Below, piece after piece: positions 1 to 64,000 of a DNA stretch of 64,000 nucleotides. Below the pieces are notes generated by a model. That model was given only the letters and a program-made list of their open reading frames with translations, was not told the origin of the DNA and did not search any database. Every line of letters starts with the position of its first letter. The first letter of the stretch is position 1. Position numbers and translations under genes: made by a program. Origin of the DNA: an uncultured Tolumonas sp. (GTDB lineage: Bacteria; Pseudomonadota; Gammaproteobacteria; Enterobacterales; Aeromonadaceae); assembly GCF_963676665.1 (NCBI RefSeq), contig NZ_OY781378.1, positions 1,146,001 through 1,210,000 on the forward strand. The letters run 5' to 3'.

Positions 1-174
1 GTGGCGTACGACGTGATGAGGTTTGTTGCGTAATTCATCGAGAGTAAACCCGGCTATTTCACAGAAGCTGGCATTGGCATCGGTAATGTTACTTTGCAGA
101 TCAGTGGTAGAAATAAGGTTTAGATCTTGAGAATAGGTTCTTTCTTTTTGAGTAACGGGTTGGTTAATTTTCAC
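1..174 (-). CDS. Aer-like PAS chemoreceptor, N-terminal fragment (runs off the window)
   Basis: Only the first 58 codons are present. A GTG start at 174 follows a GGAGG ribosome site with a 6-nt gap, and the frame stays open to base 1. The translation has the hallmarks of the PAS domain of aerotaxis receptor Aer: an N-terminal NQPVTQKE stretch, then STTDLQSNITDANASFCEIA, GFTLDELR and KPHHVVRH. In this family the PAS domain binds FAD and senses redox state or oxygen, and a membrane anchor and MCP signalling domain follow. Those later parts are outside the window, so the full architecture is inferred. An FNR-like site lies upstream at 238-251. Confidence 0.8.
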   Translation of the reverse strand, partial: MKINQPVTQKERTYSQDLNLISTTDLQSNITDANASFCEIAGFTLDELRNKPHHVVRH

Positions 175-237
175 TTGGCGCCTCCAGAACAAACTATGTA
201 GCAGTCGGGCTTACATCAAATTCAATACTCTCAAACA

Positions 238-251
238 TTGATCTAAGTCAA
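238..251. promoter_or_regulatory. FNR/Anr-like box upstream of the Aer-like gene
   Basis: TTGATCTAAGTCAA matches the FNR consensus TTGAT-N4-ATCAA with one mismatch. It sits about 64 bp upstream of the Aer-like start codon. Control of an aerotaxis gene by an oxygen-responsive regulator would make sense, but this rests on motif match only. Confidence 0.35.
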
Positions 252-442
252 TTTTAGAAAGCAAATAACAGGCCAATTGAAAATAGTTACCAATATCACA
301 GAATATAGGGCCTCTTTCGAGGCTTTAGTGCAAAACGCAACTAATACAGGCATTTGCAATTGCAAAATTCATTGCTGTATCGAATCAGCAAGGGTTAGAT
401 CAATAAAATTCAACGTATTATGACACTGATCACACATGTGTA

Positions 443-458
443 ATGTAACACGTTACAT
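443..458. promoter_or_regulatory. Inverted repeat, candidate operator of the sugar importer operon
   Basis: ATGTAAC-AC-GTTACAT is a perfect 7-bp inverted repeat with a 2-nt centre. It lies about 190 bp before the solute-binding-protein start. The half-site GTTACA recurs at 479 (TGTTACA) and in the direct repeats at 550-574. I do not recognise the regulator. The region 175-650 otherwise holds no gene. Confidence 0.35.
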
Positions 459-549
459 ATTTTTAACTGTTACAAATTCACAACATGGATCACATAAGGA
501 GAACCACTTTATAGGCATATTTAGCACCACTGAAACGGTTTAGCTGCAC

Positions 550-574
550 TTTTTGTTACATTTTTTGTTACATT
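550..574 (+). repeat. Tandem direct repeat with GTTACAT half-sites
   Basis: TTTTTGTTACAT occurs twice in a row with a 12-bp period (550-561 and 562-573), 77 bp before the solute-binding-protein start. The half-site equals that of the palindrome at 443-458, so these may be extra operator half-sites or leader sequence. Confidence 0.35.
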
Positions 575-650
575 AATGAGGTGTCTAGACCTGAAAAACA
601 CAGTGTTCCACTGTATTTGTAAGCAAGAAACCAAAACAAAGGATGATCGA

Positions 651-1919
651 ATGAACATGAAGACCATGAGCTACTCTGTTCTTGCCACATTGATTGCTGC
701 TGCATCTGCACAAGCGATGGCTGCGCCAGCTGAAATTAAAGTTTGGCGTCACGATACCAATGAAAAAGAGATCGCCGCCTCTAAAGCTGCAGTGGAACGT
801 TTCAATAAGAGCCAGAACGCTTACAAAGTTGTAATGGAAATGATCCCTGAAGGGGCCTATACCGAAACCATTAATGCCGCGGCATTAGCAGGCAAATTGC
901 CATGTGCGCTGGATATGGATCAACCTGTTGTGCCTAACTTCGCTTGGGCTGGCAATTTAGTTGAACTGAATGGTTTGCTGCCAGCAACTCAGCTAGAACA
1001 ACTCAACAGCGTAGGTAAAGGTACCTATAAAGGGAAAGTTTATTCCGTTGGTCAATATGACGTTTCATTAGCGTTGTTCTCTCGTCAAAGCATTCTGAAC
1101 AAATATGGCATTCGTAAAGCTACGATTGATAAGCCATGGACAAAAGATGAGTTCAACGAAATTCTGGCAAAACTGAAAAAATCGGGTGAATTCCGTTATC
1201 CATTTGATATCAACACCAGCTGGAGCGGTGAATGGTATTCCTATGGTTTCAGTCCATTCCTGCAAAGTTTTGGCGGTGATGAAATCAACCGAGCTAACTA
1301 CGTTGAATCTGAAGGCGTGTTAAACGGTGAAAAAGCAGTGGAATGGGGCACTTGGATGCAGTCACTGGTCAAAAACAAATACATCGACCGCAAACCAACC
1401 GATGACAAAGGCTTCCTGCAAGGCAAAGTGGCGATCCATTACAACGGTTCATGGGCTGTGGGTGACATGACCAAAGCTTATGGCGATGATTTAGCCATTA
1501 TGCCGGTGCCTGATTTTGGTAATGGCCCGGTGATCGGGGGTGGTTCATGGCACTGGGGTATCAGCAAAGCCTGTCCGGATAAAGCGGGTGCAGCTAAATG
1601 GCTGAGTTTCTTGTTACAACCAGAAGAAATCGCCGCTATGTCTAACGCGACCAGCCTGATTCCAAATACTTCTGCCGCTGCTGCAATGACTGAAAACTAT
1701 AAGGCCGGTGGAAAATGGCGTGTGTTCTACGATTACTCTAAGAAATACGCCAAAATGCGCCCAGAAACACCCGCTTACCCTGTAATCACCAGCAGCTTCG
1801 CAAAAGCGGTGAATGACATCCTTGATGGCACTGACGTTCAGGAATCATTGGATAAAGCAGTTGAAACTATCGAGCGCAATATCCAAGACAACAACGGTTA
1901 CGGCTTCACCAGTAAATAG
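651..1919 (+). CDS. Sugar ABC transporter periplasmic substrate-binding protein (MalE-like, family 1)
   Basis: This is the predicted periplasmic binding protein of the importer encoded by the next three genes. The start at 651 is chosen because AAAGGATG precedes it and because it puts a typical signal peptide (about residues 1-25, ending AQAMAA) at the N-terminus. An open frame reaches back to 576 without support. The mature part has the family-1 extracellular solute-binding pattern, including IKVWRHD at the N-terminus and WHWGISKACPDKAGAAKWLS late in the protein. The length of 422 aa is normal. A GC-rich hairpin follows the stop codon and may stabilise this first cistron relative to the permease genes. 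The ligand is probably an alpha-glucoside or sucrose, judged from the amylosucrase gene at the operon end. That is inference. Confidence 0.88.
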   Translation: MNMKTMSYSVLATLIAAASAQAMAAPAEIKVWRHDTNEKEIAASKAAVERFNKSQNAYKVVMEMIPEGAYTETINAAALAGKLPCALDMDQPVVPNFAWAGNLVELNGLLPATQLEQLNSVGKGTYKGKVYSVGQYDVSLALFSRQSILNKYGIRKATIDKPWTKDEFNEILAKLKKSGEFRYPFDINTSWSGEWYSYGFSPFLQSFGGDEINRANYVESEGVLNGEKAVEWGTWMQSLVKNKYIDRKPTDDKGFLQGKVAIHYNGSWAVGDMTKAYGDDLAIMPVPDFGNGPVIGGGSWHWGISKACPDKAGAAKWLSFLLQPEEIAAMSNATSLIPNTSAAAAMTENYKAGGKWRVFYDYSKKYAKMRPETPAYPVITSSFAKAVNDILDGTDVQESLDKAVETIERNIQDNNGYGFTSK

Positions 1920-1929
1920 TCTGTAGTCC

Positions 1930-1948
1930 GGCCCGCGCAATGCGGGCC
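1930..1948 (+). promoter_or_regulatory. Intercistronic hairpin between binding protein and permease genes
   Basis: GGCCCGC-GCAAT-GCGGGCC forms a 7-bp GC stem. It is followed by TTATCCG rather than a T-run, so it is more likely a partial terminator or an mRNA-stabilising stem than a full stop. Such elements are common after binding-protein genes that need higher expression than the permeases. Confidence 0.6.
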
Positions 1949-1974
1949 TTATCCGATGTTCAGATAGGACGTAA

Positions 1975-3096
1975 ATGATGACCGATTCAGCATTTATTCA
2001 ACCTCCGCCTGCAGTACAGGCAAAAAAGAATGACAGCCTGATGCGGCGTCAGCGGTATTACGGCTGGCTAATGGGCAGCCCTGCTTTTCTGGGGCTCATT
2101 CTCTTTATTTTTGTTCCCTTCATTATGGCTTTGGTGCTGTCATTTAGTGATCAGCGGTTGTTGTCGCCAAACCCGACTGAAGGTGTGGGTTTCCGTAACT
2201 ACGATCGTTTGTTGGCGGTAACGCTACTAAAGCAAGATGCGTTGCATGACGATCAACAAAAAATATTACTCGATGAAAAGGGTGCGCCACAATTTGAACG
2301 GCTGCGTACCGTGTTGCGAAAAGATCCGTCTTATAAAGGTTATAGCGAATTATCCACGCTGACTTTTAGTGAATCTCGTTTTGTCATATTGGCAAAAGAT
2401 CCGCTGTTCATTAAGTCATTTGTTAACACCATACAATTCGCGATATTAGTTATTCCACTTCAGTGTGGTGCGGCGTTGTTGTTGGCGTTATTGGTCAATA
2501 TGGGGCTGAAAGGGACTAACTTCTTCCGAACGGCTTATTTTGCCCCCGTCGTAACATCAATGGTGGTGGTGTCGATTGTCTGGACGTTCCTTTATCACAA
2601 AGACGTTGGTCTGATTAATGAGTTCCTGAGTAAGATCTCGTTCGGCATGATTGATAAGATCAATTGGCTGGGTGATCCGAAATGGGCCATGCCTGCGATT
2701 GTGATCATGTCGGCTTGGCAGGGGGCCGGTTATCAGATGCTGATCTTCCTGGCTGGTCTGCAAAACATTTCTGAAGATCTGTATGAAGCGGCTTCATTAG
2801 ACGGTGCCAACAGCTGGCAGAAATTCGTCAACGTCACCTTACCGGGGCTACGCAACACCACTATCTTCGTCATCATTTCCACTACGATTGCTGCGTTTGG
2901 TCTATTCACCCAAGTGTCGGTTATGACGGCTGGTGGGCCAGCAGATTCCACGACGACGGTGATGTATCACGCGGTGCGCAAAGGTTTCCGTGAACAAGAC
3001 ATCGGCTACGGTTCGACCATCAGTGTGGTTTATTTCCTAGTGATTCTGGCGATTGCCATGGGTCAGAAATATTACTTCGACAAGCGGGAGAAATAA
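1975..3096 (+). CDS. Sugar ABC transporter permease (MalF-type)
   Basis: First inner-membrane permease of the importer, 373 aa. A first membrane segment lies at about residues 32-55. A polar insertion of roughly 75 residues follows (about 65-145) before the core transmembrane domain, as in MalF-class permeases. The cytoplasmic EAA loop that docks on the ATPase is visible as EAASLDGANSWQKFVNVTLP. There are two adjacent ATG codons (1975 and 1978) and AGGAC lies just upstream. The next permease starts 2 nt after the stop, so the two are probably translationally coupled. Confidence 0.9.
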   Translation: MMTDSAFIQPPPAVQAKKNDSLMRRQRYYGWLMGSPAFLGLILFIFVPFIMALVLSFSDQRLLSPNPTEGVGFRNYDRLLAVTLLKQDALHDDQQKILLDEKGAPQFERLRTVLRKDPSYKGYSELSTLTFSESRFVILAKDPLFIKSFVNTIQFAILVIPLQCGAALLLALLVNMGLKGTNFFRTAYFAPVVTSMVVVSIVWTFLYHKDVGLINEFLSKISFGMIDKINWLGDPKWAMPAIVIMSAWQGAGYQMLIFLAGLQNISEDLYEAASLDGANSWQKFVNVTLPGLRNTTIFVIISTTIAAFGLFTQVSVMTAGGPADSTTTVMYHAVRKGFREQDIGYGSTISVVYFLVILAIAMGQKYYFDKREK

Positions 3097-3098
3097 GC

Positions 3099-3998
3099 AT
3101 GAAAAACACTTCTGCTATGGTAGATCCTGGTTTTATCTACAAACGGTTGCTGACTTACGCGGCGTTGTTATTGCTGGCTTATATCTTCCTGTTTCCTTTG
3201 GTTTTTATGATCATGTCGTCATTTAAACCGGAACAGCAAATATTCTCTGATCTGTTCTCTATCCGGGCCTTGTTGCCAGTCGGGGATATTTCACTGAAAA
3301 ACTATGTTTCTGTATTTGAGAAAAGTGCCATTGAGACCATGTTCGTAAACTCCATGTTTATCACTGGTTCTACTGTGTTACTTGGTTTGTTGGTAAATAG
3401 TCTGGCGGCATTTTCGTTGTCACGCTTGCGTTGGAAAGGTCAGAACTTTGTACTGGCCGCCATCATCGCACTGTTGATCATTCCATTTGAAGCGATCTCT
3501 GTGCCTTTGCTGATGCTGGTAGCGCACCTGCCTTGGATTGGCTGGGAAAATGGTCAGATCATTCTGGAAAACTCGTGGCTGAACAGCCTGCACGTGCAGA
3601 TTTTACCGATGGTGGCGAACACCTTCTCTATCTTCCTGTTCTATCAATTCTTCCGTGATATTCCGAAAGACTTTGACGAAGCTGCGGCGATTGATGGTGC
3701 GACTCCTTGGCAGATCTACTGGAAGGTGATTGTGCCGATGTCCGGCCCTGTGTTTGCGACTGTCGCCATCCTGCAATTCCTCAACATGTGGAACCAATAT
3801 CTGTGGCCAATCATGGTCGTGCAGGGCGAATCAGTGCGCCCACTGCAACCCGGTATTCAGCAGTTCTTCGGCACCACAACTGAATGGGGCGAAATCATGG
3901 CTTACGCCAGTATGGTGACCATTCCTGTGTTGGTGGTGTTCCTGCTGTTCCAGAAGAAATTTGTCAGAAGTATGGCGAGCGCTGGTGTGAAAGGCTGA
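3099..3998 (+). CDS. Sugar ABC transporter permease (MalG-type)
   Basis: Second permease of the importer, 299 aa, with six predicted membrane segments. It has the EAA loop EAAAIDGATPWQIYWKVIVP typical of MalG/CUT1 permeases. It begins 2 nt after the MalF-type gene and is followed after 67 nt by the ATPase gene. It should form a heterodimer with the preceding protein in the inner membrane. The family assignment is firm, but the sugar is not shown by the sequence. Confidence 0.9.
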   Translation: MKNTSAMVDPGFIYKRLLTYAALLLLAYIFLFPLVFMIMSSFKPEQQIFSDLFSIRALLPVGDISLKNYVSVFEKSAIETMFVNSMFITGSTVLLGLLVNSLAAFSLSRLRWKGQNFVLAAIIALLIIPFEAISVPLLMLVAHLPWIGWENGQIILENSWLNSLHVQILPMVANTFSIFLFYQFFRDIPKDFDEAAAIDGATPWQIYWKVIVPMSGPVFATVAILQFLNMWNQYLWPIMVVQGESVRPLQPGIQQFFGTTTEWGEIMAYASMVTIPVLVVFLLFQKKFVRSMASAGVKG

Positions 3999-4065
3999 TT
4001 TTCAGGCGCACAGACAACGACTTTTAAGAATTGATGAAATAAAGATTTCGAGAAGGATTACCAGA

Positions 4066-5193
4066 ATGGCTGATTTAAAACTGAATAAAGTCATCAAGCG
4101 TTTCGGTGAGGTTCAAACCATTCATGGGGTGGATCTGGATATTAAACATGGTGAATTCGTGGTGTTTGTTGGTCCGTCAGGCTGTGGTAAATCGACCCTG
4201 TTGCGCATGATTGCCGGGTTGGAAACCATCTCTGATGGGGAAGTGATCATCGATGGTTTGACAGTGAATGATGTGTCACCGTCTGATCGCGGCATTGCCA
4301 TGGTGTTCCAATCTTATGCGCTTTATCCGCACATGACAGTGAAAGAAAACATGAGTTTTGGTCTGCGCTTGGCGAAACGCCCGAAAGATGAGATCGAACA
4401 ACGCGTGGGTGAAGCTGCCCGTATTCTGAAACTGGAACCACTGCTTGATCGTTTGCCAAAACAACTTTCTGGTGGTCAGCGTCAGCGTGTAGCGATTGGC
4501 CGTACTATCGTGCGTAATCCGAAAGTGTTCTTGTTCGACGAACCGTTGTCGAATCTGGATGCCGAGTTGCGAGTGCAGATGCGTGTGGAAATCTCCAAGC
4601 TACACGAACAACTGGGCAACACCATGGTCTATGTTACCCATGATCAGGTCGAAGCGATGACTATGGCCGACAAGATCGTGGTTTTACGCGACGGTCGCGT
4701 TGAGCAGGTTGGTGCGCCATTAGAGTTGTATCACAACCCAGTGAACCAGTTCGTGGCCGGTTTTATCGGCTCACCGCGCATGAATTTCCTGAATGCCAAA
4801 GTGCTGCAGATGGATGGAACCAAAGCTCAACTGCAACTGTCCGGCGGCGAACAATTCTCCATGACCTTAGATCGTCCGGTGAAAGTGGGTGATGTATTAC
4901 TGATGGGCATTCGTCCTGAGCATCTGCTGATCGGCGAAACCGGTGATGTAAACATCTCGTTGAATGTCGATGTGGTGGAAGCATTAGGGGGAACAACCTT
5001 CGCTTATACCCAATATGCCGGTGAAGATCAGGTCGTTGTGGTCACGGATGGTAGTCATATCATTCCGCGTGGCAAAACCATCGAAGTCAGCTTCAAGCTG
5101 GAGCATGTGCATCTGTTTGATACCAGCACTGCGGGCAGTCTGTTACAGCAACAGAAAGCGCCAATTGTTGCCAAAATTTTGTCTGCTGCCTGA
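4066..5193 (+). CDS. Sugar ABC transporter ATP-binding protein (MalK/UgpC-type)
   Basis: Cytoplasmic ATPase of the importer, 375 aa, the usual MalK length. Visible motifs are Walker A GPSGCGKST (residues 36-44), signature [13 protein letters not shown] and Walker B VFLFDEPLSNLDAELR. An OB-fold/TOBE regulatory domain occupies the last ~140 residues. The start at 4066 follows GAAGGATTACCAG. The amylosucrase gene begins 19 nt after its stop, so enzyme and transporter share one transcript. MalK-type ATPases can serve several CUT1 importers, so it may not be exclusive to this system. Confidence 0.92.
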   Translation: MADLKLNKVIKRFGEVQTIHGVDLDIKHGEFVVFVGPSGCGKSTLLRMIAGLETISDGEVIIDGLTVNDVSPSDRGIAMVFQSYALYPHMTVKENMSFGLRLAKRPKDEIEQRVGEAARILKLEPLLDRLPKQLSGGQRQRVAIGRTIVRNPKVFLFDEPLSNLDAELRVQMRVEISKLHEQLGNTMVYVTHDQVEAMTMADKIVVLRDGRVEQVGAPLELYHNPVNQFVAGFIGSPRMNFLNAKVLQMDGTKAQLQLSGGEQFSMTLDRPVKVGDVLLMGIRPEHLLIGETGDVNISLNVDVVEALGGTTFAYTQYAGEDQVVVVTDGSHIIPRGKTIEVSFKLEHVHLFDTSTAGSLLQQQKAPIVAKILSAA

Positions 5194-5212
5194 GTGAAGA
5201 GTGAGGTAATCA

Positions 5213-7144
5213 ATGTCAGTGAATAAGGACAAGTTACTGCATGATGTAGTAAGCCTGCTAAGTAAAAAACATGCTGGTAAAGATTTATCCGAATTTTTGG
5301 TGCGCCTCGGCGCCCAATTCGGTGAAGTATTTGCAAAATTCACCCGTTTGTATGGTGAGCGGGCAGACTTCACTAATCGTTTTTCAGAACTGGTATTAGC
5401 GCTGGCAGAAATGCATCTGGCGCGGGAACCTGAATTACGCGATCTCGATCGGCAACGTGAAGAAGACAAAGGCTGGATCATGAGCCCGAACTGGGTTGCG
5501 ACTATGTTGTATGTCGATCGATTCAGTAAAAATCTGAAAGGCTTCATGCAGAAGATCGATTATCTGGAAGAACTCGGTGTCAACTATGTGCACTTGATGC
5601 CACTGTTGAAAATGCCGCAAGAAGCCAATGATGGCGGTTATGCGGTCAGTGATTATCGCACGGTCGAAAAACGTTTTGGTTCGATGGCCGATATTCGCAA
5701 AATTGCCAAAACCTTCCGCGCCAAAAACATGCTGTTGGAACTGGATCTGGTTTTAAACCATACCTCTAACGAACATGAATGGGCGAAAAAAGCGCTGCAG
5801 GGCGAGAAAGAATATCAAGACATGTATTACATGTACGATGATCGCTCGATGCCTGATGCCTTTGAGCAAACACTGCCGGAGATTTTCCCGGAAAATGCAC
5901 CGGGCAATTTCACCTACTTGCCAACCATCAATAAATGGGTGTTCACGGTCTTTAACACTTATCAGTGGGATCTGAATTATACCAATCCGAAAGTCTTTAT
6001 TGAGATGATCAAGATCCTGCTCAATTTGGCGAATCAGGGGGTCGATGTTCTGCGTCTTGATGCCGTGGCCTTTATGTGGAAAAAACTGGGCACACAGAGT
6101 CAGAACTTAGACGAAGCGCATATCCTGCTGCAGCTGTTTAAGGCATGTACCAAAATTGCTGCACCGGGTGCGATCTTCAAAGCCGAAGCGATTGTGCAGC
6201 CGATTGAGATTGTGAAATATCTCGGTGGCGGCACTGTCGATGAGTGTGAAATCGCCTATAACGCCTCTTATATGGTGTATTTATGGGATGCGATGGCAAC
6301 ACAGAACAAACGCATTCTGGAACATGGTCTGCAGAACATTCCACGCTTGCCGAAAGGTACCACGTGGATCAACTACATCCGTTGTCATGATGACATCGGT
6401 TTAGGTTACGCCGATCAGGATATTCTGGCCGCTGGTTACAACCCGTTTGACCATAAACAGTTCATGATCTCTTACTACGTGGGCGAGTTTGAAGGCAGTC
6501 CGGCAAAAGGCCAGCGGTTCATGTATAACCCGAAAACTCAGGATGCCCGTATAACCGGGGCGACGGCTACTTTGCTGGGGCTGGAAAAAGGGTTGGAAGA
6601 GGACAATGCAGAGCTGATCGAACAGGCGATCCGGAAAACCTTGCTGATGCACAGTGGCATTATGTCATTTGGTGGTATTCCGCTGGTTTATTACGGCGAT
6701 GAATTAGCGTGCACGAATGATTATTCATTCCTGGAAGACTCAAGTAAACAGGATGATAACCGCTGGTTGAACCGTCCGATCATCGACTGGAAGAAAGCCG
6801 CAAAACGTAACGATGCGGACACCATCGAACATCGGGTGTTCAGTGCGCTAAAACGCATGATCGCATTGCGCAAATCTATCCCTGAGTTTTACAACGAAAA
6901 TAACTATCAACTGGTCAAAAATGAAAATCAGCATGTGTTTTCATTCCTGCGTGAACGTGACTGGCACAAAACCTTGGTGCTGATGAATATGTCAGCTCAA
7001 CAGCAAACGTTGTCGCAAGCTATTCTGGAGCAAACTGGTTTTGGTCATTACGTGTATGACCAATATCAGCAGCAAGATGTCGCGCTGGTAAATGGCGTAC
7101 TCACTTTGGAACCTTTCCAGTTCCTCTGGCTGAAACAGAAGTAA
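5213..7144 (+). CDS. GH13 amylosucrase-family enzyme (cytoplasmic)
   Basis: A 643-aa glycoside hydrolase family 13 protein matching amylosucrase along its full length, including the helical N-terminal domain (about residues 1-85). Amylosucrases split sucrose and transfer glucose to an alpha-1,4-glucan, releasing fructose. Catalytic residues by motif are nucleophile Asp283 (LRLDAVAF), acid/base Glu325 (FKAEAIV) and Asp393 in RCHDDIG. DGGYAVSDYR and QDDNRWLNRP keep the Asp and Arg that close the active-site pocket in the Neisseria enzyme. There is no signal peptide, unlike the Neisseria enzyme, so it should act on imported sugar. Position 222 is Pro where my alignment places Neisseria Arg226. 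A sucrose hydrolase is the main alternative. It ends the importer operon and a terminator follows. Confidence 0.88.
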   Translation: MSVNKDKLLHDVVSLLSKKHAGKDLSEFLVRLGAQFGEVFAKFTRLYGERADFTNRFSELVLALAEMHLAREPELRDLDRQREEDKGWIMSPNWVATMLYVDRFSKNLKGFMQKIDYLEELGVNYVHLMPLLKMPQEANDGGYAVSDYRTVEKRFGSMADIRKIAKTFRAKNMLLELDLVLNHTSNEHEWAKKALQGEKEYQDMYYMYDDRSMPDAFEQTLPEIFPENAPGNFTYLPTINKWVFTVFNTYQWDLNYTNPKVFIEMIKILLNLANQGVDVLRLDAVAFMWKKLGTQSQNLDEAHILLQLFKACTKIAAPGAIFKAEAIVQPIEIVKYLGGGTVDECEIAYNASYMVYLWDAMATQNKRILEHGLQNIPRLPKGTTWINYIRCHDDIGLGYADQDILAAGYNPFDHKQFMISYYVGEFEGSPAKGQRFMYNPKTQDARITGATATLLGLEKGLEEDNAELIEQAIRKTLLMHSGIMSFGGIPLVYYGDELACTNDYSFLEDSSKQDDNRWLNRPIIDWKKAAKRNDADTIEHRVFSALKRMIALRKSIPEFYNENNYQLVKNENQHVFSFLRERDWHKTLVLMNMSAQQQTLSQAILEQTGFGHYVYDQYQQQDVALVNGVLTLEPFQFLWLKQK

Positions 7145-7164
7145 CTCACCCCAAGTGAACTATT

Positions 7165-7194
7165 GGCCGCCTGTTAAAGGCGGTCTTTTTTATT
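7165..7194 (+). terminator. Rho-independent terminator of the sugar importer operon
   Basis: GGCCGCCT-GTTAA-AGGCGGTC forms an 8-bp stem (one G-U pair), followed by TTTTTTTATTT, 20 nt after the amylosucrase stop codon. Confidence 0.88.
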
Positions 7195-7202
7195 TAAGGC
7201 TT

Positions 7203-7709
7203 TTACTCAATGGCTAATGCCGGCTTTTGCCAGCCATTGTCCTGCCAGGCTTGTAGCACACTAACTATCAATGCATGGTCATCAAATTCTGGCATGCCAG
7301 AAACCGTAATCGAACCGATACAGCCAGAACCTAAAATGCGAAGCGGAAAGCTTCCTCCGTGAGGCGCATAGTCGCGATCCGGTAACCCCATTTTGCGCTG
7401 CAGATCGGTGTCATCTCGTTTCAGCCCTAGGCCGATAGCTAACGAGCTGCGTTGTAAGAGTTGTACTACATTCCGTTTTCGGCGCGCCCAATCGGCATTA
7501 CTTGGTGCGCTACCGGGCATGGCACAGACAAATAATGTCCGGCCAAAGGCTTCAATTTCAATATGTACAGCCGCTTCGTTTAATGCAGCAGCTAATTGCA
7601 ATGTGCAGCCTAATTCCCACGCTAATGCTTCGTTGAATACAGGCCATTGCAGAGACTCTTCCTGTTGACGGATTTCAATCAACGAATCATTTAATTCCAG
7701 CAAGTTCAT
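7203..7709 (-). CDS. HbpS/UPF0303-like heme-degrading-domain protein
   Basis: A 168-aa soluble protein that I place in the UPF0303/HbpS-like family (Pfam heme-degrading domain). Visible conserved stretches are ELGCTLQLAAALNEAAVHIEIEA near residues 31-53, RRKRNVVQLLQRSSL in the middle and FPLRILGSGCIGSITVSGMP towards the end. No signal peptide or membrane segment is seen. Homologues bind or degrade heme or act as small chaperone-like proteins, and their physiological role is poorly fixed. It converges on the amylosucrase gene. A palindromic repeat copy lies just upstream of its start. Confidence 0.75.
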   Translation of the reverse strand: MNLLELNDSLIEIRQQEESLQWPVFNEALAWELGCTLQLAAALNEAAVHIEIEAFGRTLFVCAMPGSAPSNADWARRKRNVVQLLQRSSLAIGLGLKRDDTDLQRKMGLPDRDYAPHGGSFPLRILGSGCIGSITVSGMPEFDDHALIVSVLQAWQDNGWQKPALAIE

Positions 7710-7750
7710 ATTTTATCTCCGGATAATATTGAGCTCATGCATGGCCTGAT

Positions 7751-7835
7751 TTTACCTTTCGTACTTGAAGTGGCAGCATCGTTGATAGCGTTCACTTGTC
7801 ACCTTGCTGCAACGTCAATTACTTTGGGTATATAA
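7751..7835. repeat. MITE-like palindromic repeat, short copy
   Basis: The minus strand reads TATACCCAAAGTAATTG, then CGTTGCAGCAAGG and GACAAGTGAACG. A short spacer follows, then GATGCTGCCACTTCAAGTAC and GAAAGGTAAA. The two arms form an imperfect inverted repeat. The left arm matches the element at 49678-49822 over about 40 bp with only a few differences. It is non-coding and lies between the UPF0303-like and DUF2750 genes. The outer right end (GGTAAA) is degenerate compared with GGGTATAA in the other copy. Confidence 0.7.
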
Positions 7836-7852
7836 GTATTTTCTTTTCAGGT

Positions 7853-8254
7853 CTATTCCTGAGCGTATTGCTCTAATTTTTTGTTTAGTGATTCCGCTAA
7901 TTCTGTTGGTTCTTCCACCAGATTTTCTTCGCTCTGAAGGGGGAATACAGTCACAGAAATACCATCTTGGGTCAGACCATCAGTCCAACGTTCCAACCAG
8001 ATTTTCAAGGTAATTGCTTGTGGCTGATAGCGTTCCAGATCGCCAACAGCCCATAGTTTGGCATAGTCTGCATGAGGCCATACTGGCAGGCATGTTTCAT
8101 CATCGTCAGAGTTGAGAAACAACAGGCCGTTATCATCTTTTAATGCCCACAATTCACCGCTGCGGGCTACTTTGCTGATGAAATGCTCATAGCGATAATC
8201 AGCATTCAGTCTCAGTGCGGCATTGCGTTCCAGATCTGTCAGTTCGTAGCTCAT
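7853..8254 (-). CDS. DUF2750-family protein
   Basis: A small acidic protein that I recognise as DUF2750, of unknown function. The start is placed at 8254 (MSYELTDLERN, 133 aa), because homologues begin at this motif and GAGA lies 7 nt upstream. The longer open frame back to 8317 lacks a ribosome site. Conserved stretches include RYEHFISKVARSGELWALKD, LPVWPHADYAKLW and LKIWLERWTDGL. No membrane segment or signal peptide is seen. It follows the GGDEF gene remnant on the same strand. Confidence 0.7.
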   Translation of the reverse strand: MSYELTDLERNAALRLNADYRYEHFISKVARSGELWALKDDNGLLFLNSDDDETCLPVWPHADYAKLWAVGDLERYQPQAITLKIWLERWTDGLTQDGISVTVFPLQSEENLVEEPTELAESLNKKLEQYAQE

Positions 8255-8336
8255 AAATTGTCTCAAAAAATAAATAGATAAGTTGCTATGATCCCATCTG
8301 TTGGTCTGCTTGTCCAAAACAGAATACAGTTGCTTA

Positions 8337-9368
8337 TTAAGTGGCGATTACAACCTGATCTCGTCCTTGATTTTTAGCCTGATAAAGTGCGTTATCGGCT
8401 TGAGAATAAAGCTGCTGGTTAGTTTGATCTGCGACCCAGGTTGCTAATCCTGCGCTGGAAGTGATTCGGATTTCGATTTGTTTCCAACTAAAACGGTGAT
8501 GCCGTAGCACTGATAAAATGCGTTCTAATACAAACTTGGCCTGTTGCTGATCGGTGTTACCCATGATCAGGAAGAATTCTTCGCCACCAATACGGCCCAA
8601 ACAATCCAGTTTTCTGATCTGTTGCTGGCATAACAACGCAAACTCTTTTAACACCAGATCGCCAGCGGCATGTCCCCATGTGTCATTCACATGTTTGAAG
8701 TGGTCGAGATCGAGTACGGCTACAGATAAAGGTGATGATTGCCGGTTGGCGCGAACTATCTCGATATCCAGACATTCCATTACTTTGCGGCGGTTAAATA
8801 ATCCTGTCAGCGGATCGCGCTCTGCGAGGAAACGCAGGTTTTCTTCCTGATTTTTTTGGTCGGTGGTGTCGTAAGTGATGTCGACAATTCCCGTTACATT
8901 ATGGTGTTGATCAAAGCAGGGGATATAAGCGCCATGGACAAATTTGATCGGGCTGTCTTTACTTGGGCCATGGTCATCAAAGTGCTGAGTTTCACCCTGC
9001 AATGCCTTCCGTAATAGGTTCATATGCCGTTCTTTAAGTTCTGATGGCAAAATATCATTCACGTAATAGCCTTCGATGTCTGCACGAGAAATACCAAGAT
9101 GTCGTTCGTAATATTGATTGGCGATTACAAATTGAAGATTGGTATTCAGCAATGAGACAAAGCAGGGCATTGCGTCAATCATGGTTCGCAACTGGGAATA
9201 TTGCTGCGCCGATAATTGTTCTTGTCTGACTTTGCGGGTGATGTTGTAAATGCAGTGAACAAAACCACCGGATGGTAAAGGCTGGTGTTTAAATTCTAGC
9301 GTATCACCATCATGTTTGAGCTGTGTGTAGTATAGCTGGTGCTCTGCAATTGCTTTATTAAGCTCAAT
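8337..9368 (-). pseudogene. 3' part of PAS-PAS-GGDEF diguanylate cyclase gene split by IS21-family element
   Basis: This is the larger part of a gene whose 5' end lies at 11839-12082 beyond the insertion. Removing the IS and one copy of the 7-bp target duplication joins the halves in one open frame of 422 codons. The 3' part holds the end of the first PAS, a second PAS (from MIDAMPCFVSLL) and a complete GGDEF domain. The active-site motif is GGEEF, with RKLD (an RxxD inhibitory site) five residues before it. Within this part an ATG at 9191 could start a 284-aa protein with PAS and GGDEF domains. istA and istB are transcribed towards it, so read-through may express an active cyclase lacking its N-terminal sensor. 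Confidence 0.88.
9362..9368. repeat. Target site duplication, left copy (GCTCAAT)
   Basis: GCTCAAT directly abuts the TG end of the IS. The same heptamer abuts the CA end at 11839-11845. Confidence 0.88.
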
Positions 9369-9429
9369 TGTTGATTTGCGCTTAAAACTGACCCACTTTT
9401 TGCGTTGAATTTTGACCCACCCTAATTCA

Positions 9430-10218
9430 CTATTTTACGGGTTTGGGTTGTGGATAAACCGGTGTCTTTTTCTCCTTTTTCCCCTTGGTTGAACTTTCTT
9501 TAAAACGATAGCTGTCATTCCCAGTTTCAACAATATGGCAATGGTGTGTCACCCGATCTAACAGGGCTGTTGTCATCTTCGCATCACCAAATACATTCGA
9601 CCATTCCGCAAAATTCAGATTGGTCGTGATGATCATGCTGGTACATTCGTATAGTTTACTCATCAAGTGAAAGAGTAAGGCGCCACCCGTTTGACTAAAG
9701 GGTAAGTAACCCATTTCATCCAGTACAACTAAGTCGGTGTGCATCAATCTGGCCGCGATTTGTCCTGCTTTGCCTTGCTGTTTTTCTTTCTCCAGCGCAT
9801 TCACCAATTCAATGGTCGAAAAGAATCGAACGCGTCGGTGAAACTGTTCAATGGCCTGTATCCCGATGGCGGTAGCAAGATGGGTTTTACCGGTTCCCGG
9901 GCCGCCCACTAAAACCACATTTTGTGCATTATCCATAAAGTCACCTTGGCATAGTTGCCGGATAAGCGCCTCATTAGCCATGCTCTCAGTAAAGTTAAAA
10001 CCATTCACATCTCGATAGGCAGGAAACTTAGCGGCTTTTAATTGATAGGCCACCGAGCGAACTTCTCGCTCTGCCAGTTCTGCTTTCAATAAATGATCTA
10101 ATACCGTGATGCTGGCCTGAAATGCCGGTGAGTCTTGTTCCGCAAGATCTGCCAGCGCGTGAGCCATGCCATATAACTTCAGTGATTTAAGTACGGGGAG
10201 CATGGCATTAGTGAGCAT
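9430..10218 (-). CDS. istB: IS21-family helper ATPase IstB
   Basis: A 262-aa AAA+ ATPase of the DnaC/IstB family that assists the IstA transposase in target selection. Walker A is [15 protein letters not shown] and Walker B is [13 protein letters not shown], followed by the conserved [12 protein letters not shown] and [12 protein letters not shown] sensor region. The length is usual for IstB. It overlaps the end of istA by 11 bp, the normal coupling in this family. The C-terminal tail is Lys-rich. Confidence 0.95.
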
Positions 10219-11725
10219 GATGATCTCCTTGCAGTCTCAGATTGTCATAGCGGGTCACGTTAGCCAACGGCTCGATCTTCAGTGTCAGCTCGGGTGGGAC
10301 ATCTATCGGTGCCAGCGGTGTTTTATCCAGTAATCGACTCAAAATATTGAGGACAATTTGCTTCGAGGGTGCGCCCGTCTCCAACGCTAATTCAACTGCC
10401 GTCAATACATCCTGTTCATCGTGCAGCAATACCAGCGCTAAAATGTCCACCATCTCCCGATCACCTCCTATGCGCTTGAGTAGAATGGATTGCAATGTCC
10501 GGAAGGCTTGAGGCAATTCGACAAACGGCGCACCGTTACGCAATGCCCCCGGCTTTCGCTGTAATACAGAGAGATAATGTCGCCAGTCGTAGATGATGAG
10601 TGGGTGTTCATGTTTGCGATTAAACAACCGTTGATGGACCGCGATAATGCCGCCTTCTGCAATCACCTCGAGACGGTCATGATAAATGTGCAAACTCACC
10701 GGGCGGTTGGCAAATGACGAGGGCACGCTGTAACGCGTGCGTTCAAAGGTCAGCAAACTCGTGGGAGAGATCCGCTTTGTTTGCTCGACGAATCCATCAA
10801 AAGGCTGGCCAACTGGCATCAGGAAGGGACGTTCATCATCCAGTGCGGCCTGGATTGTTCTGGCTTCAGTAGGATGGGTTGATTCATGCCAGAGCGCGAC
10901 ACAACGTGCAGCCAACCAATCGTTCAATGCCGTCAGTGACGGCATCTCAGGCACTTTTTGCCACAATCGTCGCCGGGCATCCTGTACATTCTTCTCGATC
11001 TGACCCTTTTCCCAACCGGCGGCTGGATTACAAAACTCAGCCTCAAACAAATAGTGACTAACCATGGCCGCAAACCGGGCATTCACATCGCGCTGCTTAC
11101 CCTGTTTTACCTTATCTACGGCGGTCTTCATATTGTCGTAGATGCCCCGTTGTGGAATACCACCCCATGCCGTAAAGGCATGGTAATGCGCATCAAACAG
11201 CATCTCATGGGTTTGCAGCGGATAAGCGCGAACGAAGAAAGCACGGCTGTAACTCAATTTACAATGAGCAACTTGCAGCTTGACGCGTTCACCCGCAATT
11301 ACCGCCCAATCCTCGCTCCAATCAAATTGAAATGCTTCGCCGGGCGAAAACTGCAAAGGGATATAGGTGTGCTTGCTAGCACCGTGAGTGGATTCTAATT
11401 GCCGACGACGCCACTCGCGGGCAAATACCGCTACGCGATCATAGGAGCCATCAAAACCGAGGGTACATAAATCAGCGTGCATCTGTTTGACGGAGCGGCG
11501 TTGTTTACGAGAGGTTCTGGCTGCATCGGTTAACCACTGCGTCAGTTTATCGGTAAAAGCATCGAGTTTACTGGGTGTTTGCCGTTGAGGATAAAGGGGT
11601 TCAGCAATCTCAGTTCTGAGATAACGGCGAACTGTATTGCGGGAAAATCCGGTACGGCGGGCGATCTCCCGGATCGAGAGTTTATCGCGGAAATACCAAC
11701 GTCTGATCTTGCTCAAAATGGCCAC
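10208..11725 (-). CDS. istA: IS21-family transposase IstA
   Basis: DDE transposase of the element. I place the start at GTG 11725 ([12 protein letters not shown], 505 aa) because TTAGGAG lies 8 nt upstream. An open frame extends further to 11797 without a ribosome site. The N-terminus has a helix-turn-helix ([20 protein letters not shown]). The catalytic core shows FQFDWSED, then [11 protein letters not shown], then [11 protein letters not shown], consistent with the D-D-E triad. There is no frameshift or stop, so it looks functional. Confidence 0.94.
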
Positions 11726-11838
11726 GTTAATCACTCCTAACTCCCGCTCATAAAATAAGCAGGATAGTCTGTTTACGTGGGTCAAATTTCGACGCAAATA
11801 TGTGGGTTTAGTGGGTCAGTTTTAAACGCAAATCAACA

Positions 11839-11845
11839 GCTCAAT
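11839..11845. repeat. Target site duplication, right copy (GCTCAAT)
   Basis: The second copy of the heptamer flanking the IS. It lies inside the 5' part of the interrupted PAS-GGDEF gene. Confidence 0.88.
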
Positions 11846-12082
11846 AAACCAAAGTCGTGATAACCCTTGCAAATCGCTCCATGCTGACAGTAGCTCGATG
11901 TAATTGACTGGCTGTAGGCTTGGGTATTCTATGGAAAACAGTTTTTGACAGAAGGTGTTGTAGTAACCGAGCATTCCCTGCGCATCAACAAATAACACGC
12001 CATGATCCACAATGTTAAGATATTCTTCGGCATTAAAATCAAGAGGTGGTAGCTGTGGAGATGGCGAGTTAGGTGTCGTCAT
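11839..12082 (-). pseudogene. 5' part of PAS-PAS-GGDEF diguanylate cyclase gene
   Basis: The start codon at 12082 opens 81 codons of original gene sequence (MTTPNSPSP to RLWFIE). Translation then runs into the IS and stops after a few foreign residues. The fragment contains most of a PAS fold: EEYLNIVDHGVLFVDAQGML, then YYNTFCQKLFSIEYPSLQ. In the reconstructed frame WFIEL continues as NKAIAEHQLYYTQLKHDGDT on the other side of the element. On its own this piece cannot make a cyclase. Confidence 0.85.
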
Positions 12083-12267
12083 TACTGATCCCTATGAATC
12101 AACCTGAAATTTTTCCTCTTAACGTAAAGAATAGAACGCTTATTTAGATAAGATCAGGATTTCAGAGTCAATTTTGATCGAATGGTTTATTTATTCGCCA
12201 CATAGAATCTAAGTGTCAAAAAAGGCTTGCTTGTTTCGAGCTCTCTGACTAATATCCGCCCCACTGA

Positions 12268-12344
<77 letters not shown>

Positions 12345-12351
12345 AATCAGG

Positions 12352-12380
12352 AAAGGCCGCTTTTAGAAGCGGCCTTTTTT
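12352..12380 (+). terminator. Terminator after tRNA-fMet copy 1
   Basis: AGGCCGCTT-TTAG-AAGCGGCCT stem followed by a run of T residues, about 10 nt after the CCA end. Confidence 0.9.
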
Positions 12381-12560
12381 ATTTCGGTTAATTTAGATAC
12401 GTGTATCATTATGTTAACCAAATGAATATGCGTTCGGTTTTAGCAAGCTGATTACACTGCTGTTTGATGAAACAGATAGCTGATTGATTTGTTATCATTA
12501 AATGGATTGTAATAAAAACCTTGCTAATTCAATAATTTCAGTTTATTATTCTCTCACTGA

Positions 12561-12637
<77 letters not shown>

Positions 12638-12643
12638 AATCAG

Positions 12644-12674
12644 AAAAGGCCGCTTTTAAAGCGGCCTTTTTTAT
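12644..12674 (+). terminator. Terminator after tRNA-fMet copy 2
   Basis: AAAGGCCGCTTT-TA-AAGCGGCCTTTTTT, nearly the same hairpin as after copy 1. Confidence 0.9.
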
Positions 12675-12697
12675 TGCTCAAATTTCCTCTGATTGTC

Positions 12698-13786
12698 TCA
12701 ATCGCAGCTCTTATCTTGAGGCTCTGTTGTTTGTAATTCAGATTCTTCCAGCCATTCCTGCCACACAGCTATTAATATCGCCAATATGACTGGCCCAAGA
12801 AATAACCCCACTAGACCGAATGCGGCTAATCCACCGAGTACGCCAAACATGACCAGTAAAAAAGGAATTCGGGTTGCATTACTGATCACCATAGGTCGAA
12901 CCAAATTATCTACGGAGCTGACAGCTAAGGTTCCCCATAAAAACAGAATAATGCCATCAAGATAATTTCCTTCTGCTAATAAAAGTACCGATACAGTCAC
13001 CCAAACAAAGGGGGCGCCGAATGGAATTAATGCAGCCAGCGCTGTTAATGCGCCCAGCAGCATTGGGGCGGGAATTCCAGTCCACCAGTATCCGATACCC
13101 GCGACAAAACCTTGTGCCAATGCGGTGGCGATTAGCCCCCAAACGACGGCTTTCGTCATTCCACCGACGGCTGTCAGATAGTTGTCGATCCGTGCACCAA
13201 GGAAACGAAATAACACCCGATGAACTTGCATCAAGACATGGTCGCCATCTCGAAACAAGAAAAAGAGTGTGATCAGCGCAAACCCCATCTTGGCAGCATT
13301 ACGCCCCACGTCGCCTAAAACTGTTATTAGTTGATTTGAGCCTTCGCTAATCCATGTTGAGATTTTAGCCTGAAAAGCTGCCGGGTTAGCGGTCATTTGG
13401 GTAAACAGATCGTTTAGCCAATTCCCCAACCAAGGCAATGTACGAATATATTTAGGCAGTTCAGGCGGGGCTTGTGTCAATCGGGCACTTAGCTCAACAA
13501 ACACCAAACTCACTTCGTTTTTTAGTAATGAAAGCATCCACAATGTTGGTAAAACGAATGCTGCCGTGAGCAAGAGCGTCATGAGTAGTGCACTCAGTGT
13601 TTTACCCTGATGAATATATTTGCGTATTAGCAAAAAGAGCGGCCAGGTGGCATAGGCAATGATCATGGCCCAAGCAACGGGAACAATAAAAGGCTGCAAT
13701 ACGATATAACCGAGGATGAGTAAACCGCCTAACAATAAGCCAACAATCGTACGGCGAATAAAACGAGCGGTGACCTGATCAAGCAT
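12698..13786 (-). CDS. AI-2E/PerM-family membrane transporter (YdiK-like)
   Basis: A 362-aa inner-membrane protein with about seven to eight hydrophobic segments in the AI-2E transporter (UPF0118) pattern. There is a pair at residues 12-50, one near 62-85, a soluble stretch of about 80 residues, then a helical bundle. The glycine/proline-rich core shows TALAALIPFGAPFVW and SSVDNLVRPMVISNATRIPF, which are family signatures. The overall layout is closest to E. coli YdiK. Family members export autoinducer-2 or carry ions such as Na+/H+, so the substrate is open. It converges on the tRNA genes. Confidence 0.85.
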   Translation of the reverse strand: MLDQVTARFIRRTIVGLLLGGLLILGYIVLQPFIVPVAWAMIIAYATWPLFLLIRKYIHQGKTLSALLMTLLLTAAFVLPTLWMLSLLKNEVSLVFVELSARLTQAPPELPKYIRTLPWLGNWLNDLFTQMTANPAAFQAKISTWISEGSNQLITVLGDVGRNAAKMGFALITLFFLFRDGDHVLMQVHRVLFRFLGARIDNYLTAVGGMTKAVVWGLIATALAQGFVAGIGYWWTGIPAPMLLGALTALAALIPFGAPFVWVTVSVLLLAEGNYLDGIILFLWGTLAVSSVDNLVRPMVISNATRIPFLLVMFGVLGGLAAFGLVGLFLGPVILAILIAVWQEWLEESELQTTEPQDKSCD

Positions 13787-13989
13787 GATGATTCCCTGCT
13801 AAGTCATGAATCGTAGAAAACAATTTTTACATCAACATAATTATAGTGACGGATGTTTTTGCATGATGCTTATTCTCCGAGCTATCGTTTGAATGGAATA
13901 AACTGTTGTCATAAAAATGTAATAAATGAAGTTGGTGCTATAGTCTAAAATCAGATTTTAGTTACAAATCCAGAGGGTCATAGTTTCCT

Positions 13990-15621
13990 ATGTCTATTAA
14001 TCGTTCATTACGTAGTCAATTGCTCACGTTGCAAGGAGCTAGCGTCTTCCTCGTCATTCTTATTGCTTTATTTTGTTTCCGATATTTGTCACAGGCGGTT
14101 ACCGCGTATAGCGATCTGATGTCTGGAACGCTTAAGTCCTCTCAAATGGTAGATACCGCAAATCTGGAATTTAAAATTCAGGTACAGGAATGGAAAAATG
14201 TTCTGTTACGGGGGAAAAAGCCGGAGAGTCTGGATAAGTACTGGAAGCAGTTTGAGTCTCAGGAGTCGAAAGTTAATGCTCAATTGACAGCATTACAAAC
14301 ATTGGCAACAAATCAAAACGATCCGGCACTAGTTTCTCAAATAAAAGAACTGCTTGATGAACATACACAATTAGGCGTTGCATATCGTAAAGGCAAAGAT
14401 GTTTTTTTAGCGGCTGGCGCTGATCCGACTGTAGGAGACAAAGCGGTAACGGGTATTGACCGTGGCGCGAGTGAAAAAATGTCTGCGTTGGTTAAGTTGT
14501 TACATGAAAAAGCCGAAAAAGAATCATTACTTATTCGTGAGCATGCTAATCGCGCCGTTTTGATTGGTATCGTTACTATTATTGCATCGAGTGTCTTGGT
14601 GATTTTATTTGGTATCTGGCTTATCAATCGTCGAATTATTCATCCTGTCCGTGACGTGATTGGTTATATAACGCAACTCAGTCAGGGTCATTTCGAACGT
14701 GGCTTCCAGATCCAACGGCAGGATGAATTAGGTTCATTGGCTAAAGCGGCTAATATCCTGCGCGATTCTTTATTTAGTACATTCACCCAACTGAAACAAA
14801 GTATCGATCAGCTCGATCAATCCAGCTCAAAACTGAAAAACACCGCCAGTATTATGGCTGGCAGTGCCCGCGATCAATTAGGACGGACTGATTTAGTTGC
14901 GACCGCAATGCATGAAATGTCTGCCACGGCTCAGGATGTAGCGAATAGTGCAGAGACAGCGGCTGTCGCTGCAAATCAAGCTGATCGGGCCGCGCAAGAG
15001 GGCGAACTGGTGATGCAGTCAACCATCACCATGATTACCCGAATGAGTGGCGAGATAGAAAATACGGCCGGTGTTATTCAGCAGTTAGATGAAGATAGTC
15101 GCCGGATCAGTACGGTATTAGAAGTGATCCGCAATATTGCTGATCAGACTAATTTACTCGCATTAAATGCGGCCATTGAAGCAGCGAGAGCTGGTGAACA
15201 TGGGCGAGGCTTTGCGGTTGTTGCGGATGAAGTTCGCACATTGGCAAAACGGACGGCAGATTCTACGGCTGAAATTAATACCATCATCACGACCGTACAA
15301 AGTGGAACGAAAGATGCGGTACAGGCGATTGCGAGTAGTCGGTTATTGAGTGGTGATAGTGTTGAAAAAGTCACGGAAGCGGGTGATATGTTGCAACAAA
15401 TTACAACAGCAATCAGTGAAATTCACGATATGACTCAGCAGATAGCAACAGCCGCTGAAGAGCAAACATCGGTCGTTGAAGATATTTCACGCAACTTAAT
15501 TGAGATTAAAGATATTGCTACTGACAATCAGGATAATGCGAATGTGACTGAAGGAACGAGTCATCAATTACATACTATTTCATCTGAATTACACCAGACT
15601 ATGCATAAATTGATGAACTAG
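13990..15621 (+). CDS. Methyl-accepting chemotaxis protein
   Basis: A 543-aa transmembrane chemoreceptor. TM1 is at about residues 13-32 and a helical periplasmic sensor of about 155 residues follows. TM2 is at about 190-212, then a HAMP domain ([20 protein letters not shown]). The cytoplasmic signalling domain carries the conserved hairpin tip [19 protein letters not shown] followed by [12 protein letters not shown] (about residues 382-413). The ligand domain looks like a four-helix bundle, but its ligand cannot be told from sequence. It is a single-gene unit with its own terminator, facing away from the AI-2E-family gene. Confidence 0.93.
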
Positions 15622-15635
15622 TTTTTATCTTATTA

Positions 15636-15670
15636 AACAGAGCTAATTAATCTTAATAGCTCTGTTTTTT
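15636..15670 (+). terminator. Terminator of the chemoreceptor gene
   Basis: AACAGAGCTA-(11 nt)-TAGCTCTGTT stem followed by TTTTTT, 15 nt after the stop codon. Confidence 0.85.
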
Positions 15671-15678
15671 ATAAACTA

Positions 15679-16293
15679 CTACGGTCGCTTGCTGTTGAGC
15701 GTCCAATCAACCACTTCACGGCTCAAGTTATCGCAGGCCAGCCCGAAAGCTTGAATGATCGATTTCGCATCACTATTTTTACTTGTTTGATGAATGTCAA
15801 ACCGATGACTTGCGATAACTTGCTGGCTTTGTGAGTTGACCAAATGCATATCCAGTATGACCCGTATTTCGGGTTTGCCATTGCGATACTCACTTTGAAA
15901 AGCCGACAGTTCACTGGTTAGTTCGACATCCACATTGAAAGTACTGGTGTCGCTGGTGATGGTTTGGATCCGCCCGTCAGTTTGAAATGCATCGAGTAAC
16001 CGATCTCGTAACAGGATCGGTGCCCGATCACTCCAGCGTATGCCTTTGTAATTGCTGATCAGGTTCCCGTCAGGAATAACGGCAATCCGCACGCTATCAA
16101 GTGTCTGGTTGGCATGCGGGGTTATTAACCGCAATGACCAGTTCAGTTTTTCTGCCTGATGATGTGCGGATGTGATGGCCGGTAGACGATAAATCTGTAC
16201 TTGCTCCGAAGCGGGTAGCAGAGAACAGGCACTGAGTAAGCAGGCCAGTAACAGTGAACTGATGTGAGGGAATCGTTTGACGTGAATGGTCAT
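15679..16293 (-). CDS. ABC-type transport auxiliary lipoprotein (PqiC/MlaD-partner type)
   Basis: A 204-aa predicted outer-membrane lipoprotein. The signal peptide ends in lipobox LLSAC with the lipidated Cys at residue 23, and Ser follows, so no inner-membrane retention signal is seen. The body has the PqiC/DUF330-like layout: VQIYRLPAI at the N-terminus and RAPILLRDRLLDAFQTDGRI in the middle. Such lipoproteins accompany MCE (MlaD/PqiB) proteins and probably receive or pass lipids at the outer membrane. Its start overlaps the stop of the MlaD-like gene by 4 bp. It is the last gene of the seven-gene operon. Confidence 0.85.
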   Translation of the reverse strand: MTIHVKRFPHISSLLLACLLSACSLLPASEQVQIYRLPAITSAHHQAEKLNWSLRLITPHANQTLDSVRIAVIPDGNLISNYKGIRWSDRAPILLRDRLLDAFQTDGRIQTITSDTSTFNVDVELTSELSAFQSEYRNGKPEIRVILDMHLVNSQSQQVIASHRFDIHQTSKNSDAKSIIQAFGLACDNLSREVVDWTLNSKRP

Positions 16294-17228
16294 GGCTGAA
16301 ACTCCTGCTTTTTCTCTCTATCGAGTAAAAAACCGGACGGATCTTCTTCAAGACGATGACTTAACCGGTTCAATGAACTCAGTGCTGCACGTAATTCCTG
16401 CAAGGCGGGGCCAAGATTGTTGAGGCTTTGCATGCCATTTTGGAGCGGCGCCTGATTGTTACTGAGTAGCTGTTCTAATTGGTGGGTAACACGTTTTAAA
16501 TTAGCCATCGATAGAGCTGCATTGTTCAGTACCTGTCGCCCTTGATCATCAAGCAGCCTGTTGGCATTCGTTGTGAGATGGGATATATCGTTCATAGCGG
16601 CGCTGGCTTGTTGACTCAGCGTTCTGACTTGCAGGATTGTTTCAGCCAGATCGTTGCGGTGTGTGGCGAACACACCGGTGACTTGTTCTAAATGAGAGAG
16701 TGTTTGGCTGAGGCTAAGTACATTCTCATCAGAAATCACCTTATTAAGATTACTGGCCAGATTGTTGATATTTTCCATCAGATTCTCACCATTCGCCAAA
16801 AAACGGCTGATGGGGGATGGATCTGCAACAATTATGGCATTTTTACCATCAACACCTTGTAATATAGGGCTATCAGGTGCGCCGCCAAACAAGCGGATCA
16901 AGGCACTCCCAGTGATATTGGCTAAGGCCAAACGAGCATGCGTATCTTGCTTAACCGGTGTTTTTCCTGACAGGCGAATATGTGCCCATACTTTGCGCGG
17001 ATCTTGCTGGTCGAGTTGCAAACTTTCGACTTCACCCACTTTGATACCGCTGAACTCCACCGGGCTGCCCGCGGTCAGGCCACTAACTTCTTCATTAAAC
17101 AGTATGTCGTAATAGACCAGTTCCTGTTTAGAACTGGATTTGCCCAACCAGAGTGAAAACAGCAGTATTCCTGCTATGGCTATAACGAGAAACAAACCAA
17201 TCAATACATGATGAGCACGGGTTTCCAT
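16290..17228 (-). CDS. MlaD-family MCE-domain protein
   Basis: A 312-aa periplasmic lipid-binding protein anchored by one N-terminal membrane segment (about residues 8-28). The MCE domain spans about residues 38-120, with YYDILFNEEVSGLTAGSPVE and FSGIKVGEVESLQLD typical of the family. The C-terminal 170 residues are predicted helical and rich in Asn, Leu and Gln, like the helical barrel of MCE proteins. It should sit on the MlaE-like permease and carry lipids through the periplasm. It starts 1 nt after the ATPase gene ends and overlaps the lipoprotein gene by 4 bp. Confidence 0.9.
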   Translation of the reverse strand: METRAHHVLIGLFLVIAIAGILLFSLWLGKSSSKQELVYYDILFNEEVSGLTAGSPVEFSGIKVGEVESLQLDQQDPRKVWAHIRLSGKTPVKQDTHARLALANITGSALIRLFGGAPDSPILQGVDGKNAIIVADPSPISRFLANGENLMENINNLASNLNKVISDENVLSLSQTLSHLEQVTGVFATHRNDLAETILQVRTLSQQASAAMNDISHLTTNANRLLDDQGRQVLNNAALSMANLKRVTHQLEQLLSNNQAPLQNGMQSLNNLGPALQELRAALSSLNRLSHRLEEDPSGFLLDREKKQEFQP

Positions 17229-17229
17229 C

Positions 17230-18024
17230 TCAGAGATTCTCCTGCTGTGTTCCGGCTAGTTGTTTCACTGCCCGCCCGCGGGGGCCGTGGAAATAGTCTT
17301 GTATCCAGGGATCCTCCATTGCTGCGACAGCCTCAAGTGTGTCGGCGATCAACACCCGTTTTTGTGCCAGCACAGCCACGCGGTCGCAGATGGTATAGAG
17401 CGTATCAAGATCATGAGTCACCAAAAAAACAGTAAACCCCAATGCATCGCGTAAGGTGAGGAGCAGTTGGTCGAATGCAGCCGCACTAATCGGATCTAAA
17501 CCAGCAGTTGGCTCATCAAGGAACAAAATTTCAGGGTCAAGTGCTAATGCGCGCGCCAATGCGGCACGTTTAATCATGCCACCGGATAATTCATCAGGAT
17601 ATTTCCGATAAGCATCTGGGGTTAAGCCCACCAGCGCCAATTTCATTCTGGCTAAATGTTCCGCATCGGCACGGTTGAGGGTGGTATGTTCAATCAGCGG
17701 CAGGGCGGTGTTTTCCAGCACCGTGAGCGAGGTAAATAAGGCGCCTTGCTGAAATAAAATGCCAAAGCGTTGCTCTAACTGTGAACGACTCTCTGCAGAG
17801 AGCACATTCAGCTGTTCACCAAAGAGCTGAATATCACCGGCATTGGAATTGTGCAGACCCACAATGCTGCGCAGCAATACCGATTTTCCGGTACCAGAAC
17901 CACCAACCACACCCAGTATTTCACCACGGGAAACATCCAGATCGAGATTTTCATGCACAATCTGGTTGCCAAAGCGGTTAAGTAACCCGCGAACCTGAAT
18001 AAGTGGCTGTTCTGTCTGTGTCAC
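17230..18024 (-). CDS. MlaF-like ABC transporter ATP-binding protein
   Basis: A 264-aa cytoplasmic ATPase. Walker A is GGSGTGKSVLLRSIVG, the signature is LSGGMIKRAALARALA and Walker B is ILFLDEPTAGLDPISAAAFD. LSGGM and the GLDPISA motif are typical of MlaF/Ttg2A ATPases that power MCE transporters. It overlaps the MlaE-like permease gene by 4 bp and lies 1 nt before the MCE gene. Its role is to drive lipid movement with the permease. The direction of transport is not shown by the sequence. Confidence 0.92.
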   Translation of the reverse strand: MTQTEQPLIQVRGLLNRFGNQIVHENLDLDVSRGEILGVVGGSGTGKSVLLRSIVGLHNSNAGDIQLFGEQLNVLSAESRSQLEQRFGILFQQGALFTSLTVLENTALPLIEHTTLNRADAEHLARMKLALVGLTPDAYRKYPDELSGGMIKRAALARALALDPEILFLDEPTAGLDPISAAAFDQLLLTLRDALGFTVFLVTHDLDTLYTICDRVAVLAQKRVLIADTLEAVAAMEDPWIQDYFHGPRGRAVKQLAGTQQENL

Positions 18025-19187
18025 CAGCTCATCTCCATAAAGAATAATGCGGCAAGTGCATCTAACAGGATCACCATAAAGATAGATTGTACGACGCTGG
18101 ATATTGTGTGCTCACCAACAGATTGCGCACTGCCAGCCACTTTAAATCCTTCCAGACAGCCGATCACCGCCACAATGAAGGCAAATAACGGTGCTTTACC
18201 GATTCCGACCAGAAAATGATTCAGGCTGATATCGCGCTGTAAAATAGTCAGGAATAGGGTCGGGGAGATATCTAATGTCAGTGAGCAAACAACGGCACCA
18301 CCCAGCATGCCGCAACACATCGCAATAAAAGTGAGGAGCGGCAAGCTGATCAACATCGCGAATACGCGGGGAAGCACCAGTAGTTCGATAGGGTTTAACC
18401 CCAAAGCTCGTATTGCATCGATCTCTTCGTTGGCTTTCATTGAGCCAATTTGTGCGGTAAATGCACTGGCGGTCCGTCCGGCCATCAGTATGGCGGTCAG
18501 CAACACGCCAAATTCCCGCAGAAAAGCGAACGCAACCAGATCCACGGTGTAGATGCTGGCACCGAAATCCGTTAATACCGTTGCACCAAGAAATGCGACG
18601 ACCGCACCGACTAAAAAAGTGAGCAGGGCAATAATCGGGATCGCGTTAAAACCGGTTTGTTCAATATGAGCAATTAATGAGGTTATCCGCCAGCGTCGGG
18701 GTCTGAGAACGGTTGTGATAAGAGTTTCAACGGTGAGACCAATAAAACCCAGCAGGTCAATTTGCTGTTTACCTATTTGTTCTGTTGTTTTACCGATGTG
18801 GGTTAATAGGTCATTAATGATCGAACTTTTCGGCTCTGTGTCTTTATCTGTCATCGTATCTAACGCACGCGCCACACACAGTAATAATGCTAAGCGTTCG
18901 GCAGACAGCGGGGTGTTATTTTCCGTCAACTGTTGCAAACGAGCAGGCCCGATGAGTTCGATGATCAGTGTGGCACCGGCTGTATCCAGTGCACTAAGCG
19001 CATCCCAACTGATTTGCACGTTGTCATTGAGTTGGTTGTGATGAAGCGCGATCTGTTTCTGTAACCGTGCATAGTGAAGTAGTGTCCAGTCACCACTAAT
19101 CTTCAGTAACGAAGAGGGGGTTCCTTGCTGTAAAGACAGTGAGCCGGGTGAGTGAGATAGCATTGAACTTGAGTTTTCTCTCATCAT
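18021..19187 (-). CDS. MlaE-family permease with N-terminal STAS-like domain
   Basis: A 388-aa protein. About residues 15-110 look like a soluble STAS-type domain (ISGDWTLLHYARLQKQI, then SWDALSALDTAGATLIIEL). The MlaE permease domain follows, with five to six membrane segments. Family signatures are EQTGFNAIPIIALLTFLVGA and REFGVLLTAILMAGRTASAF. The fusion of a STAS domain to MlaE is common in this family, whereas E. coli keeps the equivalent MlaB as a separate protein. The gene overlaps both neighbours by 4 bp, which supports translation as one unit. Confidence 0.9.
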   Translation of the reverse strand: MMRENSSSMLSHSPGSLSLQQGTPSSLLKISGDWTLLHYARLQKQIALHHNQLNDNVQISWDALSALDTAGATLIIELIGPARLQQLTENNTPLSAERLALLLCVARALDTMTDKDTEPKSSIINDLLTHIGKTTEQIGKQQIDLLGFIGLTVETLITTVLRPRRWRITSLIAHIEQTGFNAIPIIALLTFLVGAVVAFLGATVLTDFGASIYTVDLVAFAFLREFGVLLTAILMAGRTASAFTAQIGSMKANEEIDAIRALGLNPIELLVLPRVFAMLISLPLLTFIAMCCGMLGGAVVCSLTLDISPTLFLTILQRDISLNHFLVGIGKAPLFAFIVAVIGCLEGFKVAGSAQSVGEHTISSVVQSIFMVILLDALAALFFMEMSW

Positions 19188-19858
19188 GGCACTAACCGCC
19201 CATCAACCAGATGGATCTGCCGATCAGCCACTTTGGCAAATTCTACGTCGTGTGTTACGGCAATAATTGCGCACTGATGATTTTGGGAAAGATCATGCAA
19301 TATGCTGCGAACATTCACGCTTGATTTGGTGTCTAAAGCGCCCGTTGGTTCATCGGCTAAAATCAGCAACGGATCATTTGCGAGTGCCCGGGCAACGGCG
19401 ACTCGCTGTCGTTGCCCGCCGGAAAGCTGGCTGGGCAATTTGTGCTGGTGGTCTTGCATGCCCAGATTTTCCAGCAACTGACTTGCCTTCTGTTTTGCTT
19501 GTTGTTCAGAAAGCTGACCCAGTTTTCGCATCGGTAACATGACATTTTCCAGCGAAGAGAACTCTGCCAGCAGGAAATGAAACTGAAAGACAAAGCCAAT
19601 CCGCTGTAGTCGGATCTGGGCGAGTCGATTATCGCTAAACTGGCTGGTTTCTTCTTCATCCAACCATAATTTGCCGGAAGTGGGCGAATCCAGCAGACCA
19701 AGCAGATAAAGTAACGATGATTTACCCGAACCGGAAGGGCCCATGATCGCCACGAACTCGCTTTGCCCGATCGTAATATCAATATCCTGAACCAGCGTCA
19801 CTGGTATTTCATTGGGTAAGATCCGGGTTAGTTTTTCTGTGCGCAGCACATTTTTCAT
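19184..19858 (-). CDS. LolD/MacB-type ABC transporter ATP-binding protein
   Basis: A 224-aa ATPase of the LolD/FtsE/MacB class. Walker A is [15 protein letters not shown], the signature is [16 protein letters not shown] and Walker B is [16 protein letters not shown]. It overlaps the FtsX-type permease gene by 4 bp and should pair with that protein. This is the second ATPase of the operon and belongs to a different ABC class from the MlaF-like one, so the operon encodes two ABC machines. Confidence 0.9.
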
Positions 19859-21099
19859 TCGGCACCTCGCAGAATATCGACTGGCCGAACGCGGCCGCCT
19901 TTACGTGCGGGTAACCAGGCCGCAAATAAAGCCGATAGCATCGCAAAGGCAATGGCAATCAAGATCTGGTCAGTGCTCCAATCTATGGGTAAGAAGGCGC
20001 GAGTCGTATTAAATGGGCTTTTAATGGCAATCCGGCTTAAGCCATACATAAACGACAGGCCGACCAACGAACCAGAAATACTGCCTATCAAACCCAGAAT
20101 GGCGCCTTCAATCAGAAATATTCGTTCAATATCGCGGGCCTCAAAACCGATCGATTTCAAAATGGCGATATCTTTGGTTTTTTCCAGTACGACGGTAGAG
20201 ATGACGTTATAAATACCGAACGAAGCAACGAGTAAAATGGCACTGACCACGCTATACATGATCAGATTGCGGATCAGCACCAGATTCATCAGATCCTGAC
20301 TGGCTTCCTGCCATGACTGGGTTTTATAACCGAGTTCCCGTTCAATTTGATGGGCAACCACCGCGGATTGCTGTGGGTCTTGCAGTTTTAAGATAAACCG
20401 ATTGGCGACATTCGGGCGTTCCAACAGATTTTGCACCCGGTTTAATAATGCAAAGGTTTGTGATTCATCGTAGTTGGTGGTGCCGGTATTAAATAACCCG
20501 ACAATCTTCATCAGATGTATCGTCCCGGAAGGTGATGTGATGGAAAGTTTATCACCCATTTTAAGTTGGAATTTATCGGCCAGACCGACGCCAATAATGA
20601 TGCCGCTGGGGTTCGCCGACAGGCTTTCGAGCGAGCCAGTCACAAAATAATGTTCTATCCGGCTGACATTTTTCATCTGTTCCGGTTTTATACCCGTGAT
20701 CGAAACCCCGCGCGTCATACCGGCAAATGACGCGATCACCTGTCCTTGTAATACCGCCGCGATCTGTAAATCAGTACGACGGGCAATTAACGCTAATTTC
20801 TCTTTATATTGGCGGATACCACGCAGCTCGGTGCGTGGCTTCATACCATGGATATCAGCGATGGCGGAAGGGAAGGCGATTTGGACCGGCTGCTGGCGTG
20901 GGTTGCGATATTCATCATACACGGTGACATGCGGTGAGTTATCGACTAACCGTTGCATGAAGTCGTTTTCGGAACCGCGCATCATGGCTGAAATTGCGAG
21001 AAAAAATGAGACGCCTAAGGTAATGCCAAGCACAGAGACAATGGTTTGCCGCCGCCGCGATAACAAGTGGCTGATCGCGATTGAAGCGGCAAGGCTCAT
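19855..21099 (-). CDS. FtsX/LolC/MacB-type ABC transporter permease
   Basis: A 414-aa inner-membrane protein with the FtsX layout. One N-terminal membrane segment (about residues 20-42) is followed by a periplasmic domain of about 230 residues. Three C-terminal segments (about 270-400) follow, containing DIAILKSIGFEARDIERIFL and ending with [19 protein letters not shown]. Members extract lipoproteins (LolCE) or drive tripartite efflux (MacB). With an adaptor protein encoded just upstream, a MacAB-like or DevBCA-like role is the better guess. It overlaps both neighbours by 4 bp. Confidence 0.9.
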   Translation of the reverse strand: MSLAASIAISHLLSRRRQTIVSVLGITLGVSFFLAISAMMRGSENDFMQRLVDNSPHVTVYDEYRNPRQQPVQIAFPSAIADIHGMKPRTELRGIRQYKEKLALIARRTDLQIAAVLQGQVIASFAGMTRGVSITGIKPEQMKNVSRIEHYFVTGSLESLSANPSGIIIGVGLADKFQLKMGDKLSITSPSGTIHLMKIVGLFNTGTTNYDESQTFALLNRVQNLLERPNVANRFILKLQDPQQSAVVAHQIERELGYKTQSWQEASQDLMNLVLIRNLIMYSVVSAILLVASFGIYNVISTVVLEKTKDIAILKSIGFEARDIERIFLIEGAILGLIGSISGSLVGLSFMYGLSRIAIKSPFNTTRAFLPIDWSTDQILIAIAFAMLSALFAAWLPARKGGRVRPVDILRGAE

Positions 21100-22121
21100 G
21101 ACTGTGCTCCTGCTTTTTCCGGTAATTTGGCATTAACGGGTTGGTTTGCTTTTAAAGAGAGTGGCGGGTCAACAATGAGCAGATCCTGCTCAGACAGTCC
21201 TTCTGTTATTTCTGTTTTATCGGCATTTTTTGCTCCGATCTTCACGGATTGCTGCACGGCTTTACCTGCTTTGAACAGCCAGACTGAGTTATTGATAAGC
21301 GCCGAGTTAGGGATCAATAGTGCATTATCTCGCTGCGCCGTAATGATGTTGGCTTCTGCCGTCATGCCAATTAAAAACGGTACGCTGGCAGGTAAGATGA
21401 CTCGTACCCGATAACTGCGAGTCACCGCATCCCCTTTCGGCGTGATATCGGAAACGGTGGCATGGAATACCTGCCCTGAAAATGCATCGGTGGTGATCAA
21501 CACCGGCTGAGCGGGTTTAACGGCAGGAATATCCTCTTCATCAACATCGACCACTAACCGCAGCGGGGTATTGGCTTTGCGAAGATAAAATACGGGCTGA
21601 TTAACCGGAATGTAATCGCCGACCTCACCATCACGACGAATGATTTCTCCATCAACCGGGCTGATTAACGTCAGTGAATTAACCTGTGCCTGAAAACGTT
21701 GGGTAACCGCTCTGGCTGCATCGGCATCGGCTCGCGCCTGTTCCAATAATTCGATACTGGTGGCACCGCGTTGATATAACTTTTCCATACGGGAAACATG
21801 TTGTTCAGCATTGCGCTGGCGAATGCGCATTTCCTGCAAGTTGGCTTGTAATTCCGCATCATCAAACCGGGCGAGGGGCTGACCTGTTTTTACAGCGATG
21901 CCTTCATCTGCTAACAATGCGATCAAACGGGCGCCCCGTTCAGCCGCAATACGGATCGTAATGCTCGATTCCACGGTGCCTGTGGCATATACCGCCTCTA
22001 TTGCCTGACCTCGAGTGGGGTGTATAACCATGACAGAGGGTGGTTTTTGAAGATAAAAAATACCTGCTGTTATACAGAGCAACAGTACTAACGAACCCAC
22101 CACCTTGCGCCAGCTCAACAC
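21096..22121 (-). CDS. Periplasmic adaptor (HlyD/MacA-type membrane fusion protein)
   Basis: A 341-aa adaptor with a single N-terminal membrane anchor (about residues 8-26). GTG at 22121 is taken as the start because GGGGAA lies 6 nt upstream. Visible parts are the barrel-sandwich halves (VYATGTVESSITIRI and VDGEIIRRDGEVGDYIPV) flanking an alpha-hairpin (about residues 80-140, rich in Arg and Gln). A beta-barrel domain follows (RLVVDVDEEDIPAV). It is the first gene of the seven-gene operon. No outer-membrane TolC-type gene is present nearby, so an unlinked one would be needed for tripartite export. Confidence 0.9.
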   Translation of the reverse strand: MLSWRKVVGSLVLLLCITAGIFYLQKPPSVMVIHPTRGQAIEAVYATGTVESSITIRIAAERGARLIALLADEGIAVKTGQPLARFDDAELQANLQEMRIRQRNAEQHVSRMEKLYQRGATSIELLEQARADADAARAVTQRFQAQVNSLTLISPVDGEIIRRDGEVGDYIPVNQPVFYLRKANTPLRLVVDVDEEDIPAVKPAQPVLITTDAFSGQVFHATVSDITPKGDAVTRSYRVRVILPASVPFLIGMTAEANIITAQRDNALLIPNSALINNSVWLFKAGKAVQQSVKIGAKNADKTEITEGLSEQDLLIVDPPLSLKANQPVNAKLPEKAGAQS

Positions 22122-22152
22122 AGGCTTCCCCTGATTTCATTCAAGTCTGTAA

Positions 22153-22239
22153 TAAGTATAGTTAGTGTTGATTTAAGCGTAGTGAGTGGGTAAGTGTTCA
22201 TTTAAATTAGGAATGGTTAATTTAAGTAAACTATACTTA
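22153..22239. promoter_or_regulatory. Divergent promoter region with mirrored CTATACTTA boxes
   Basis: CTATACTTA occurs on the plus strand at 22231-22239 and on the minus strand at 22161-22153. Each contains TATACT, a good -10 hexamer. The plus copy faces the small exported-protein gene and the minus copy faces the seven-gene operon, about 32 bp from its start. The shared extended sequence suggests either matched promoters or a common operator. Confidence 0.45.
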
Positions 22240-22300
22240 CGATGACATTCATCTGAATGCGAACAACTCTTTTTCTCTTCGTAAAGTAGAGGAGTTTAAA

Positions 22301-22696
22301 ATGCGATCAAATATGTTTATCAAATCTGCATTGTTCGGTTTGATATTGCTCCCGTGTGTAAGTCTGGCGGCAGAAAAAGCAACACCAGCAGTGCCTGCGA
22401 CACCAGCTGTTCCTGCTGAAAAAGAGACTATCTTTGGATATCAGTTAATGACCGCTGAAGAGCGAACAGCTTTCCGCTCTCAAATGAGAAATGCCACCAC
22501 AGAAGAAGAACGTCAGAAAATCCGTCTTGAACATCGGGAACTGATGTTGGAACGTGCTAAAGCCAAAGGCGTGACCTTACCTGATACTCCGATGATGAAT
22601 GGACAAGGTATTGGGAATGGTAAAGCGACAGGCATGGGAATGGGTGGCGGAATGATGAATAACGGCGGTAAAGGATCTGGAAAAGGTAAGAACTAA
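22301..22696 (+). CDS. Small exported protein with Gly/Met-rich tail (hypothetical)
   Basis: A 131-aa protein with a clear signal peptide (about residues 1-23, cleavage near SLA-AEK) after a good GAGGAG ribosome site. A Pro/Ala/Val repeat linker follows (TPAVPATPAVPA). A charged helical segment comes next (MTAEERTAFRSQMRNATTEE, then RQKIRLEHRELMLERAKAKG). The tail is glycine- and methionine-rich and disordered-looking. Proteins with this helical motif are widespread in proteobacteria but uncharacterised. The helical part is loosely reminiscent of CpxP/Spy-type periplasmic proteins, but I do not claim homology. It is transcribed divergently from the envelope-transport operon. Confidence 0.8.
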   Translation: MRSNMFIKSALFGLILLPCVSLAAEKATPAVPATPAVPAEKETIFGYQLMTAEERTAFRSQMRNATTEEERQKIRLEHRELMLERAKAKGVTLPDTPMMNGQGIGNGKATGMGMGGGMMNNGGKGSGKGKN

Positions 22697-22723
22697 CAAA
22701 ATCAAGGCCGAGAGTATAAGAAC

Positions 22724-22762
22724 AATCCGAAGTCAGACCAATGGTCGGCTTCGGATTTTTTA
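22724..22762 (+). terminator. Terminator after the small exported-protein gene
   Basis: AATCCGAAG ... CTTCGGATT with an inner GACC-AAT-GGTC stem, followed by a T-run. Confidence 0.85.
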
Positions 22763-22903
22763 TTGATAACTAAAATCAAAAAACCGCTCCTTTCCTGCCT
22801 GCGCAATGTTGTATGATGAGATCAAGATCAAATCTGGTCGTTTTTTTCGGCTGGCAGTTTCACTTTATTATTTAGCTATAAAACGCTGAGGTATAAGGAC
22901 ATT

Positions 22904-23989
22904 ATGAAGAAAGTGTACAATTTCTGTGCTGGTCCGGCTATGTTGCCGGTGGAAGTGATGCAGCAAGCACAAAGCGAATTCATTGATTTCGCTGGTTTAG
23001 GTGTTTCTGTGATGGAAATCTCCCACCGTGGCAAAGAGTTCATGGCGCTGGCCGCAGAAGCTGAGCAGGATCTGCGCGATCTGCTGAATATACCGGATAA
23101 CTATAAAGTATTGTTCATGCATGGCGGTGGTCGTGGTCAATTCGCCGCAGTTCCGTTGAATCTGCTGGGTGGCGACAACAAAAAAGCGGATTACCTGATC
23201 TCTGGCGTATGGTCGAAAGCGGCACTGACTGAAGCACATAAATATGCGGATGCCGTTGCAGTGGCTGGCGTGCAGAAAGATGAACAAGGCCGTTTTACAC
23301 TGATCGAAAAACCACAGTTCCGTGCCGATGCTGCTTATGTTCACTACTGTCCGAATGAAACCATTGAAGGTATCGAAATGTTCGATATTCCTGATACTGG
23401 TGATATTCCTTTAGTGGCCGATCTTTCTTCTACTATTCTTTCTCGCCCGATCGATGTTTCTAAGTTCGGTATCATCTACGCTGGTGCACAAAAGAATATC
23501 GGCCCTTCTGGTCTGTGTATTGCCATTGTTCGTGACGATCTGTTGAATCAAGCTCGCGCTGATGTACCAGCTATTTTTGATTACAAGCTGACTGCTGAAA
23601 ACGACTCTATGTTCAACACGCCACCAACTTATGCATGGTATCTGGCGGGTTTGGTGTTCAAATGGCTGAAACGTATTGGTGGCTTAGAAGCCATGAATAA
23701 GCTGAATCAGGAAAAAGCCGATTATCTGTATAACTACATCGATAACAGCTCTTTCTACAGCAATAACGTTGATCCAAAATGCCGTTCACGCATGAACGTT
23801 GCTTTCCATCTTGCCAATCCAGAATTGGACTCAGCATTCCTGACTGAATCGAAAGCGGCTGGTTTGATGGCGCTGAAAGGTCACCGTATCGCTGGTGGTA
23901 TGCGTGCGAGTATCTACAACGCAATGCCGCTGGAAGGTGTTAAAGCGTTGGTTAGCTTTATGGACGAGTTTGCTAAGAAACACGCTTAA
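22904..23989 (+). CDS. serC: Phosphoserine aminotransferase
   Basis: A 361-aa PLP enzyme that converts 3-phosphohydroxypyruvate and glutamate to phosphoserine, and serves a parallel step in pyridoxal phosphate synthesis. The N-terminus [18 protein letters not shown] and the PLP-lysine motif [12 protein letters not shown] (Lys197) are diagnostic. The length matches E. coli SerC. A ribosome site (AAGGAC) lies before ATG 22904. aroA follows 171 nt later, as in E. coli, but here a strong hairpin terminator separates the two. serA, which makes its substrate, is encoded just beyond aroA. Confidence 0.97.
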
Positions 23990-24065
23990 GCAACAAATCA
24001 GTCTGAAATCTAATGTGATTTAAGACGGCGTTCCTCCGCGCTGCAGTGTAAAATAAAAGAAGAGG

Positions 24066-24095
24066 ATAACGCCGGATTATCCGGCGTTATTTTTA
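24066..24095 (+). terminator. Terminator-like hairpin between serC and aroA
   Basis: ATAACGCCGG-ATTAT-CCGGCGTTAT perfect 10-bp stem followed by TTTTT. It could end or attenuate serC transcripts before aroA. Confidence 0.85.
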
Positions 24096-24160
24096 TGCGG
24101 AATGCATGAGCGTCGCTCATTGCCCGAACAATAAGAATTTTTCGTTGTAACAGGAATATT

Positions 24161-25444
24161 ATGAAAACCCTGACTCTGGAACCGATTGCGCGCGTTGAAG
24201 GGACGGTTAACCTGCCTGGATCCAAGAGCGTTTCCAATCGTGCATTATTGCTGGCGGCACTGGCTCGTGGAACGACCTGCCTGACTAATCTGCTGGATAG
24301 CGATGATATTCGCCATATGCTGAACGCCCTGAAAACATTGGGTGTCAAATATGAACTTTCTGCAGATAAAACTGCCTGTACAGTGCATGGTTTAGGGCGT
24401 TCGTTCTCTTCAGCTGAACCTGTCAGTTTATTCCTGGGAAATGCCGGCACAGCGATGCGTCCTTTATGTGCCGCTCTTTGCCTGAGTAATGGTGAATTTA
24501 CGCTGACTGGCGAACCTCGTATGGAAGAGCGCCCAATTGCTCATCTGGTCGATGCATTACGTCAGGCTGGTGCTCATATTCATTACCTGAAAAAAGAAGG
24601 TTATCCACCACTCACGATTGAAGGCAAAGGCCTGTGGGGTGGGGAAGTCGTTATTGACGGTTCCGTGTCGAGCCAATTCCTGACCGCATTCCTGATGGCT
24701 GCACCACTGGCCTCCGGTGATGTACGCATTCGCATTCGTGGTGAGCTGGTTTCTAAACCATACATTGATATCACGCTGCACATCATGAAACAGTTTGGTG
24801 TGACCGTAGAGCACGACAATTATCAGGTGTTCTATGTGCGCGGCAATCAGACTTATATTTCTCCGGGTAAATTTTTGGTGGAAGGCGATGCCTCTTCTGC
24901 TTCCTATTTCCTGGCTGCTGGCGCGATTAAAGGCAAAGTACGCGTGACTGGTATCGGTAAAGACAGTATCCAGGGTGATATTCGTTTTGCTGACGTGCTG
25001 GAAAAAATGGGTGCAAAAATTACCTGGGGTGATGATTTCATCGAAGCGGAAAATGTGGGTGAACTGCAAGCCGTTGATTTAGATCTGAATCAGATCCCTG
25101 ATGCAGCGATGACGATTGCGACTGCTGCTTTGTTTGCGAAAGGTAAAACCGCCATTCGTAATATCTATAACTGGCGTGTCAAAGAAACCGATCGTCTGAG
25201 TGCTATGGCCACTGAGTTGCGTAAAGTCGGTGCGGAAGTGGTAGAAGGGCACGATTTCATTGAAATTACACCCGCTACCGAATTGAAACATGCGGCGATT
25301 GATACCTATAACGATCATCGTATCGCGATGTGTTTCTCGCTGGTGGCATTGAGTGATACAGCGGTGACTATTAATGATCCGGGGTGCACTTCAAAAACCT
25401 TCCCTGATTATTTCACTAAGTTTGCATCAGTATCTCAACACTGA
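24161..25444 (+). CDS. aroA: 3-phosphoshikimate 1-carboxyvinyltransferase (EPSP synthase)
   Basis: A 427-aa enzyme of the shikimate pathway that joins shikimate-3-phosphate and phosphoenolpyruvate. Family signatures are [18 protein letters not shown] near the N-terminus, [16 protein letters not shown] (active-site loop) and [20 protein letters not shown] near the end. The length equals that of E. coli AroA (class I). ATG 24161 follows CAGGAATATT. It lies downstream of serC on the same strand with an intervening terminator and has its own terminator. Confidence 0.97.
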
Positions 25445-25463
25445 TAACTGACTTCTGAAATAT

Positions 25464-25503
25464 AAAAAAGGCCACCCATATGTAATTGGATGGCCTTTTT
25501 TTA
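25464..25503 (+). terminator. Terminator of aroA
   Basis: AAAAAAGGCCACCCA ... TGGATGGCCTTTTTTT, 20 nt after the stop codon. The A-run and T-run would allow function on both strands. Confidence 0.9.
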
Positions 25504-25534
25504 TAGTCGTTATATCGCTGATTTTGGTTCATAA

Positions 25535-25560
25535 AAAAGCCTGACTCAAGTCAGGCTTTT
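25535..25560 (-). terminator. Terminator of serA
   Basis: AAAAGCCTGACTTGAGTCAGGC followed by TTTTTT when read on the minus strand, about 40 nt after the serA stop codon. Confidence 0.9.
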
Positions 25561-25598
25561 AACAGCTACTGTTAAGGTAGCTAACGGCTAACGGCAAA

Positions 25599-26831
25599 TT
25601 AGAACAGAATACGTGCTTTTAATGTGCCATCGATTTCTTTCAGACGTGCCAGTGCGATATCGCTGTGTTCAGTTTCCACTTCAATCACCACGTAACCGAT
25701 GTTGGCATTGGTTTGCAGGAACTGACCAGCAATATTGATACCTTCATCAGCAAATGCCTGGTTGATCTTATTCAGAACACCTGGCTGATTGCGGTGAATG
25801 TGCAGCAGACGGCTGGTTTTACGACCCAGTTCTGGCAGTGATACTTCAGGGAAGTTAACCGCAGACAGTGTTGAACCGTTATCTGAGTATTTGATCAGTT
25901 TGCTGGAAACTTCGATCCCGATATTTTCCTGCGCTTCTTCAGTAGAACCACCGATGTGTGGAGTCAGGATCACGTTATCAAATTTCTGCAGTGGAGAAAC
26001 AAAACGTTCGCCATTGGCTTTTGGTTCAACCGGGAATACGTCGATAGCTGCACCAGCCAGATGACCACTTTCCAGAGCATCAGCCAGATCATCAATTTTC
26101 ACGACGGTGCCGCGTGCTGCGTTGATGAAAATAGAGTTCTTTTTCATTTTCGCGAACTGTTCTGCACCAAACATATCTTTAGTAGACGCTGTTTCTGGTA
26201 CATGCAGAGTGATCACATCAGACTGCGCTAACAATTCATCCATGGTAGCTACCTGAATAGCGTTACCCATAGACAGTTTGTTTTCGATGTCGTAGTAAAA
26301 AACTTTCAAACCAATGCTTTCTGCGATAACACTCAACTGGCTACCGATATGGCCGTAACCGACGATACCTAATTTTTTGCCACGCGCTTCAACAGAGTTT
26401 GTTGCACTCTTATCCCAATCACCACGATGTGCGCCAGCGTTTTTATGCGGAATGCCACGCAGCAGCAACAGAATTTCGCCCAACACCAGTTCAGCAACGC
26501 TGCGAGTGTTAGAGAATGGAGCGTTGAATACAGGAATACCGCGTTTTTCTGCTGCGGCCAGATCAACTTGGTTGGTGCCGATACAGAAACAACCGATAGA
26601 GACCAGTTTCTGTGCTGCATCAAGAACACGTTCAGTCAGGTGAGTACGAGAGCGGATACCAATGAAGTGTACATCGCGGATTTTTTCGATCAGCGCTTCT
26701 TCTTCCAGTGAACCTTTCACATATTCCACATTGGTGTAACCAGCAGATTTGAAATTATCTACTGAGTTTGGATGCACACCTTCCAGCAGTAATACCTTGA
26801 TCTTGTCCTTATCCAGAGAATATTTGGTCAT
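25599..26831 (-). CDS. serA: D-3-phosphoglycerate dehydrogenase
   Basis: A 410-aa NAD-dependent enzyme that performs the first step of serine synthesis. The Rossmann motif is GIVGYGHIGSQLSVIAES and the catalytic region holds NAARGTVV and ILTPHIGGSTEEAQ. A C-terminal ACT domain (about residues 338-410, LLHIHRNQPGVLNKINQAFA) gives serine feedback inhibition in the E. coli enzyme. The length and the N-terminus (SLDKDKIKVLLLEG) match the E. coli type. Unlike E. coli, no rpiA gene is next to it. It converges on aroA. Confidence 0.97.
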   Translation of the reverse strand: MTKYSLDKDKIKVLLLEGVHPNSVDNFKSAGYTNVEYVKGSLEEEALIEKIRDVHFIGIRSRTHLTERVLDAAQKLVSIGCFCIGTNQVDLAAAEKRGIPVFNAPFSNTRSVAELVLGEILLLLRGIPHKNAGAHRGDWDKSATNSVEARGKKLGIVGYGHIGSQLSVIAESIGLKVFYYDIENKLSMGNAIQVATMDELLAQSDVITLHVPETASTKDMFGAEQFAKMKKNSIFINAARGTVVKIDDLADALESGHLAGAAIDVFPVEPKANGERFVSPLQKFDNVILTPHIGGSTEEAQENIGIEVSSKLIKYSDNGSTLSAVNFPEVSLPELGRKTSRLLHIHRNQPGVLNKINQAFADEGINIAGQFLQTNANIGYVVIEVETEHSDIALARLKEIDGTLKARILF

Positions 26832-27067
26832 GTCAGCGCTCCCTTTTACGCAACGTCATTGGATTGCGTAGTAAATTAACAAAAAAGGGGAGGCTGCGCC
26901 AAGGAAGAATGCCTTTGCGTAATACAAATTTTCTATAGGTGTAACTCGAATTACCTATATCACGAAAACCATGCAAAACGTGTACCTTAAACACATTCTG
27001 AACTAACACGCTGGACTCTGCAGCAGGTTGGTCATATGGTTATCGACAATAAGCGATGAGGATAGTT

Positions 27068-27667
27068 ATGAATATTATTTTTGATATTGGCAACGTGTTG
27101 GTGAAATGGGATCCGGTAGCAATTGTGCGCTCAGTGATCACAACGCCCGGCGCGGTAAGAGTGGCAGAACATTTGTTTGCCCATCAGGATTGGCATGAAA
27201 TCGACCGAGGTTCGCTGACCATTCCTGAAGTCATTCAGCGCGCTGTAGAGCGAACTGATATAGACGAAGATATTGTTGCTGCTATATATCACGCTGTACC
27301 TGCCTCACTAACCCCTATTCCTGAAAGCATCCTTCTGTTGAAACAGCTTAAACAAGCGGGACATGGCATTTATGCATTATCCAATATGGGGCACGATAAT
27401 GCGGCATATTTAGCAGAAACTGCATCATTCTGGGGTGAATTTGACGCGAAAGTGATCTCCGCGGAGGTTAAATTGATTAAGCCTGATCCTGCAATATATG
27501 AATATTTGCTTAATCAAAATGGTCTGACCAATTATGATTGTATTTTCATCGATGATTCACTGGCTAATGTTAAAACTGCAGAAAGTTTAGGTATAAAAAG
27601 TATCCATTTCCATTCGGCAATCCAAGCCAGAGATGAGCTGAAAAGCTATATATCATGGCCTGAGTAG
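27068..27667 (+). CDS. HAD-superfamily phosphatase (YihX-like)
   Basis: A 199-aa HAD-IA hydrolase. I chose ATG 27068 over the upstream 27056 because GATGAGGA lies 7 nt before it and homologues begin at MNIIFDIGNVL. Motif I is FDIGNVLVKWDP (its usual second Asp is Asn, as in YihX-type enzymes). Motif II is ALSNM, the motif III lysine is in KLIKPDPAIYEYL and motif IV is FIDDSLANV. E. coli YihX dephosphorylates alpha-glucose-1-phosphate, but substrate range is broad in this family. It is a single gene divergent from serA. Confidence 0.82.
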   Translation: MNIIFDIGNVLVKWDPVAIVRSVITTPGAVRVAEHLFAHQDWHEIDRGSLTIPEVIQRAVERTDIDEDIVAAIYHAVPASLTPIPESILLLKQLKQAGHGIYALSNMGHDNAAYLAETASFWGEFDAKVISAEVKLIKPDPAIYEYLLNQNGLTNYDCIFIDDSLANVKTAESLGIKSIHFHSAIQARDELKSYISWPE

Positions 27668-27685
27668 CTAGGTGTTCAGCGAAAA

Positions 27686-27699
27686 ATGATCTAAATCAT
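27686..27699. promoter_or_regulatory. FNR-like palindrome in the long intergenic region before ackA
   Basis: ATGATCTAAATCAT holds a perfect TGAT-N4-ATCA core but lacks the outer T and A of the FNR consensus. It is about 500 bp before ackA. The rest of 27668-28194 shows no supported gene. A 62-codon open frame at 28044-28232 overlaps the start of ackA and is not credible. ackA is commonly oxygen-regulated in enterobacteria, so the match is plausible but weak. Confidence 0.25.
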
Positions 27700-28194
27700 C
27701 TATCAGCATTAACGGCAATTTAATTCATTGTGAAATAGGTGACTCGTCGGCAGGAATAGGGGAGAATAAGCTGTCAAGTTAGTCATTCATTGGTCTTACC
27801 AATTTATTGTGCTAAAGCCGACAGTAACAAAACATCTTGTTGATGTATGTGTGATTTATTGCACTCTTTTATACAAGGAAAAACCCAGATAAGCGTATTT
27901 ATACTCTGTATTTGTGGGCATTGATGGTGGATATGTTTGTTCTGGTGGATTGGCATAAAAAATGATGCTTGGCGATGAGAGCTGTCGGAACTGCATTATG
28001 TAGTTTTGCAGGAATTTCAGGCTGCATCTAAAAGCTGAAACTTATGCTCAGTAAGCACGAACATAATGAACATAAGTGGTTGAGCCAGTTTTTAGACGTT
28101 ACCTTTAGCAGGCCATCGCTGAACGATGATGTGTCGTTCGCCCTGACCTTGAACCGCTTTGACGCTACGCGTCTGAAAGCAATGCGAGGAAAGA

Positions 28195-29403
28195 ATGGAA
28201 GCAACAATCAATCCAACCGTTCTGGTTGTTAACTGTGGTAGTTCATCTCTGAAGTTTGCCATTGTCGATCCTGTAACCGGTAATCAATATCTTACTGGTT
28301 TAGCGGAAGCACTGGGTTTGCCTGAAGCGCAAATCAGCTGGCGTTTCGGTGAAGACGACAAGAAAAAAGCAGCTTTGCCAGCCGGTGCAAACCATACTGT
28401 GGCGTTAACTTATCTTGAAGAGCAAATTCTTGAAGGTAAACCTGAGCTGATTAAATCTTTTATCGCTGTTGGTCACCGTGTCGTTTCTGGTGGTGAATTA
28501 TTTACCCACCCAACATTGATCACCGATGAAGTGGTTAAAGGCATTGAGCAATGCATTCCTCTGGCACCACTGCACAATCCAGCGCACTTGCTCGGTATCG
28601 CTGCTGCTCGTCGTCTCTTCTCTGCGCTGCCTCACGTCGCTATTTTTGATACTGCTTTCCACCAGACTATGCCGCCGAAAGCGTTCATGTATCCGCTCCC
28701 TAATGAGCTTTACAAAGAACACGCGATTCGTCGTTATGGCGCCCACGGTACCAGCCACTACTATGTCACTACTGAAGCGGCGAAGCTGTTGGGTAAACCA
28801 ATGTCTGAGACCAATATCATTACTGCACATTTGGGTAATGGTGGTTCGGTTAGTGCTATCAAAAATGGTAAATGTGTTGATACCAGTATGGGTCTGACCC
28901 CACTGGAAGGTATCGTAATGGGTACCCGTTGTGGTGATATCGATCCATCTATCGTGTTCTTCCTGATCGATACCTTGGGTTACACCGTAGAAGATGTTCG
29001 TGACACGCTGAATAAAAAATCAGGTCTGCTGGGTCTGTCTGGTAAAACCAGCGATTTCCGTGGTGTCATTGAAGGCGTTGAGCAAGGCGACGAACAGTGC
29101 AAACTGGCGTTTGATATTTTCTGCTATCGCCTGGCGAAATACATTGCTTCTTACTATGTTGCCGTTGGTAAAGTTGATGCGCTGATCTTCACTGGCGGTA
29201 TCGGTGAAAACTCAATGCCAATGCGCAGCGCTGTGCTGAAATTACTGGAAGGTTTCGGTTTTGTTGAAGACGCGGCTGCAAATGCGGCTGCTCGTTTCGG
29301 TAACTCAGGCTTGATCACTGCGGCAGATAGTACTAAAGCGTTCGTTATTCCAACTAACGAAGAGCTGGTTATTGCCCAAGGTGCTGCTGAATTCGCTAAA
29401 TAA
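28195..29403 (+). CDS. ackA: Acetate kinase
   Basis: A 402-aa enzyme that makes ATP and acetate from acetyl phosphate. Signatures are [18 protein letters not shown] at the N-terminus, [22 protein letters not shown] and [14 protein letters not shown] 28195 follows GCGAGGAAAGA. The usual partner pta is not downstream. A terminator and then an opposing transporter gene follow, so ackA is a single-gene unit here. Confidence 0.97.
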
Positions 29404-29423
29404 GTTTAGTGTATAGCAACAAT

Positions 29424-29450
29424 AAAAACGGCCCATAACGGGCCGTTTTG
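29424..29450 (+). terminator. Terminator of ackA (possibly bidirectional)
   Basis: AAAACGGCCC-ATAAC-GGGCCGTTTT perfect 10-bp stem between the converging ackA and CstA-family genes. Confidence 0.88.
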
Positions 29451-29470
29451 CTATTTAGCGTTCGTGCGTT

Positions 29471-31291
29471 TTAACTGAGTTGTTGTGCTACTGTTTCTGT
29501 GGCGGCTGCACGGCGTTGAGCTGGTGATTTGCTCAACAGTTCCTTCCATTTCCGCATGGCTGAGATCAGTATGATGATACCCAGCACCAGCATGATGATA
29601 GAGATACAACCGTTAAAAATGTTGTAACCTTTAGCTACTGGGTTGAAGTACACATTTTTTATCATCCAGTAACCGGCATATTGTACGGTTACAAACAGAT
29701 AAGATAATGGAATCAAACAGGTCAGCGCATAACGACGTTTAGTGGATAACCGCAGGATGATGGTAGTGCCAATTATCAGGCCTACGGATGCCATCAGCTG
29801 ATTAGAAACCCCGAACAGTGCCCATACTGAACCAATATCGCCAGACATCAGCAGATAACCCCACATCAGACAAGCTAGTATGCTCGCGCCAATAGCACCG
29901 GGCATCCAATCAATGCGTTTTAATGGCGCATAAAATTCACCGAAGAAATCTTGAATCAAATAGCGGGATACACGAGTGCCTGAGTCAACGGCAGTCAGAA
30001 TGAATACCGCTTCAAACATAACGACGAACTGGAAGAAATAAGAAGACAGTGAGCTGAACCAGCTGATTTTGGTGAAGATGTAAGACATACCAACAGCCAG
30101 TGTTACGGCACCACCAGTACGACCATACAGATCTAAACCAATTTCTTTCGACAGTTGTGGCAAATCAACCACGTTCATACCCAGATTAGCAAAAGCAGCA
30201 GGTGATGAGTTGATCGCGAAATAATCAGCAGGGTGTAAGGCGGTTGCGGCAATCAGTGCCATTACACCAACCACACATTCCGCCAACATGGCACCAAAGG
30301 CAACCGGCAGAATATCGCTCCATTTATCGACCAATTTAGGGGTGGTGCCTGAACCAATAAAGGCATGGAAACCAGAGATCGCGCCACAAGCAATGGTGAT
30401 AGAGATGAACGGCCATACCGGGCCGCCCAGAACCGGGCCACCACCATGAATAAATTGAGTCAGCGCAGGGAATTGGATTTCAGGGTTGATAAACACCACG
30501 CCGATAATCAACGCACCAAACACGCCAATCTTCATGAAGGAAGAGATGTAACCGCGCGGAGTTAACAGCAACCAAACTGGCAGTGCAGTTGCGAAGAACG
30601 CATAGATTGGTAACGCTAAACTGATGGTGGTTTCGTGCAGGGTTAACCAGTCGCCGAATACGGTGCCCTGAATGTAAGGGCCGAAAAATACGCAGGCCAA
30701 TACTGCAATAAAACCAACAATCGAGGAGTTCTTCAGATCACCGGTCGCTTTATGATACAAACCCACCAGCATGGAAATCGGGATGGTCATGAAGACGGCA
30801 AACGTACCCCAGGCATTGCGTTCCAAGGCATGAACCACCACCATCGATAAACCCGCCATGGTAATGGTGATGATGAACAGCATCGCTAAACCAGTACACC
30901 AGCCTGCCACTGGGCCCAGTTCCGCTTTTGCTACTTCCGACAGTGACTTACCCTGATATTTCATGGAAGCAAACAGCACGACAGTGTCGTGTACCGCACC
31001 ACCAATTACGCAACCAATGAGTAACCAGAGGAAGCTCGGAAGATAGCCATATTGTGCCGCCAGCACGGGGCCAACCAGTGGGCCTGCAGCCGCAATCGCA
31101 GCAAAATGCTGACCGAAGTTAACCCAACGATTCGTTGGAACATAATTTTTGCCATCAGCTAACGCATGAGAGGGCGTTACCTGACTGTCATCGGCTTGCA
31201 GCACTTTACGAACAAAGAAAATGCCGTAAAACCGATAACAGATGGCAAGAATACACAGTGCGCTGATGACAAATGTAATCGCATGCGTCAT
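29471..31291 (-). CDS. CstA-family transporter (probable pyruvate/peptide carrier, BtsT/CstA-like)
   Basis: A 606-aa polytopic inner-membrane protein with about 15 hydrophobic segments. The conserved CstA core has GKNYVPTNRWVNFGQHFAAI, AAGPLVGPVLAAQYGYLPS and GGAVHDTVVLFAS. E. coli BtsT and CstA are about 700 aa, so this is a shorter member. The BtsS/BtsR two-component genes lie directly upstream on the same strand and a candidate BtsR operator precedes it, which supports a pyruvate-type substrate as for BtsT. That inference rests on context. Confidence 0.88.
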   Translation of the reverse strand: MTHAITFVISALCILAICYRFYGIFFVRKVLQADDSQVTPSHALADGKNYVPTNRWVNFGQHFAAIAAAGPLVGPVLAAQYGYLPSFLWLLIGCVIGGAVHDTVVLFASMKYQGKSLSEVAKAELGPVAGWCTGLAMLFIITITMAGLSMVVVHALERNAWGTFAVFMTIPISMLVGLYHKATGDLKNSSIVGFIAVLACVFFGPYIQGTVFGDWLTLHETTISLALPIYAFFATALPVWLLLTPRGYISSFMKIGVFGALIIGVVFINPEIQFPALTQFIHGGGPVLGGPVWPFISITIACGAISGFHAFIGSGTTPKLVDKWSDILPVAFGAMLAECVVGVMALIAATALHPADYFAINSSPAAFANLGMNVVDLPQLSKEIGLDLYGRTGGAVTLAVGMSYIFTKISWFSSLSSYFFQFVVMFEAVFILTAVDSGTRVSRYLIQDFFGEFYAPLKRIDWMPGAIGASILACLMWGYLLMSGDIGSVWALFGVSNQLMASVGLIIGTTIILRLSTKRRYALTCLIPLSYLFVTVQYAGYWMIKNVYFNPVAKGYNIFNGCISIIMLVLGIIILISAMRKWKELLSKSPAQRRAAATETVAQQLS

Positions 31292-31412
31292 GAGTGTTAC
31301 TCCTGAGTGTAAGTTGATACTGCACCAGATCCTTTCTGGTGTGACAGATTCACCTTAGAACAGTGTTTTCAGGAATAACATTTCAAATCCAGTGAGTGGT
31401 TGTATGGCGCAA

Positions 31413-31441
31413 TAAGCGGTCATTATCGGTGATAAAGCGGT
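31413..31441 (-). promoter_or_regulatory. Candidate BtsR operator upstream of the CstA-family gene
   Basis: On the minus strand, ACCGCTTT, a 13-nt spacer, then ACCGCTTA. As I recall, E. coli BtsR (YehT) binds two ACC(G/A)CT(C/T)A-like boxes 13 bp apart before btsT. Box spacing and sequence agree closely. A third, weaker copy (ACCGATAA) lies in the spacer. The boxes lie 122-150 bp before the transporter start and just past the btsR stop codon. Confidence 0.7.
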
Positions 31442-31449
31442 TTTAGGAT

Positions 31450-32181
31450 TTAGGGAATATTCAGGCTCTGCTTGAGTGGTTTCAGATAACGGCGGCTGAC
31501 CGGTATGTGTTGTTGGGCTCGGGTGATCACTTCCGCACTGCCATTTTCCAGCAACTGAATTTCTGCAACCTGGTCGGGGTTGATCATATATTGGCGGTGG
31601 CAACGCAAAAATGGTGTTTTTTCTTCCAGTGTGCGCATGGTCAGTTGTGTAACACCAGCTTGTTTGGCACTGAACACATGCACGCCAGCCAAATCACTGT
31701 GGATGTATTCCACCTCAGTCAGTGGCACTAAAAAAATACGGTTGTGGCCACAACAGGGAATAGAGCGTAATGGCGCCAACTCGGCTAATGGTTGGTATGA
31801 TGGCGGCGTTAACTCTTTGCGTAAGCGGCCTAATGTCTTTTCCAGACGAGCGGGTTCTATGGGTTTGAGCAAATAATCAAACGCATTTTCTTCAAACGCT
31901 TTCAACGCAAATTCATCGTAAGCGGTAACAAAAACAATCGCAGGTAAATGTTCGGGGTCAAGCATGCTGACCATTTCCAGCCCACTGATGCGGGGCATCT
32001 GAATATCTAAAAACACCACATCCGGACGGAGTTTATGGATTGCCGGAATTGCTTCCAGTGCATTGCTGCATTCACCGATGATCTCCAGTTCAGCCTCATT
32101 TTTCCGCGAATAACTTTCCAGAATACTGCGTAATTCTTCTCTGGCTGGTAATTCATCATCGACAATGATCACTCGCAACAT
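31450..32181 (-). CDS. btsR: LytTR-type response regulator BtsR
   Basis: A 243-aa response regulator. The receiver domain has the acidic pair Asp8/Asp9, phospho-acceptor Asp59 (VVFLDIQMPR) and YLLKPIEPARLEKTL. A C-terminal LytTR DNA-binding domain follows (about residues 140-243, VEYIHSDLAGVHVFS and FLRCHRQYMINPDQVAEIQL). The length and both domains match E. coli BtsR (YehT). Its start overlaps the end of btsS by 13 bp. It probably activates the CstA-family gene immediately downstream. Confidence 0.93.
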   Translation of the reverse strand: MLRVIIVDDELPAREELRSILESYSRKNEAELEIIGECSNALEAIPAIHKLRPDVVFLDIQMPRISGLEMVSMLDPEHLPAIVFVTAYDEFALKAFEENAFDYLLKPIEPARLEKTLGRLRKELTPPSYQPLAELAPLRSIPCCGHNRIFLVPLTEVEYIHSDLAGVHVFSAKQAGVTQLTMRTLEEKTPFLRCHRQYMINPDQVAEIQLLENGSAEVITRAQQHIPVSRRYLKPLKQSLNIP

Positions 32182-33890
32182 GGTTCAACCTCAGAAAACG
32201 GCAAATTAATAATGACCTGAGTGACAATATCGGGCTGACACTGCACTTGAACTCCGAACTGATCGCCGTAATGGGCCTTGATACGGCGATCAACCAGATT
32301 CATGCCCAAACCATTACTACTTTCATCTTTATCGGGCGCTGCGGGAGCATCAAATAAACCGGCATCATCGGCAACGACTAACTGCCACCCGTCATTATTT
32401 CGCTGACCAGAAATGGTTACAGTGCCACCATTTATCGTTTGAGAAATGCCATGCTTTATCGCATTTTCCACAATGGGTTGCAGTGAGAAGGCGGGCAATT
32501 TCTGATTTAGCAATGAATCTTCCACCTGAAACAAGACTTTTAACCGATCAGGGAAGCGAGCCAACTCGATCTGTAAATAACTGTTTACGTGTTCTAATTC
32601 CTCTTTCAGGGTAACCTCTTCGGTTCCCCGGCGTAAATTCTTCCTGAAGAACAATGAAAGATGCTGAACGAGTTGCCGTGCATGCTCTGGGTCTCGACGT
32701 ATCACCGAACCCAGCGTGTTTAAGGCGTTAAACAGAAAATGCGGGTTTACTTGCGCGTGGAGTAATTTGATTTCCGATTGTGCCAACAGCTCGCTTTGGG
32801 CGGAATATTTCCCTGCCAGAATTTGTGTGGAAAGTAATCTTGCCATGCCTTCACCCAACGTGCGGTTGAGGGAAGAGAAGAGCTTTCTTTTCGGTTCATA
32901 AAGTTTAATGGTGCCGATCACCCGATTGTCCTCACCGCGCAGCGGTATGACGAGTGTAGAACCCAGCTTGCAGTGCGGATCTAACGTACAGTGATAGCGG
33001 ATCAGATTGCCATCAGCATACACTACTTCATTATTCGCGATAGCGCGTAAGGTGTGAGACGAAGTGATGGCGGTGCCGGGAAGATGGTGGTCTTCGCCAA
33101 TGCCAATAAAGGCGAGCAACTTTTCCCGATCGGTGAGAGCTACGGCGCCGACATTGGTTTCTTCCAATAAGATCCGTGCAAGTTGCGCGCAATTTTCCTG
33201 ATTAAAGCCTTTGTTCAATATACCCATGGAACGCTCTGCTATTTTTAAAGCGCGGGCAGAGAAGGCGACCGAATATTTTTCATACATCGCACGGCGATCG
33301 AGCAGCATTCGCATCAAAATAGCAGCCCCAAAGCTATTCGCCAGCATCATCGGTAATGCAATGTTTTGCACCAGATGCCAGGCCTGATCAAAAGGGCGTG
33401 CCAATAACAAGATAATACCCATCTGCATACATTCGGCGATGACGGCGACTGAAAAAACGATCCAGGGGTTAAACAGTTGATCGGGTCGCCGACGTTGCAG
33501 GAAATAGCGATGCACTAAACCACCTAACAAACCTTCAGCAATGGTCGAAATCATGCATGCAAAAGAGGTAAAACCACCAAGGCTGTAACGATGAACACCA
33601 CCGGTTAAGCCGACTAGAAATCCGACTACAGGTCCGCCGACAATTCCCCCTAATACTGCACCGGTAGCGCGGGTATTGGCGATCGAATTATCGATTTTCA
33701 GGCCAAAATAGGTGCCCATAATGCAAAAAGCGGAAAAGGTTAAGTAGCAGAGAATTTTATTTGGCAGACTAATGGTAACTTGAGTGAGCGGCTGAAAAAG
33801 TGGCGTCTTACTCAACAGATAGACGATAACCACATAGACACACATCTGCTGCAATAACGAGACGATAAGCGTGATTTGTTGAAGGCTCAT
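32169..33890 (-). CDS. btsS: LytS-type sensor histidine kinase BtsS (pyruvate sensor)
   Basis: A 573-aa membrane kinase very close in layout to E. coli BtsS (YehU). The 5TM-LytS sensor region (about residues 5-205) contains FCIMGTYFGLKIDNSIANTR and GGPVVGFLVGLTGGVHRYSL. A GAF-like domain follows (TDREKLLAFIGIGEDHHLPG, then CKLGSTLVIPLRGE). The kinase domain has the His box HAQVNPHFLFNALNTLG and the N box QPIVENAIKHG. E. coli BtsS binds extracellular pyruvate, and the same role is inferred here. It is divergent from the BMP transporter genes. Confidence 0.93.
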   Translation of the reverse strand: MSLQQITLIVSLLQQMCVYVVIVYLLSKTPLFQPLTQVTISLPNKILCYLTFSAFCIMGTYFGLKIDNSIANTRATGAVLGGIVGGPVVGFLVGLTGGVHRYSLGGFTSFACMISTIAEGLLGGLVHRYFLQRRRPDQLFNPWIVFSVAVIAECMQMGIILLLARPFDQAWHLVQNIALPMMLANSFGAAILMRMLLDRRAMYEKYSVAFSARALKIAERSMGILNKGFNQENCAQLARILLEETNVGAVALTDREKLLAFIGIGEDHHLPGTAITSSHTLRAIANNEVVYADGNLIRYHCTLDPHCKLGSTLVIPLRGEDNRVIGTIKLYEPKRKLFSSLNRTLGEGMARLLSTQILAGKYSAQSELLAQSEIKLLHAQVNPHFLFNALNTLGSVIRRDPEHARQLVQHLSLFFRKNLRRGTEEVTLKEELEHVNSYLQIELARFPDRLKVLFQVEDSLLNQKLPAFSLQPIVENAIKHGISQTINGGTVTISGQRNNDGWQLVVADDAGLFDAPAAPDKDESSNGLGMNLVDRRIKAHYGDQFGVQVQCQPDIVTQVIINLPFSEVEPCCE

Positions 33891-33930
33891 AATGGTGAGA
33901 GGTTCATTTGGTGTGCCCCATTGTAGGTAG

Positions 33931-33947
33931 AGTTAAAGTAGTTAACT
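33931..33947. promoter_or_regulatory. Inverted repeat between btsS and the nucleoside importer operon
   Basis: AGTTAA-AGTAG-TTAACT, a 6-bp perfect inverted repeat in the shared intergenic region. A second one, CAAGTTTT-(7 nt)-AAAACTTG, lies at 33988-34010. Either could be an operator. I do not recognise a regulator, and there is no PurR-like box. Confidence 0.25.
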
Positions 33948-34088
33948 TTGTAGTAGCTCATTTTTTTACAATAAAGCGCTGGAACAGCAAGTTTTAAGGT
34001 AAAAAACTTGACCAAAACTCTGTACTTCATAGACTTATATATTGTGCCCGAATCGGGCTCAGGCCGATTAACCTGGAAGGATAAGAAG

Positions 34089-35090
34089 ATGAATAAGATT
34101 CTGAAAATGGCAGCTGTAGCAACGTTTACTCTGACTGCTTTAAGCGCTCACGCTAAAGCAGCAGAACCAGCTGTTATTTATGATACAGCAGGTAAATTTG
34201 ATAAATCGTTCAACGAAGCCGTTTTCCGTGGTGGTGTTGAAGAATATAAGAAAGCTAAAAAAATCACCGTTAAAGAATTTGAACCACAAAATGAAGCGCA
34301 ACGTGAACAAGGTTTGCGTCGTTTAGCCAGCCGTGGTTACAGCCCGATCGTGGCGGTAGGTTTTAACTTCTCATCTTCTGTAGAAAAAGTCGCTGCTGAA
34401 TTCCCAAAAATTCAATTCACTATCATTGATTCAGTCGTTGATAAACCAAACGTGCAATCAGTGGTATTTAAAGAACACGAAGGTTCTTTCCTGGTTGGCG
34501 CGTTAGCCGCGCAAGCATCTAAAACTGGTAAAGTCGGTTTCGTAGGCGGTATGGATATTCCGCTGATCCGTAAATTCGAATGTGGTTATGAGCAGGGCGC
34601 TAAATACATCAACCCGAAAGCTGAAGTATTCCAGAACATGACGGGCTCTACCCCTGCTGCGTTTGCTGACCCGGCTAAAGGTGCGGAACTGGCTAAAACC
34701 CAATTCTCGAAAGGTGCGGATGTTGTTTATGCTGCTGCTGGTGGCACTGGTCTGGGCGTTTATCAAGCTGCGAAAGATGCGGGCAAGCTGGCAATCGGTG
34801 TTGATTCCAACCAAAACCATCTGCATCCAGGCACTATGCTGACCTCCATGGTGAAAAGTGTTGGTTTGGCGGCATTCCAGAGCTGGGATGAATCTGCGCA
34901 AGGTAAATGGACTGGCGGTGTGAAAGCGCTGGGTCTGGCTGAAGGTGGTGTCGATTGGGCGCAAGATGAAAATAACGCCAAGCTGATCACGCCAGAAATG
35001 AAAACCAAAATGGACAGCATCAAGAAAGATATCATCGCGGGTAAAATCAAAATCCACGATTATATGGCTGATAACACCTGTAAATATTGA
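34089..35090 (+). CDS. BMP-family nucleoside/purine-binding lipoprotein-type protein (periplasmic)
   Basis: Solute-binding component of the importer encoded downstream. ATG 34089 is chosen because GGAAGGATAAGAAG precedes it and it gives a clean signal peptide (about residues 1-26, ending SAHAKA), for 333 aa. An open frame back to 34008 has no ribosome site. The BMP (PnrA/Med) family motifs are visible: YDTAGKFDKSFNEAVFRGG near the mature N-terminus, then KVGFVGGMDIPLIRKFECGY and AIGVDSNQNHL. No lipobox is seen, so it is probably a free periplasmic protein. BMP proteins bind nucleosides or purines. Confidence 0.9.
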   Translation: MNKILKMAAVATFTLTALSAHAKAAEPAVIYDTAGKFDKSFNEAVFRGGVEEYKKAKKITVKEFEPQNEAQREQGLRRLASRGYSPIVAVGFNFSSSVEKVAAEFPKIQFTIIDSVVDKPNVQSVVFKEHEGSFLVGALAAQASKTGKVGFVGGMDIPLIRKFECGYEQGAKYINPKAEVFQNMTGSTPAAFADPAKGAELAKTQFSKGADVVYAAAGGTGLGVYQAAKDAGKLAIGVDSNQNHLHPGTMLTSMVKSVGLAAFQSWDESAQGKWTGGVKALGLAEGGVDWAQDENNAKLITPEMKTKMDSIKKDIIAGKIKIHDYMADNTCKY

Positions 35091-35113
35091 TCCACATTTT
35101 TTAGCTAATCCGG

Positions 35114-35134
35114 AACCGGCCATCAGGGCCGGTT
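35114..35134 (+). promoter_or_regulatory. Intercistronic hairpin after the BMP gene
   Basis: AACCGGCC-ATCAG-GGCCGGTT stem with no long T-run after it. It is placed like the hairpin after the sugar-binding gene and may favour expression of the binding protein over the later cistrons. Confidence 0.55.
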
Positions 35135-35171
35135 TCGTGTATTTATTAACCCGTGTTCTGGAAATCATACT

Positions 35172-36734
35172 GTGGCGCAATTAGACTCATATGCGTTAGA
35201 ACTGAGTGGTATCGATAAGCGATTTGGCGAAGTTCACGCCAACAAGCATATTGATCTGCAAGTTCGTAAAGGCTCGATCCATGGCATCGTCGGAGAAAAC
35301 GGTGCTGGGAAATCGACATTAATGAGCATCATCTACGGTTTTTATCACGCCGATAGTGGCGAGATGAAAGTCAAAGGTGCTCCTTATAAGCCTGGGGGAT
35401 CGCAGGATGCGATTGCCGCCGGTATCGGCATGGTGCATCAGCATTTTATGTTGGTGAACACCTTCACAGTATTAGAAAACATCATTCTGGGTGTGGAACA
35501 AGGTTTTACGCTGGCGCCAAGTCTGGCGGCGGCGAAAAAGAAACTGAAAGAGCTGGCTGCACAATATGGCTTGGATGTACCGCTGGATGCAGTAGTTGAA
35601 GACTTGCCAGTGGGTCTACAACAGCGCGTAGAAATTCTGAAAGCGCTCTATCGCGGCGCCGAAATTCTGATCCTGGATGAACCAACGGGTGTGTTGACCC
35701 CGCAGGAAGCTGAACATCTGTTCGCTATTCTGGCGAAACTAAAAGATCAGGGCACGACGGTTATTTTGATTACACACAAACTGCGTGAAATCATGGCAAT
35801 CACCGATCAGATTTCTGTCATGCGTCGTGGTGAAATGGTCGCGCATGTTGCGACGGTGAATACTTCGCGTGAAGATCTGGCTGAGTTAATGGTCGGACGT
35901 AAAGTTCGCCTGACGGTCGATAAAGAAGACACGCAAGCGGGTGATGTACTGCTAAAAGCCGATAAATTGCGTTATGTCGATGCTACAGGTGTTGAACGAA
36001 TTAAATCGGTCTCCTTCAACGTGCGCGCCGGTGAAGTGGTTGGCATTGCCGGTGTATCAGGAAATGGTCAGTCGGAATTGCTGGAACTACTCAGTGGCAT
36101 TATCAAACCAGCCAGTGGTTCATTTTCTATTGGTTCCCATCAAATTGACGCCAATAACCCTGCCGATGCGGGTGAGATCCGTGACTATGGTCTGGGGCAT
36201 GTGCCGGAAGATCGGCATAAAATGGGTCTGATCAATAAGTTTTCCGCGCAAGAAGCCTTCATCATGGGTTATCACAACCACGCGATGTATAACCGCGGTC
36301 TCTTACAAGATAAGAACGCGATTCTGCGCGATTGTCAGGAAAAAATGGATAAGTGGGATGTGCGCCCAGCGAATCCGCAATTAAAAACGGCTAATTTCTC
36401 CGGTGGGAATCAGCAGAAACTGGTCATTGCCCGTGAAGTGGAAAAGAACCCCGATGTGTTGCTGATTGGTCAGCCAACACGTGGGGTCGACATTGGTGCG
36501 ATCGAGTTTATTCACAAACAAGTGATTGCCATGCGCGATGCGGGGAAAGCCGTGTTGTTGGTATCTGTTGAGTTGGATGAAATTCTTTCACTGTCTGATC
36601 GCATTCTGGTGATGTTTGACGGAGCGATTGTCGGCGAAGTCTCTGCGGCTCAGGCCGATGAAAAAACACTGGGCTTAATGATGGCCAATATCATTCCTGA
36701 ACATTTGCAGGCGCAACAAGGGGTTCAAGCATGA
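35172..36734 (+). CDS. Nucleoside ABC transporter ATP-binding protein (double NBD)
   Basis: A 520-aa ATPase with two nucleotide-binding domains in tandem, as in RbsA/YufO-type proteins. NBD1 has Walker A GENGAGKST and Walker B ILILDEPTGVLTPQE, with the family's divergent signature LPVGLQQRVEIL. NBD2 has the degenerate Walker A GVSGNGQSE and signature FSGGNQQKLVIARE. The GTG start at 35172 is used with a weak GGAAA ribosome site. It overlaps the first permease gene by 4 bp. It powers uptake with the two following permeases. Confidence 0.92.
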   Translation: MAQLDSYALELSGIDKRFGEVHANKHIDLQVRKGSIHGIVGENGAGKSTLMSIIYGFYHADSGEMKVKGAPYKPGGSQDAIAAGIGMVHQHFMLVNTFTVLENIILGVEQGFTLAPSLAAAKKKLKELAAQYGLDVPLDAVVEDLPVGLQQRVEILKALYRGAEILILDEPTGVLTPQEAEHLFAILAKLKDQGTTVILITHKLREIMAITDQISVMRRGEMVAHVATVNTSREDLAELMVGRKVRLTVDKEDTQAGDVLLKADKLRYVDATGVERIKSVSFNVRAGEVVGIAGVSGNGQSELLELLSGIIKPASGSFSIGSHQIDANNPADAGEIRDYGLGHVPEDRHKMGLINKFSAQEAFIMGYHNHAMYNRGLLQDKNAILRDCQEKMDKWDVRPANPQLKTANFSGGNQQKLVIAREVEKNPDVLLIGQPTRGVDIGAIEFIHKQVIAMRDAGKAVLLVSVELDEILSLSDRILVMFDGAIVGEVSAAQADEKTLGLMMANIIPEHLQAQQGVQA

Positions 36735-37837
36735 GTCAACAACGGATCCCGCTTTGGATCAACGTCGGCGTTATTCCGCTGGTTAACCTGTTAATGGCAT
36801 TCGCTGTTTCAGGTTTATTATTTTATTACATCGATATTAATCCACTCGATGCGGTCAAGGTGATGTGGGAAGGCTCTTTCGGTAATGCCGAAGGCATCGG
36901 CTTCACCCTCTATTATGCGACAGGTTTTATCTTTACCGGGTTAGCAGTAGCCGTTGCTTATCATGCTGGGTTATTCAATATCGGCGGTGAAGGGCAAGCT
37001 TATGTGGGCGGATTAGGCGTTGGTTTAGTCTGTTTGTGGTTCGGCGATAAATTACCGTTGGTATTGTTATTACCATTAGCTGCTATTGCGGGTGGTTTGT
37101 TTGGCGCGGCATGGGCGTTTATACCTGCTTATCTGCAAGCCAAGCGTGGTAGTCATATCGTTATCACAACTATTATGTTCAATTTTATAGCCTCGTCGTT
37201 GATGGCCTATCTGTTGGTTGACGTGCTAAAACCGGCCAGCACTATGGCACCGGAAAGTGCCGTGTTTGCTGAGGCCAGTTGGTTACCGAAGATCCATTCA
37301 GTATTGGGTCTGATTGGTATTGATATGCCAGAAAGCCCAGTGAATGTCAGCTTGCTGTGGGCATTACTGTGTGCGGTGTTTGTGTGGGTTTTCCTTTGGT
37401 ATACCCGTTGGGGTTATCAGATCCGCTCTGTCGGTGCGAACGTGCAGGCTGCTGGTTATGCCGGTATCTCTTATTCCAAAGTAACCATCATGGCGATGGC
37501 ATTATCTGGCATGCTAGCCGGTTTTTTTGCGCTGAATGTCATTCAGGGTGAATTACACCAGATCAAACTGAACTATGTTGAAGGTTTTGGTTTTACTGGT
37601 ATCGCTGTTGCGTTGATGGGACGTAATCACCCAATTGGCGTCATATTAGCCAGTGTGCTATTTGGTTTTCTCTATCAGGGCGGGGCAGAGCTCAGCTTTG
37701 AGTATGGTGTTGATCGCAATATCGTTGTGGTGTTGCAAGGGTTGGTGATCTTGTTCTCCGGCGCATTGGAACACATGTTTAAACCGAAGTTGGAAGCTTT
37801 ATATCTGAAACTCACTAGTAAGCAGGAGGCCGCATAA
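36731..37837 (+). CDS. Nucleoside ABC transporter permease 1
   Basis: A 368-aa inner-membrane permease of the BPD_transp_2 class (YufP/NupB-like) with about nine to ten membrane segments. Conserved stretches include YHAGLFNIGGEGQAYVGGLG and RWGYQIRSVGANVQAAGYAG. It shares 4 bp with the ATPase gene, and its last base overlaps the start of the next permease, so the three proteins are made together. Confidence 0.92.
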   Translation: MSQQRIPLWINVGVIPLVNLLMAFAVSGLLFYYIDINPLDAVKVMWEGSFGNAEGIGFTLYYATGFIFTGLAVAVAYHAGLFNIGGEGQAYVGGLGVGLVCLWFGDKLPLVLLLPLAAIAGGLFGAAWAFIPAYLQAKRGSHIVITTIMFNFIASSLMAYLLVDVLKPASTMAPESAVFAEASWLPKIHSVLGLIGIDMPESPVNVSLLWALLCAVFVWVFLWYTRWGYQIRSVGANVQAAGYAGISYSKVTIMAMALSGMLAGFFALNVIQGELHQIKLNYVEGFGFTGIAVALMGRNHPIGVILASVLFGFLYQGGAELSFEYGVDRNIVVVLQGLVILFSGALEHMFKPKLEALYLKLTSKQEAA

Positions 37838-38802
37838 TGTTTGATACATTGATATTAATGCTGGACTCAACCATCCGTGTTGCTACTCCATTGATATTCG
37901 CAGCGTTAGCAGGTTTATTCTGTGAGCGCTCTGGTGTGGTAAATATCGGGTTGGAAGGTAACTTACTGGTTTCCGCCTTTGCTGGGGCAGCAACAGCTTC
38001 GGTGACCGGCTCGGCTTGGGAAGGTGTTGCGGCCGGGGTTTTGGTTTCCATTGCCATGTCACTGTTGCATGGTTTCGCCACTATCACTCACCGTGGTGAT
38101 CAGGTAGTCAGTGGTATGGCGGTTAACATTCTGGCGGCTGGGTTAACGGTAACATTGGGTCGTTACTGGTTCGACCAAGGTGGTCAGACGCCGGCTTTAG
38201 ATGGTGCAGCACGTTTTGCTCCAATCCATTTTCCATTTGAAAAAGAACTTTATGACGTACCGGTGATCGGTCAACTGTATTCCGAATTACTGAGCGGACA
38301 CACTGTTCTGGAATATATCGCATTGTTGGCGGTACCTGCCGCATGGTGGATTTTATATCGCACCCGTTTCGGTTTGCGGTTACGTGCGGTTGGTGAGGCG
38401 CCGGCCGCGGTTGATACGGCAGGGATTTCAGTTATCCGGCTGCGTTACAGTGCGATCCTGATCTGTGGTTTTCTGGCCGGTCTGGGGGGTGCTTACCTTT
38501 CTCTTGCTCAAACAGCCCAGTTTATTCCAAATATGAGTGCGGGTAAGGGCTACATGGCATTGGCTGCATTGGTGTTTGGGAAATGGCGCCCGTGGACAGC
38601 AATGAGTGCCTGTTTGTTGTTTGGTTTCCTGGATGCACTGGCAATTCGTCTGCAGGGTGTTGAAATTGCAGGCCATGCGATTCCTGTGCAAATCATCGAA
38701 GCCATGCCTTATCTGCTGACGGTGTTCCTGCTGGCTGGATTTATTGGCAAAGCAGTGGCACCTAAAGCCTTAGGTACTGCATATGTAAAAGAACGGGAAT
38801 AA
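37837..38802 (+). CDS. Nucleoside ABC transporter permease 2
   Basis: A 321-aa permease (YufQ/NupC-like in the ABC sense), partner of the previous gene. It contains CERSGVVNIGLEGNLLVSAF near the N-terminus and RFGLRLRAVGEAPAAVDTAG in the middle, both family signatures. It has eight to nine membrane segments. It ends the operon and is followed by a strong UUCG-loop terminator. Confidence 0.92.
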   Translation: MFDTLILMLDSTIRVATPLIFAALAGLFCERSGVVNIGLEGNLLVSAFAGAATASVTGSAWEGVAAGVLVSIAMSLLHGFATITHRGDQVVSGMAVNILAAGLTVTLGRYWFDQGGQTPALDGAARFAPIHFPFEKELYDVPVIGQLYSELLSGHTVLEYIALLAVPAAWWILYRTRFGLRLRAVGEAPAAVDTAGISVIRLRYSAILICGFLAGLGGAYLSLAQTAQFIPNMSAGKGYMALAALVFGKWRPWTAMSACLLFGFLDALAIRLQGVEIAGHAIPVQIIEAMPYLLTVFLLAGFIGKAVAPKALGTAYVKERE

Positions 38803-38826
38803 AATGTTTCCGATATCGGTAAATAT

Positions 38827-38857
38827 AAAGAGCAGTCTTCGGACTGCTCTTTTTTTA
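38827..38857 (+). terminator. Terminator of the nucleoside importer operon
   Basis: AGAGCAGTC-TTCG-GACTGCTCT, a 9-bp stem closed by a C(UUCG)G tetraloop, followed by TTTTTTT. Confidence 0.93.
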
Positions 38858-38956
38858 GGGCTTGCAAAACTGGCTGATACTGGTATTTTGTCGTTGGAGC
38901 TAGTGCTAATTCAGAATTATGTCAATACATGATTAAAATTCAAGATGCGGTATTGG

Positions 38957-38974
38957 TGTAAAGATTAGTTTACA
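38957..38974. promoter_or_regulatory. TyrR box immediately upstream of aroF
   Basis: TGTAAAGATTAGTTTACA is a perfect match to the strong TyrR consensus TGTAAA-N6-TTTACA. Its end is 13 nt from the aroF start codon, so bound TyrR would cover the early transcribed region rather than a distant upstream site. Tyrosine-linked repression of aroF and tyrA by TyrR is established in E. coli. Confidence 0.85.
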
Positions 38975-38987
38975 GTGTGGTGCTATC

Positions 38988-40055
38988 ATGCAGAAAGATT
39001 CGCTGAATAATGTTCATATCCAATCAGAAAAAGTATTACTGACCCCTGAAGAACTGAAAGCCAAAGTGCCGGTTTCTGAAGATACATTGTCCTTTATCGC
39101 CGATGCCCGTCGTCAGATCGCCGATATCGTACATCATCAGGATCACCGTCTGCTGGTTATCTGTGGTCCTTGTTCAATCCATGATATGGATGCAGCTAAA
39201 GACTATGCGACACGTCTGAAAGCGCTGCATGATAAATATTCTGACACTCTGTATATCGTGATGCGTGTTTATTTTGAAAAACCACGCACCACTGTTGGCT
39301 GGAAAGGGTTCATTAATGACCCGAATCTGGATGGTACTTTCGATATCGAACTGGGTCTGCAGAAAGCGCGTGAACTGCTGAGTTGGTTGGGTGAGCTGCG
39401 TCTGCCATTGGCAACCGAAGCATTAGATCCAATCAGCCCACAATATCTGGCCGATCTGTTCAGCTGGTCAGCCATTGGTGCGCGTACTACTGAATCGCAG
39501 ACTCACCGTGAAATGGCATCTGGTTTATCAATGCCGGTTGGTTTTAAAAATGGTACTGACGGTAATCTGGATACTGCTATCAATGCACTGAAAGCGGCCT
39601 CGTCTTCTCATACTTTCATGGGCATCAACCAGCAGGGTCAGGTGGCATTATTACAGACCCAAGGTAACCCGGATGGTCATGTGATTTTACGTGGCGGTAA
39701 ACAGCCAAATTATGATTCAGTTAATGTTGCTGTTGCTGAACAAGAATTGGCCAAAGCTAAATTACCAGCGAGTCTGGTGGTAGATTGCAGCCATGGTAAT
39801 TCGAATAAAAACCATCGCTTACAGCCACTGGTTGCGGAAAACGTCATCCGCCAGATCCAGGATGGTAACAAATCCATTATCGGTATCATGCTGGAATCCA
39901 ATATCGGTGAAGGTGCGCAATCCAGCGAACAGCCAAAATGTGATATGACATACGGTGTATCGATTACAGATGCTTGTATCGACTGGCACGCGACTGAAAA
40001 ATTGCTGGCAGGTTGCTATGAAGAGCTGAAAGAGCCGTTGAAAGATCGACTCTGA
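38988..40055 (+). CDS. aroF: 3-deoxy-7-phosphoheptulonate synthase (AroF type)
   Basis: A 355-aa class I DAHP synthase, the first step of the shikimate pathway from PEP and erythrose-4-phosphate. Motifs are [50 protein letters not shown] and [11 protein letters not shown] (metal and PEP ligands). Assignment as the tyrosine-sensitive AroF rests on the adjoining tyrA gene and the TyrR box, as in the E. coli aroF-tyrA operon. A second, Phe-type enzyme lies at 58457. No classical ribosome site is visible: GTGGTG is the best candidate. Confidence 0.93.
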
Positions 40056-40078
40056 ACCTGAACACAATGCATAATGTA

Positions 40079-40105
40079 CTCCGGCCTCATGGCCGGAGTT
40101 TTTTT
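40079..40105 (+). terminator. Intrinsic terminator between aroF and tyrA
   Basis: CTCCGGCC-TCAT-GGCCGGAG followed by seven T residues. It ends only 15 nt before the tyrA ATG and 3 nt before the tyrA ribosome site. It should uncouple aroF from tyrA expression unless read-through or another promoter supplies tyrA. Confidence 0.9.
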
Positions 40106-40120
40106 AATGGAAGCACACGG

Positions 40121-41248
40121 ATGAATGAAGAGCTGAATGCGTTGCGTGATCAAATCGATCATGTTGATAAGCAACTGGTTGATCTTCTGGCACAACGTCT
40201 GAAATTGGTTGCCGGAGTAGGGGAAGTTAAAAGCCGATACGGTATACCTGTTTATGCCCCCGATCGTGAAGCTGCTATGCTGGCCAGCCGCCGGGCAGAA
40301 GCTGAATCAGTTGGTATTCCCGCTGATCTGATTGAAGATGTTTTGCGTCGTGTCATGCGTGAATCATACAGCAGTGAAAACGATTCTGGTTTCAAATGTG
40401 TAAAACCAGATTTACGCCGTATTGTTGTGGTCGGTGGTAACGGCCAGTTGGGCCGGCTGTTTGTTCAGATGTTCCGTCTTTCCGGTTATCAGGTTGATGT
40501 ACTGGAAAAAACTGACTGGGAACGTGCAGATAGCTTGTTGGCTGATGCCAGCCTAGTGTTAGTGGCTGTACCAATCGATATTTCCTGCCAGATCATTGAT
40601 AAACTGAATAATTTGCCGGCTGATTGCCTGCTCGTTGATATTACCAGTATCAAGCAAAAACCATTAGAGCATATGCTAGCTGCGCATGCTGGCCCGGTGC
40701 TTGGTTTGCATCCAATGTTTGGCCCTGATATCACCAGTCTGGCGAAACAGGTCATTGTTTGTTGCGATGGTCGGGGTGCCGAGCAATATCAGTGGTTACT
40801 GGAACAGATGCAGATCTGGGGGGCCCGACTGCACAGCGTAACGGCGAAAGAGCATGACGATGCAATGAGCTTTATTCAGGCATTACGTCATTTCACCACC
40901 TATGCCTATGGGTATCATCTGTTTGAAGAAAAAGCAGATATCAAATGTCTGTTGGCGTTAAGTTCCCCAATCTATCGTTTGGAATTGGCCATGGTTGGGC
41001 GTCTGTTTGCTCAGGATCCGGCATTGTATGCAGATATCATTCTGTCTTCTGAGCAAAATCTGGTGTTGATCCGCCGTTATCATCAACGAATGGGCGAGGC
41101 GATCCAGCGTTTAGAAAAAGGTGATCGACAAGCCTTTATTTCTCATTTTGAGGAAGTATCAGCCTATTTCGGTGATTACGCGCAACAATTCCTGAAAGAG
41201 AGTAAGCAATTGCTGGCACAGGCAAGTGACCGTCGTCATCACGATTGA
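40121..41248 (+). CDS. tyrA: Bifunctional chorismate mutase/prephenate dehydrogenase
   Basis: A 375-aa enzyme for tyrosine synthesis. ATG 40121 ([20 protein letters not shown]) matches the E. coli TyrA start, with GGAAG 7 nt upstream. The open frame back to 40067 would read through the terminator hairpin and is rejected. Residues 1-90 form the AroQ-type chorismate mutase domain. The NAD-binding motif [13 protein letters not shown] and the dehydrogenase motif [10 protein letters not shown] follow. The length matches family norms. A long perfect palindromic terminator follows it. Confidence 0.96.
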
Positions 41249-41266
41249 TATCAAAACACGATATAA

Positions 41267-41304
41267 AAAGATAAGGCCAGCTAATTTAGCTGGCCTTATC
41301 TTTA
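41267..41304. terminator. Terminator between tyrA and the TAXI-family gene (bidirectional)
   Basis: A near-perfect 18-bp palindrome: AAAGATAAGGCCAGCTAA and its complement around a 1-2 nt centre. It lies between two converging genes. Confidence 0.85.
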
Positions 41305-41345
41305 ATGCAATTGATTCAACAATCACATCATTACACTAAAAATGC

Positions 41346-42338
41346 TTACATTTTAATATTATGTTCGCGGTAATAACGTGCTGCACCTGGGTGTAGTGGT
41401 ACAGTTAAACCGACATGAGTCATGTTTTCAGGTTTTAACCCTTTAAGTGCCGGATGACTTCTCTCCAGCTGCTCCAGATTTTCCATCGCCGCTTTAACAA
41501 CCTGATAGGCAGTTTCATCGTCAAGCTTATCGGTGGTTAACAAGGTAGCAGTAACACCGATAGTTGCAGTGTCTGTGTCGTTATCACGGTATAAACCACC
41601 AGGAATAGTGGCAGCATTATACTCAGGATGAGCTTTTAATATGCTGGCAATTTGTTCTGAAGGAAGTGACAGCAACTTGGCATCACAGCTATTTGTGGCT
41701 TCTCTGATAGCGCCGTTAGGATGTCCTGCAACATAAACAAACGCATCAATTTGGTTGTCACACAATGCTTGAGCTCGTTCATCTGCGTGTAAACCAGAGA
41801 TTTGTGAGAAATCTGTTTGTTTCCAGTTTAGTTGTTGCATGAGTAGTTCCATCGTGGCTCGTTCACCAGAACCAGGATTTCCGATATCAATGCGTTTGTT
41901 GAGCAGGTCTGAAAGCTGAGAAATATGACTATCTTCTCGAACAACTAAAGTGAATGCTTCGGAATAAAGGCTAAATAACGCTCTTAACTGAGGCATCGCA
42001 CCACTTTGCTCAAACTCTGTGGTCCCAGTGAATGCATGTTGCTCAATATCTGATTGAACGATAGCTAAAGGTACTTCGTTATTACGAAGTTTTTGAATAT
42101 TAGCAATGGAACCTTCACTGGTCGTCACTGAACAACGTAACTGATGTTGTTTCTGACTCTTATTCAGCAATCTGCAGATCGCTCCGCCTGCAGGATAGTA
42201 AACACCAGAAACACTTCCGGTTGAAATCGTAAGATTAACCGGAGCAGCAGCGAAAGCACTGCTGCTGATTCCTAATGTCAGACACATCCATGTCAGTGCG
42301 TTTGTCAAACGTACGCTAAAGAAACGCATGCAAGACAT
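41346..42338 (-). CDS. TAXI-family TRAP transporter solute-binding protein
   Basis: A 330-aa periplasmic binding protein with a signal peptide (about residues 1-30, ending SAFA-AAP). TAXI-family features are LTISTGSVSGVYYPAGGAIC, EGSIANIQKLRNNEVPLAIV (with QSDIEQHA after it) and RIDIGNPGSGERATMELLMQ. Such proteins usually feed a fused TRAP membrane protein for glutamate or dicarboxylates, but no TRAP permease is encoded nearby. The start may be the internal Met at residue 4. It follows the C-S lyase gene on the same strand after 49 nt and may be co-transcribed with it. Confidence 0.87.
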   Translation of the reverse strand: MSCMRFFSVRLTNALTWMCLTLGISSSAFAAAPVNLTISTGSVSGVYYPAGGAICRLLNKSQKQHQLRCSVTTSEGSIANIQKLRNNEVPLAIVQSDIEQHAFTGTTEFEQSGAMPQLRALFSLYSEAFTLVVREDSHISQLSDLLNKRIDIGNPGSGERATMELLMQQLNWKQTDFSQISGLHADERAQALCDNQIDAFVYVAGHPNGAIREATNSCDAKLLSLPSEQIASILKAHPEYNAATIPGGLYRDNDTDTATIGVTATLLTTDKLDDETAYQVVKAAMENLEQLERSHPALKGLKPENMTHVGLTVPLHPGAARYYREHNIKM

Positions 42339-42387
42339 AGTTTTTCCTATAGTTGTGTATAGTGTGCAAGGGTGGATTATCCCTGTT

Positions 42388-43542
42388 TTACTGCTGAACT
42401 ACCAGCCGTGCCGATTGAATCGCTTTTACCATTCGATCCAACGCCTTTTGTAGCAGTTCGCGGCTGCAGCCAAAATTTAAGCGAACAAATCGTTTGTCAC
42501 CAAACTGAGCACCCGGGGATAAACCAACACCGGCTGCTTCAAAAGTGGCAATAGGATCATCAAGTTGCAGACCGGAAACATCAATCCATGCTAAATATGT
42601 TGCTTCAAGCTTAGCGATTTTGATCCCAGGCAATTGACCCAAAGTGCTGGCAACTAAGTCTCGGTTTCCGCGCAGATACTCCAGTTGTGCTTGTAACCAC
42701 TCTTCACCATGTTCATAAGCCGCTTCTGCAGCGACCAGACCGATCAAGTTATTATCAGCCATTAATCCACGCATGGCTTGTTGCAGTTTAAAGCGCAAAC
42801 GGTTATCTGGAATGATCGCAAAAGAGCTGCATAAACCAGCGATATTAAATGTTTTGCTCGGAGCCATTAACACGGCGCTACGTGCCGCAGCTTCGGGTGA
42901 TAATGAAGCAAAAGGAATATGCTTCACATTTGGTTCCAGAAGTAAGTCGCAATGAATTTCATCTGAAATCACCACGAGGTCATTTCGAATAGCAATATCT
43001 GCAATTCGCTCTAATTCTTCGCGGGTAAATACTGTGCCGCCAGGGTTATGTGGGTTACACAACAGCAACACGTCAGCCGTTTTAGCTTGTTGTTCAAACG
43101 TGTCAAAATCTGGTAACCAGCGATCATTAACCAGTTGCATAGGCAGAAGGCTGACCGGGCGATCGTTATATTCTGGCGCATGCAAAAACGGGTAATAGAC
43201 CGGATTGGGTGTGATAACATGCTGTTCAGGACGGCACCATGCTTTGATACCAAAATTCAAGCCAGGTACAACACCGGGCATGAACAGCAGCCATTCCGGC
43301 TCGATTTTCCAGCCATAGCGTTGCTGCATCCGTTCGATAATCAGTTCAATGAGGCGAGGGGATGGGCGACTATAGCCAAATACGCCGTGAGCAATGCGCT
43401 GCTGCAAAGCATCAATGACACCTTGTGGTGCCATAAAGTCAGTGTCGGCGACCCATAATGGGATAACATCCTGGTCTTTATATTTATTCCATTTCAGACT
43501 GTTTGTGCCGCGGCGATCAATCTGCTTATCGAAATCAAACAT
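42388..43542 (-). CDS. MalY/PatB-family PLP-dependent C-S lyase (cystathionine beta-lyase type)
   Basis: A 384-aa class I aminotransferase-fold enzyme. The N-terminus (FDFDKQIDRRGTNSLKWNKY, then IPLWVADTDFMAP) is diagnostic of the MalY/PatB group. The PLP region shows CNPHNPGG, ISDEIHCDLLL and the lysine motif APSKTFNIAG. The C-terminus has FVRLNFGCSRELL. Members cleave cystathionine or other cysteine conjugates, and MalY also represses the mal regulon in E. coli. It is divergent from the Set-type MFS gene with an 87-bp spacer. Confidence 0.9.
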   Translation of the reverse strand: MFDFDKQIDRRGTNSLKWNKYKDQDVIPLWVADTDFMAPQGVIDALQQRIAHGVFGYSRPSPRLIELIIERMQQRYGWKIEPEWLLFMPGVVPGLNFGIKAWCRPEQHVITPNPVYYPFLHAPEYNDRPVSLLPMQLVNDRWLPDFDTFEQQAKTADVLLLCNPHNPGGTVFTREELERIADIAIRNDLVVISDEIHCDLLLEPNVKHIPFASLSPEAAARSAVLMAPSKTFNIAGLCSSFAIIPDNRLRFKLQQAMRGLMADNNLIGLVAAEAAYEHGEEWLQAQLEYLRGNRDLVASTLGQLPGIKIAKLEATYLAWIDVSGLQLDDPIATFEAAGVGLSPGAQFGDKRFVRLNFGCSRELLQKALDRMVKAIQSARLVVQQ

Positions 43543-43629
43543 GCTGCATCCCTGTGATTTGCTATCGAATTCAAAGAATGGTCACTCTAGGGGGAATCAA
43601 TAAGTGGTGCAAGAGGAAATGAAAAGCGA

Positions 43630-44799
43630 ATGAAACGGTTATTACCTTCTTTTTTACAAAACGCCGTTGAACTGAGTTTTATGGGCGTAACCTTCCTTAC
43701 TGGATTAGCTGTTGCATTTTTGGTTCCTGTCCTGAGTCTGTTTTTGAGTGATGAATTGCATGTGCGTCCATTATTGGTTGGCGCATTTTTTACTACTAAT
43801 GCGGTTATGGGGATCATAATCGGGCAATTATTAGCGAATTACTCAGATAAAATGAGCAGCCGTAAGCCGTTGATTACTGTCTGTGGTATAGCGGGAGTTA
43901 TTGGTAGTTTGCTCTATGCTTTTGATCGTCATTATGCCGTATTAGCCAGTTTGGGCATTGTGCTGATGAGTTTTTGTGGTTCGATCACGCCTCAACTGTA
44001 TGCATTAGCGCGTGAATATACCGACGCTAAAAATAAACAAGCAGTAACCTTTAGTACCGTTATGCGCGCGCAGTTTTCATTAGCATGGGTTATTGGCCCG
44101 CCGCTCGCATTTTTCATTGTTGCTCATTTTGATTTCACGCGGCTGTTTTGCGGTGTGGCTGTTTTGTATTTGTTGTGTGTCTGGGTTATTGCGCGTTATT
44201 TACCCGTAATCCCGCGTAAACATACTCCCATTGATCCACTCTCTGGCAGTATCTGGCAAAATTCACGTCTATGTTTGTTGTTTCTGAGTTCATTCTTACT
44301 GTGGACATGTAACAGTATGTATTTGATTACTATGCCGCTTTATATCGGGAAGGCATTACATTGGTCGCAGGGACTAGCAGGGTGGCTGATGGGGTTGGCG
44401 GCTGGCTTGGAGATCCCGGTGATGTTGCTTGCCGGACGCTATAGTGCGCGCCTTGGTAATCGCAAGTTATTGTTGATTTCGGCGATATCAGCAGTCGCTT
44501 TTTATCTGCTGTTATTGCTATCACAACAGCAATTATGGTTGTTTCTGGCGCAGATACTGAACGCACTGTTTATAGGTATATTAGCGGGCATCGGCATGAC
44601 TTGTTTTCAGGATCTGTTACCCGGTCATCCGGGACAGGCTTCAACCTTATTCAGTAACAGCATCCGTTGTGGTGGCATTGTTGCCGGTATGTTGGCCGGA
44701 ACCATTACTGAATGGTTCCATTTCCAAGGTGTGTTTATCTGCGCGTTTATTTTGTCAATTTTTGCCATGCTGTCTGTATGGCGGATCAGCGCGTTGTAG
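43630..44799 (+). CDS. Set-type sugar efflux MFS transporter
   Basis: A 389-aa major facilitator protein with 12 predicted membrane segments. The pattern resembles the SetA/SetB/SetC sugar efflux family: FLTGLAVAFLVPVLSLFLSD and VRPLLVGAFFTTNAVMGIII, then YSDKMSSRKPL (loop 2-3 motif). E. coli Set proteins export lactose, glucose and IPTG-like glucosides. Here the substrate is unknown. It ends 3 bp from the stop of the convergent LysR gene. Confidence 0.82.
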   Translation: MKRLLPSFLQNAVELSFMGVTFLTGLAVAFLVPVLSLFLSDELHVRPLLVGAFFTTNAVMGIIIGQLLANYSDKMSSRKPLITVCGIAGVIGSLLYAFDRHYAVLASLGIVLMSFCGSITPQLYALAREYTDAKNKQAVTFSTVMRAQFSLAWVIGPPLAFFIVAHFDFTRLFCGVAVLYLLCVWVIARYLPVIPRKHTPIDPLSGSIWQNSRLCLLFLSSFLLWTCNSMYLITMPLYIGKALHWSQGLAGWLMGLAAGLEIPVMLLAGRYSARLGNRKLLLISAISAVAFYLLLLLSQQQLWLFLAQILNALFIGILAGIGMTCFQDLLPGHPGQASTLFSNSIRCGGIVAGMLAGTITEWFHFQGVFICAFILSIFAMLSVWRISAL

Positions 44800-44802
44800 A
44801 CA

Positions 44803-45753
44803 TTAAATCGACGGTGAACTGATCTCGATCGCGGTCGATTTTTTATTATTTTGCCAGTAAGCTGCCGTCAGTGGGTGTGACAAACGCAGACACTCCAGCA
44901 AACAATTTGCACTAGGGCCCAGACGTTCGGGAGCAGGAATAACCAGGTGTGTGAATATTTTTCGTTCATTTCCTTCACGCAATGGCAGCCGATGTAATTG
45001 CTGACGCTGGATAAAACCCTCGACGAGATGTAACGGCAACCAGGCAAACCCCATTCCCGCCAGCAGGATTTCTATGGCTTCGTGCATGCTGGTTACGGTC
45101 CAACGTTGTTCGGCTTTCAGCCATCCCGTCATTTCTTTCGGATTTTTTGCCGTATCCCGAATAACGATTTGCAGTTGTTGGGTCAACTCATCGGCACTGA
45201 GCATCCGGGCTTCTAACGCTAACGGGTGCTGAGGATGACAAACGGCGACAAATGTCACTTCCGCTAATGGTTCTGCCAAAAAACCTTTGGGTACATGACC
45301 ACAAATCACGATATCGGCTTTCTGCTCACGAATAATCTCTTCAGTACCGCTCAACACACTGTCAAACATCTGTAAATGAGTGCCCCGAGATACCGGGTAG
45401 TAGTTCTGCAAGGCTCGATTGAGTGGCCGCCGCGGATGGGCTATTTCGACCGCAAAGCGAATTTCCGCTTCCCAGCCTTGATGAATGTTGTGGGCCAGCA
45501 GTTCTAATTCCTGCATTTGCTGATTCATGAGTTTGGCCCGACGCAAAAACATATCACCCGCGTCAGTCAGATAGGCTTTACGTCCTCTGACTTCCAGTAA
45601 AGCAACACCCAGCGTTTGCTGTAATTTGGCAATAGCATGATTAAGAGAAGACTGGCTTTTATTCAGTTTCTCTGCCGCTTGGGCATAACCGCCATGTTCA
45701 ACTACTGCCTGAAAGATACGCCATTGCTCGAGTGTGCTTTTTGGACGAAACAT
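44803..45753 (-). CDS. LysR-family transcriptional regulator
   Basis: ATG 45753 is preferred (MFRPKSTLEQWRIFQAVVEH, 316 aa) because GGAG precedes it and the HTH domain then begins normally. An open frame extends to 45795. The winged HTH is AVVEHGGYAQAAEKLNKSQS followed by SLNHAIAKLQQTLGVALLEV. A periplasmic-binding-like effector domain occupies the rest. Target genes are unknown. It is divergent from sohB and convergent with the Set-type transporter. Confidence 0.9.
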   Translation of the reverse strand: MFRPKSTLEQWRIFQAVVEHGGYAQAAEKLNKSQSSLNHAIAKLQQTLGVALLEVRGRKAYLTDAGDMFLRRAKLMNQQMQELELLAHNIHQGWEAEIRFAVEIAHPRRPLNRALQNYYPVSRGTHLQMFDSVLSGTEEIIREQKADIVICGHVPKGFLAEPLAEVTFVAVCHPQHPLALEARMLSADELTQQLQIVIRDTAKNPKEMTGWLKAEQRWTVTSMHEAIEILLAGMGFAWLPLHLVEGFIQRQQLHRLPLREGNERKIFTHLVIPAPERLGPSANCLLECLRLSHPLTAAYWQNNKKSTAIEISSPSI

Positions 45754-45868
45754 TCCATCGTCTCCAATAATTATCGCTATTTCTAAGCCAATCATGCGGA
45801 AGTAGTGATTTTGTCTGCTGGTCTAACCGCGTAGAATGCAGCAGTTTTACATTTTCAGGAGAGCATGA

Positions 45869-46888
45869 ATGGCATTTATTTATGATTATGGTTTATTTGC
45901 TGTAAAGAGTATCACACTTGTTCTGGTCATTGTCTTGGGTGTGATCGCTATCGTATCTGCAATTGCTCGACACAAAACGCGCCGCGGCGAATTAGATATC
46001 ACAGACCTTTCTGCGGATCATCAGCAGAACAAAGTGCATTTAACTGAAGCATTACTCAATAAAGAACAACGTAAAGAGTATGCCAAGCAGCAGAAGAAAG
46101 AACTTAAAGCGAAGAAAAAAAATGCGCAGGATACCAATAAACCACGTCTGTTCCTGATCGATTTTAAAGGTGGAATGGATGCGAAGGAAGTGTCTTCACT
46201 GCGTGAAGAAATCACTGCTGTATTAACCATGGCGAAAAGCGAAGACGAAGTGCTGGTTCGGGTGGAATCAGGTGGTGGTGTGGTGCACGGTTATGGTTTG
46301 GGTGCTTCGCAGTTACAACGTATCCGCGATAGGGGCTTGTTTTTAACCGTAGCAATCGACAAAGTGGCTGCCAGTGGTGGTTATATGATGGCGTGTGTGG
46401 CACAAAAAATTATCGCGGCCCCTTTTGCGATTGTTGGCTCTATTGGTGTTGTTGCACAAATGCCGAACTTTAACCGCTTGTTGAAAAAACACGATGTGGA
46501 TATTGAATTACACACAGCAGGCCAGTTCAAACGCACCTTAACTATTTTTGGTGAGAACGACGACAAGGCTCGCGAAAAATTCCGTGAAGAGCTGGAAACT
46601 GTACATCAGCAATTTAAACAGTTTGTCAGTGAACATCGCCCTCGTATGGATATTGACCAGATTGCGACCGGTGAACATTGGCTGGCAGCAGAAGCGAAAA
46701 AGTTAGGTGTAGTTGATGAGCTGCGCACCAGTGACGATTATTTGCTGTCTCAGTTCGAGCAAAAGCAGGTGATTAAAGTGACTTATCAGACGAAAAAAGG
46801 TCTTGCCGATCGTTTTTCGAACGCAGCTTCATTAGCTGTCGAAAAAGCCGTTTATCGTATCATTGAGACCTGTAAGATCCCTTTTTAG
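45869..46888 (+). CDS. sohB: Inner-membrane serine peptidase SohB
   Basis: A 339-aa S49-family peptidase. The N-terminal membrane segment is at about residues 10-32, then a charged Lys-rich linker, then the SppA-like domain. The Ser/Lys dyad is Ser169 (DKVAASGGYMMACVA) and Lys221 (TAGQFKRTL), about 50 residues apart as in the family. LFLIDFKGGMDAKEVSSLRE opens the catalytic domain. In E. coli sohB also lies near topA. Its substrates are not known, though it can compensate for loss of HtrA when overproduced. Confidence 0.94.
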   Translation: MAFIYDYGLFAVKSITLVLVIVLGVIAIVSAIARHKTRRGELDITDLSADHQQNKVHLTEALLNKEQRKEYAKQQKKELKAKKKNAQDTNKPRLFLIDFKGGMDAKEVSSLREEITAVLTMAKSEDEVLVRVESGGGVVHGYGLGASQLQRIRDRGLFLTVAIDKVAASGGYMMACVAQKIIAAPFAIVGSIGVVAQMPNFNRLLKKHDVDIELHTAGQFKRTLTIFGENDDKAREKFREELETVHQQFKQFVSEHRPRMDIDQIATGEHWLAAEAKKLGVVDELRTSDDYLLSQFEQKQVIKVTYQTKKGLADRFSNAASLAVEKAVYRIIETCKIPF

Positions 46889-46973
46889 TGTTCAAGAATG
46901 AGAATTTTGCCGTTTAAATGTAAATAAAAGTTGATTATCACTGAAGCTCCAACCATTTTATAAAAAGAAGAGA

Positions 46974-46994
46974 CTTCGCCTGATTCAGGCGAAG
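46974..46994 (+). promoter_or_regulatory. GC-rich hairpin between sohB and topA
   Basis: CTTCGCCTG-ATT-CAGGCGAAG, a 9-bp stem with a 3-nt loop, about 50 nt before the topA start. No T-run follows. It may be a weak terminator of sohB or a topA leader structure. Confidence 0.5.
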
Positions 46995-47044
46995 CTATAA
47001 ACATTGCTTAATTTTTGCGTGCTAATAAGGAAACCGTCGGTCAT

Positions 47045-49657
47045 ATGGGCAAAGCACTGGTCATTGTAGAGTCCCCGGCAAAAGCCAAAACTATCAACAA
47101 ATATCTGGGTAAAGACTTCGTCGTCAAATCCAGTGTTGGTCATGTGCGCGATCTGCCAACAAGTGGCAGCGCATCAACTGCAGCTGATAAAAAGGAAGGC
47201 GCAAAAAAAGGCGTTCGTCTTGATGCCGCGGATAAAGCGAAAAAAGAGTACTCCTCGCTGGTTTCCCGTATGGGGATCGATCCGGAACATGGCTGGAAAG
47301 CCCGTTACGAAATACTTCCCGGCAAAGAAAAAGTTGTTGCTGAACTGCGCGCATTAGCGGCACAAGCTGACACCATCTATCTCGCAACCGACTTGGATAG
47401 AGAAGGGGAAGCGATTGCCTGGCATCTGCGAGAACTGATCGGTGGCGATGAGTCTCGCTTTAAGCGCGTGGTGTTTAACGAAATTACCAAAACAGCGATC
47501 CAGGAAGCCTTCTCTCATCCTGGCCTGTTAAATATTGAACGCGTTAATGCGCAGCAAGCACGTCGTTTCCTCGACCGCGTGGTGGGGTATATGGTTTCCC
47601 CATTACTGTGGAAGAAAATTGCCCGTGGCCTTTCTGCGGGTCGGGTGCAATCGGTAGCATTGCGTTTGATTGTTGAAAAAGAGCGTGAAATTAAAGCCTT
47701 TGTGCCGGAAGAGTACTGGGATATTCATGCCGATACACAAACCCCTGCTCGTGAAGCTCTGCGTCTGCAGGTTACCTCGCAGCAGGGCAAATCGTTCGAT
47801 CCAAAGAACGAACAGCAAGCCATGGCCGCTGTACAGGCATTAAAAAATGCTGCCTATACCGTACGTGATCGCGAAGATAAACCGACCAGTAGTAAACCTT
47901 CTGCACCATTCATTACTTCCACCTTACAGCAAGCGGCCAGCACACGGCTGAGTTTTGGTGTGAAGAAGACCATGATGATGGCGCAGCGCTTGTACGAAGC
48001 GGGTCACATTACCTACATGCGTACTGACTCGACTAACTTGAGTCAGGAAGCGGTGGTCGCGGTTCGTGACTATATCGAACAGCAATTCGGTAAAAAATAT
48101 TTACCGAAAGATCCGCTAACGTATGGTTCTAAAGCCAATGCACAGGAAGCACACGAAGCGATCCGTCCATCCAACGTTGAAGTGAAAGCCGACGCGTTAA
48201 AAGATATGGAAGCGGATGCCGTTCGTTTGTACGACCTGATCTGGCGTCAATTTGTGGCGTGCCAGATGACGCCAGCTCAATATGACACCAGCACGCTGAC
48301 CGTGACTGCCGCCGATTTTGAGCTGAAAGCCAAAGGCCGTATTTTACGTTTTGCCGGTTGGACCAAAGCGTTACCACCAATGGGCCGCAAAGGTGACGAT
48401 ATTGAGTTGCCTAATGTGTCGGCTGGCGATGTATTGCAACTGGTTAAACTTGATCCTAAACAGCATTTCACTAAGCCGCCAGCACGCTTCACGGAAGCTG
48501 CGTTGGTTAAAGAGTTGGAAAAGCGTGGCATCGGTCGTCCGTCAACCTACGCCTCTATCATTTCTACGATCCAGGATCGTGGTTATGTAAAAGTCGAAGC
48601 CCGTCGTTTTTATGCTGAAAAAATGGGTGAAATTGTCACCGATCGTTTGGTGGAAAGTTTCACTGATCTGATGAGTTATGACTTCACGGCGCAAATGGAA
48701 AGCTCGCTGGATAATATTGCTCAGGGCAATTTAGACTGGCACAAACAGCTGGATAGTTTCTATTCCGAATTTAAAGCCGATCTGCAAAAGGCAGAAGGTG
48801 ATATGGGCGGAATGCGGAGCAATCAGGTTGTCCTGACGGATATCGATTGCCCGACCTGTGGTCGCAAAATGGGTATCCGTACCGCATCAACCGGTGTGTT
48901 CCTCGGCTGTTCCGGTTATGCCTTACCGCCCAAAGAGCGTTGCAAACAAACCATCAATCTGGTGCCGGGCGATGAATTTATTGCTGCAGACTCCGAAGAT
49001 GGTGAAGTCAACGCACTGCGCGCCATGCACCGTTGTAAAAAATGCGGTACAGCGATGGATTCTTATGTGCTGGATGGCACACGTAAAATTCATATTTGCG
49101 GTAATAACCCTGATTGCGATGGTTATGAGATCGAGGTGGGTCAGTTCCGTCTGAAAGGCTATGAAGGCCCGGTAGTGGAATGTGATCGTTGTGGTTCAGA
49201 CATGCAGCTGAAAACCGGTCGTTTTGGTAAGTTTATGGCCTGTACCAATGCTGAATGTAAGAACACGCGCAAGATCCTGAAAAACGGCGATGTGGCACCA
49301 CCGAAAGAAGATCCGGTGTTCCTGCCTGAGCTGAAGTGCAGTAAATCCGATGCGCATTTTGTGTTGCGTGATGGGGCGGCAGGTTTGTTTATGGCGGCCA
49401 GCACATTCCCTAAGTCACGTGAAACACGGGCACCTCTGGTTGCTGAATTACTTCGGTTTAAAGATCGCTTGGCACCTAAACATCAGTATCTGGCGGAAGC
49501 ACCAGTTGCTGATCCTGATGGTAATCCAACTATTGTGCGTTTCAGCCGTAAAACGAAAGAGCAATATGTTGCTTCGGAAGTAGACGGTAAAGCGACCGGT
49601 TGGGCTGCCTACTATGTTGGTGGCCGCTGGCAGGCTGCGGCAGGGAAAACGAAGTAA
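47045..49657 (+). CDS. topA: DNA topoisomerase I
   Basis: A type IA topoisomerase of 870 aa from ATG 47045 ([20 protein letters not shown]). A TTG-initiated frame from 47015 is less likely, although the chosen ATG has only a distant AAGGAA. The Toprim domain has VESPAKA and [13 protein letters not shown]. The active-site Tyr324 is in [10 protein letters not shown]. Three C4 zinc-ribbon modules begin at Cys602 (CPTCGRKMG), followed by CKKCGTAMD and [10 protein letters not shown]. The length and domain order match E. coli TopA. It relaxes negative supercoils. Confidence 0.97.
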
Positions 49658-49677
49658 AAAGCTTAAGTAACCCGCCG

Positions 49678-49822
49678 TTATACCCAAAGTAATTGGAGTT
49701 GCAGCAAGGCGACAAGTGACGAATCCCCATGAGCATAGTTAAGTTATGTGATAGATAAGCTATGTGATTGGGGTGAGTAAACGACGTTAACGACGCAGCA
49801 ACTTCAACTACGAAGGGTATAA
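49678..49822. repeat. MITE-like palindromic repeat, long copy (145 bp)
   Basis: The outer ends are exact inverted repeats, TTATACCC and GGGTATAA. The arms continue as an imperfect inverted repeat: CAAAGTAATTGGAGTTGCAGC against GCAGCAACTTCAACTACGAA. An inner palindrome follows (ATCCCCA ... TGGGGT, CATAG ... CTATG). It has no coding capacity. It shares the left arm, including GTTGCAGCAAGG and GACAAGTGA, with the short copy at 7751-7835. It lies between topA and tRNA-Gly. I have seen similar sequences in other gammaproteobacteria but cannot name the family. Confidence 0.8.
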
Positions 49823-49935
49823 GAGTGAAGTGCGGAAATATCAGGCAGTCAGCATCCACTGACGCAAAAAGTGTTTTGCCTTCACTCTTCATCTACGTAT
49901 AATGCGCGCCGTTGCTAAGGCAACATCTCATTGAA

Positions 49936-50011
<76 letters not shown>

Positions 50012-50017
50012 ATTTAA

Positions 50018-50091
50018 GGCGTGTTAACAAAGCGGTTATGTAGCGGATTGCAAATCCGTCTAGCCCGGTTCGACTCCGGGACACGCCTCCA
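50018..50091 (+). tRNA. tRNA-Cys (GCA)
   Basis: 74 nt with encoded CCA. It has a GGCGTGT/ACACGCC acceptor stem, a TTGCAAA anticodon loop with GCA and a TTCGACT T-loop. In E. coli glyW-cysT is followed by leuZ. No Leu tRNA follows here. Confidence 0.96.
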
Positions 50092-50139
50092 ATAACCTCT
50101 TAATATCCGTTGAAATGCCTTCCTTTAAAGCTGATTGCT

Positions 50140-50706
50140 TCAACCAAACTGTTTTGCCAACTGATAAAGAATTCTCGCCGTCGCACCCCAGATAAACCAG
50201 CCATCAACTGTTAACCCGATAATTTTATGCGTCGTGCCATTTCGTGTGGTGATCAGTGGTTGGTAAGTATTGAGATCCAGTAACGTCTCCAGCGGCAATT
50301 CAAATACGGCAGACACTTCATCTTTGGCTGGTATGATCTTAAATGGTGGTTGAATTAAGGCGAGATAGGGGTGGATCTGATACCCCGTGAAGGTGTGCCC
50401 AGAGGATAATTGCCCCAGCACCCTTATTTGTTTTTCGGTGATACCAAGTTCTTCTTCCATTTCGCGAATGGCGGTCATCTGCAAAGAGCTATCTGTGTTG
50501 TCTTTTCTGCCACCCGGAAAACAAACCTGCCCTGGGTGATGGCGCAGCTGCCAGCTTCGTTGCGTGAACAATACTGTCCAGCCATCAGAGCGCAGAATAA
50601 TCGGTATTAACACGGCTGCATCGTGTGTTCCCGGATGAATATCAACTGGCGTCAACGGGGCATTTTGTAATAAGAAACGATTCAGAAAGTGTTCAGTTCG
50701 GCTCAT
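50140..50706 (-). CDS. nudL: Nudix CoA pyrophosphatase
   Basis: A 188-aa Nudix hydrolase. The Nudix box is GGRKDNTDSSLQMTAIREME followed by EELGI. The CoAse motif LLTQRSWQLRHHPGQVCFP-type element is visible just before it as VLFTQRSWQLRHHPGQVCFP. This matches NudL (YeaB), which cleaves coenzyme A derivatives. It overlaps the 3' end of pabB by 14 bp, the same arrangement as pabB-yeaB in E. coli. Confidence 0.92.
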   Translation of the reverse strand: MSRTEHFLNRFLLQNAPLTPVDIHPGTHDAAVLIPIILRSDGWTVLFTQRSWQLRHHPGQVCFPGGRKDNTDSSLQMTAIREMEEELGITEKQIRVLGQLSSGHTFTGYQIHPYLALIQPPFKIIPAKDEVSAVFELPLETLLDLNTYQPLITTRNGTTHKIIGLTVDGWFIWGATARILYQLAKQFG

Positions 50707-52078
50707 GATATGACTGTTCCAGAATCGGTAATATCTTCGCTAATTTATCAAAGGTTTCCTGATATTCCGCATCTGCATCAGAATCAGCCACTATACCGCC
50801 ACCAGCCCAGACATAAAGTTGTTGTTGCCATGCGATCAAGGTGCGAATGGTGATACTGGAATCCATGCGCCCATGTCGGCTGATATAAAACATGCTGCCA
50901 CAATAGGCCGAACGGCGGTGTGGTTCGAGCTCTTCAATAATTTCCAGCGCCCGAACTTTGGGTGCACCAGTGATCGAACCACCGGGAAAACAGGCTTCGA
51001 GCAGTTCAACTGCGCTGTATTGCTCGGCTAATGAACTTGTCACGGTTGAAACCAGATGGTGTACGGCCTTGAATGATTCAATATCAAACAGCTTGGATAC
51101 ACGCACTGTGCCAGGTTTCGACACCCGGCCAATATCGTTACGTAACAGGTCAACAATCATCAGATTTTCCGCCCGATCTTTCGGCGAATGTTGTAGTTCA
51201 GTGATGCTGGCTTGATCTGCTTGTGGATCAACAAAACGAGGGCGCGTTCCCTTAATCGGTTTAGTTTCAATTTCGCGATTATTGAGTGCCAAAAAACGTT
51301 CTGGCGACAAGCTGAGAATCGCAGCTTCTGGCAGACGCATGAATGCTGAAAATGGCGCTTGATTTACCTGTGCCAACTGGCAATAAGCCTGCCATTCATC
51401 ACCGGAATAATGAGCGTGAAAGCGCTGGGTCAGATTGATTTGATAACAATCGCCAGCACGTAGATAACGTTGAATAGCGTTAAAGCGTTCAGTATAGGCA
51501 GCTTGAGAAAGGTTAGATTGCCAACCTGATGTAAGGCTGAATGGTTTTGGTTTCATGGCCACTTGCTGCTGCCACCAAGCCCACCGTGTTTCCATTTGTT
51601 CTTCAGAACCGCAAACTAAGAAATGCATCTGTTGGGTTTGATGATCAACGATCCATGCCCAGTCATAAATACCGACGGCCAGTTCAGGTAAATGGATATC
51701 ACGTTCAGCTTGTACCGGGATTTTTTCAATACGACGACCTAAGTCATATCCTAATAGGCCGATAGCGCCGCCGATAAATGGTAATTCCCCATGATAAGTA
51801 ACATCTGGTCCAAAATGACGACGTTGAATTTCTTTCAATAATTGTAACGGTGCGGCTTTGGAATATTCAGTATGCTCACCTTCCGTGATCGTGGTGATAT
51901 CGCCCGTTGTTTGCAGCGTAGCTATCGGTTCAGCCGAAAAAACATCAAACCGGCTGTCGATATGATCTGGGCTGGCAGATTCTAATAACACCGCCCATGG
52001 CAGATGAGCTACCTTGGCAAACATCTGTTGCGTGGTAGATTGAATCGGAAATGTTTTAAGCTGAAATAGTGATGACAT
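50693..52078 (-). CDS. pabB: Aminodeoxychorismate synthase component I
   Basis: A 461-aa enzyme that aminates chorismate for folate (p-aminobenzoate) synthesis, with PabA supplying ammonia. The chorismate-binding signatures are ETKPIKGTRPR, RAENLMIVDLLRNDIGRV and CFPGGSITGAPKVRALEIIE. The Lys of PIKGT is the nucleophile that separates PabB from TrpE-type enzymes. The length is usual for PabB. It is the first gene of a two-gene unit with nudL and is divergent from the LuxO-type gene. Confidence 0.94.
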   Translation of the reverse strand: MSSLFQLKTFPIQSTTQQMFAKVAHLPWAVLLESASPDHIDSRFDVFSAEPIATLQTTGDITTITEGEHTEYSKAAPLQLLKEIQRRHFGPDVTYHGELPFIGGAIGLLGYDLGRRIEKIPVQAERDIHLPELAVGIYDWAWIVDHQTQQMHFLVCGSEEQMETRWAWWQQQVAMKPKPFSLTSGWQSNLSQAAYTERFNAIQRYLRAGDCYQINLTQRFHAHYSGDEWQAYCQLAQVNQAPFSAFMRLPEAAILSLSPERFLALNNREIETKPIKGTRPRFVDPQADQASITELQHSPKDRAENLMIVDLLRNDIGRVSKPGTVRVSKLFDIESFKAVHHLVSTVTSSLAEQYSAVELLEACFPGGSITGAPKVRALEIIEELEPHRRSAYCGSMFYISRHGRMDSSITIRTLIAWQQQLYVWAGGGIVADSDADAEYQETFDKLAKILPILEQSYHEPN

Positions 52079-52178
52079 GCGATAGAAAACACGATGTTAC
52101 ATGGCAGGGTTGATTGGCAAAGCGTATCATAAGAGCGCTTTTGTAACGAATAAATCTAATCATTTGTAGCTGGTGTCT

Positions 52179-52216
52179 GATGTGAGGAAACATCCGGTCT
52201 GTTGGAGATAGAGACC
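52179..52216 (+). promoter_or_regulatory. Small hairpins in the leader of the LuxO-type gene
   Basis: GATGT-(6 nt)-ACATC at 52179-52194 and GGTCT-(11 nt)-AGACC at 52196-52216, about 70-105 nt before the start codon. They may be leader structure. I found no Qrr-like small RNA or sigma-54 promoter here. Confidence 0.25.
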
Positions 52217-52283
52217 ATATCAGCTTGAAGTTAAATCTGAATGCTAAACTGGTAAACAGAGCACTAAAACAAAGAGAATAACA

Positions 52284-53669
52284 ATGTCGAGTCCACTGGT
52301 TTATTTGGTAGAAGACAGTGAAATGCTGTCCATGCTCTATCAAGATTATTTACGTGCTGAACCCTACCAAATCAAGGCCTTTCGTCTCGGTCAGGATGGG
52401 TTGGATGCGTTGAAAGAGCAACCACCGCAGGTACTGTTGCTTGATCTGGAATTACCCGACATGGATGGTATGGCGCTGCTGCGCTACGTGAGTGAACAAG
52501 GATTGCCAACCAGTGTCGTGGTGATAACGGCACATGGTTCCGTTGATATTGCTGTGGAAGCGATGCGACACAGTGCGTTTGATTTTTTGACTAAACCGTT
52601 TGATGGCAAGCGCTTGTGTACGACGGTGCGTAATGCTGCGAAACACCAGCAATTAGCCTCGCTGGTGGATACTTACCGTGCCAATTATGACCACTCAGGT
52701 TTTGGTGGTTTTATCGGTAGTTCATTGTCGATGCAAGCGGTTTACCGCATATTAGAAAGTGCCGCACCGAGTAAAGCAACCGTCTTTATTACTGGGGAAA
52801 GTGGTACCGGAAAAGAAGTTTGCGCAGAAACATTACACAAAATCAGCCCGCGTAAAGATCAACCACTGGTTGTTTTAAATTGTGCTGCCATTCCTCGCGA
52901 TTTGATCGAAAGTGAGATTTTCGGTCATGTTAAAGGTGCTTTTACTGGTGCGCAAAGTGATCGGGAAGGGGCTGCGTCCCGTGCTAATGGTGGCACATTG
53001 TTCCTTGATGAAATCTGCGAAATGGAGCTGGATTTACAATCCAAATTATTACGCTTTATTCAAACCGGCACGTTCCAGCGGGTCGGTGGCAGCAAACTGG
53101 AAAGCGTAGATGTTCGCTTTGTTTGTGCGACAAATCGTGACCCTATTGCCGAAGTGCAAGCGGGGCGTTTCCGCGAAGATCTCTATTACCGTTTACATGT
53201 TATACCGGTAGCGTTACCACCATTGCGTGAGCGGGGGGATGATGTGCTGGCGATCGCCCGAAATTTCTTGCGGCAATTTGCGACTGAAGAGAATAAACAT
53301 TTTTCTGATTTCAGCCCTGAATCAGCACAGATGATGTTGAATTACGAATGGCCTGGCAACGTGCGGCAATTGCAGAATGTGATCCGTAATGTGGTTGTTT
53401 TGCATGATGGTGATCGTGTGTTACCGACTATGTTCCCCCCACCACTGAACTCTGTGCCGGTAGCTGTGATTCCACAAAAAACAGCCGCAGTCGCACCACT
53501 TGTGGTTGCGAACAGTATGGAAGCCATTCGCCCCATGTGGTTGGTCGAAAAAGAAACTATAGAGAATGCAATTGCAGCATGTGATGGCAACATTCCTCAG
53601 GCGGCAACTTTACTGGAATTAAGCCCTTCAACTATCTATCGCAAACGACTGGCGTGGCAATCAACGTGA
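52284..53669 (+). CDS. luxO: LuxO-family sigma-54-dependent response regulator
   Basis: A 461-aa three-domain regulator. The receiver domain has phospho-acceptor Asp54 (LLLDLELPDMDG) and Lys104. The AAA+ domain has Walker A GESGTGKE (171-178), GAFTGA (218-223, contacts sigma-54) and GTLFLDEICEMELDLQSKLL. A C-terminal Fis-type HTH follows (GNIPQAATLLELSPSTIYRK). Residues FIGSSLSMQAVYRILESAAP and LLRFIQTGTFQRVGGSK closely follow Vibrio LuxO. Vibrio LuxO drives Qrr small RNA genes when phosphorylated. The FIST and hybrid-kinase genes follow on the same strand. Confidence 0.88.
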   Translation: MSSPLVYLVEDSEMLSMLYQDYLRAEPYQIKAFRLGQDGLDALKEQPPQVLLLDLELPDMDGMALLRYVSEQGLPTSVVVITAHGSVDIAVEAMRHSAFDFLTKPFDGKRLCTTVRNAAKHQQLASLVDTYRANYDHSGFGGFIGSSLSMQAVYRILESAAPSKATVFITGESGTGKEVCAETLHKISPRKDQPLVVLNCAAIPRDLIESEIFGHVKGAFTGAQSDREGAASRANGGTLFLDEICEMELDLQSKLLRFIQTGTFQRVGGSKLESVDVRFVCATNRDPIAEVQAGRFREDLYYRLHVIPVALPPLRERGDDVLAIARNFLRQFATEENKHFSDFSPESAQMMLNYEWPGNVRQLQNVIRNVVVLHDGDRVLPTMFPPPLNSVPVAVIPQKTAAVAPLVVANSMEAIRPMWLVEKETIENAIAACDGNIPQAATLLELSPSTIYRKRLAWQST

Positions 53670-53706
53670 AAGTCATAGTGAATATTGATAGTACAGGGGT
53701 CTGAAT

Positions 53707-54837
53707 ATGAAGAGTGTGTTGGTATCAGATGGGATGCCTCAGCTGCAACTTGAATTGCAGCACATGAACGATGATCCTGAAATCAAGTTCATCATGATGT
53801 TGCTGGCGTCACAAACCGAGATTGCACATGATGAGATCAACAATCTCTTGGTTATTAATCCCAAACCCGTCATCGGCGGTATTTTTCCCTATGTTTTATA
53901 TGATAAATCGTTGTTAACTGCGGGTGCGGTGTTAATTGGGTTTAGTTGTTCGTTCAGCATGGCGGTTATTCCTGCATTAAGTAAAACGGTTGAAATAGAA
54001 ACCGAGTTACAAAAACAACTGCCTTGGCAAAATATGGAACGGGGAACGTTGTTTACCTTTGTGCATGGGATGAGTTCTGGCGTTCAGCGATTAGTTGATG
54101 GCCTATTTAATCAATATGGTCTTGAGATTAACTATATCGGCGGTGGTTGTGGCTCCTTGCAGAAATTGGATCAGCCTTGCGTATTAACGCCACAAGGTAT
54201 TTTGCAAGACGCGGCGCTGTTATTAATGGCGGACATTACCAGCGGTATTGGTGTTGCACATGGCTGGCAATCTATTTCTCGGGCTTTTAAAGTCACCGAA
54301 GTCGAGGGTAATGAAATCATCTCGATTGACTGGCGTCCGGCAGCTGATGTGTATCGTAATGTCGTTGAAGATCATTCAGGCCTGCGGTTTTGCGAAATAC
54401 CATTTTCAGAAATTGCCCGCGCATATCCTTTTGGTATTGCCAAACTGGCTGATGAGCTGGTGATCCGAGATCCAATCTCACTTAAAGGTCAGCGTATCGT
54501 TTGTGTTGGTGAAGTGCGGCGTGGCTCATATGTGCATGTGATGCATGGCAAACCAGATTATGTTTCGGCTGCTGCGGGGCGGGCGCGTCAGCGCGCTATG
54601 GAGAATCTGAAAGGGCGCACACCACACCTGATGTTATTTATGGATTGTATTTCGCGCGTTTTATTTCTGGGAGAATTATTTGCCCGGGAAATCACACATG
54701 TGTCGATGAATGATGTTCCACTTGCCGGGGCCCTGACGTTAGGGGAGATAGCTAATAGCGGCTATGATTACCTGGAACTCTATAACAAAACTTCTGTAGT
54801 AGGATTGCTGGCCAGTGATACGTCAGGGATTAATTGA
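53707..54837 (+). CDS. FIST-domain sensor protein (NosP-like)
   Basis: A 376-aa cytoplasmic protein with FIST N (about residues 20-195) and FIST C (about 215-350) domains. Visible family stretches are NPKPVIGGIFPYVLYD, FVHGMSSGVQRLVDGLFNQY, INYIGGGCGSLQ and ARGRARQRAMENLKGRTPHL-like sequence in AAAGRARQRAMENLKG. FIST proteins next to hybrid histidine kinases have been described as NosP, heme-based nitric oxide sensors that control the kinase. The locus fits that pattern, but heme binding cannot be read from sequence. Its 3' end overlaps the kinase gene by 23 bp. Confidence 0.82.
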   Translation: MKSVLVSDGMPQLQLELQHMNDDPEIKFIMMLLASQTEIAHDEINNLLVINPKPVIGGIFPYVLYDKSLLTAGAVLIGFSCSFSMAVIPALSKTVEIETELQKQLPWQNMERGTLFTFVHGMSSGVQRLVDGLFNQYGLEINYIGGGCGSLQKLDQPCVLTPQGILQDAALLLMADITSGIGVAHGWQSISRAFKVTEVEGNEIISIDWRPAADVYRNVVEDHSGLRFCEIPFSEIARAYPFGIAKLADELVIRDPISLKGQRIVCVGEVRRGSYVHVMHGKPDYVSAAAGRARQRAMENLKGRTPHLMLFMDCISRVLFLGELFAREITHVSMNDVPLAGALTLGEIANSGYDYLELYNKTSVVGLLASDTSGIN

Positions 54838-56839
54838 ACAAGAAGTATTACATGAAATCGCCATGTCGATTGGTGAAAGCATTGAGCTGGAAAAAATGCT
54901 GGCTGAATGCATCCCGGTTTTCTTGCGAGGCTTAGGCTGTGCTTCGGCAGTTGTTTTGTTGCGTGACGAACAAGACGATTTTTATACCCCCACCTACATC
55001 TTGCCACGCGCGGCAGTTCGTAATCACTATTTACATCAGGCGATTAACCGCTCTTTAGAATGCCTGACGAATCATGATGTTTTACCCACTCCACTTTGTT
55101 ATTTTGAGTCAGTCGGGCTGTTTTATTATGCCTGGCCGATCCAAGATTATGGTGCGTTATTGTTAGGCCGAAGCTCACCGTTTCGTGAAGCTTTGTTTCG
55201 TGAAATTGTACCGCTGGTCAATAAACTGGCGTTAGCCCTGAATAGTTGCCGCCAATATCAGCGCTTAAAACTGGCACAACAGAGCATGATCCAAGCAAGA
55301 GATGATGCTCAGGCTGCGAATAAAGCTAAAAGCCACTTTTTGGCTACCATGAGTCACGAAATTCGCACACCACTGAACGCAGTTATCAACCTCTCTGAGT
55401 TACTGCTGGAAACGCATTTAGATGAGCGTCAGCGTAAATTGACGCAGGGGGTTTGTGAAGGTGGCCGGTCATTATTGCAACTAGTTAACGATGTATTGGA
55501 TTTTTCCCGTATCGAAGCGGGTCGATTGGAATTAGTTGCCACATCATTCAAGCTGCATGATTTATTGGATGGATTAGCCGCTTTGTTTGAAAAAGAAGCG
55601 CTGATAAAAAAACTGCATTTCGGTTTGAGTATCGGGGATAACATTCCTGAGGTTGTTTCTGCCGATCCATCACGGCTGCGTCAGATACTGCAAAATCTAT
55701 TGGCTAATGCGATTAAATTCACCGAAACCGGCAGCGTCAACATCTCTGTGCGTATGTTACCTGAAGATCAGCATAAGTTAGATTCTGTGCCGATGATGGT
55801 GTTTCATATCAGTGATACGGGCATCGGTATCTCCAGACAAGATCAACTCCGTCTGTTTCAAGAGTTTTCACAAGTAGACACTAATCTCGATCGTCGTTTT
55901 GGTGGCTCCGGGCTTGGGCTGGCTATCACGGCTCGATTGGTCATGCTGATGGGTGGCAAAATCGGTTGTCATTCGGTTGCCGGCGTTGGCAGTACTTTCT
56001 GGTTTACTTTGCCGGTGAAAACCAGTGGTGTTGTGCATGAAAAAAGTACGGCAGGAGAGATGGAGTTATTACCTATCACCGCATTGTTGGTCGAGGATAG
56101 TCTGACAAATCAAATGGTCGCTACCGCGATGCTGGAAAAAGTTGGCTGCCAGATCATTATTGCCAATAATGGCTATGAGGCGATTGAACAGGTGCAAAAG
56201 GCCGCGTTTGATGTGGTGCTGATGGATGTGTCAATGCCAGGTATGGATGGTTTGGAAGCATCACGCCGCATCCGGGCTTTAGGCGGGCATTATCAAACAT
56301 TACCGATATTAGCGATGACAGCTCATGCCTTTGCCCACGATCGAGATGCGTGCCTAGAAGCGGGCATGAATGATTATTTGAGTAAACCACTGCAACGGGA
56401 GCAGCTCTATGCCATGTTAAAGCGCTGGGCATTGCATAAAGAGAGTGAAGTTGAAAACAGCGAAGAACCAGTACTTGCGCCTGTCGCTATGGTCGGAACC
56501 ACTAAACCGATACTTGATGAAACAATTATTCAAACCTTGATCAGTGACACCAGCCCTGATTTATTTAAACAACTGGTCGCTATTTTCCTGCAAGAGAGTA
56601 AAGCGCATTTTGATGCATTGCCGGCGTTGTTCAAACAAGGTGATATTGCTGCGTGTGCGAAACATGCCCATGCCCTGAAAAGCACCGCCGGCGCACTTGG
56701 TGCTGTTGCTTTACAGGATATGTGTGGTCAGTTAGAAGTGGCCTGCCGGGAATCAAAACCGAACATAGTTGCGCTATTGCAGGCAACAACAAATGTGGCT
56801 GAGGCCTCATGGCAGGCGCTGTACAGCAGATTAAACTAA
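54815..56839 (+). CDS. Hybrid histidine kinase with receiver and Hpt domains (VpsS/NahK-like)
   Basis: A 674-aa soluble kinase. A GAF-like N-terminal domain (about residues 1-145) is followed by a short coiled segment. The dimerisation domain has His181 (FLATMSHEIRTPLN) and the ATPase domain has N box NLLANAIKF and G boxes DTGIGI and GGSGLGLAI. The receiver has Asp471 (FDVVLMDVSMPGMDG) and the C-terminal Hpt domain has His619 (HAHALKSTAGALG). It is thus a complete H-D-H phosphorelay chain whose Hpt could pass phosphate to the LuxO-type protein. The GTG start at 54815 lies inside the FIST gene. Vibrio cholerae VpsS is a similar FIST-linked kinase. Confidence 0.9.
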   Translation: MIRQGLIEQEVLHEIAMSIGESIELEKMLAECIPVFLRGLGCASAVVLLRDEQDDFYTPTYILPRAAVRNHYLHQAINRSLECLTNHDVLPTPLCYFESVGLFYYAWPIQDYGALLLGRSSPFREALFREIVPLVNKLALALNSCRQYQRLKLAQQSMIQARDDAQAANKAKSHFLATMSHEIRTPLNAVINLSELLLETHLDERQRKLTQGVCEGGRSLLQLVNDVLDFSRIEAGRLELVATSFKLHDLLDGLAALFEKEALIKKLHFGLSIGDNIPEVVSADPSRLRQILQNLLANAIKFTETGSVNISVRMLPEDQHKLDSVPMMVFHISDTGIGISRQDQLRLFQEFSQVDTNLDRRFGGSGLGLAITARLVMLMGGKIGCHSVAGVGSTFWFTLPVKTSGVVHEKSTAGEMELLPITALLVEDSLTNQMVATAMLEKVGCQIIIANNGYEAIEQVQKAAFDVVLMDVSMPGMDGLEASRRIRALGGHYQTLPILAMTAHAFAHDRDACLEAGMNDYLSKPLQREQLYAMLKRWALHKESEVENSEEPVLAPVAMVGTTKPILDETIIQTLISDTSPDLFKQLVAIFLQESKAHFDALPALFKQGDIAACAKHAHALKSTAGALGAVALQDMCGQLEVACRESKPNIVALLQATTNVAEASWQALYSRLN

Positions 56840-56840
56840 G

Positions 56841-56872
56841 TATAGCCGGTTGAACTAAATCAACCGGCTATC
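56841..56872. terminator. Bidirectional terminator-like palindrome
   Basis: ATAGCCGGTTGA-(6 nt)-TCAACCGGCTAT between the stops of the converging hybrid kinase and DEAD-box genes. Confidence 0.75.
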
Positions 56873-56876
56873 AGTT

Positions 56877-58283
56877 TTATTCTACTTCGTTATCAGTGTC
56901 TCTTTCGACATACGCAACTTCGGTCGGTGCTTTCTTGCGTACAGGTGCGAAGCCGTCAATATCACCCACATTTTGTGTCGCATTGCGTGCAGGCCGGTTT
57001 TTCGACTCTTTACGAACAGGACCTTTCGCGGCATTTTTATTGAAAGGTCGTTTACCTTGAGCTGCCGCGGCTTTTGCTTCTGCCAGTGGATGCGCATCTT
57101 TGCCTGAGAATTTGGTCTTTTTCGGGGCCAGTACGCCTTTGAATTTGCCTTCCAAACCGGGAATTGTCGTGAAAGTCACTTCGCGACGTTGCAATGCGAG
57201 TAACCCTTGGAAAGAAGCCCAATCTTTTGGACTTAGGAGCGAAACCGCGTTGCCTTGGTTGCCGGCACGCCCAGTACGGCCGATTCGGTGGATATACTCT
57301 TCCGGTTGTTTTGGCATATCAAAGTTTACTACCAATGATACGTGCGACAAATCTAATCCGCGTGCCGCCACATCCGTCGTAAACAGCACCTTGGCATGGC
57401 CACGAGAGAACTGATCGATCACCTGGTTACGTTGCGCCTGTTTCATGTCGCCGGATAATGCCAGTGCTGGAATATTCCATTCGCTGTATTGTTTCGCCAG
57501 ACGTTCGGTATCTTCACGTGTCGCCAGAAAAACGATGGCTTGTTGATAATCCGGTTGCGACAGCAGATGTTTTAGCAATGCCTGTTTATGATCGAGATGG
57601 TCACATAAATGGAAGACTTCATTGATATCGGCATGAACTGCGTGCATTTCACCAATCGAGATCGTCTGCGGTGCTTTCAGAATGTAACCCGACAGCATTT
57701 CCACCGACTGATGATTTAGTGTTGCCGAGAACAGCCAGGTTTGACGTAAACGGTGTGATGCGGCGGAGTGGATCGCCTTTAACGCATCAGCAAAACCCAG
57801 ATCGAGCATGCGATCTGCTTCATCGAGCACCAGAATTTCCACACCATCAAACAAGAAACTGCGCGCTTTTAAATGGTTGAGTAGACGACCGGGCGTCGCA
57901 ACCAGAATTTCAGGTGTTTTACGCAGCGATTTAATCTGTTCGTTAAAGTTTTCACCGCCCAGCACCAAACTACAGTGCACTTGCGTTCCTGCTACCAGAA
58001 AACGAAGTTGGGCATAAACCTGTTTGGCCAGTTCACGAGTTGGCGCCAAAATCAGTGCCCGAGGGCCACGAGTAGACAGCGCTCTGGAGGTCAACAGTCG
58101 ATGCATCAACGGGATCAGATAGGCCAGTGTTTTACCGGAACCTGTCTTAGAAGCCACAGCCAGATCGCGCCCGATCAGCGCGTAAGGGATAGTCTGAGCC
58201 TGCACTTCGGTCATCTCGGTGTAGTCGAGATGAGCCATGGCCTCTTTTAAGCGTTTATGCATAGTCAGTTCAGCAAAGCGCAA
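56877..58283 (-). CDS. DEAD-box ATP-dependent RNA helicase
   Basis: A 468-aa helicase. Motifs in order are the Q motif (TEVQAQTIPYALIGRDL), motif I ASKTGSGKTLA, Ia PTRELAKQ, II LVLDEADRMLDLGF, III FSATLN, V TDVAARGLD and VI HRIGRTGRAG. A basic, disordered C-terminal tail of about 90 residues (rich in Lys, Arg, Ala) follows, as in RhlE/SrmB-like proteins that act on rRNA. I cannot decide which named helicase it is. Confidence 0.92.
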   Translation of the reverse strand: MRFAELTMHKRLKEAMAHLDYTEMTEVQAQTIPYALIGRDLAVASKTGSGKTLAYLIPLMHRLLTSRALSTRGPRALILAPTRELAKQVYAQLRFLVAGTQVHCSLVLGGENFNEQIKSLRKTPEILVATPGRLLNHLKARSFLFDGVEILVLDEADRMLDLGFADALKAIHSAASHRLRQTWLFSATLNHQSVEMLSGYILKAPQTISIGEMHAVHADINEVFHLCDHLDHKQALLKHLLSQPDYQQAIVFLATREDTERLAKQYSEWNIPALALSGDMKQAQRNQVIDQFSRGHAKVLFTTDVAARGLDLSHVSLVVNFDMPKQPEEYIHRIGRTGRAGNQGNAVSLLSPKDWASFQGLLALQRREVTFTTIPGLEGKFKGVLAPKKTKFSGKDAHPLAEAKAAAAQGKRPFNKNAAKGPVRKESKNRPARNATQNVGDIDGFAPVRKKAPTEVAYVERDTDNEVE

Positions 58284-58385
58284 TGTAAATCTCCTGATTG
58301 AATTTGGTCGATACCTTTTCCGGTATTATACCCTGTGCGGCTCACATGGGCGAACAAAGTCACAATATGATTGACGCGACGGTGC

Positions 58386-58399
58386 AATCTAACTAGATT
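58386..58399. promoter_or_regulatory. Inverted repeat upstream of aroG
   Basis: AATCTA-AC-TAGATT, about 60 bp before the aroG start. It has the CTAG core seen in TrpR-type operators but not their full spacing, and it does not match a TyrR box. The function is unknown. Confidence 0.2.
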
Positions 58400-58456
58400 A
58401 ATTCGCCACAAACGGGCAAACCGGAATTGCCTGTAACCAGAAATTGCACAGAGGTC

Positions 58457-59509
58457 ATGATGTATCAGACAGACGATGTAAGGATCAAAGAAATTAAAGA
58501 ATTATTACCGCCAATCGCATTGTTGGAGCGGTATCCTGCCACTGAAACTGCTACTCAAACGGCATTTGAAAGTCGCCAGGCTATTCACAATATTCTCAAT
58601 GATCAGGATGAGCGTCTGCTGGTAGTGATCGGCCCATGTTCTATTCATGATCCTGAAGTAGCTATTGAATATGGCAAACGCTTGCTGGCGATGCGTGAAG
58701 AGCTGAAAGATCAGCTGGAAATCGTCATGCGTGTGTATTTTGAAAAACCACGTACTACCGTTGGCTGGAAAGGTCTGATCAACGACCCTTACTTAGATAA
58801 CACCTATAAGATCAACGATGGTTTACGCATTGGCCGTAAACTGCTGCTGGATCTGAACAACATGGGTATGCCAACCGCAACTGAATTCCTAGATATGATC
58901 ACGCCACAATATATGGCTGATCTGATGAGCTGGGGCGCAATTGGCGCGCGTACTACCGAATCTCAGGTTCATCGTGAACTGGCGTCTGGTCTATCTTGCC
59001 CTGTTGGTTTCAAAAATGGCACTGACGGTACGACTAAAGTGGCAATCGATGCGATCAGTGCTGCCGGCGCTTCCCATAATTTCTTATCTGTGACCAAATT
59101 TGGCCATTCAGCAATCGTAACCACTGAAGGTAACAAAGACTGTCATATCATTCTGCGTGGCGGTAAAGAGCCAAACTACAGCGCTAAACATGTCGCTGCG
59201 GTAGTGAAAGATCTGGAAAAATCAGGTCTGCCAACCAAAATGATGATCGATTTCAGCCATGCTAACAGCTCTAAGCAATTCAAAAAGCAGATGGAAGTTT
59301 GTACCGACGTTTGTGGTCAGATCGCTGGCGGTAATCACCACATCATGGGTGTCATGGTTGAAAGCCACATGGTTGAAGGTCGTCAGGATCTGGTGGAAGG
59401 TCAGGAACTGATCTGTGGTCAGAGTATCACTGATGCCTGTATCGGTTGGGATGATACTGCCGTATTGTTACGTCAGTTAGCTACCGCTGTGAAAGCTCGT
59501 CGCGGTTAA
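58457..59509 (+). CDS. aroG: 3-deoxy-7-phosphoheptulonate synthase (AroG type)
   Basis: A 350-aa DAHP synthase closely resembling E. coli AroG, the phenylalanine-sensitive isoenzyme. The N-terminus (YQTDDVRIKEIKELLPPIAL) and C-terminus (LLRQLATAVKARRG) align end to end with it. Catalytic motifs are [46 protein letters not shown] and DFSHANSSKQFKKQM. Two adjacent ATGs exist: 58457 aligns with the E. coli start, but GAGG is only 2 nt away, so 58460 may be the actual start. It is a single-gene unit with its own terminator. Confidence 0.96.
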   Translation: MMYQTDDVRIKEIKELLPPIALLERYPATETATQTAFESRQAIHNILNDQDERLLVVIGPCSIHDPEVAIEYGKRLLAMREELKDQLEIVMRVYFEKPRTTVGWKGLINDPYLDNTYKINDGLRIGRKLLLDLNNMGMPTATEFLDMITPQYMADLMSWGAIGARTTESQVHRELASGLSCPVGFKNGTDGTTKVAIDAISAAGASHNFLSVTKFGHSAIVTTEGNKDCHIILRGGKEPNYSAKHVAAVVKDLEKSGLPTKMMIDFSHANSSKQFKKQMEVCTDVCGQIAGGNHHIMGVMVESHMVEGRQDLVEGQELICGQSITDACIGWDDTAVLLRQLATAVKARRG

Positions 59510-59530
59510 TACTTTCCGCTTGATGCTAAA

Positions 59531-59560
59531 AGAAAGCCCGCTTAATTAGCGGGCTTTTTG
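59531..59560 (+). terminator. Terminator of aroG
   Basis: AAAGCCCGCT-TAATT-AGCGGGCTTT followed by TT, about 22 nt after the stop codon. Confidence 0.92.
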
Positions 59561-59579
59561 TTTTTCTATTTTGGGTTTT

Positions 59580-60230
59580 CTATACCAAATGTTCAACCGT
59601 GAGTTCGCTTAGGCTGGATAAGCGAATATCAGCAATGGAAAAATGTGGGTTGGTGGCCTGAATTGCTTCCGGTATCACAATGGTTTTCATGGTGGCTGCT
59701 TTAGCGGCCAGTAATCCGTTAAAACTATCTTCGATGGCAACACACTCTTTAGGATGAAAACCCATTTGTACGGCGGTTTGTAAATAAACCGCAGGGTGTG
59801 GTTTACCGTATTCTTCAAATTCGGCGGAATGGCAAATAGAGAAATAATGACCGATTTCCAGACGAGCTAAAACTGCATTAACCAATGCCATAGGGGAGGA
59901 GGTTGCCAAACCGATGGCTAATCCCTGATCAGCAATGATTTTCAATGCATCAAGAACGCCTTCTTTCGCGACACCTGACAACATAACATGGCTTGCTACG
60001 CGACCGACAATGGTGCTGGCGGTTTCTTCAATGCCTGGGCCTTCCCAGCGGTGTTTGGCATACCAATGCGCAACCAGCGCATCAATTCGTAGTCCCATCG
60101 TTTGTTCGCACTCTTCGACAGTAATTTCGACTCCCAGCTCTTTCAGCACATCGATTTGTGCTTGTTGCCAGAATGGCTCGGAGTCGATCAATACACCATC
60201 CATATCGAAAATAACCGCTTTTTTCTGCAT
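59580..60230 (-). CDS. HAD-family sugar phosphatase (HxpB/YniC-like)
   Basis: A 216-aa HAD-IA phosphatase with a helical cap. Motif I is FDMDGVLIDSEPFWQQAQ, motif II ATSSP, the motif III lysine is in EEYGKPHPAVYLQTA and motif IV is AIEDSFNGLLAAKAA. The sequence is closest to E. coli YniC (HxpB), which acts on 2-deoxyglucose-6-phosphate and other hexose phosphates. It lies downstream of the MATE gene on the same strand, separated by about 130 bp that contain an inverted repeat. A YniA-like gene is also nearby at 62040, as yniA and yniC are near each other in E. coli. Confidence 0.88.
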   Translation of the reverse strand: MQKKAVIFDMDGVLIDSEPFWQQAQIDVLKELGVEITVEECEQTMGLRIDALVAHWYAKHRWEGPGIEETASTIVGRVASHVMLSGVAKEGVLDALKIIADQGLAIGLATSSPMALVNAVLARLEIGHYFSICHSAEFEEYGKPHPAVYLQTAVQMGFHPKECVAIEDSFNGLLAAKAATMKTIVIPEAIQATNPHFSIADIRLSSLSELTVEHLV

Positions 60231-60315
60231 TTAATGCTCTCGAAAAATAGGAAAAAATTCTTTCCGAACGTTAGGGTGATTGATTCTTACTGTAAAGATG
60301 AAACCGGTTTCTATG

Positions 60316-60352
60316 TGGCGAATGGTGATATAAGTCCCATTTCCATTCGCCA
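60316..60352. repeat. Inverted repeat between the phosphatase and MATE genes
   Basis: TGGCGAATGG-(17 nt)-CCATTCGCCA followed by TTTT on the plus strand. It could fold as a stem-loop in either direction. No plus-strand gene ends here, so a simple terminator role is not obvious. Confidence 0.5.
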
Positions 60353-60358
60353 TTTTGA

Positions 60359-61717
60359 CTATACGGGATGTTGTTGCAGTGTTTTACGTAAGGTTTTTCT
60401 TAATCGGAGCGCCAGCATACTAGCCGCGGTTGTCAGACCCAAAATAATGCCTAACCAAAAACCTTGTGGCCCCATTCGTGGTGTGACCCAATCAGTCAAT
60501 CCAAGAATGGTGCCAACCGGTATACCAATCATCCAATAAGAAATCAGTGTGATCACAAAAATGACACGAGTGTCTTTCAAGCCGCGTAGTGCGCCGGAAG
60601 AGATCGCTTGGATGGTGTCTGAAAATTGATAAATAGCGGCAAAAATAATCAAATGAGCCGCTAATGTAATGACCGTTGGGTCATCTGTATATTGAGTCGC
60701 AATCCAAGTTCGTAACAAGATAGTTGAGCTTGCCGTCATCACTGTGATCGTTAATCCAACCAATAGACCGCAGATGACAGCCACCTTGGCCTGTTTGGGT
60801 TGTAATTCGCCCAATGAATGACCTACGCGGATCGTGACTGCATACCCTAAAGAGAGTGGTAGCATAAAAATCAGTGATGAGTAATTCAACGCGACTTGAT
60901 GACTGGCAACAATTTCAGGGCCCAACGGTGCCAGAAGCAGCGCGACTACAGTAAACAAGGTGACTTCACAAAATAAAGCTAAGGCGATGGGGGCACCGAG
61001 TTTGAAAATGCGTCGGATGCTGTCCCACTGCCAACCAATATAATGCTGGAACAGACGACATTGCTGATAAGACGGTGATTTAAGCACATACATTGTCATG
61101 GCGATGGCCATAAACCACATGGCCCCCGCAGAGGCGAAACCACAGCCAACACCGCCTAATTCTGGAAAACCCCAAACGCCATAGATCAGCAAATAATTCA
61201 GCGGGATATTCAGCAGCAGCCCGGCAAAACCAATGCACATACCGGGAACAGTATGCGATAAACCTTCGGCGTAATTTCGTAATACCTGATAAAAAAGATA
61301 GGCAGGTAATCCTAATAACATCGCATGCAGATAGTTGGTGGTTTTCTCTGCCATAACGACAGAAACATCCATCCAATGCAGCAGCATCGGGCTGTAATAA
61401 AGCAGGAGTCCGGCCGGAATAAATACCAGCAGTGTTAACCACAACCCTTGGGCTACCGTTGTAGGGATCTGTGCCTGTTTTTGTGCACCATTCAGCTGCG
61501 CGACGATAGGCGTCAGCGCCATGATGATGCCCTGACTGGTCAACACGATCGGCAACCAGAAACTACTGGCAACGGAAATTGCAGCCAGATCGATGGCGCT
61601 GTAACGGCCTGCCATAATGGTATCTACCAGCGTCATTGCTGTTTGTGCGACCTGTGCCAAAAGAATAGGCAACGCCAGCCGAACAAGACGGCGGATTTCC
61701 TGCTGATATTGAATCAC
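60359..61717 (-). CDS. MATE-family multidrug efflux protein (NorM-like)
   Basis: A 452-aa inner-membrane antiporter with 12 predicted segments in two halves. MATE features include LPILLAQVAQTAMTLVDTIM at segment 1, SHQVALNYSSLIFMLPLSLG at segment 7 and YAVTIRVGHSLGELQPKQAK after it. Family members export cationic drugs in exchange for Na+ or H+, and NorM is the Vibrio archetype. The length fits. The specific substrate is not readable from the sequence. Confidence 0.92.
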   Translation of the reverse strand: MIQYQQEIRRLVRLALPILLAQVAQTAMTLVDTIMAGRYSAIDLAAISVASSFWLPIVLTSQGIIMALTPIVAQLNGAQKQAQIPTTVAQGLWLTLLVFIPAGLLLYYSPMLLHWMDVSVVMAEKTTNYLHAMLLGLPAYLFYQVLRNYAEGLSHTVPGMCIGFAGLLLNIPLNYLLIYGVWGFPELGGVGCGFASAGAMWFMAIAMTMYVLKSPSYQQCRLFQHYIGWQWDSIRRIFKLGAPIALALFCEVTLFTVVALLLAPLGPEIVASHQVALNYSSLIFMLPLSLGYAVTIRVGHSLGELQPKQAKVAVICGLLVGLTITVMTASSTILLRTWIATQYTDDPTVITLAAHLIIFAAIYQFSDTIQAISSGALRGLKDTRVIFVITLISYWMIGIPVGTILGLTDWVTPRMGPQGFWLGIILGLTTAASMLALRLRKTLRKTLQQHPV

Positions 61718-61757
61718 GGTATGACCTTTATACTATTTGAGAAAAAACGCCTGATCT

Positions 61758-61967
61758 TCAGGCGTCTTCAGAGTAATCGCTGATAAGTAAATTGGCAGCA
61801 GCAAAAGCAGCGTTATTTCGGATGTCTTCAGGCAAATCAGGATTACTGGCGATTTTATCCAATGTAGTTAAAACAACACGGATTGCATCAGGCATATAGC
61901 CTTGGTCGCCACTTCCGATTTGGCTGTAAACCTCCCTGATTTTGTCGCAATAGGCGAGGTGTTTCAT
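61758..61967 (-). CDS. yaeP: YaeP-family small protein (UPF0253)
   Basis: A 69-aa protein recognised as YaeP/UPF0253 by YCDKIREVYSQIGSGDQGYM, then PDAIRVVLTTLDKIA, and the ending AAFAAANLLISDYSED. The family is conserved and of unknown function. It lies 40 nt before the MATE gene on the same strand and may be co-transcribed with it. Confidence 0.85.
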   Translation of the reverse strand: MKHLAYCDKIREVYSQIGSGDQGYMPDAIRVVLTTLDKIASNPDLPEDIRNNAAFAAANLLISDYSEDA

Positions 61968-62039
61968 CGGTTGTTCTCTAGTTAACTATAAACGCCGACA
62001 CTATAGCTATAAGCCATCCAACCTGCCAGTTTATCGCTG

Positions 62040-62906
62040 TTAGATGGCTAAAATTAGCGCAATATGATGGTGAACCCGCGTTTCCAGCGCAGGATCCTGA
62101 TGTAATTGCACTAATAATGGATATAACGCATAGATAACCTGTCGAGTCTCATATCCTTGCGGTAGCGGCCACGTTTCGGTATATCCCTGCATAAAATCAT
62201 CATAGTTCGGACAGAATGTTGTTAACCAAGCGAGATCTAATTCCCGATCACCACAATAACAAGCGTTATCGGGTAGAAAAAGTCCGTTACTGGTCACTAA
62301 TATATTATCCAGCAGCAATTGCCCATGCAGTAAGCAAGGTTCTGGGTGATGGTGATGCAGCAAGCGATGTATCACACTGGTGATATCTGAGATATTAAAA
62401 AGATGTTTCCCTTTTTCCTGATGTAACTGCAACTGCCAGCCAATACGTTGCTCAGAATAAAAAGAGGCCCAGTTTTTTTGCCAGCGATTCGGCTGAATTT
62501 GCTGATAAATAAACGTGTCTTCATCCCAGCCATACATACCTTGCTGACTTTCATGGTGCATTTTGGCAAAGCGTTTACCTAGTGCATGCCATTCATTCGG
62601 TAGCGGGGGGCTTTCCTCGACATCAAAGGTTTCAAAGACTACAAAACACTGATCAGCGGTAGAACCATATAAAATGATTTTTGGTGATATCAGCCAGTCT
62701 GCCATCAAAGACAAATTGCGTGTCACCATGTCGAATTTAGTCGCCATGGACTTAGGTGTAATGCGAACTATGTATGACACCCCAAGTTTTTGATCACTGA
62801 TCTGATAGTAATTTGAATCTTGGGTGTGCAGCAGTAATTGCCGTTTATCAATATTAAACGGTGCATCCATACAATCTGTGATCTGTTTTGTTATGGATTG
62901 CCACAT
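62040..62906 (-). CDS. Fructosamine/ketosamine-3-kinase homologue, probable pseudokinase
   Basis: A 288-aa protein of the fructosamine kinase (YniA) family, full length from MWQSITKQI to the C-terminus. NRWQKNWASFYSEQRIGWQL and CYCGDRELDLAWL are clear family blocks. Key catalytic positions differ from active members. The HGD catalytic loop reads HGQ (Gln196 in LLHGQLLLDN), the ATP-binding Lys is Arg48 (YIVRITP), and the nucleotide loop is HTQDSNYY instead of a glycine-rich turn. The DFG-like metal Asp is kept (Asp213). Active relatives deglycate proteins, and this one has probably lost kinase activity or changed role. It is intact, not decayed. Confidence 0.85.
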   Translation of the reverse strand: MWQSITKQITDCMDAPFNIDKRQLLLHTQDSNYYQISDQKLGVSYIVRITPKSMATKFDMVTRNLSLMADWLISPKIILYGSTADQCFVVFETFDVEESPPLPNEWHALGKRFAKMHHESQQGMYGWDEDTFIYQQIQPNRWQKNWASFYSEQRIGWQLQLHQEKGKHLFNISDITSVIHRLLHHHHPEPCLLHGQLLLDNILVTSNGLFLPDNACYCGDRELDLAWLTTFCPNYDDFMQGYTETWPLPQGYETRQVIYALYPLLVQLHQDPALETRVHHHIALILAI

Positions 62907-63088
62907 ACAAACCTCCGACCTCAGTTGACACGCTATCCAAAGTATAGAGCAGGTTATTGAAATACGGATGTATCTTTGGTCACAGTTGTTGTCTTTACAT
63001 TTTTATCTATATATTTCTGGTGGATGACTTAAATAAACGGCCAAAATGCACCAGAATAAATAACAGTGAAGTAATTTAAGGAGAAAAG

Positions 63089-64000
63089 CATGTCTGCTGC
63101 TGATGGAACCATGGAATTCGAGGATATGCTGATCAAGCTGGCCACTGAAAATGGTTCAGACTTATATCTGGCAACCGGCGCCGTGCCCAGTATCAAATTT
63201 AATGGTGTATTAACACCAATCCAGGAACGTCCGATGGAATTAGGCCAGGTTGCCGAAATTGCCAATCGGATCATGGATGAAGAACAGCGCATTATTTTTG
63301 ATAAAGAATTGGAAATGAACCTAGCGCTTTCGTTATCTAAAGTAGGGCGTTTCCGTGTCAATATTTTCCGCCAACGGAATGAAATCTCCATCGTTGCCCG
63401 TAATATCAAATTAGATATTCCGACGTTTGAAGAACTGAAGCTGCCGCCAATCCTGTTGGATGTAATCATGGAGAAACGAGGGTTGGTATTGTTTGTTGGT
63501 GCGACAGGTTCTGGTAAGTCCACAACATTGGCGGCATTGATAGATCATCGAAATACTAATACCAGTGGGCATATCATTACCATTGAAGACCCTATCGAAT
63601 ATGTTCATCCGCATAAAAAGAGCATCATCAACCAACGTGAAGTAGGGGTGGACACTCGCAGTTTCCATGCGGCCTTGAAAAATACCTTGCGTCAGGCACC
63701 GGATGTTATTTTGATTGGGGAAATTCGTGACCGCGAAACGATGGAACACGCATTAGCGTTTGCGGAAACCGGCCATTTAGCTATTTCAACCTTGCATGCG
63801 AATAATGCAAATCAGGCGTTGGATCGTATTATCAATTTCTTCCCAGAAGAGCGTCGGCCACAATTGATGAACGATTTAGGGAATAACCTGAAAGCGTTTG
63901 TATCGCAACGATTAGTTAAAACAAAAGATGGGAAACGACGCGCCGCCATTGAGGTATTGCTGGGTACCGCAACGATTCAGGATATGATCCGCCGAGGTGA
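63089..64000 (+). CDS. pilU: PilT/PilU-family twitching motility ATPase (partial, runs off the window)
   Basis: The first 304 codons are present. ATG 63089 follows AAGGAGA. The sequence (MEFEDMLIKLATENGSDLYL) and the inserted loops fit PilU better than PilT. Walker A is GATGSGKSTTLAALI, the Asp box is IITIEDPIEYVH, Walker B is DVILIGEIRDRETM and the His box is STLHANNANQA. PilU helps PilT retract type IV pili. pilT usually precedes pilU, but here the upstream gene is the kinase homologue on the other strand, so pilT must be elsewhere. Confidence 0.9.

Follow-up and report, generated by a model that had tools for sequence, protein, structure and literature searches.

A luxO-FIST-hybrid kinase cluster in Tolumonas, a new and conserved variation on NosP-VpsS-LuxU-LuxO and SypF-SypG

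The systems most like the locus described here come from Vibrio. The Vibrio cholerae FIST protein NosP/VpsV lies beside a cytosolic hybrid kinase, VpsS, that feeds LuxO (PMC6769237, PMC4398556). Vibrio fischeri has a hybrid kinase, SypF, whose C-terminal Hpt phosphorylates the LuxO-like regulator SypG; an NO-controlled kinase (HnoX-HahK) acts upstream, and SypG can activate qrr1 (PMC10162802, PMC12369376). The luxO-FIST-kinase cluster of an uncultured Tolumonas sp. is a real, conserved variant of this kind, and a new one. Coordinates below refer to the window, the whole stretch of 64,000 nucleotides that was analyzed.

The cluster consists of three forward-strand genes, arranged as the preliminary description had read them and with the expected residues present. 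It opens with a luxO-type sigma54 response regulator (52284..53669, 461 aa; ORF, Pfam, and residues), followed by a FIST_N plus FIST_C protein, the putative ligand sensor for the kinase (53707..54837, 376 aa; Pfam and AlphaFold model), and by a hybrid histidine kinase with an H181-D471-H619 (H-D-Hpt) phosphorelay (54815..56839, 674 aa; Pfam and residues). The claimed overlap between the FIST and kinase ORFs measures 23 nt, and a bidirectional terminator-like stem-loop of 12 pairs (56842..56871) closes the unit directly after the kinase stop. The 15 terminator-like sites listed (5.3 expected from shuffles) all lie outside the 37-nt gap between luxO and the FIST gene. No luxU-like ORF adjoins luxO in the window, again in line with the initial reading. 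Neighbours of the cluster in the window are chorismate-binding (pabB-like), NUDIX, DEAD-box helicase, and DAHP synthase genes. In a first scan, luxO, FIST, and kinase ranked 5, 6, and 36 among the 111 window ORFs.

luxO and the FIST gene are linked in all 11 Tolumonas genomes examined. luxO, the FIST gene, and the start of the kinase gene are consecutive in 10 of 10 Tolumonas loci returned by the LuxO search, and the same order was read from a contig fragment in the 11th genome (G166), so the arrangement is not due to chance. Synteny, for which the preliminary description had looked to Aeromonadaceae, holds in the Tolumonas genomes examined (11/11) but not in the family at large; among the loci read, only Tolumonas and the related genus g68 have it. 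A first FIST search (an order sample of 148 genomes, E 1e-20) had made the locus appear confined to Tolumonas, a reading overturned by a homologous FIST-kinase pair in g68.

The LuxO-type protein carries the Pfam domains Response_reg, Sigma54_activat, and HTH_8, with receiver D54 (52443-52445), GAFTGA at 218, and a Fis-type HTH whose recognition-helix stretch, SPSTIYRK, is identical to that of Vibrio-like LuxO. It has a PDB relative in LuxO (5ep0, E 8.5e-144). Against the Vibrio LuxO equivalog model NF041946 it scores 650.7 bits, under the curated cut-off of 800; two Vibrio-like controls, L075 (857 bits) and L078 (864 bits), exceed it.

Pfam lists HisKA, HATPase_c, Response_reg, and Hpt domains in the kinase and no membrane domain; matches in relatives (L091, L094-L098, L100) begin at residue 1. 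The score against the NosP-linked kinase model NF041832 is 179.5 bits, below its cut-off of 400. All parts lie on the forward strand. A GAF-like N-terminal domain (54815..55264), recognized by model (pLDDT 82), Foldseek, and profile match, may be where the FIST protein makes contact: Foldseek matches it to GAF domains at probability 1.00, with E no better than 1.2e-3, and it profile-matches the N-terminus of FIST-linked GGDEF-EAL proteins at 96.8%. HisKA follows (55325..55522), with the phospho-accepting H181 at 55355-55357, then the receiver (56084..56419; D471 at 56225-56227) and the C-terminal Hpt (56570..56770; H619 at 56669-56671).

A LuxU profile search of the same genome, which had been called for at the outset, found no stand-alone LuxU. 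The kinase Hpt is the top match at 50 bits and the next reaches 24.8, on a profile that also rewards general Hpt features. An Hpt search returned 11 matches in this genome, 10 of them in frames of at least 678 aa; the remaining short frame (238 aa) scores exactly as one in a 725-aa frame elsewhere. As a positive control, the LuxU profile found a stand-alone frame in 23/23 genomes of group g2 (124-433 aa stop to stop), 23/23 Aeromonas-like genomes (g3; 112-217 aa), and 3/3 of g68. Since luxU is located apart from luxO in all 23 Aeromonas-like genomes, the lack of an adjacent luxU does not set this genome apart. The search result, together with parallel clusters in g68, favours the early proposal that the Hpt bearing His619 substitutes for LuxU; other Hpt kinases of the genome could also reach LuxO.

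In g68, two genomes (G150 and G152) have luxO_B, luxU, a FIST gene, and a kinase with HisKA, HATPase_c, and receiver domains but without Hpt, next to the sRNA gene described below. Two (G150 and G154) have luxO_A, one or two reversed genes, a FIST gene, and a kinase with Hpt; in G152 the FIST gene of the luxO_A-type cluster is cut by a contig end. Because reversed genes split luxO_A from the FIST-kinase pair, co-transcription is not needed there. FIST kinases are thus tied to LuxO twice, with a separate Hpt in one cluster and a fused one in the other. No FIST gene was found in 29 g2 luxO-luxU loci, mostly read with 1.5-kb flanks, so the link is not general. Aeromonas-like LuxO relatives compare at 65-68% with the window LuxO (17 loci), and the sRNA family is common to both. 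In the two Aeromonas-like genomes read, the separate luxU is followed by a CofD/YvcK-like gene, a FIST gene of a different type, and a kinase without Hpt. One bacterial family thereby offers a natural comparison between a separate LuxU and a fused LuxU-like domain in the same relay.

The ORF between luxO and the kinase has the Pfam domains FIST and FIST_C, and its AlphaFold model (pLDDT 89.3) matches PDB chains of FBXO22 (E 3.5e-9), a protein that contains FIST domains. His 185, in HGW, is invariant across 10 FIST rows. The description of this protein as NosP-like is not supported: it scores 23.3 bits against the NosP model (NF041558, cut-off 450), and the g68 B-type FIST scores 65.3 bits. NO sensing thus draws no support from the NosP model, and because NosP identity is unsupported, nitric oxide as ligand is a guess by likeness to NosP-VpsS alone.

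A candidate output lies outside the window on the same contig, near G000:C11:1011700, where we found an sRNA gene; 57 of the 61 family genomes have a homologue (one chance 18-nt match dropped). Upstream of 30 copies there are 33 LuxO-type sites (at most one mismatch; 1.46 expected) and downstream none; 7 of the 30 upstream regions have no site at this threshold. The copy in the window's own genome has an exact site, which gives the LuxO-type output of the preliminary description a concrete candidate. A sigma54-like -24 box, TTGGCA, which served as the anchor, is found in 30/30 regions, with TTTCAT or TTCCAT as the -12 box (canonical TTGC). Within 400 bp of the six other exact LuxO sites in this genome we found no sigma54 box, a weak negative because the pattern required TTGC and missed the sRNA box too. 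The sRNA forms two stems, with compensatory changes in 3 of 16 pairs, and contains the invariant stretch TTTATCCCGTGCTCTCTTC. For five of the six Tolumonas loci, two of which are nearly identical, duplexes between the sRNA and the luxO 5' region have low energies compared with shuffles (fraction 0.055 or less), but that of L094 does not (0.485); no duplex with FIST or kinase starts fell below 0.05. These energies are only a hint of sRNA feedback on luxO. Sigma54 activators other than LuxO could also switch on the sRNA.

Like Qrr (RF00378), this gene has LuxO-type sites and a -24 box, and other genera have it close to luxO or luxU; the Tolumonas copy is on its own. In contrast, the sequence of the sRNA is unlike Qrr: the 7 loci tried gave no Rfam match, to Qrr or any other family, at E values up to 5. 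The search for Qrr genes in the window's own genome yielded at best 15.9 bits, at another place and under the gathering score of 50; covariance-model matches inside the window (19.1 and 15.5 bits) were taken as chance. We found no published description of the sRNA, and the word Qrr is absent from the main text of two Aeromonas papers discussing LuxO. An A. salmonicida genome paper states that unidentified genes may participate, since small RNAs and receptors do in Vibrio. For Aeromonas and related bacteria, the sRNA is thus a candidate counterpart of Qrr.

Probably, luxO, FIST, and kinase form one signalling unit in which a FIST signal passes through the kinase relay to LuxO and on to the sRNA. 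The FIST protein, with its predicted FIST fold, would bind a small ligand and control the adjacent kinase through the GAF-like domain. Phosphate would travel from H181 to D471, to the kinase's own H619, and to D54 of LuxO, a route suggested by the conserved residues and by the finding of no stand-alone LuxU. Phosphorylated LuxO with sigma54 would then activate the sRNA, as the LuxO-type sites and -24 box there indicate. LuxU and the FIST kinase would thus be merged in one Tolumonas protein, with the sRNA output kept, and the quorum-sensing core appears to be connected to a FIST signal. More tentatively, the Tolumonas LuxO-sRNA core may run without quorum input altogether, on a FIST ligand, a built-in LuxU domain, and an Aeromonadaceae-wide sRNA unrelated in sequence to Qrr. 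If so, the Aeromonas kinase called LuxQ would be FIST-controlled and not an AI-2 receptor. Our comparison suggests that this supposed AI-2 kinase is FIST-linked, and a review reports no luxP for it.

Several alternatives bear on this reading. The regulator might be LuxO-like without functioning as LuxO, controlling polysaccharide genes with its own Hpt kinase as is usual for that kind (SypF-SypG). Nine neighbourhoods in other families or g2 (L107, L154-L158, L160, L161, L164) do pair a LuxO-like regulator with a large Hpt hybrid kinase (adjacent, one gene apart in L156; Hpt by BLAST or Pfam), several of them, read by eye, beside polysaccharide genes; luxO_A of g68 has STAS and glycosyltransferase neighbours. 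In the window, however, polysaccharide genes do not directly flank the cluster, and besides the sRNA and its LuxO-type sites the genome has this protein as its single LuxO homologue at E 1e-120. The tree, with weak deep branches, groups the window protein with the g68 luxO_A copy (100/100) and the sole Aeromonas-like copy (97/97), and not with the Vibrio-like second copy. Yet an AU test does not reject one clade of the window group and that second copy (p 0.228); a single clade of window and Vibrio LuxO is absent from the best tree (p-AU 0.083), and all four clades tested stayed above the 0.05 rejection level (p 0.083 to 0.291). Before the second LuxO tree was built, we chose to remove 16 of the 52 rows as long-branched or redundant. 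By sequence the window LuxO may be an orthologue of either Vibrio LuxO or SypG-like regulators, and taking the evidence together we regard a SypG-like role as unlikely.

Somewhat less improbable is that the fused Hpt also serves kinases of the LuxQ or CqsS type, the FIST kinase being one LuxO input among several. With no LuxU found, other LuxO-directed hybrid kinases lacking an Hpt would need one from elsewhere, and the SypF Hpt and LuxU are each known to serve several kinases (PMC10162802, PMC12369376). Such sharing can coexist with the FIST-to-sRNA unit favoured above. An accidental proximity, with the FIST-kinase pair signalling to a different regulator (for example in c-di-GMP control), appears very improbable. 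It would fit the order sample, in which, for 5 of the 6 other genomes with a match, the gene after FIST encodes a protein read as GGDEF-EAL (all three of those five that were scanned have GGDEF plus EAL). A second linkage speaks against it: a FIST of another type is tied to luxO-luxU in g68 and, in two Aeromonas-like genomes, to luxU. So does the placement of the Hpt in the kinase where a LuxU is lacking, though g68 has both.

Set beside the described systems, the Tolumonas locus resembles NosP/VpsV-VpsS-LuxU-LuxO in that a FIST protein adjoins a hybrid kinase, with the feed to LuxO putative here. It departs from it in placing the Hpt inside the kinase, where V. cholerae has a separate LuxU, and in having luxO as the first gene of the cluster. 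With SypF-SypG it shares a hybrid kinase that ends in an Hpt and lies near a LuxO-like regulator, whereas a syp-type polysaccharide cluster is absent around it. Compared with HnoX-HahK, Tolumonas has a FIST protein instead of H-NOX, and its sensor, Hpt, and regulator are adjacent.

The genome from which the window derives (a 4.2-Mb assembly) bears out the preliminary description of three genes on the forward strand at 52284–56839, which encode a 461-aa LuxO-type sigma54 regulator, a 376-aa FIST protein, and a 674-aa hybrid kinase. Key residues are D54 in the LuxO receiver and H181, D471, and H619 in the HisKA, receiver, and Hpt domains of the kinase, respectively. The FIST gene and the kinase start overlap by 23 nt, none of the listed terminator-like sites lies inside the 37-nt gap between luxO and FIST, and a terminator-like stem of 12 pairs (56842–56871) follows the kinase stop. 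By Pfam, a NUDIX gene and a chorismate-binding (pabB-like) gene make up one flank, and a DEAD-box helicase and DAHP synthase the other. The window FIST is 99% identical to the FIST of a Tolumonas MAG contig (L088). Four further FIST proteins (L001, L002, L003, L028) were observed in the genome.

A luxO search at E 1e-120 gave a match in 60 of the 61 Aeromonadaceae genomes, with one apiece in the 11 Tolumonas genomes, and 30 loci were retrieved, 10 of them from Tolumonas. The proposed linkage of luxO, FIST, and kinase holds for Tolumonas, where 10/10 retrieved loci have luxO followed directly by FIST and then the kinase start (the eleventh genome was seen on a fragment), but not for the other 20 loci (three from g68, 17 from the Aeromonas-like group, none from g2), where neither the window FIST nor a kinase match of at least 35% occurs within 1.5 kb. 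Longer stretches from two g68 genomes (G150 and G154) do contain a FIST with 47–49% identity and an H-D-Hpt kinase, past one or two reversed genes; in the third, G152, a contig end cuts the corresponding FIST.

The suggestion that the kinase's own Hpt could replace LuxU is strengthened by a search of the whole genome. Pfam Hpt gave 11 matches, and a LuxU profile built from 7 LuxU sequences (A3) gave 6 at E up to 1, a relaxed threshold applied to this genome alone, led by the Hpt of the window kinase (50 bits vs. 24.8 for the next). Only one hit falls within a short frame (238 aa), and its 14.9 bits are exactly the score of a hit on a different contig whose frame is 725 aa long. Across the 61 family genomes (E 1e-6), a stand-alone LuxU-profile frame is present in 23/23 g2 and 23/23 Aeromonas-like genomes, and 3/3 g68 genomes have such a frame as well as kinase Hpts. 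Nine of the 11 Tolumonas genomes have a match (drafts G172 and G160 do not), in eight of them within a kinase-sized frame of 676–694 aa. The ninth, G169, has it in a 169-aa frame at contig position 178, which we read as the split end of the kinase because locus L099 breaks off within the kinase. The g67 genome G148, the one with no LuxO match at E 1e-120, has one weak LuxU-profile match.

Elsewhere in the family, some FIST genes stand with luxU, which allows a natural comparison with the Tolumonas cluster. G150 encodes luxO_B (the luxU-linked of two g68 luxO copies), a 119-aa luxU, FIST, and a kinase with HisKA, HATPase_c, and receiver domains and without Hpt; G152 has the same order plus a YvcK-like gene separating luxU and FIST. 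In G154 (L175:6889–7378), luxU and a small-RNA gene (sRNA; described below) are kept, and luxO_B was not seen beside them. The g3 genomes are labelled Aeromonas-like because their separate luxO and luxU and their gene order match published Aeromonas descriptions. In the two of 23 read here (L209:5859–10526 and L210:5903–10689), luxU, a CofD/YvcK-like gene, FIST, and kinase are clustered, with luxO elsewhere; the FIST is of the same type as the g68 luxU-linked one (42–43%), and the 693-aa kinase (45% to that of g68) has HisKA, HATPase_c, and receiver domains and no Hpt by Pfam. In a published A. hydrophila genome, GQR50_14630 is given as LuxQ and GQR50_14645 as LuxU (PMC7512022). If the locus tags there rise by five per gene, LuxQ and LuxU are separated by two genes, as in L209, and Aeromonas “LuxQ” is therefore probably the FIST-linked kinase of the L209/L210 type. 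A review states that no luxP has been found in aeromonads (PMC5247445). In g2, no FIST was found in 29 luxO-luxU loci (flanks mostly 1.5 kb, four of 7–16 kb). A molybdenum riboswitch was observed near luxO-luxU-sRNA in three g2 loci (L072:3569–3712, L191:2523–2665, L195:1966–2104).

The predicted FIST structure (pLDDT 89.3) matches FBXO22 chains. The protein had been described as NosP-like; it does not pass the NosP family test, so NO is just one candidate ligand. The kinase N-terminus is GAF-like, with structural matches at E no better than 1.2e-3, and shows a relationship (hhalign 96.8%) to the N-terminal part of GGDEF-EAL proteins encoded downstream of FIST genes elsewhere; no relation to the B-type kinase N-terminus was found. 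This suggests a FIST-reading domain for the window-kinase subfamily. In L022–L026, a FIST gene is followed by a GGDEF-EAL protein with an N-terminal domain like that of the window kinase; domain scans covered three of these five proteins.

The exact LuxO site TTGCANNNTGCAA occurs at 7 places in the genome, vs. 2 for the reversed control. At one of these (C11:1011548, outside the window), further half-sites are followed by a sigma54-like TTGGCACG box and a stretch of ~80 nt ending in a terminator; the whole sRNA region spans G000:C11:1011487–1011822 (= L169:1440–1775), between genes read as folE and sbcB. Queried at E 0.1, the region matched 58/61 family genomes, or 57 after dropping G160 (an 18-nt hit only), including 9/11 Tolumonas; it was not found in G148 (also LuxO-less), G158, G160, and G196. 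The sRNA is 15–115 bp from the luxU match in 22/23 g2 genomes and 4260–4591 bp from it in 23/23 Aeromonas-like genomes, and adjoins the luxO_B cluster or luxU in 3/3 g68. Within 250 bp upstream of the box in the best 30 of 57 loci, which come from related genomes and are not independent cases, LuxO sites number 33 when a single mismatch is allowed, vs. 1.46 expected from dinucleotide shuffles; 23/30 have at least one, 7/30 have none, and downstream control regions have 0. The 30 loci comprise 28 distinct sequences, from which a 23-row alignment shows two stems, with compensatory change in 3/16 pairs, most pairs invariant, and two broken or gapped in some rows. In 69 other sources, the resulting model matched 7 places, all g2 or g68 luxO_B or luxU loci (the three from g68 also went into the model), and nothing elsewhere exceeded 19.1 bits. 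Rfam gave no match at E up to 5 in the 7 loci tried, so that by family the sRNA is not a Qrr. By promoter sites and position, the sRNA is a putative LuxO-type target, at which LuxO binding is predicted.

In a 36-row tree, the window LuxO groups with luxO_A, the g68 copy near FIST and an Hpt kinase (100/100), and with Aeromonas-like LuxO (97/97); a 52-row quick tree gave the same grouping. The deep branches, on which its relation to Vibrio-like LuxO, the luxU-linked B type, and the Vibrio-like second copy depends, are weak. The label Vibrio-like for family f22 rests on two loci: L078 exceeds the curated cut-offs for LuxO, LuxU, and Qrr, and L075 does so for LuxO and Qrr. We found no description of the luxO-FIST-kinase cluster or of the sRNA in the open-access literature, nor any paper there on FIST together with LuxU and Aeromonas.

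Nine other neighborhoods (L107, L154–L158, L160, L161, L164) place a LuxO-like regulator near a large hybrid Hpt kinase, several of them among polysaccharide-looking genes. SypF-SypG shows the same pattern, a LuxO-like regulator with a large Hpt kinase. An Hpt kinase near a LuxO-like regulator is thus a known kind of arrangement; what is new in the Tolumonas cluster is that the pair has FIST as a partner, goes without LuxU, and is linked to a conserved sRNA.
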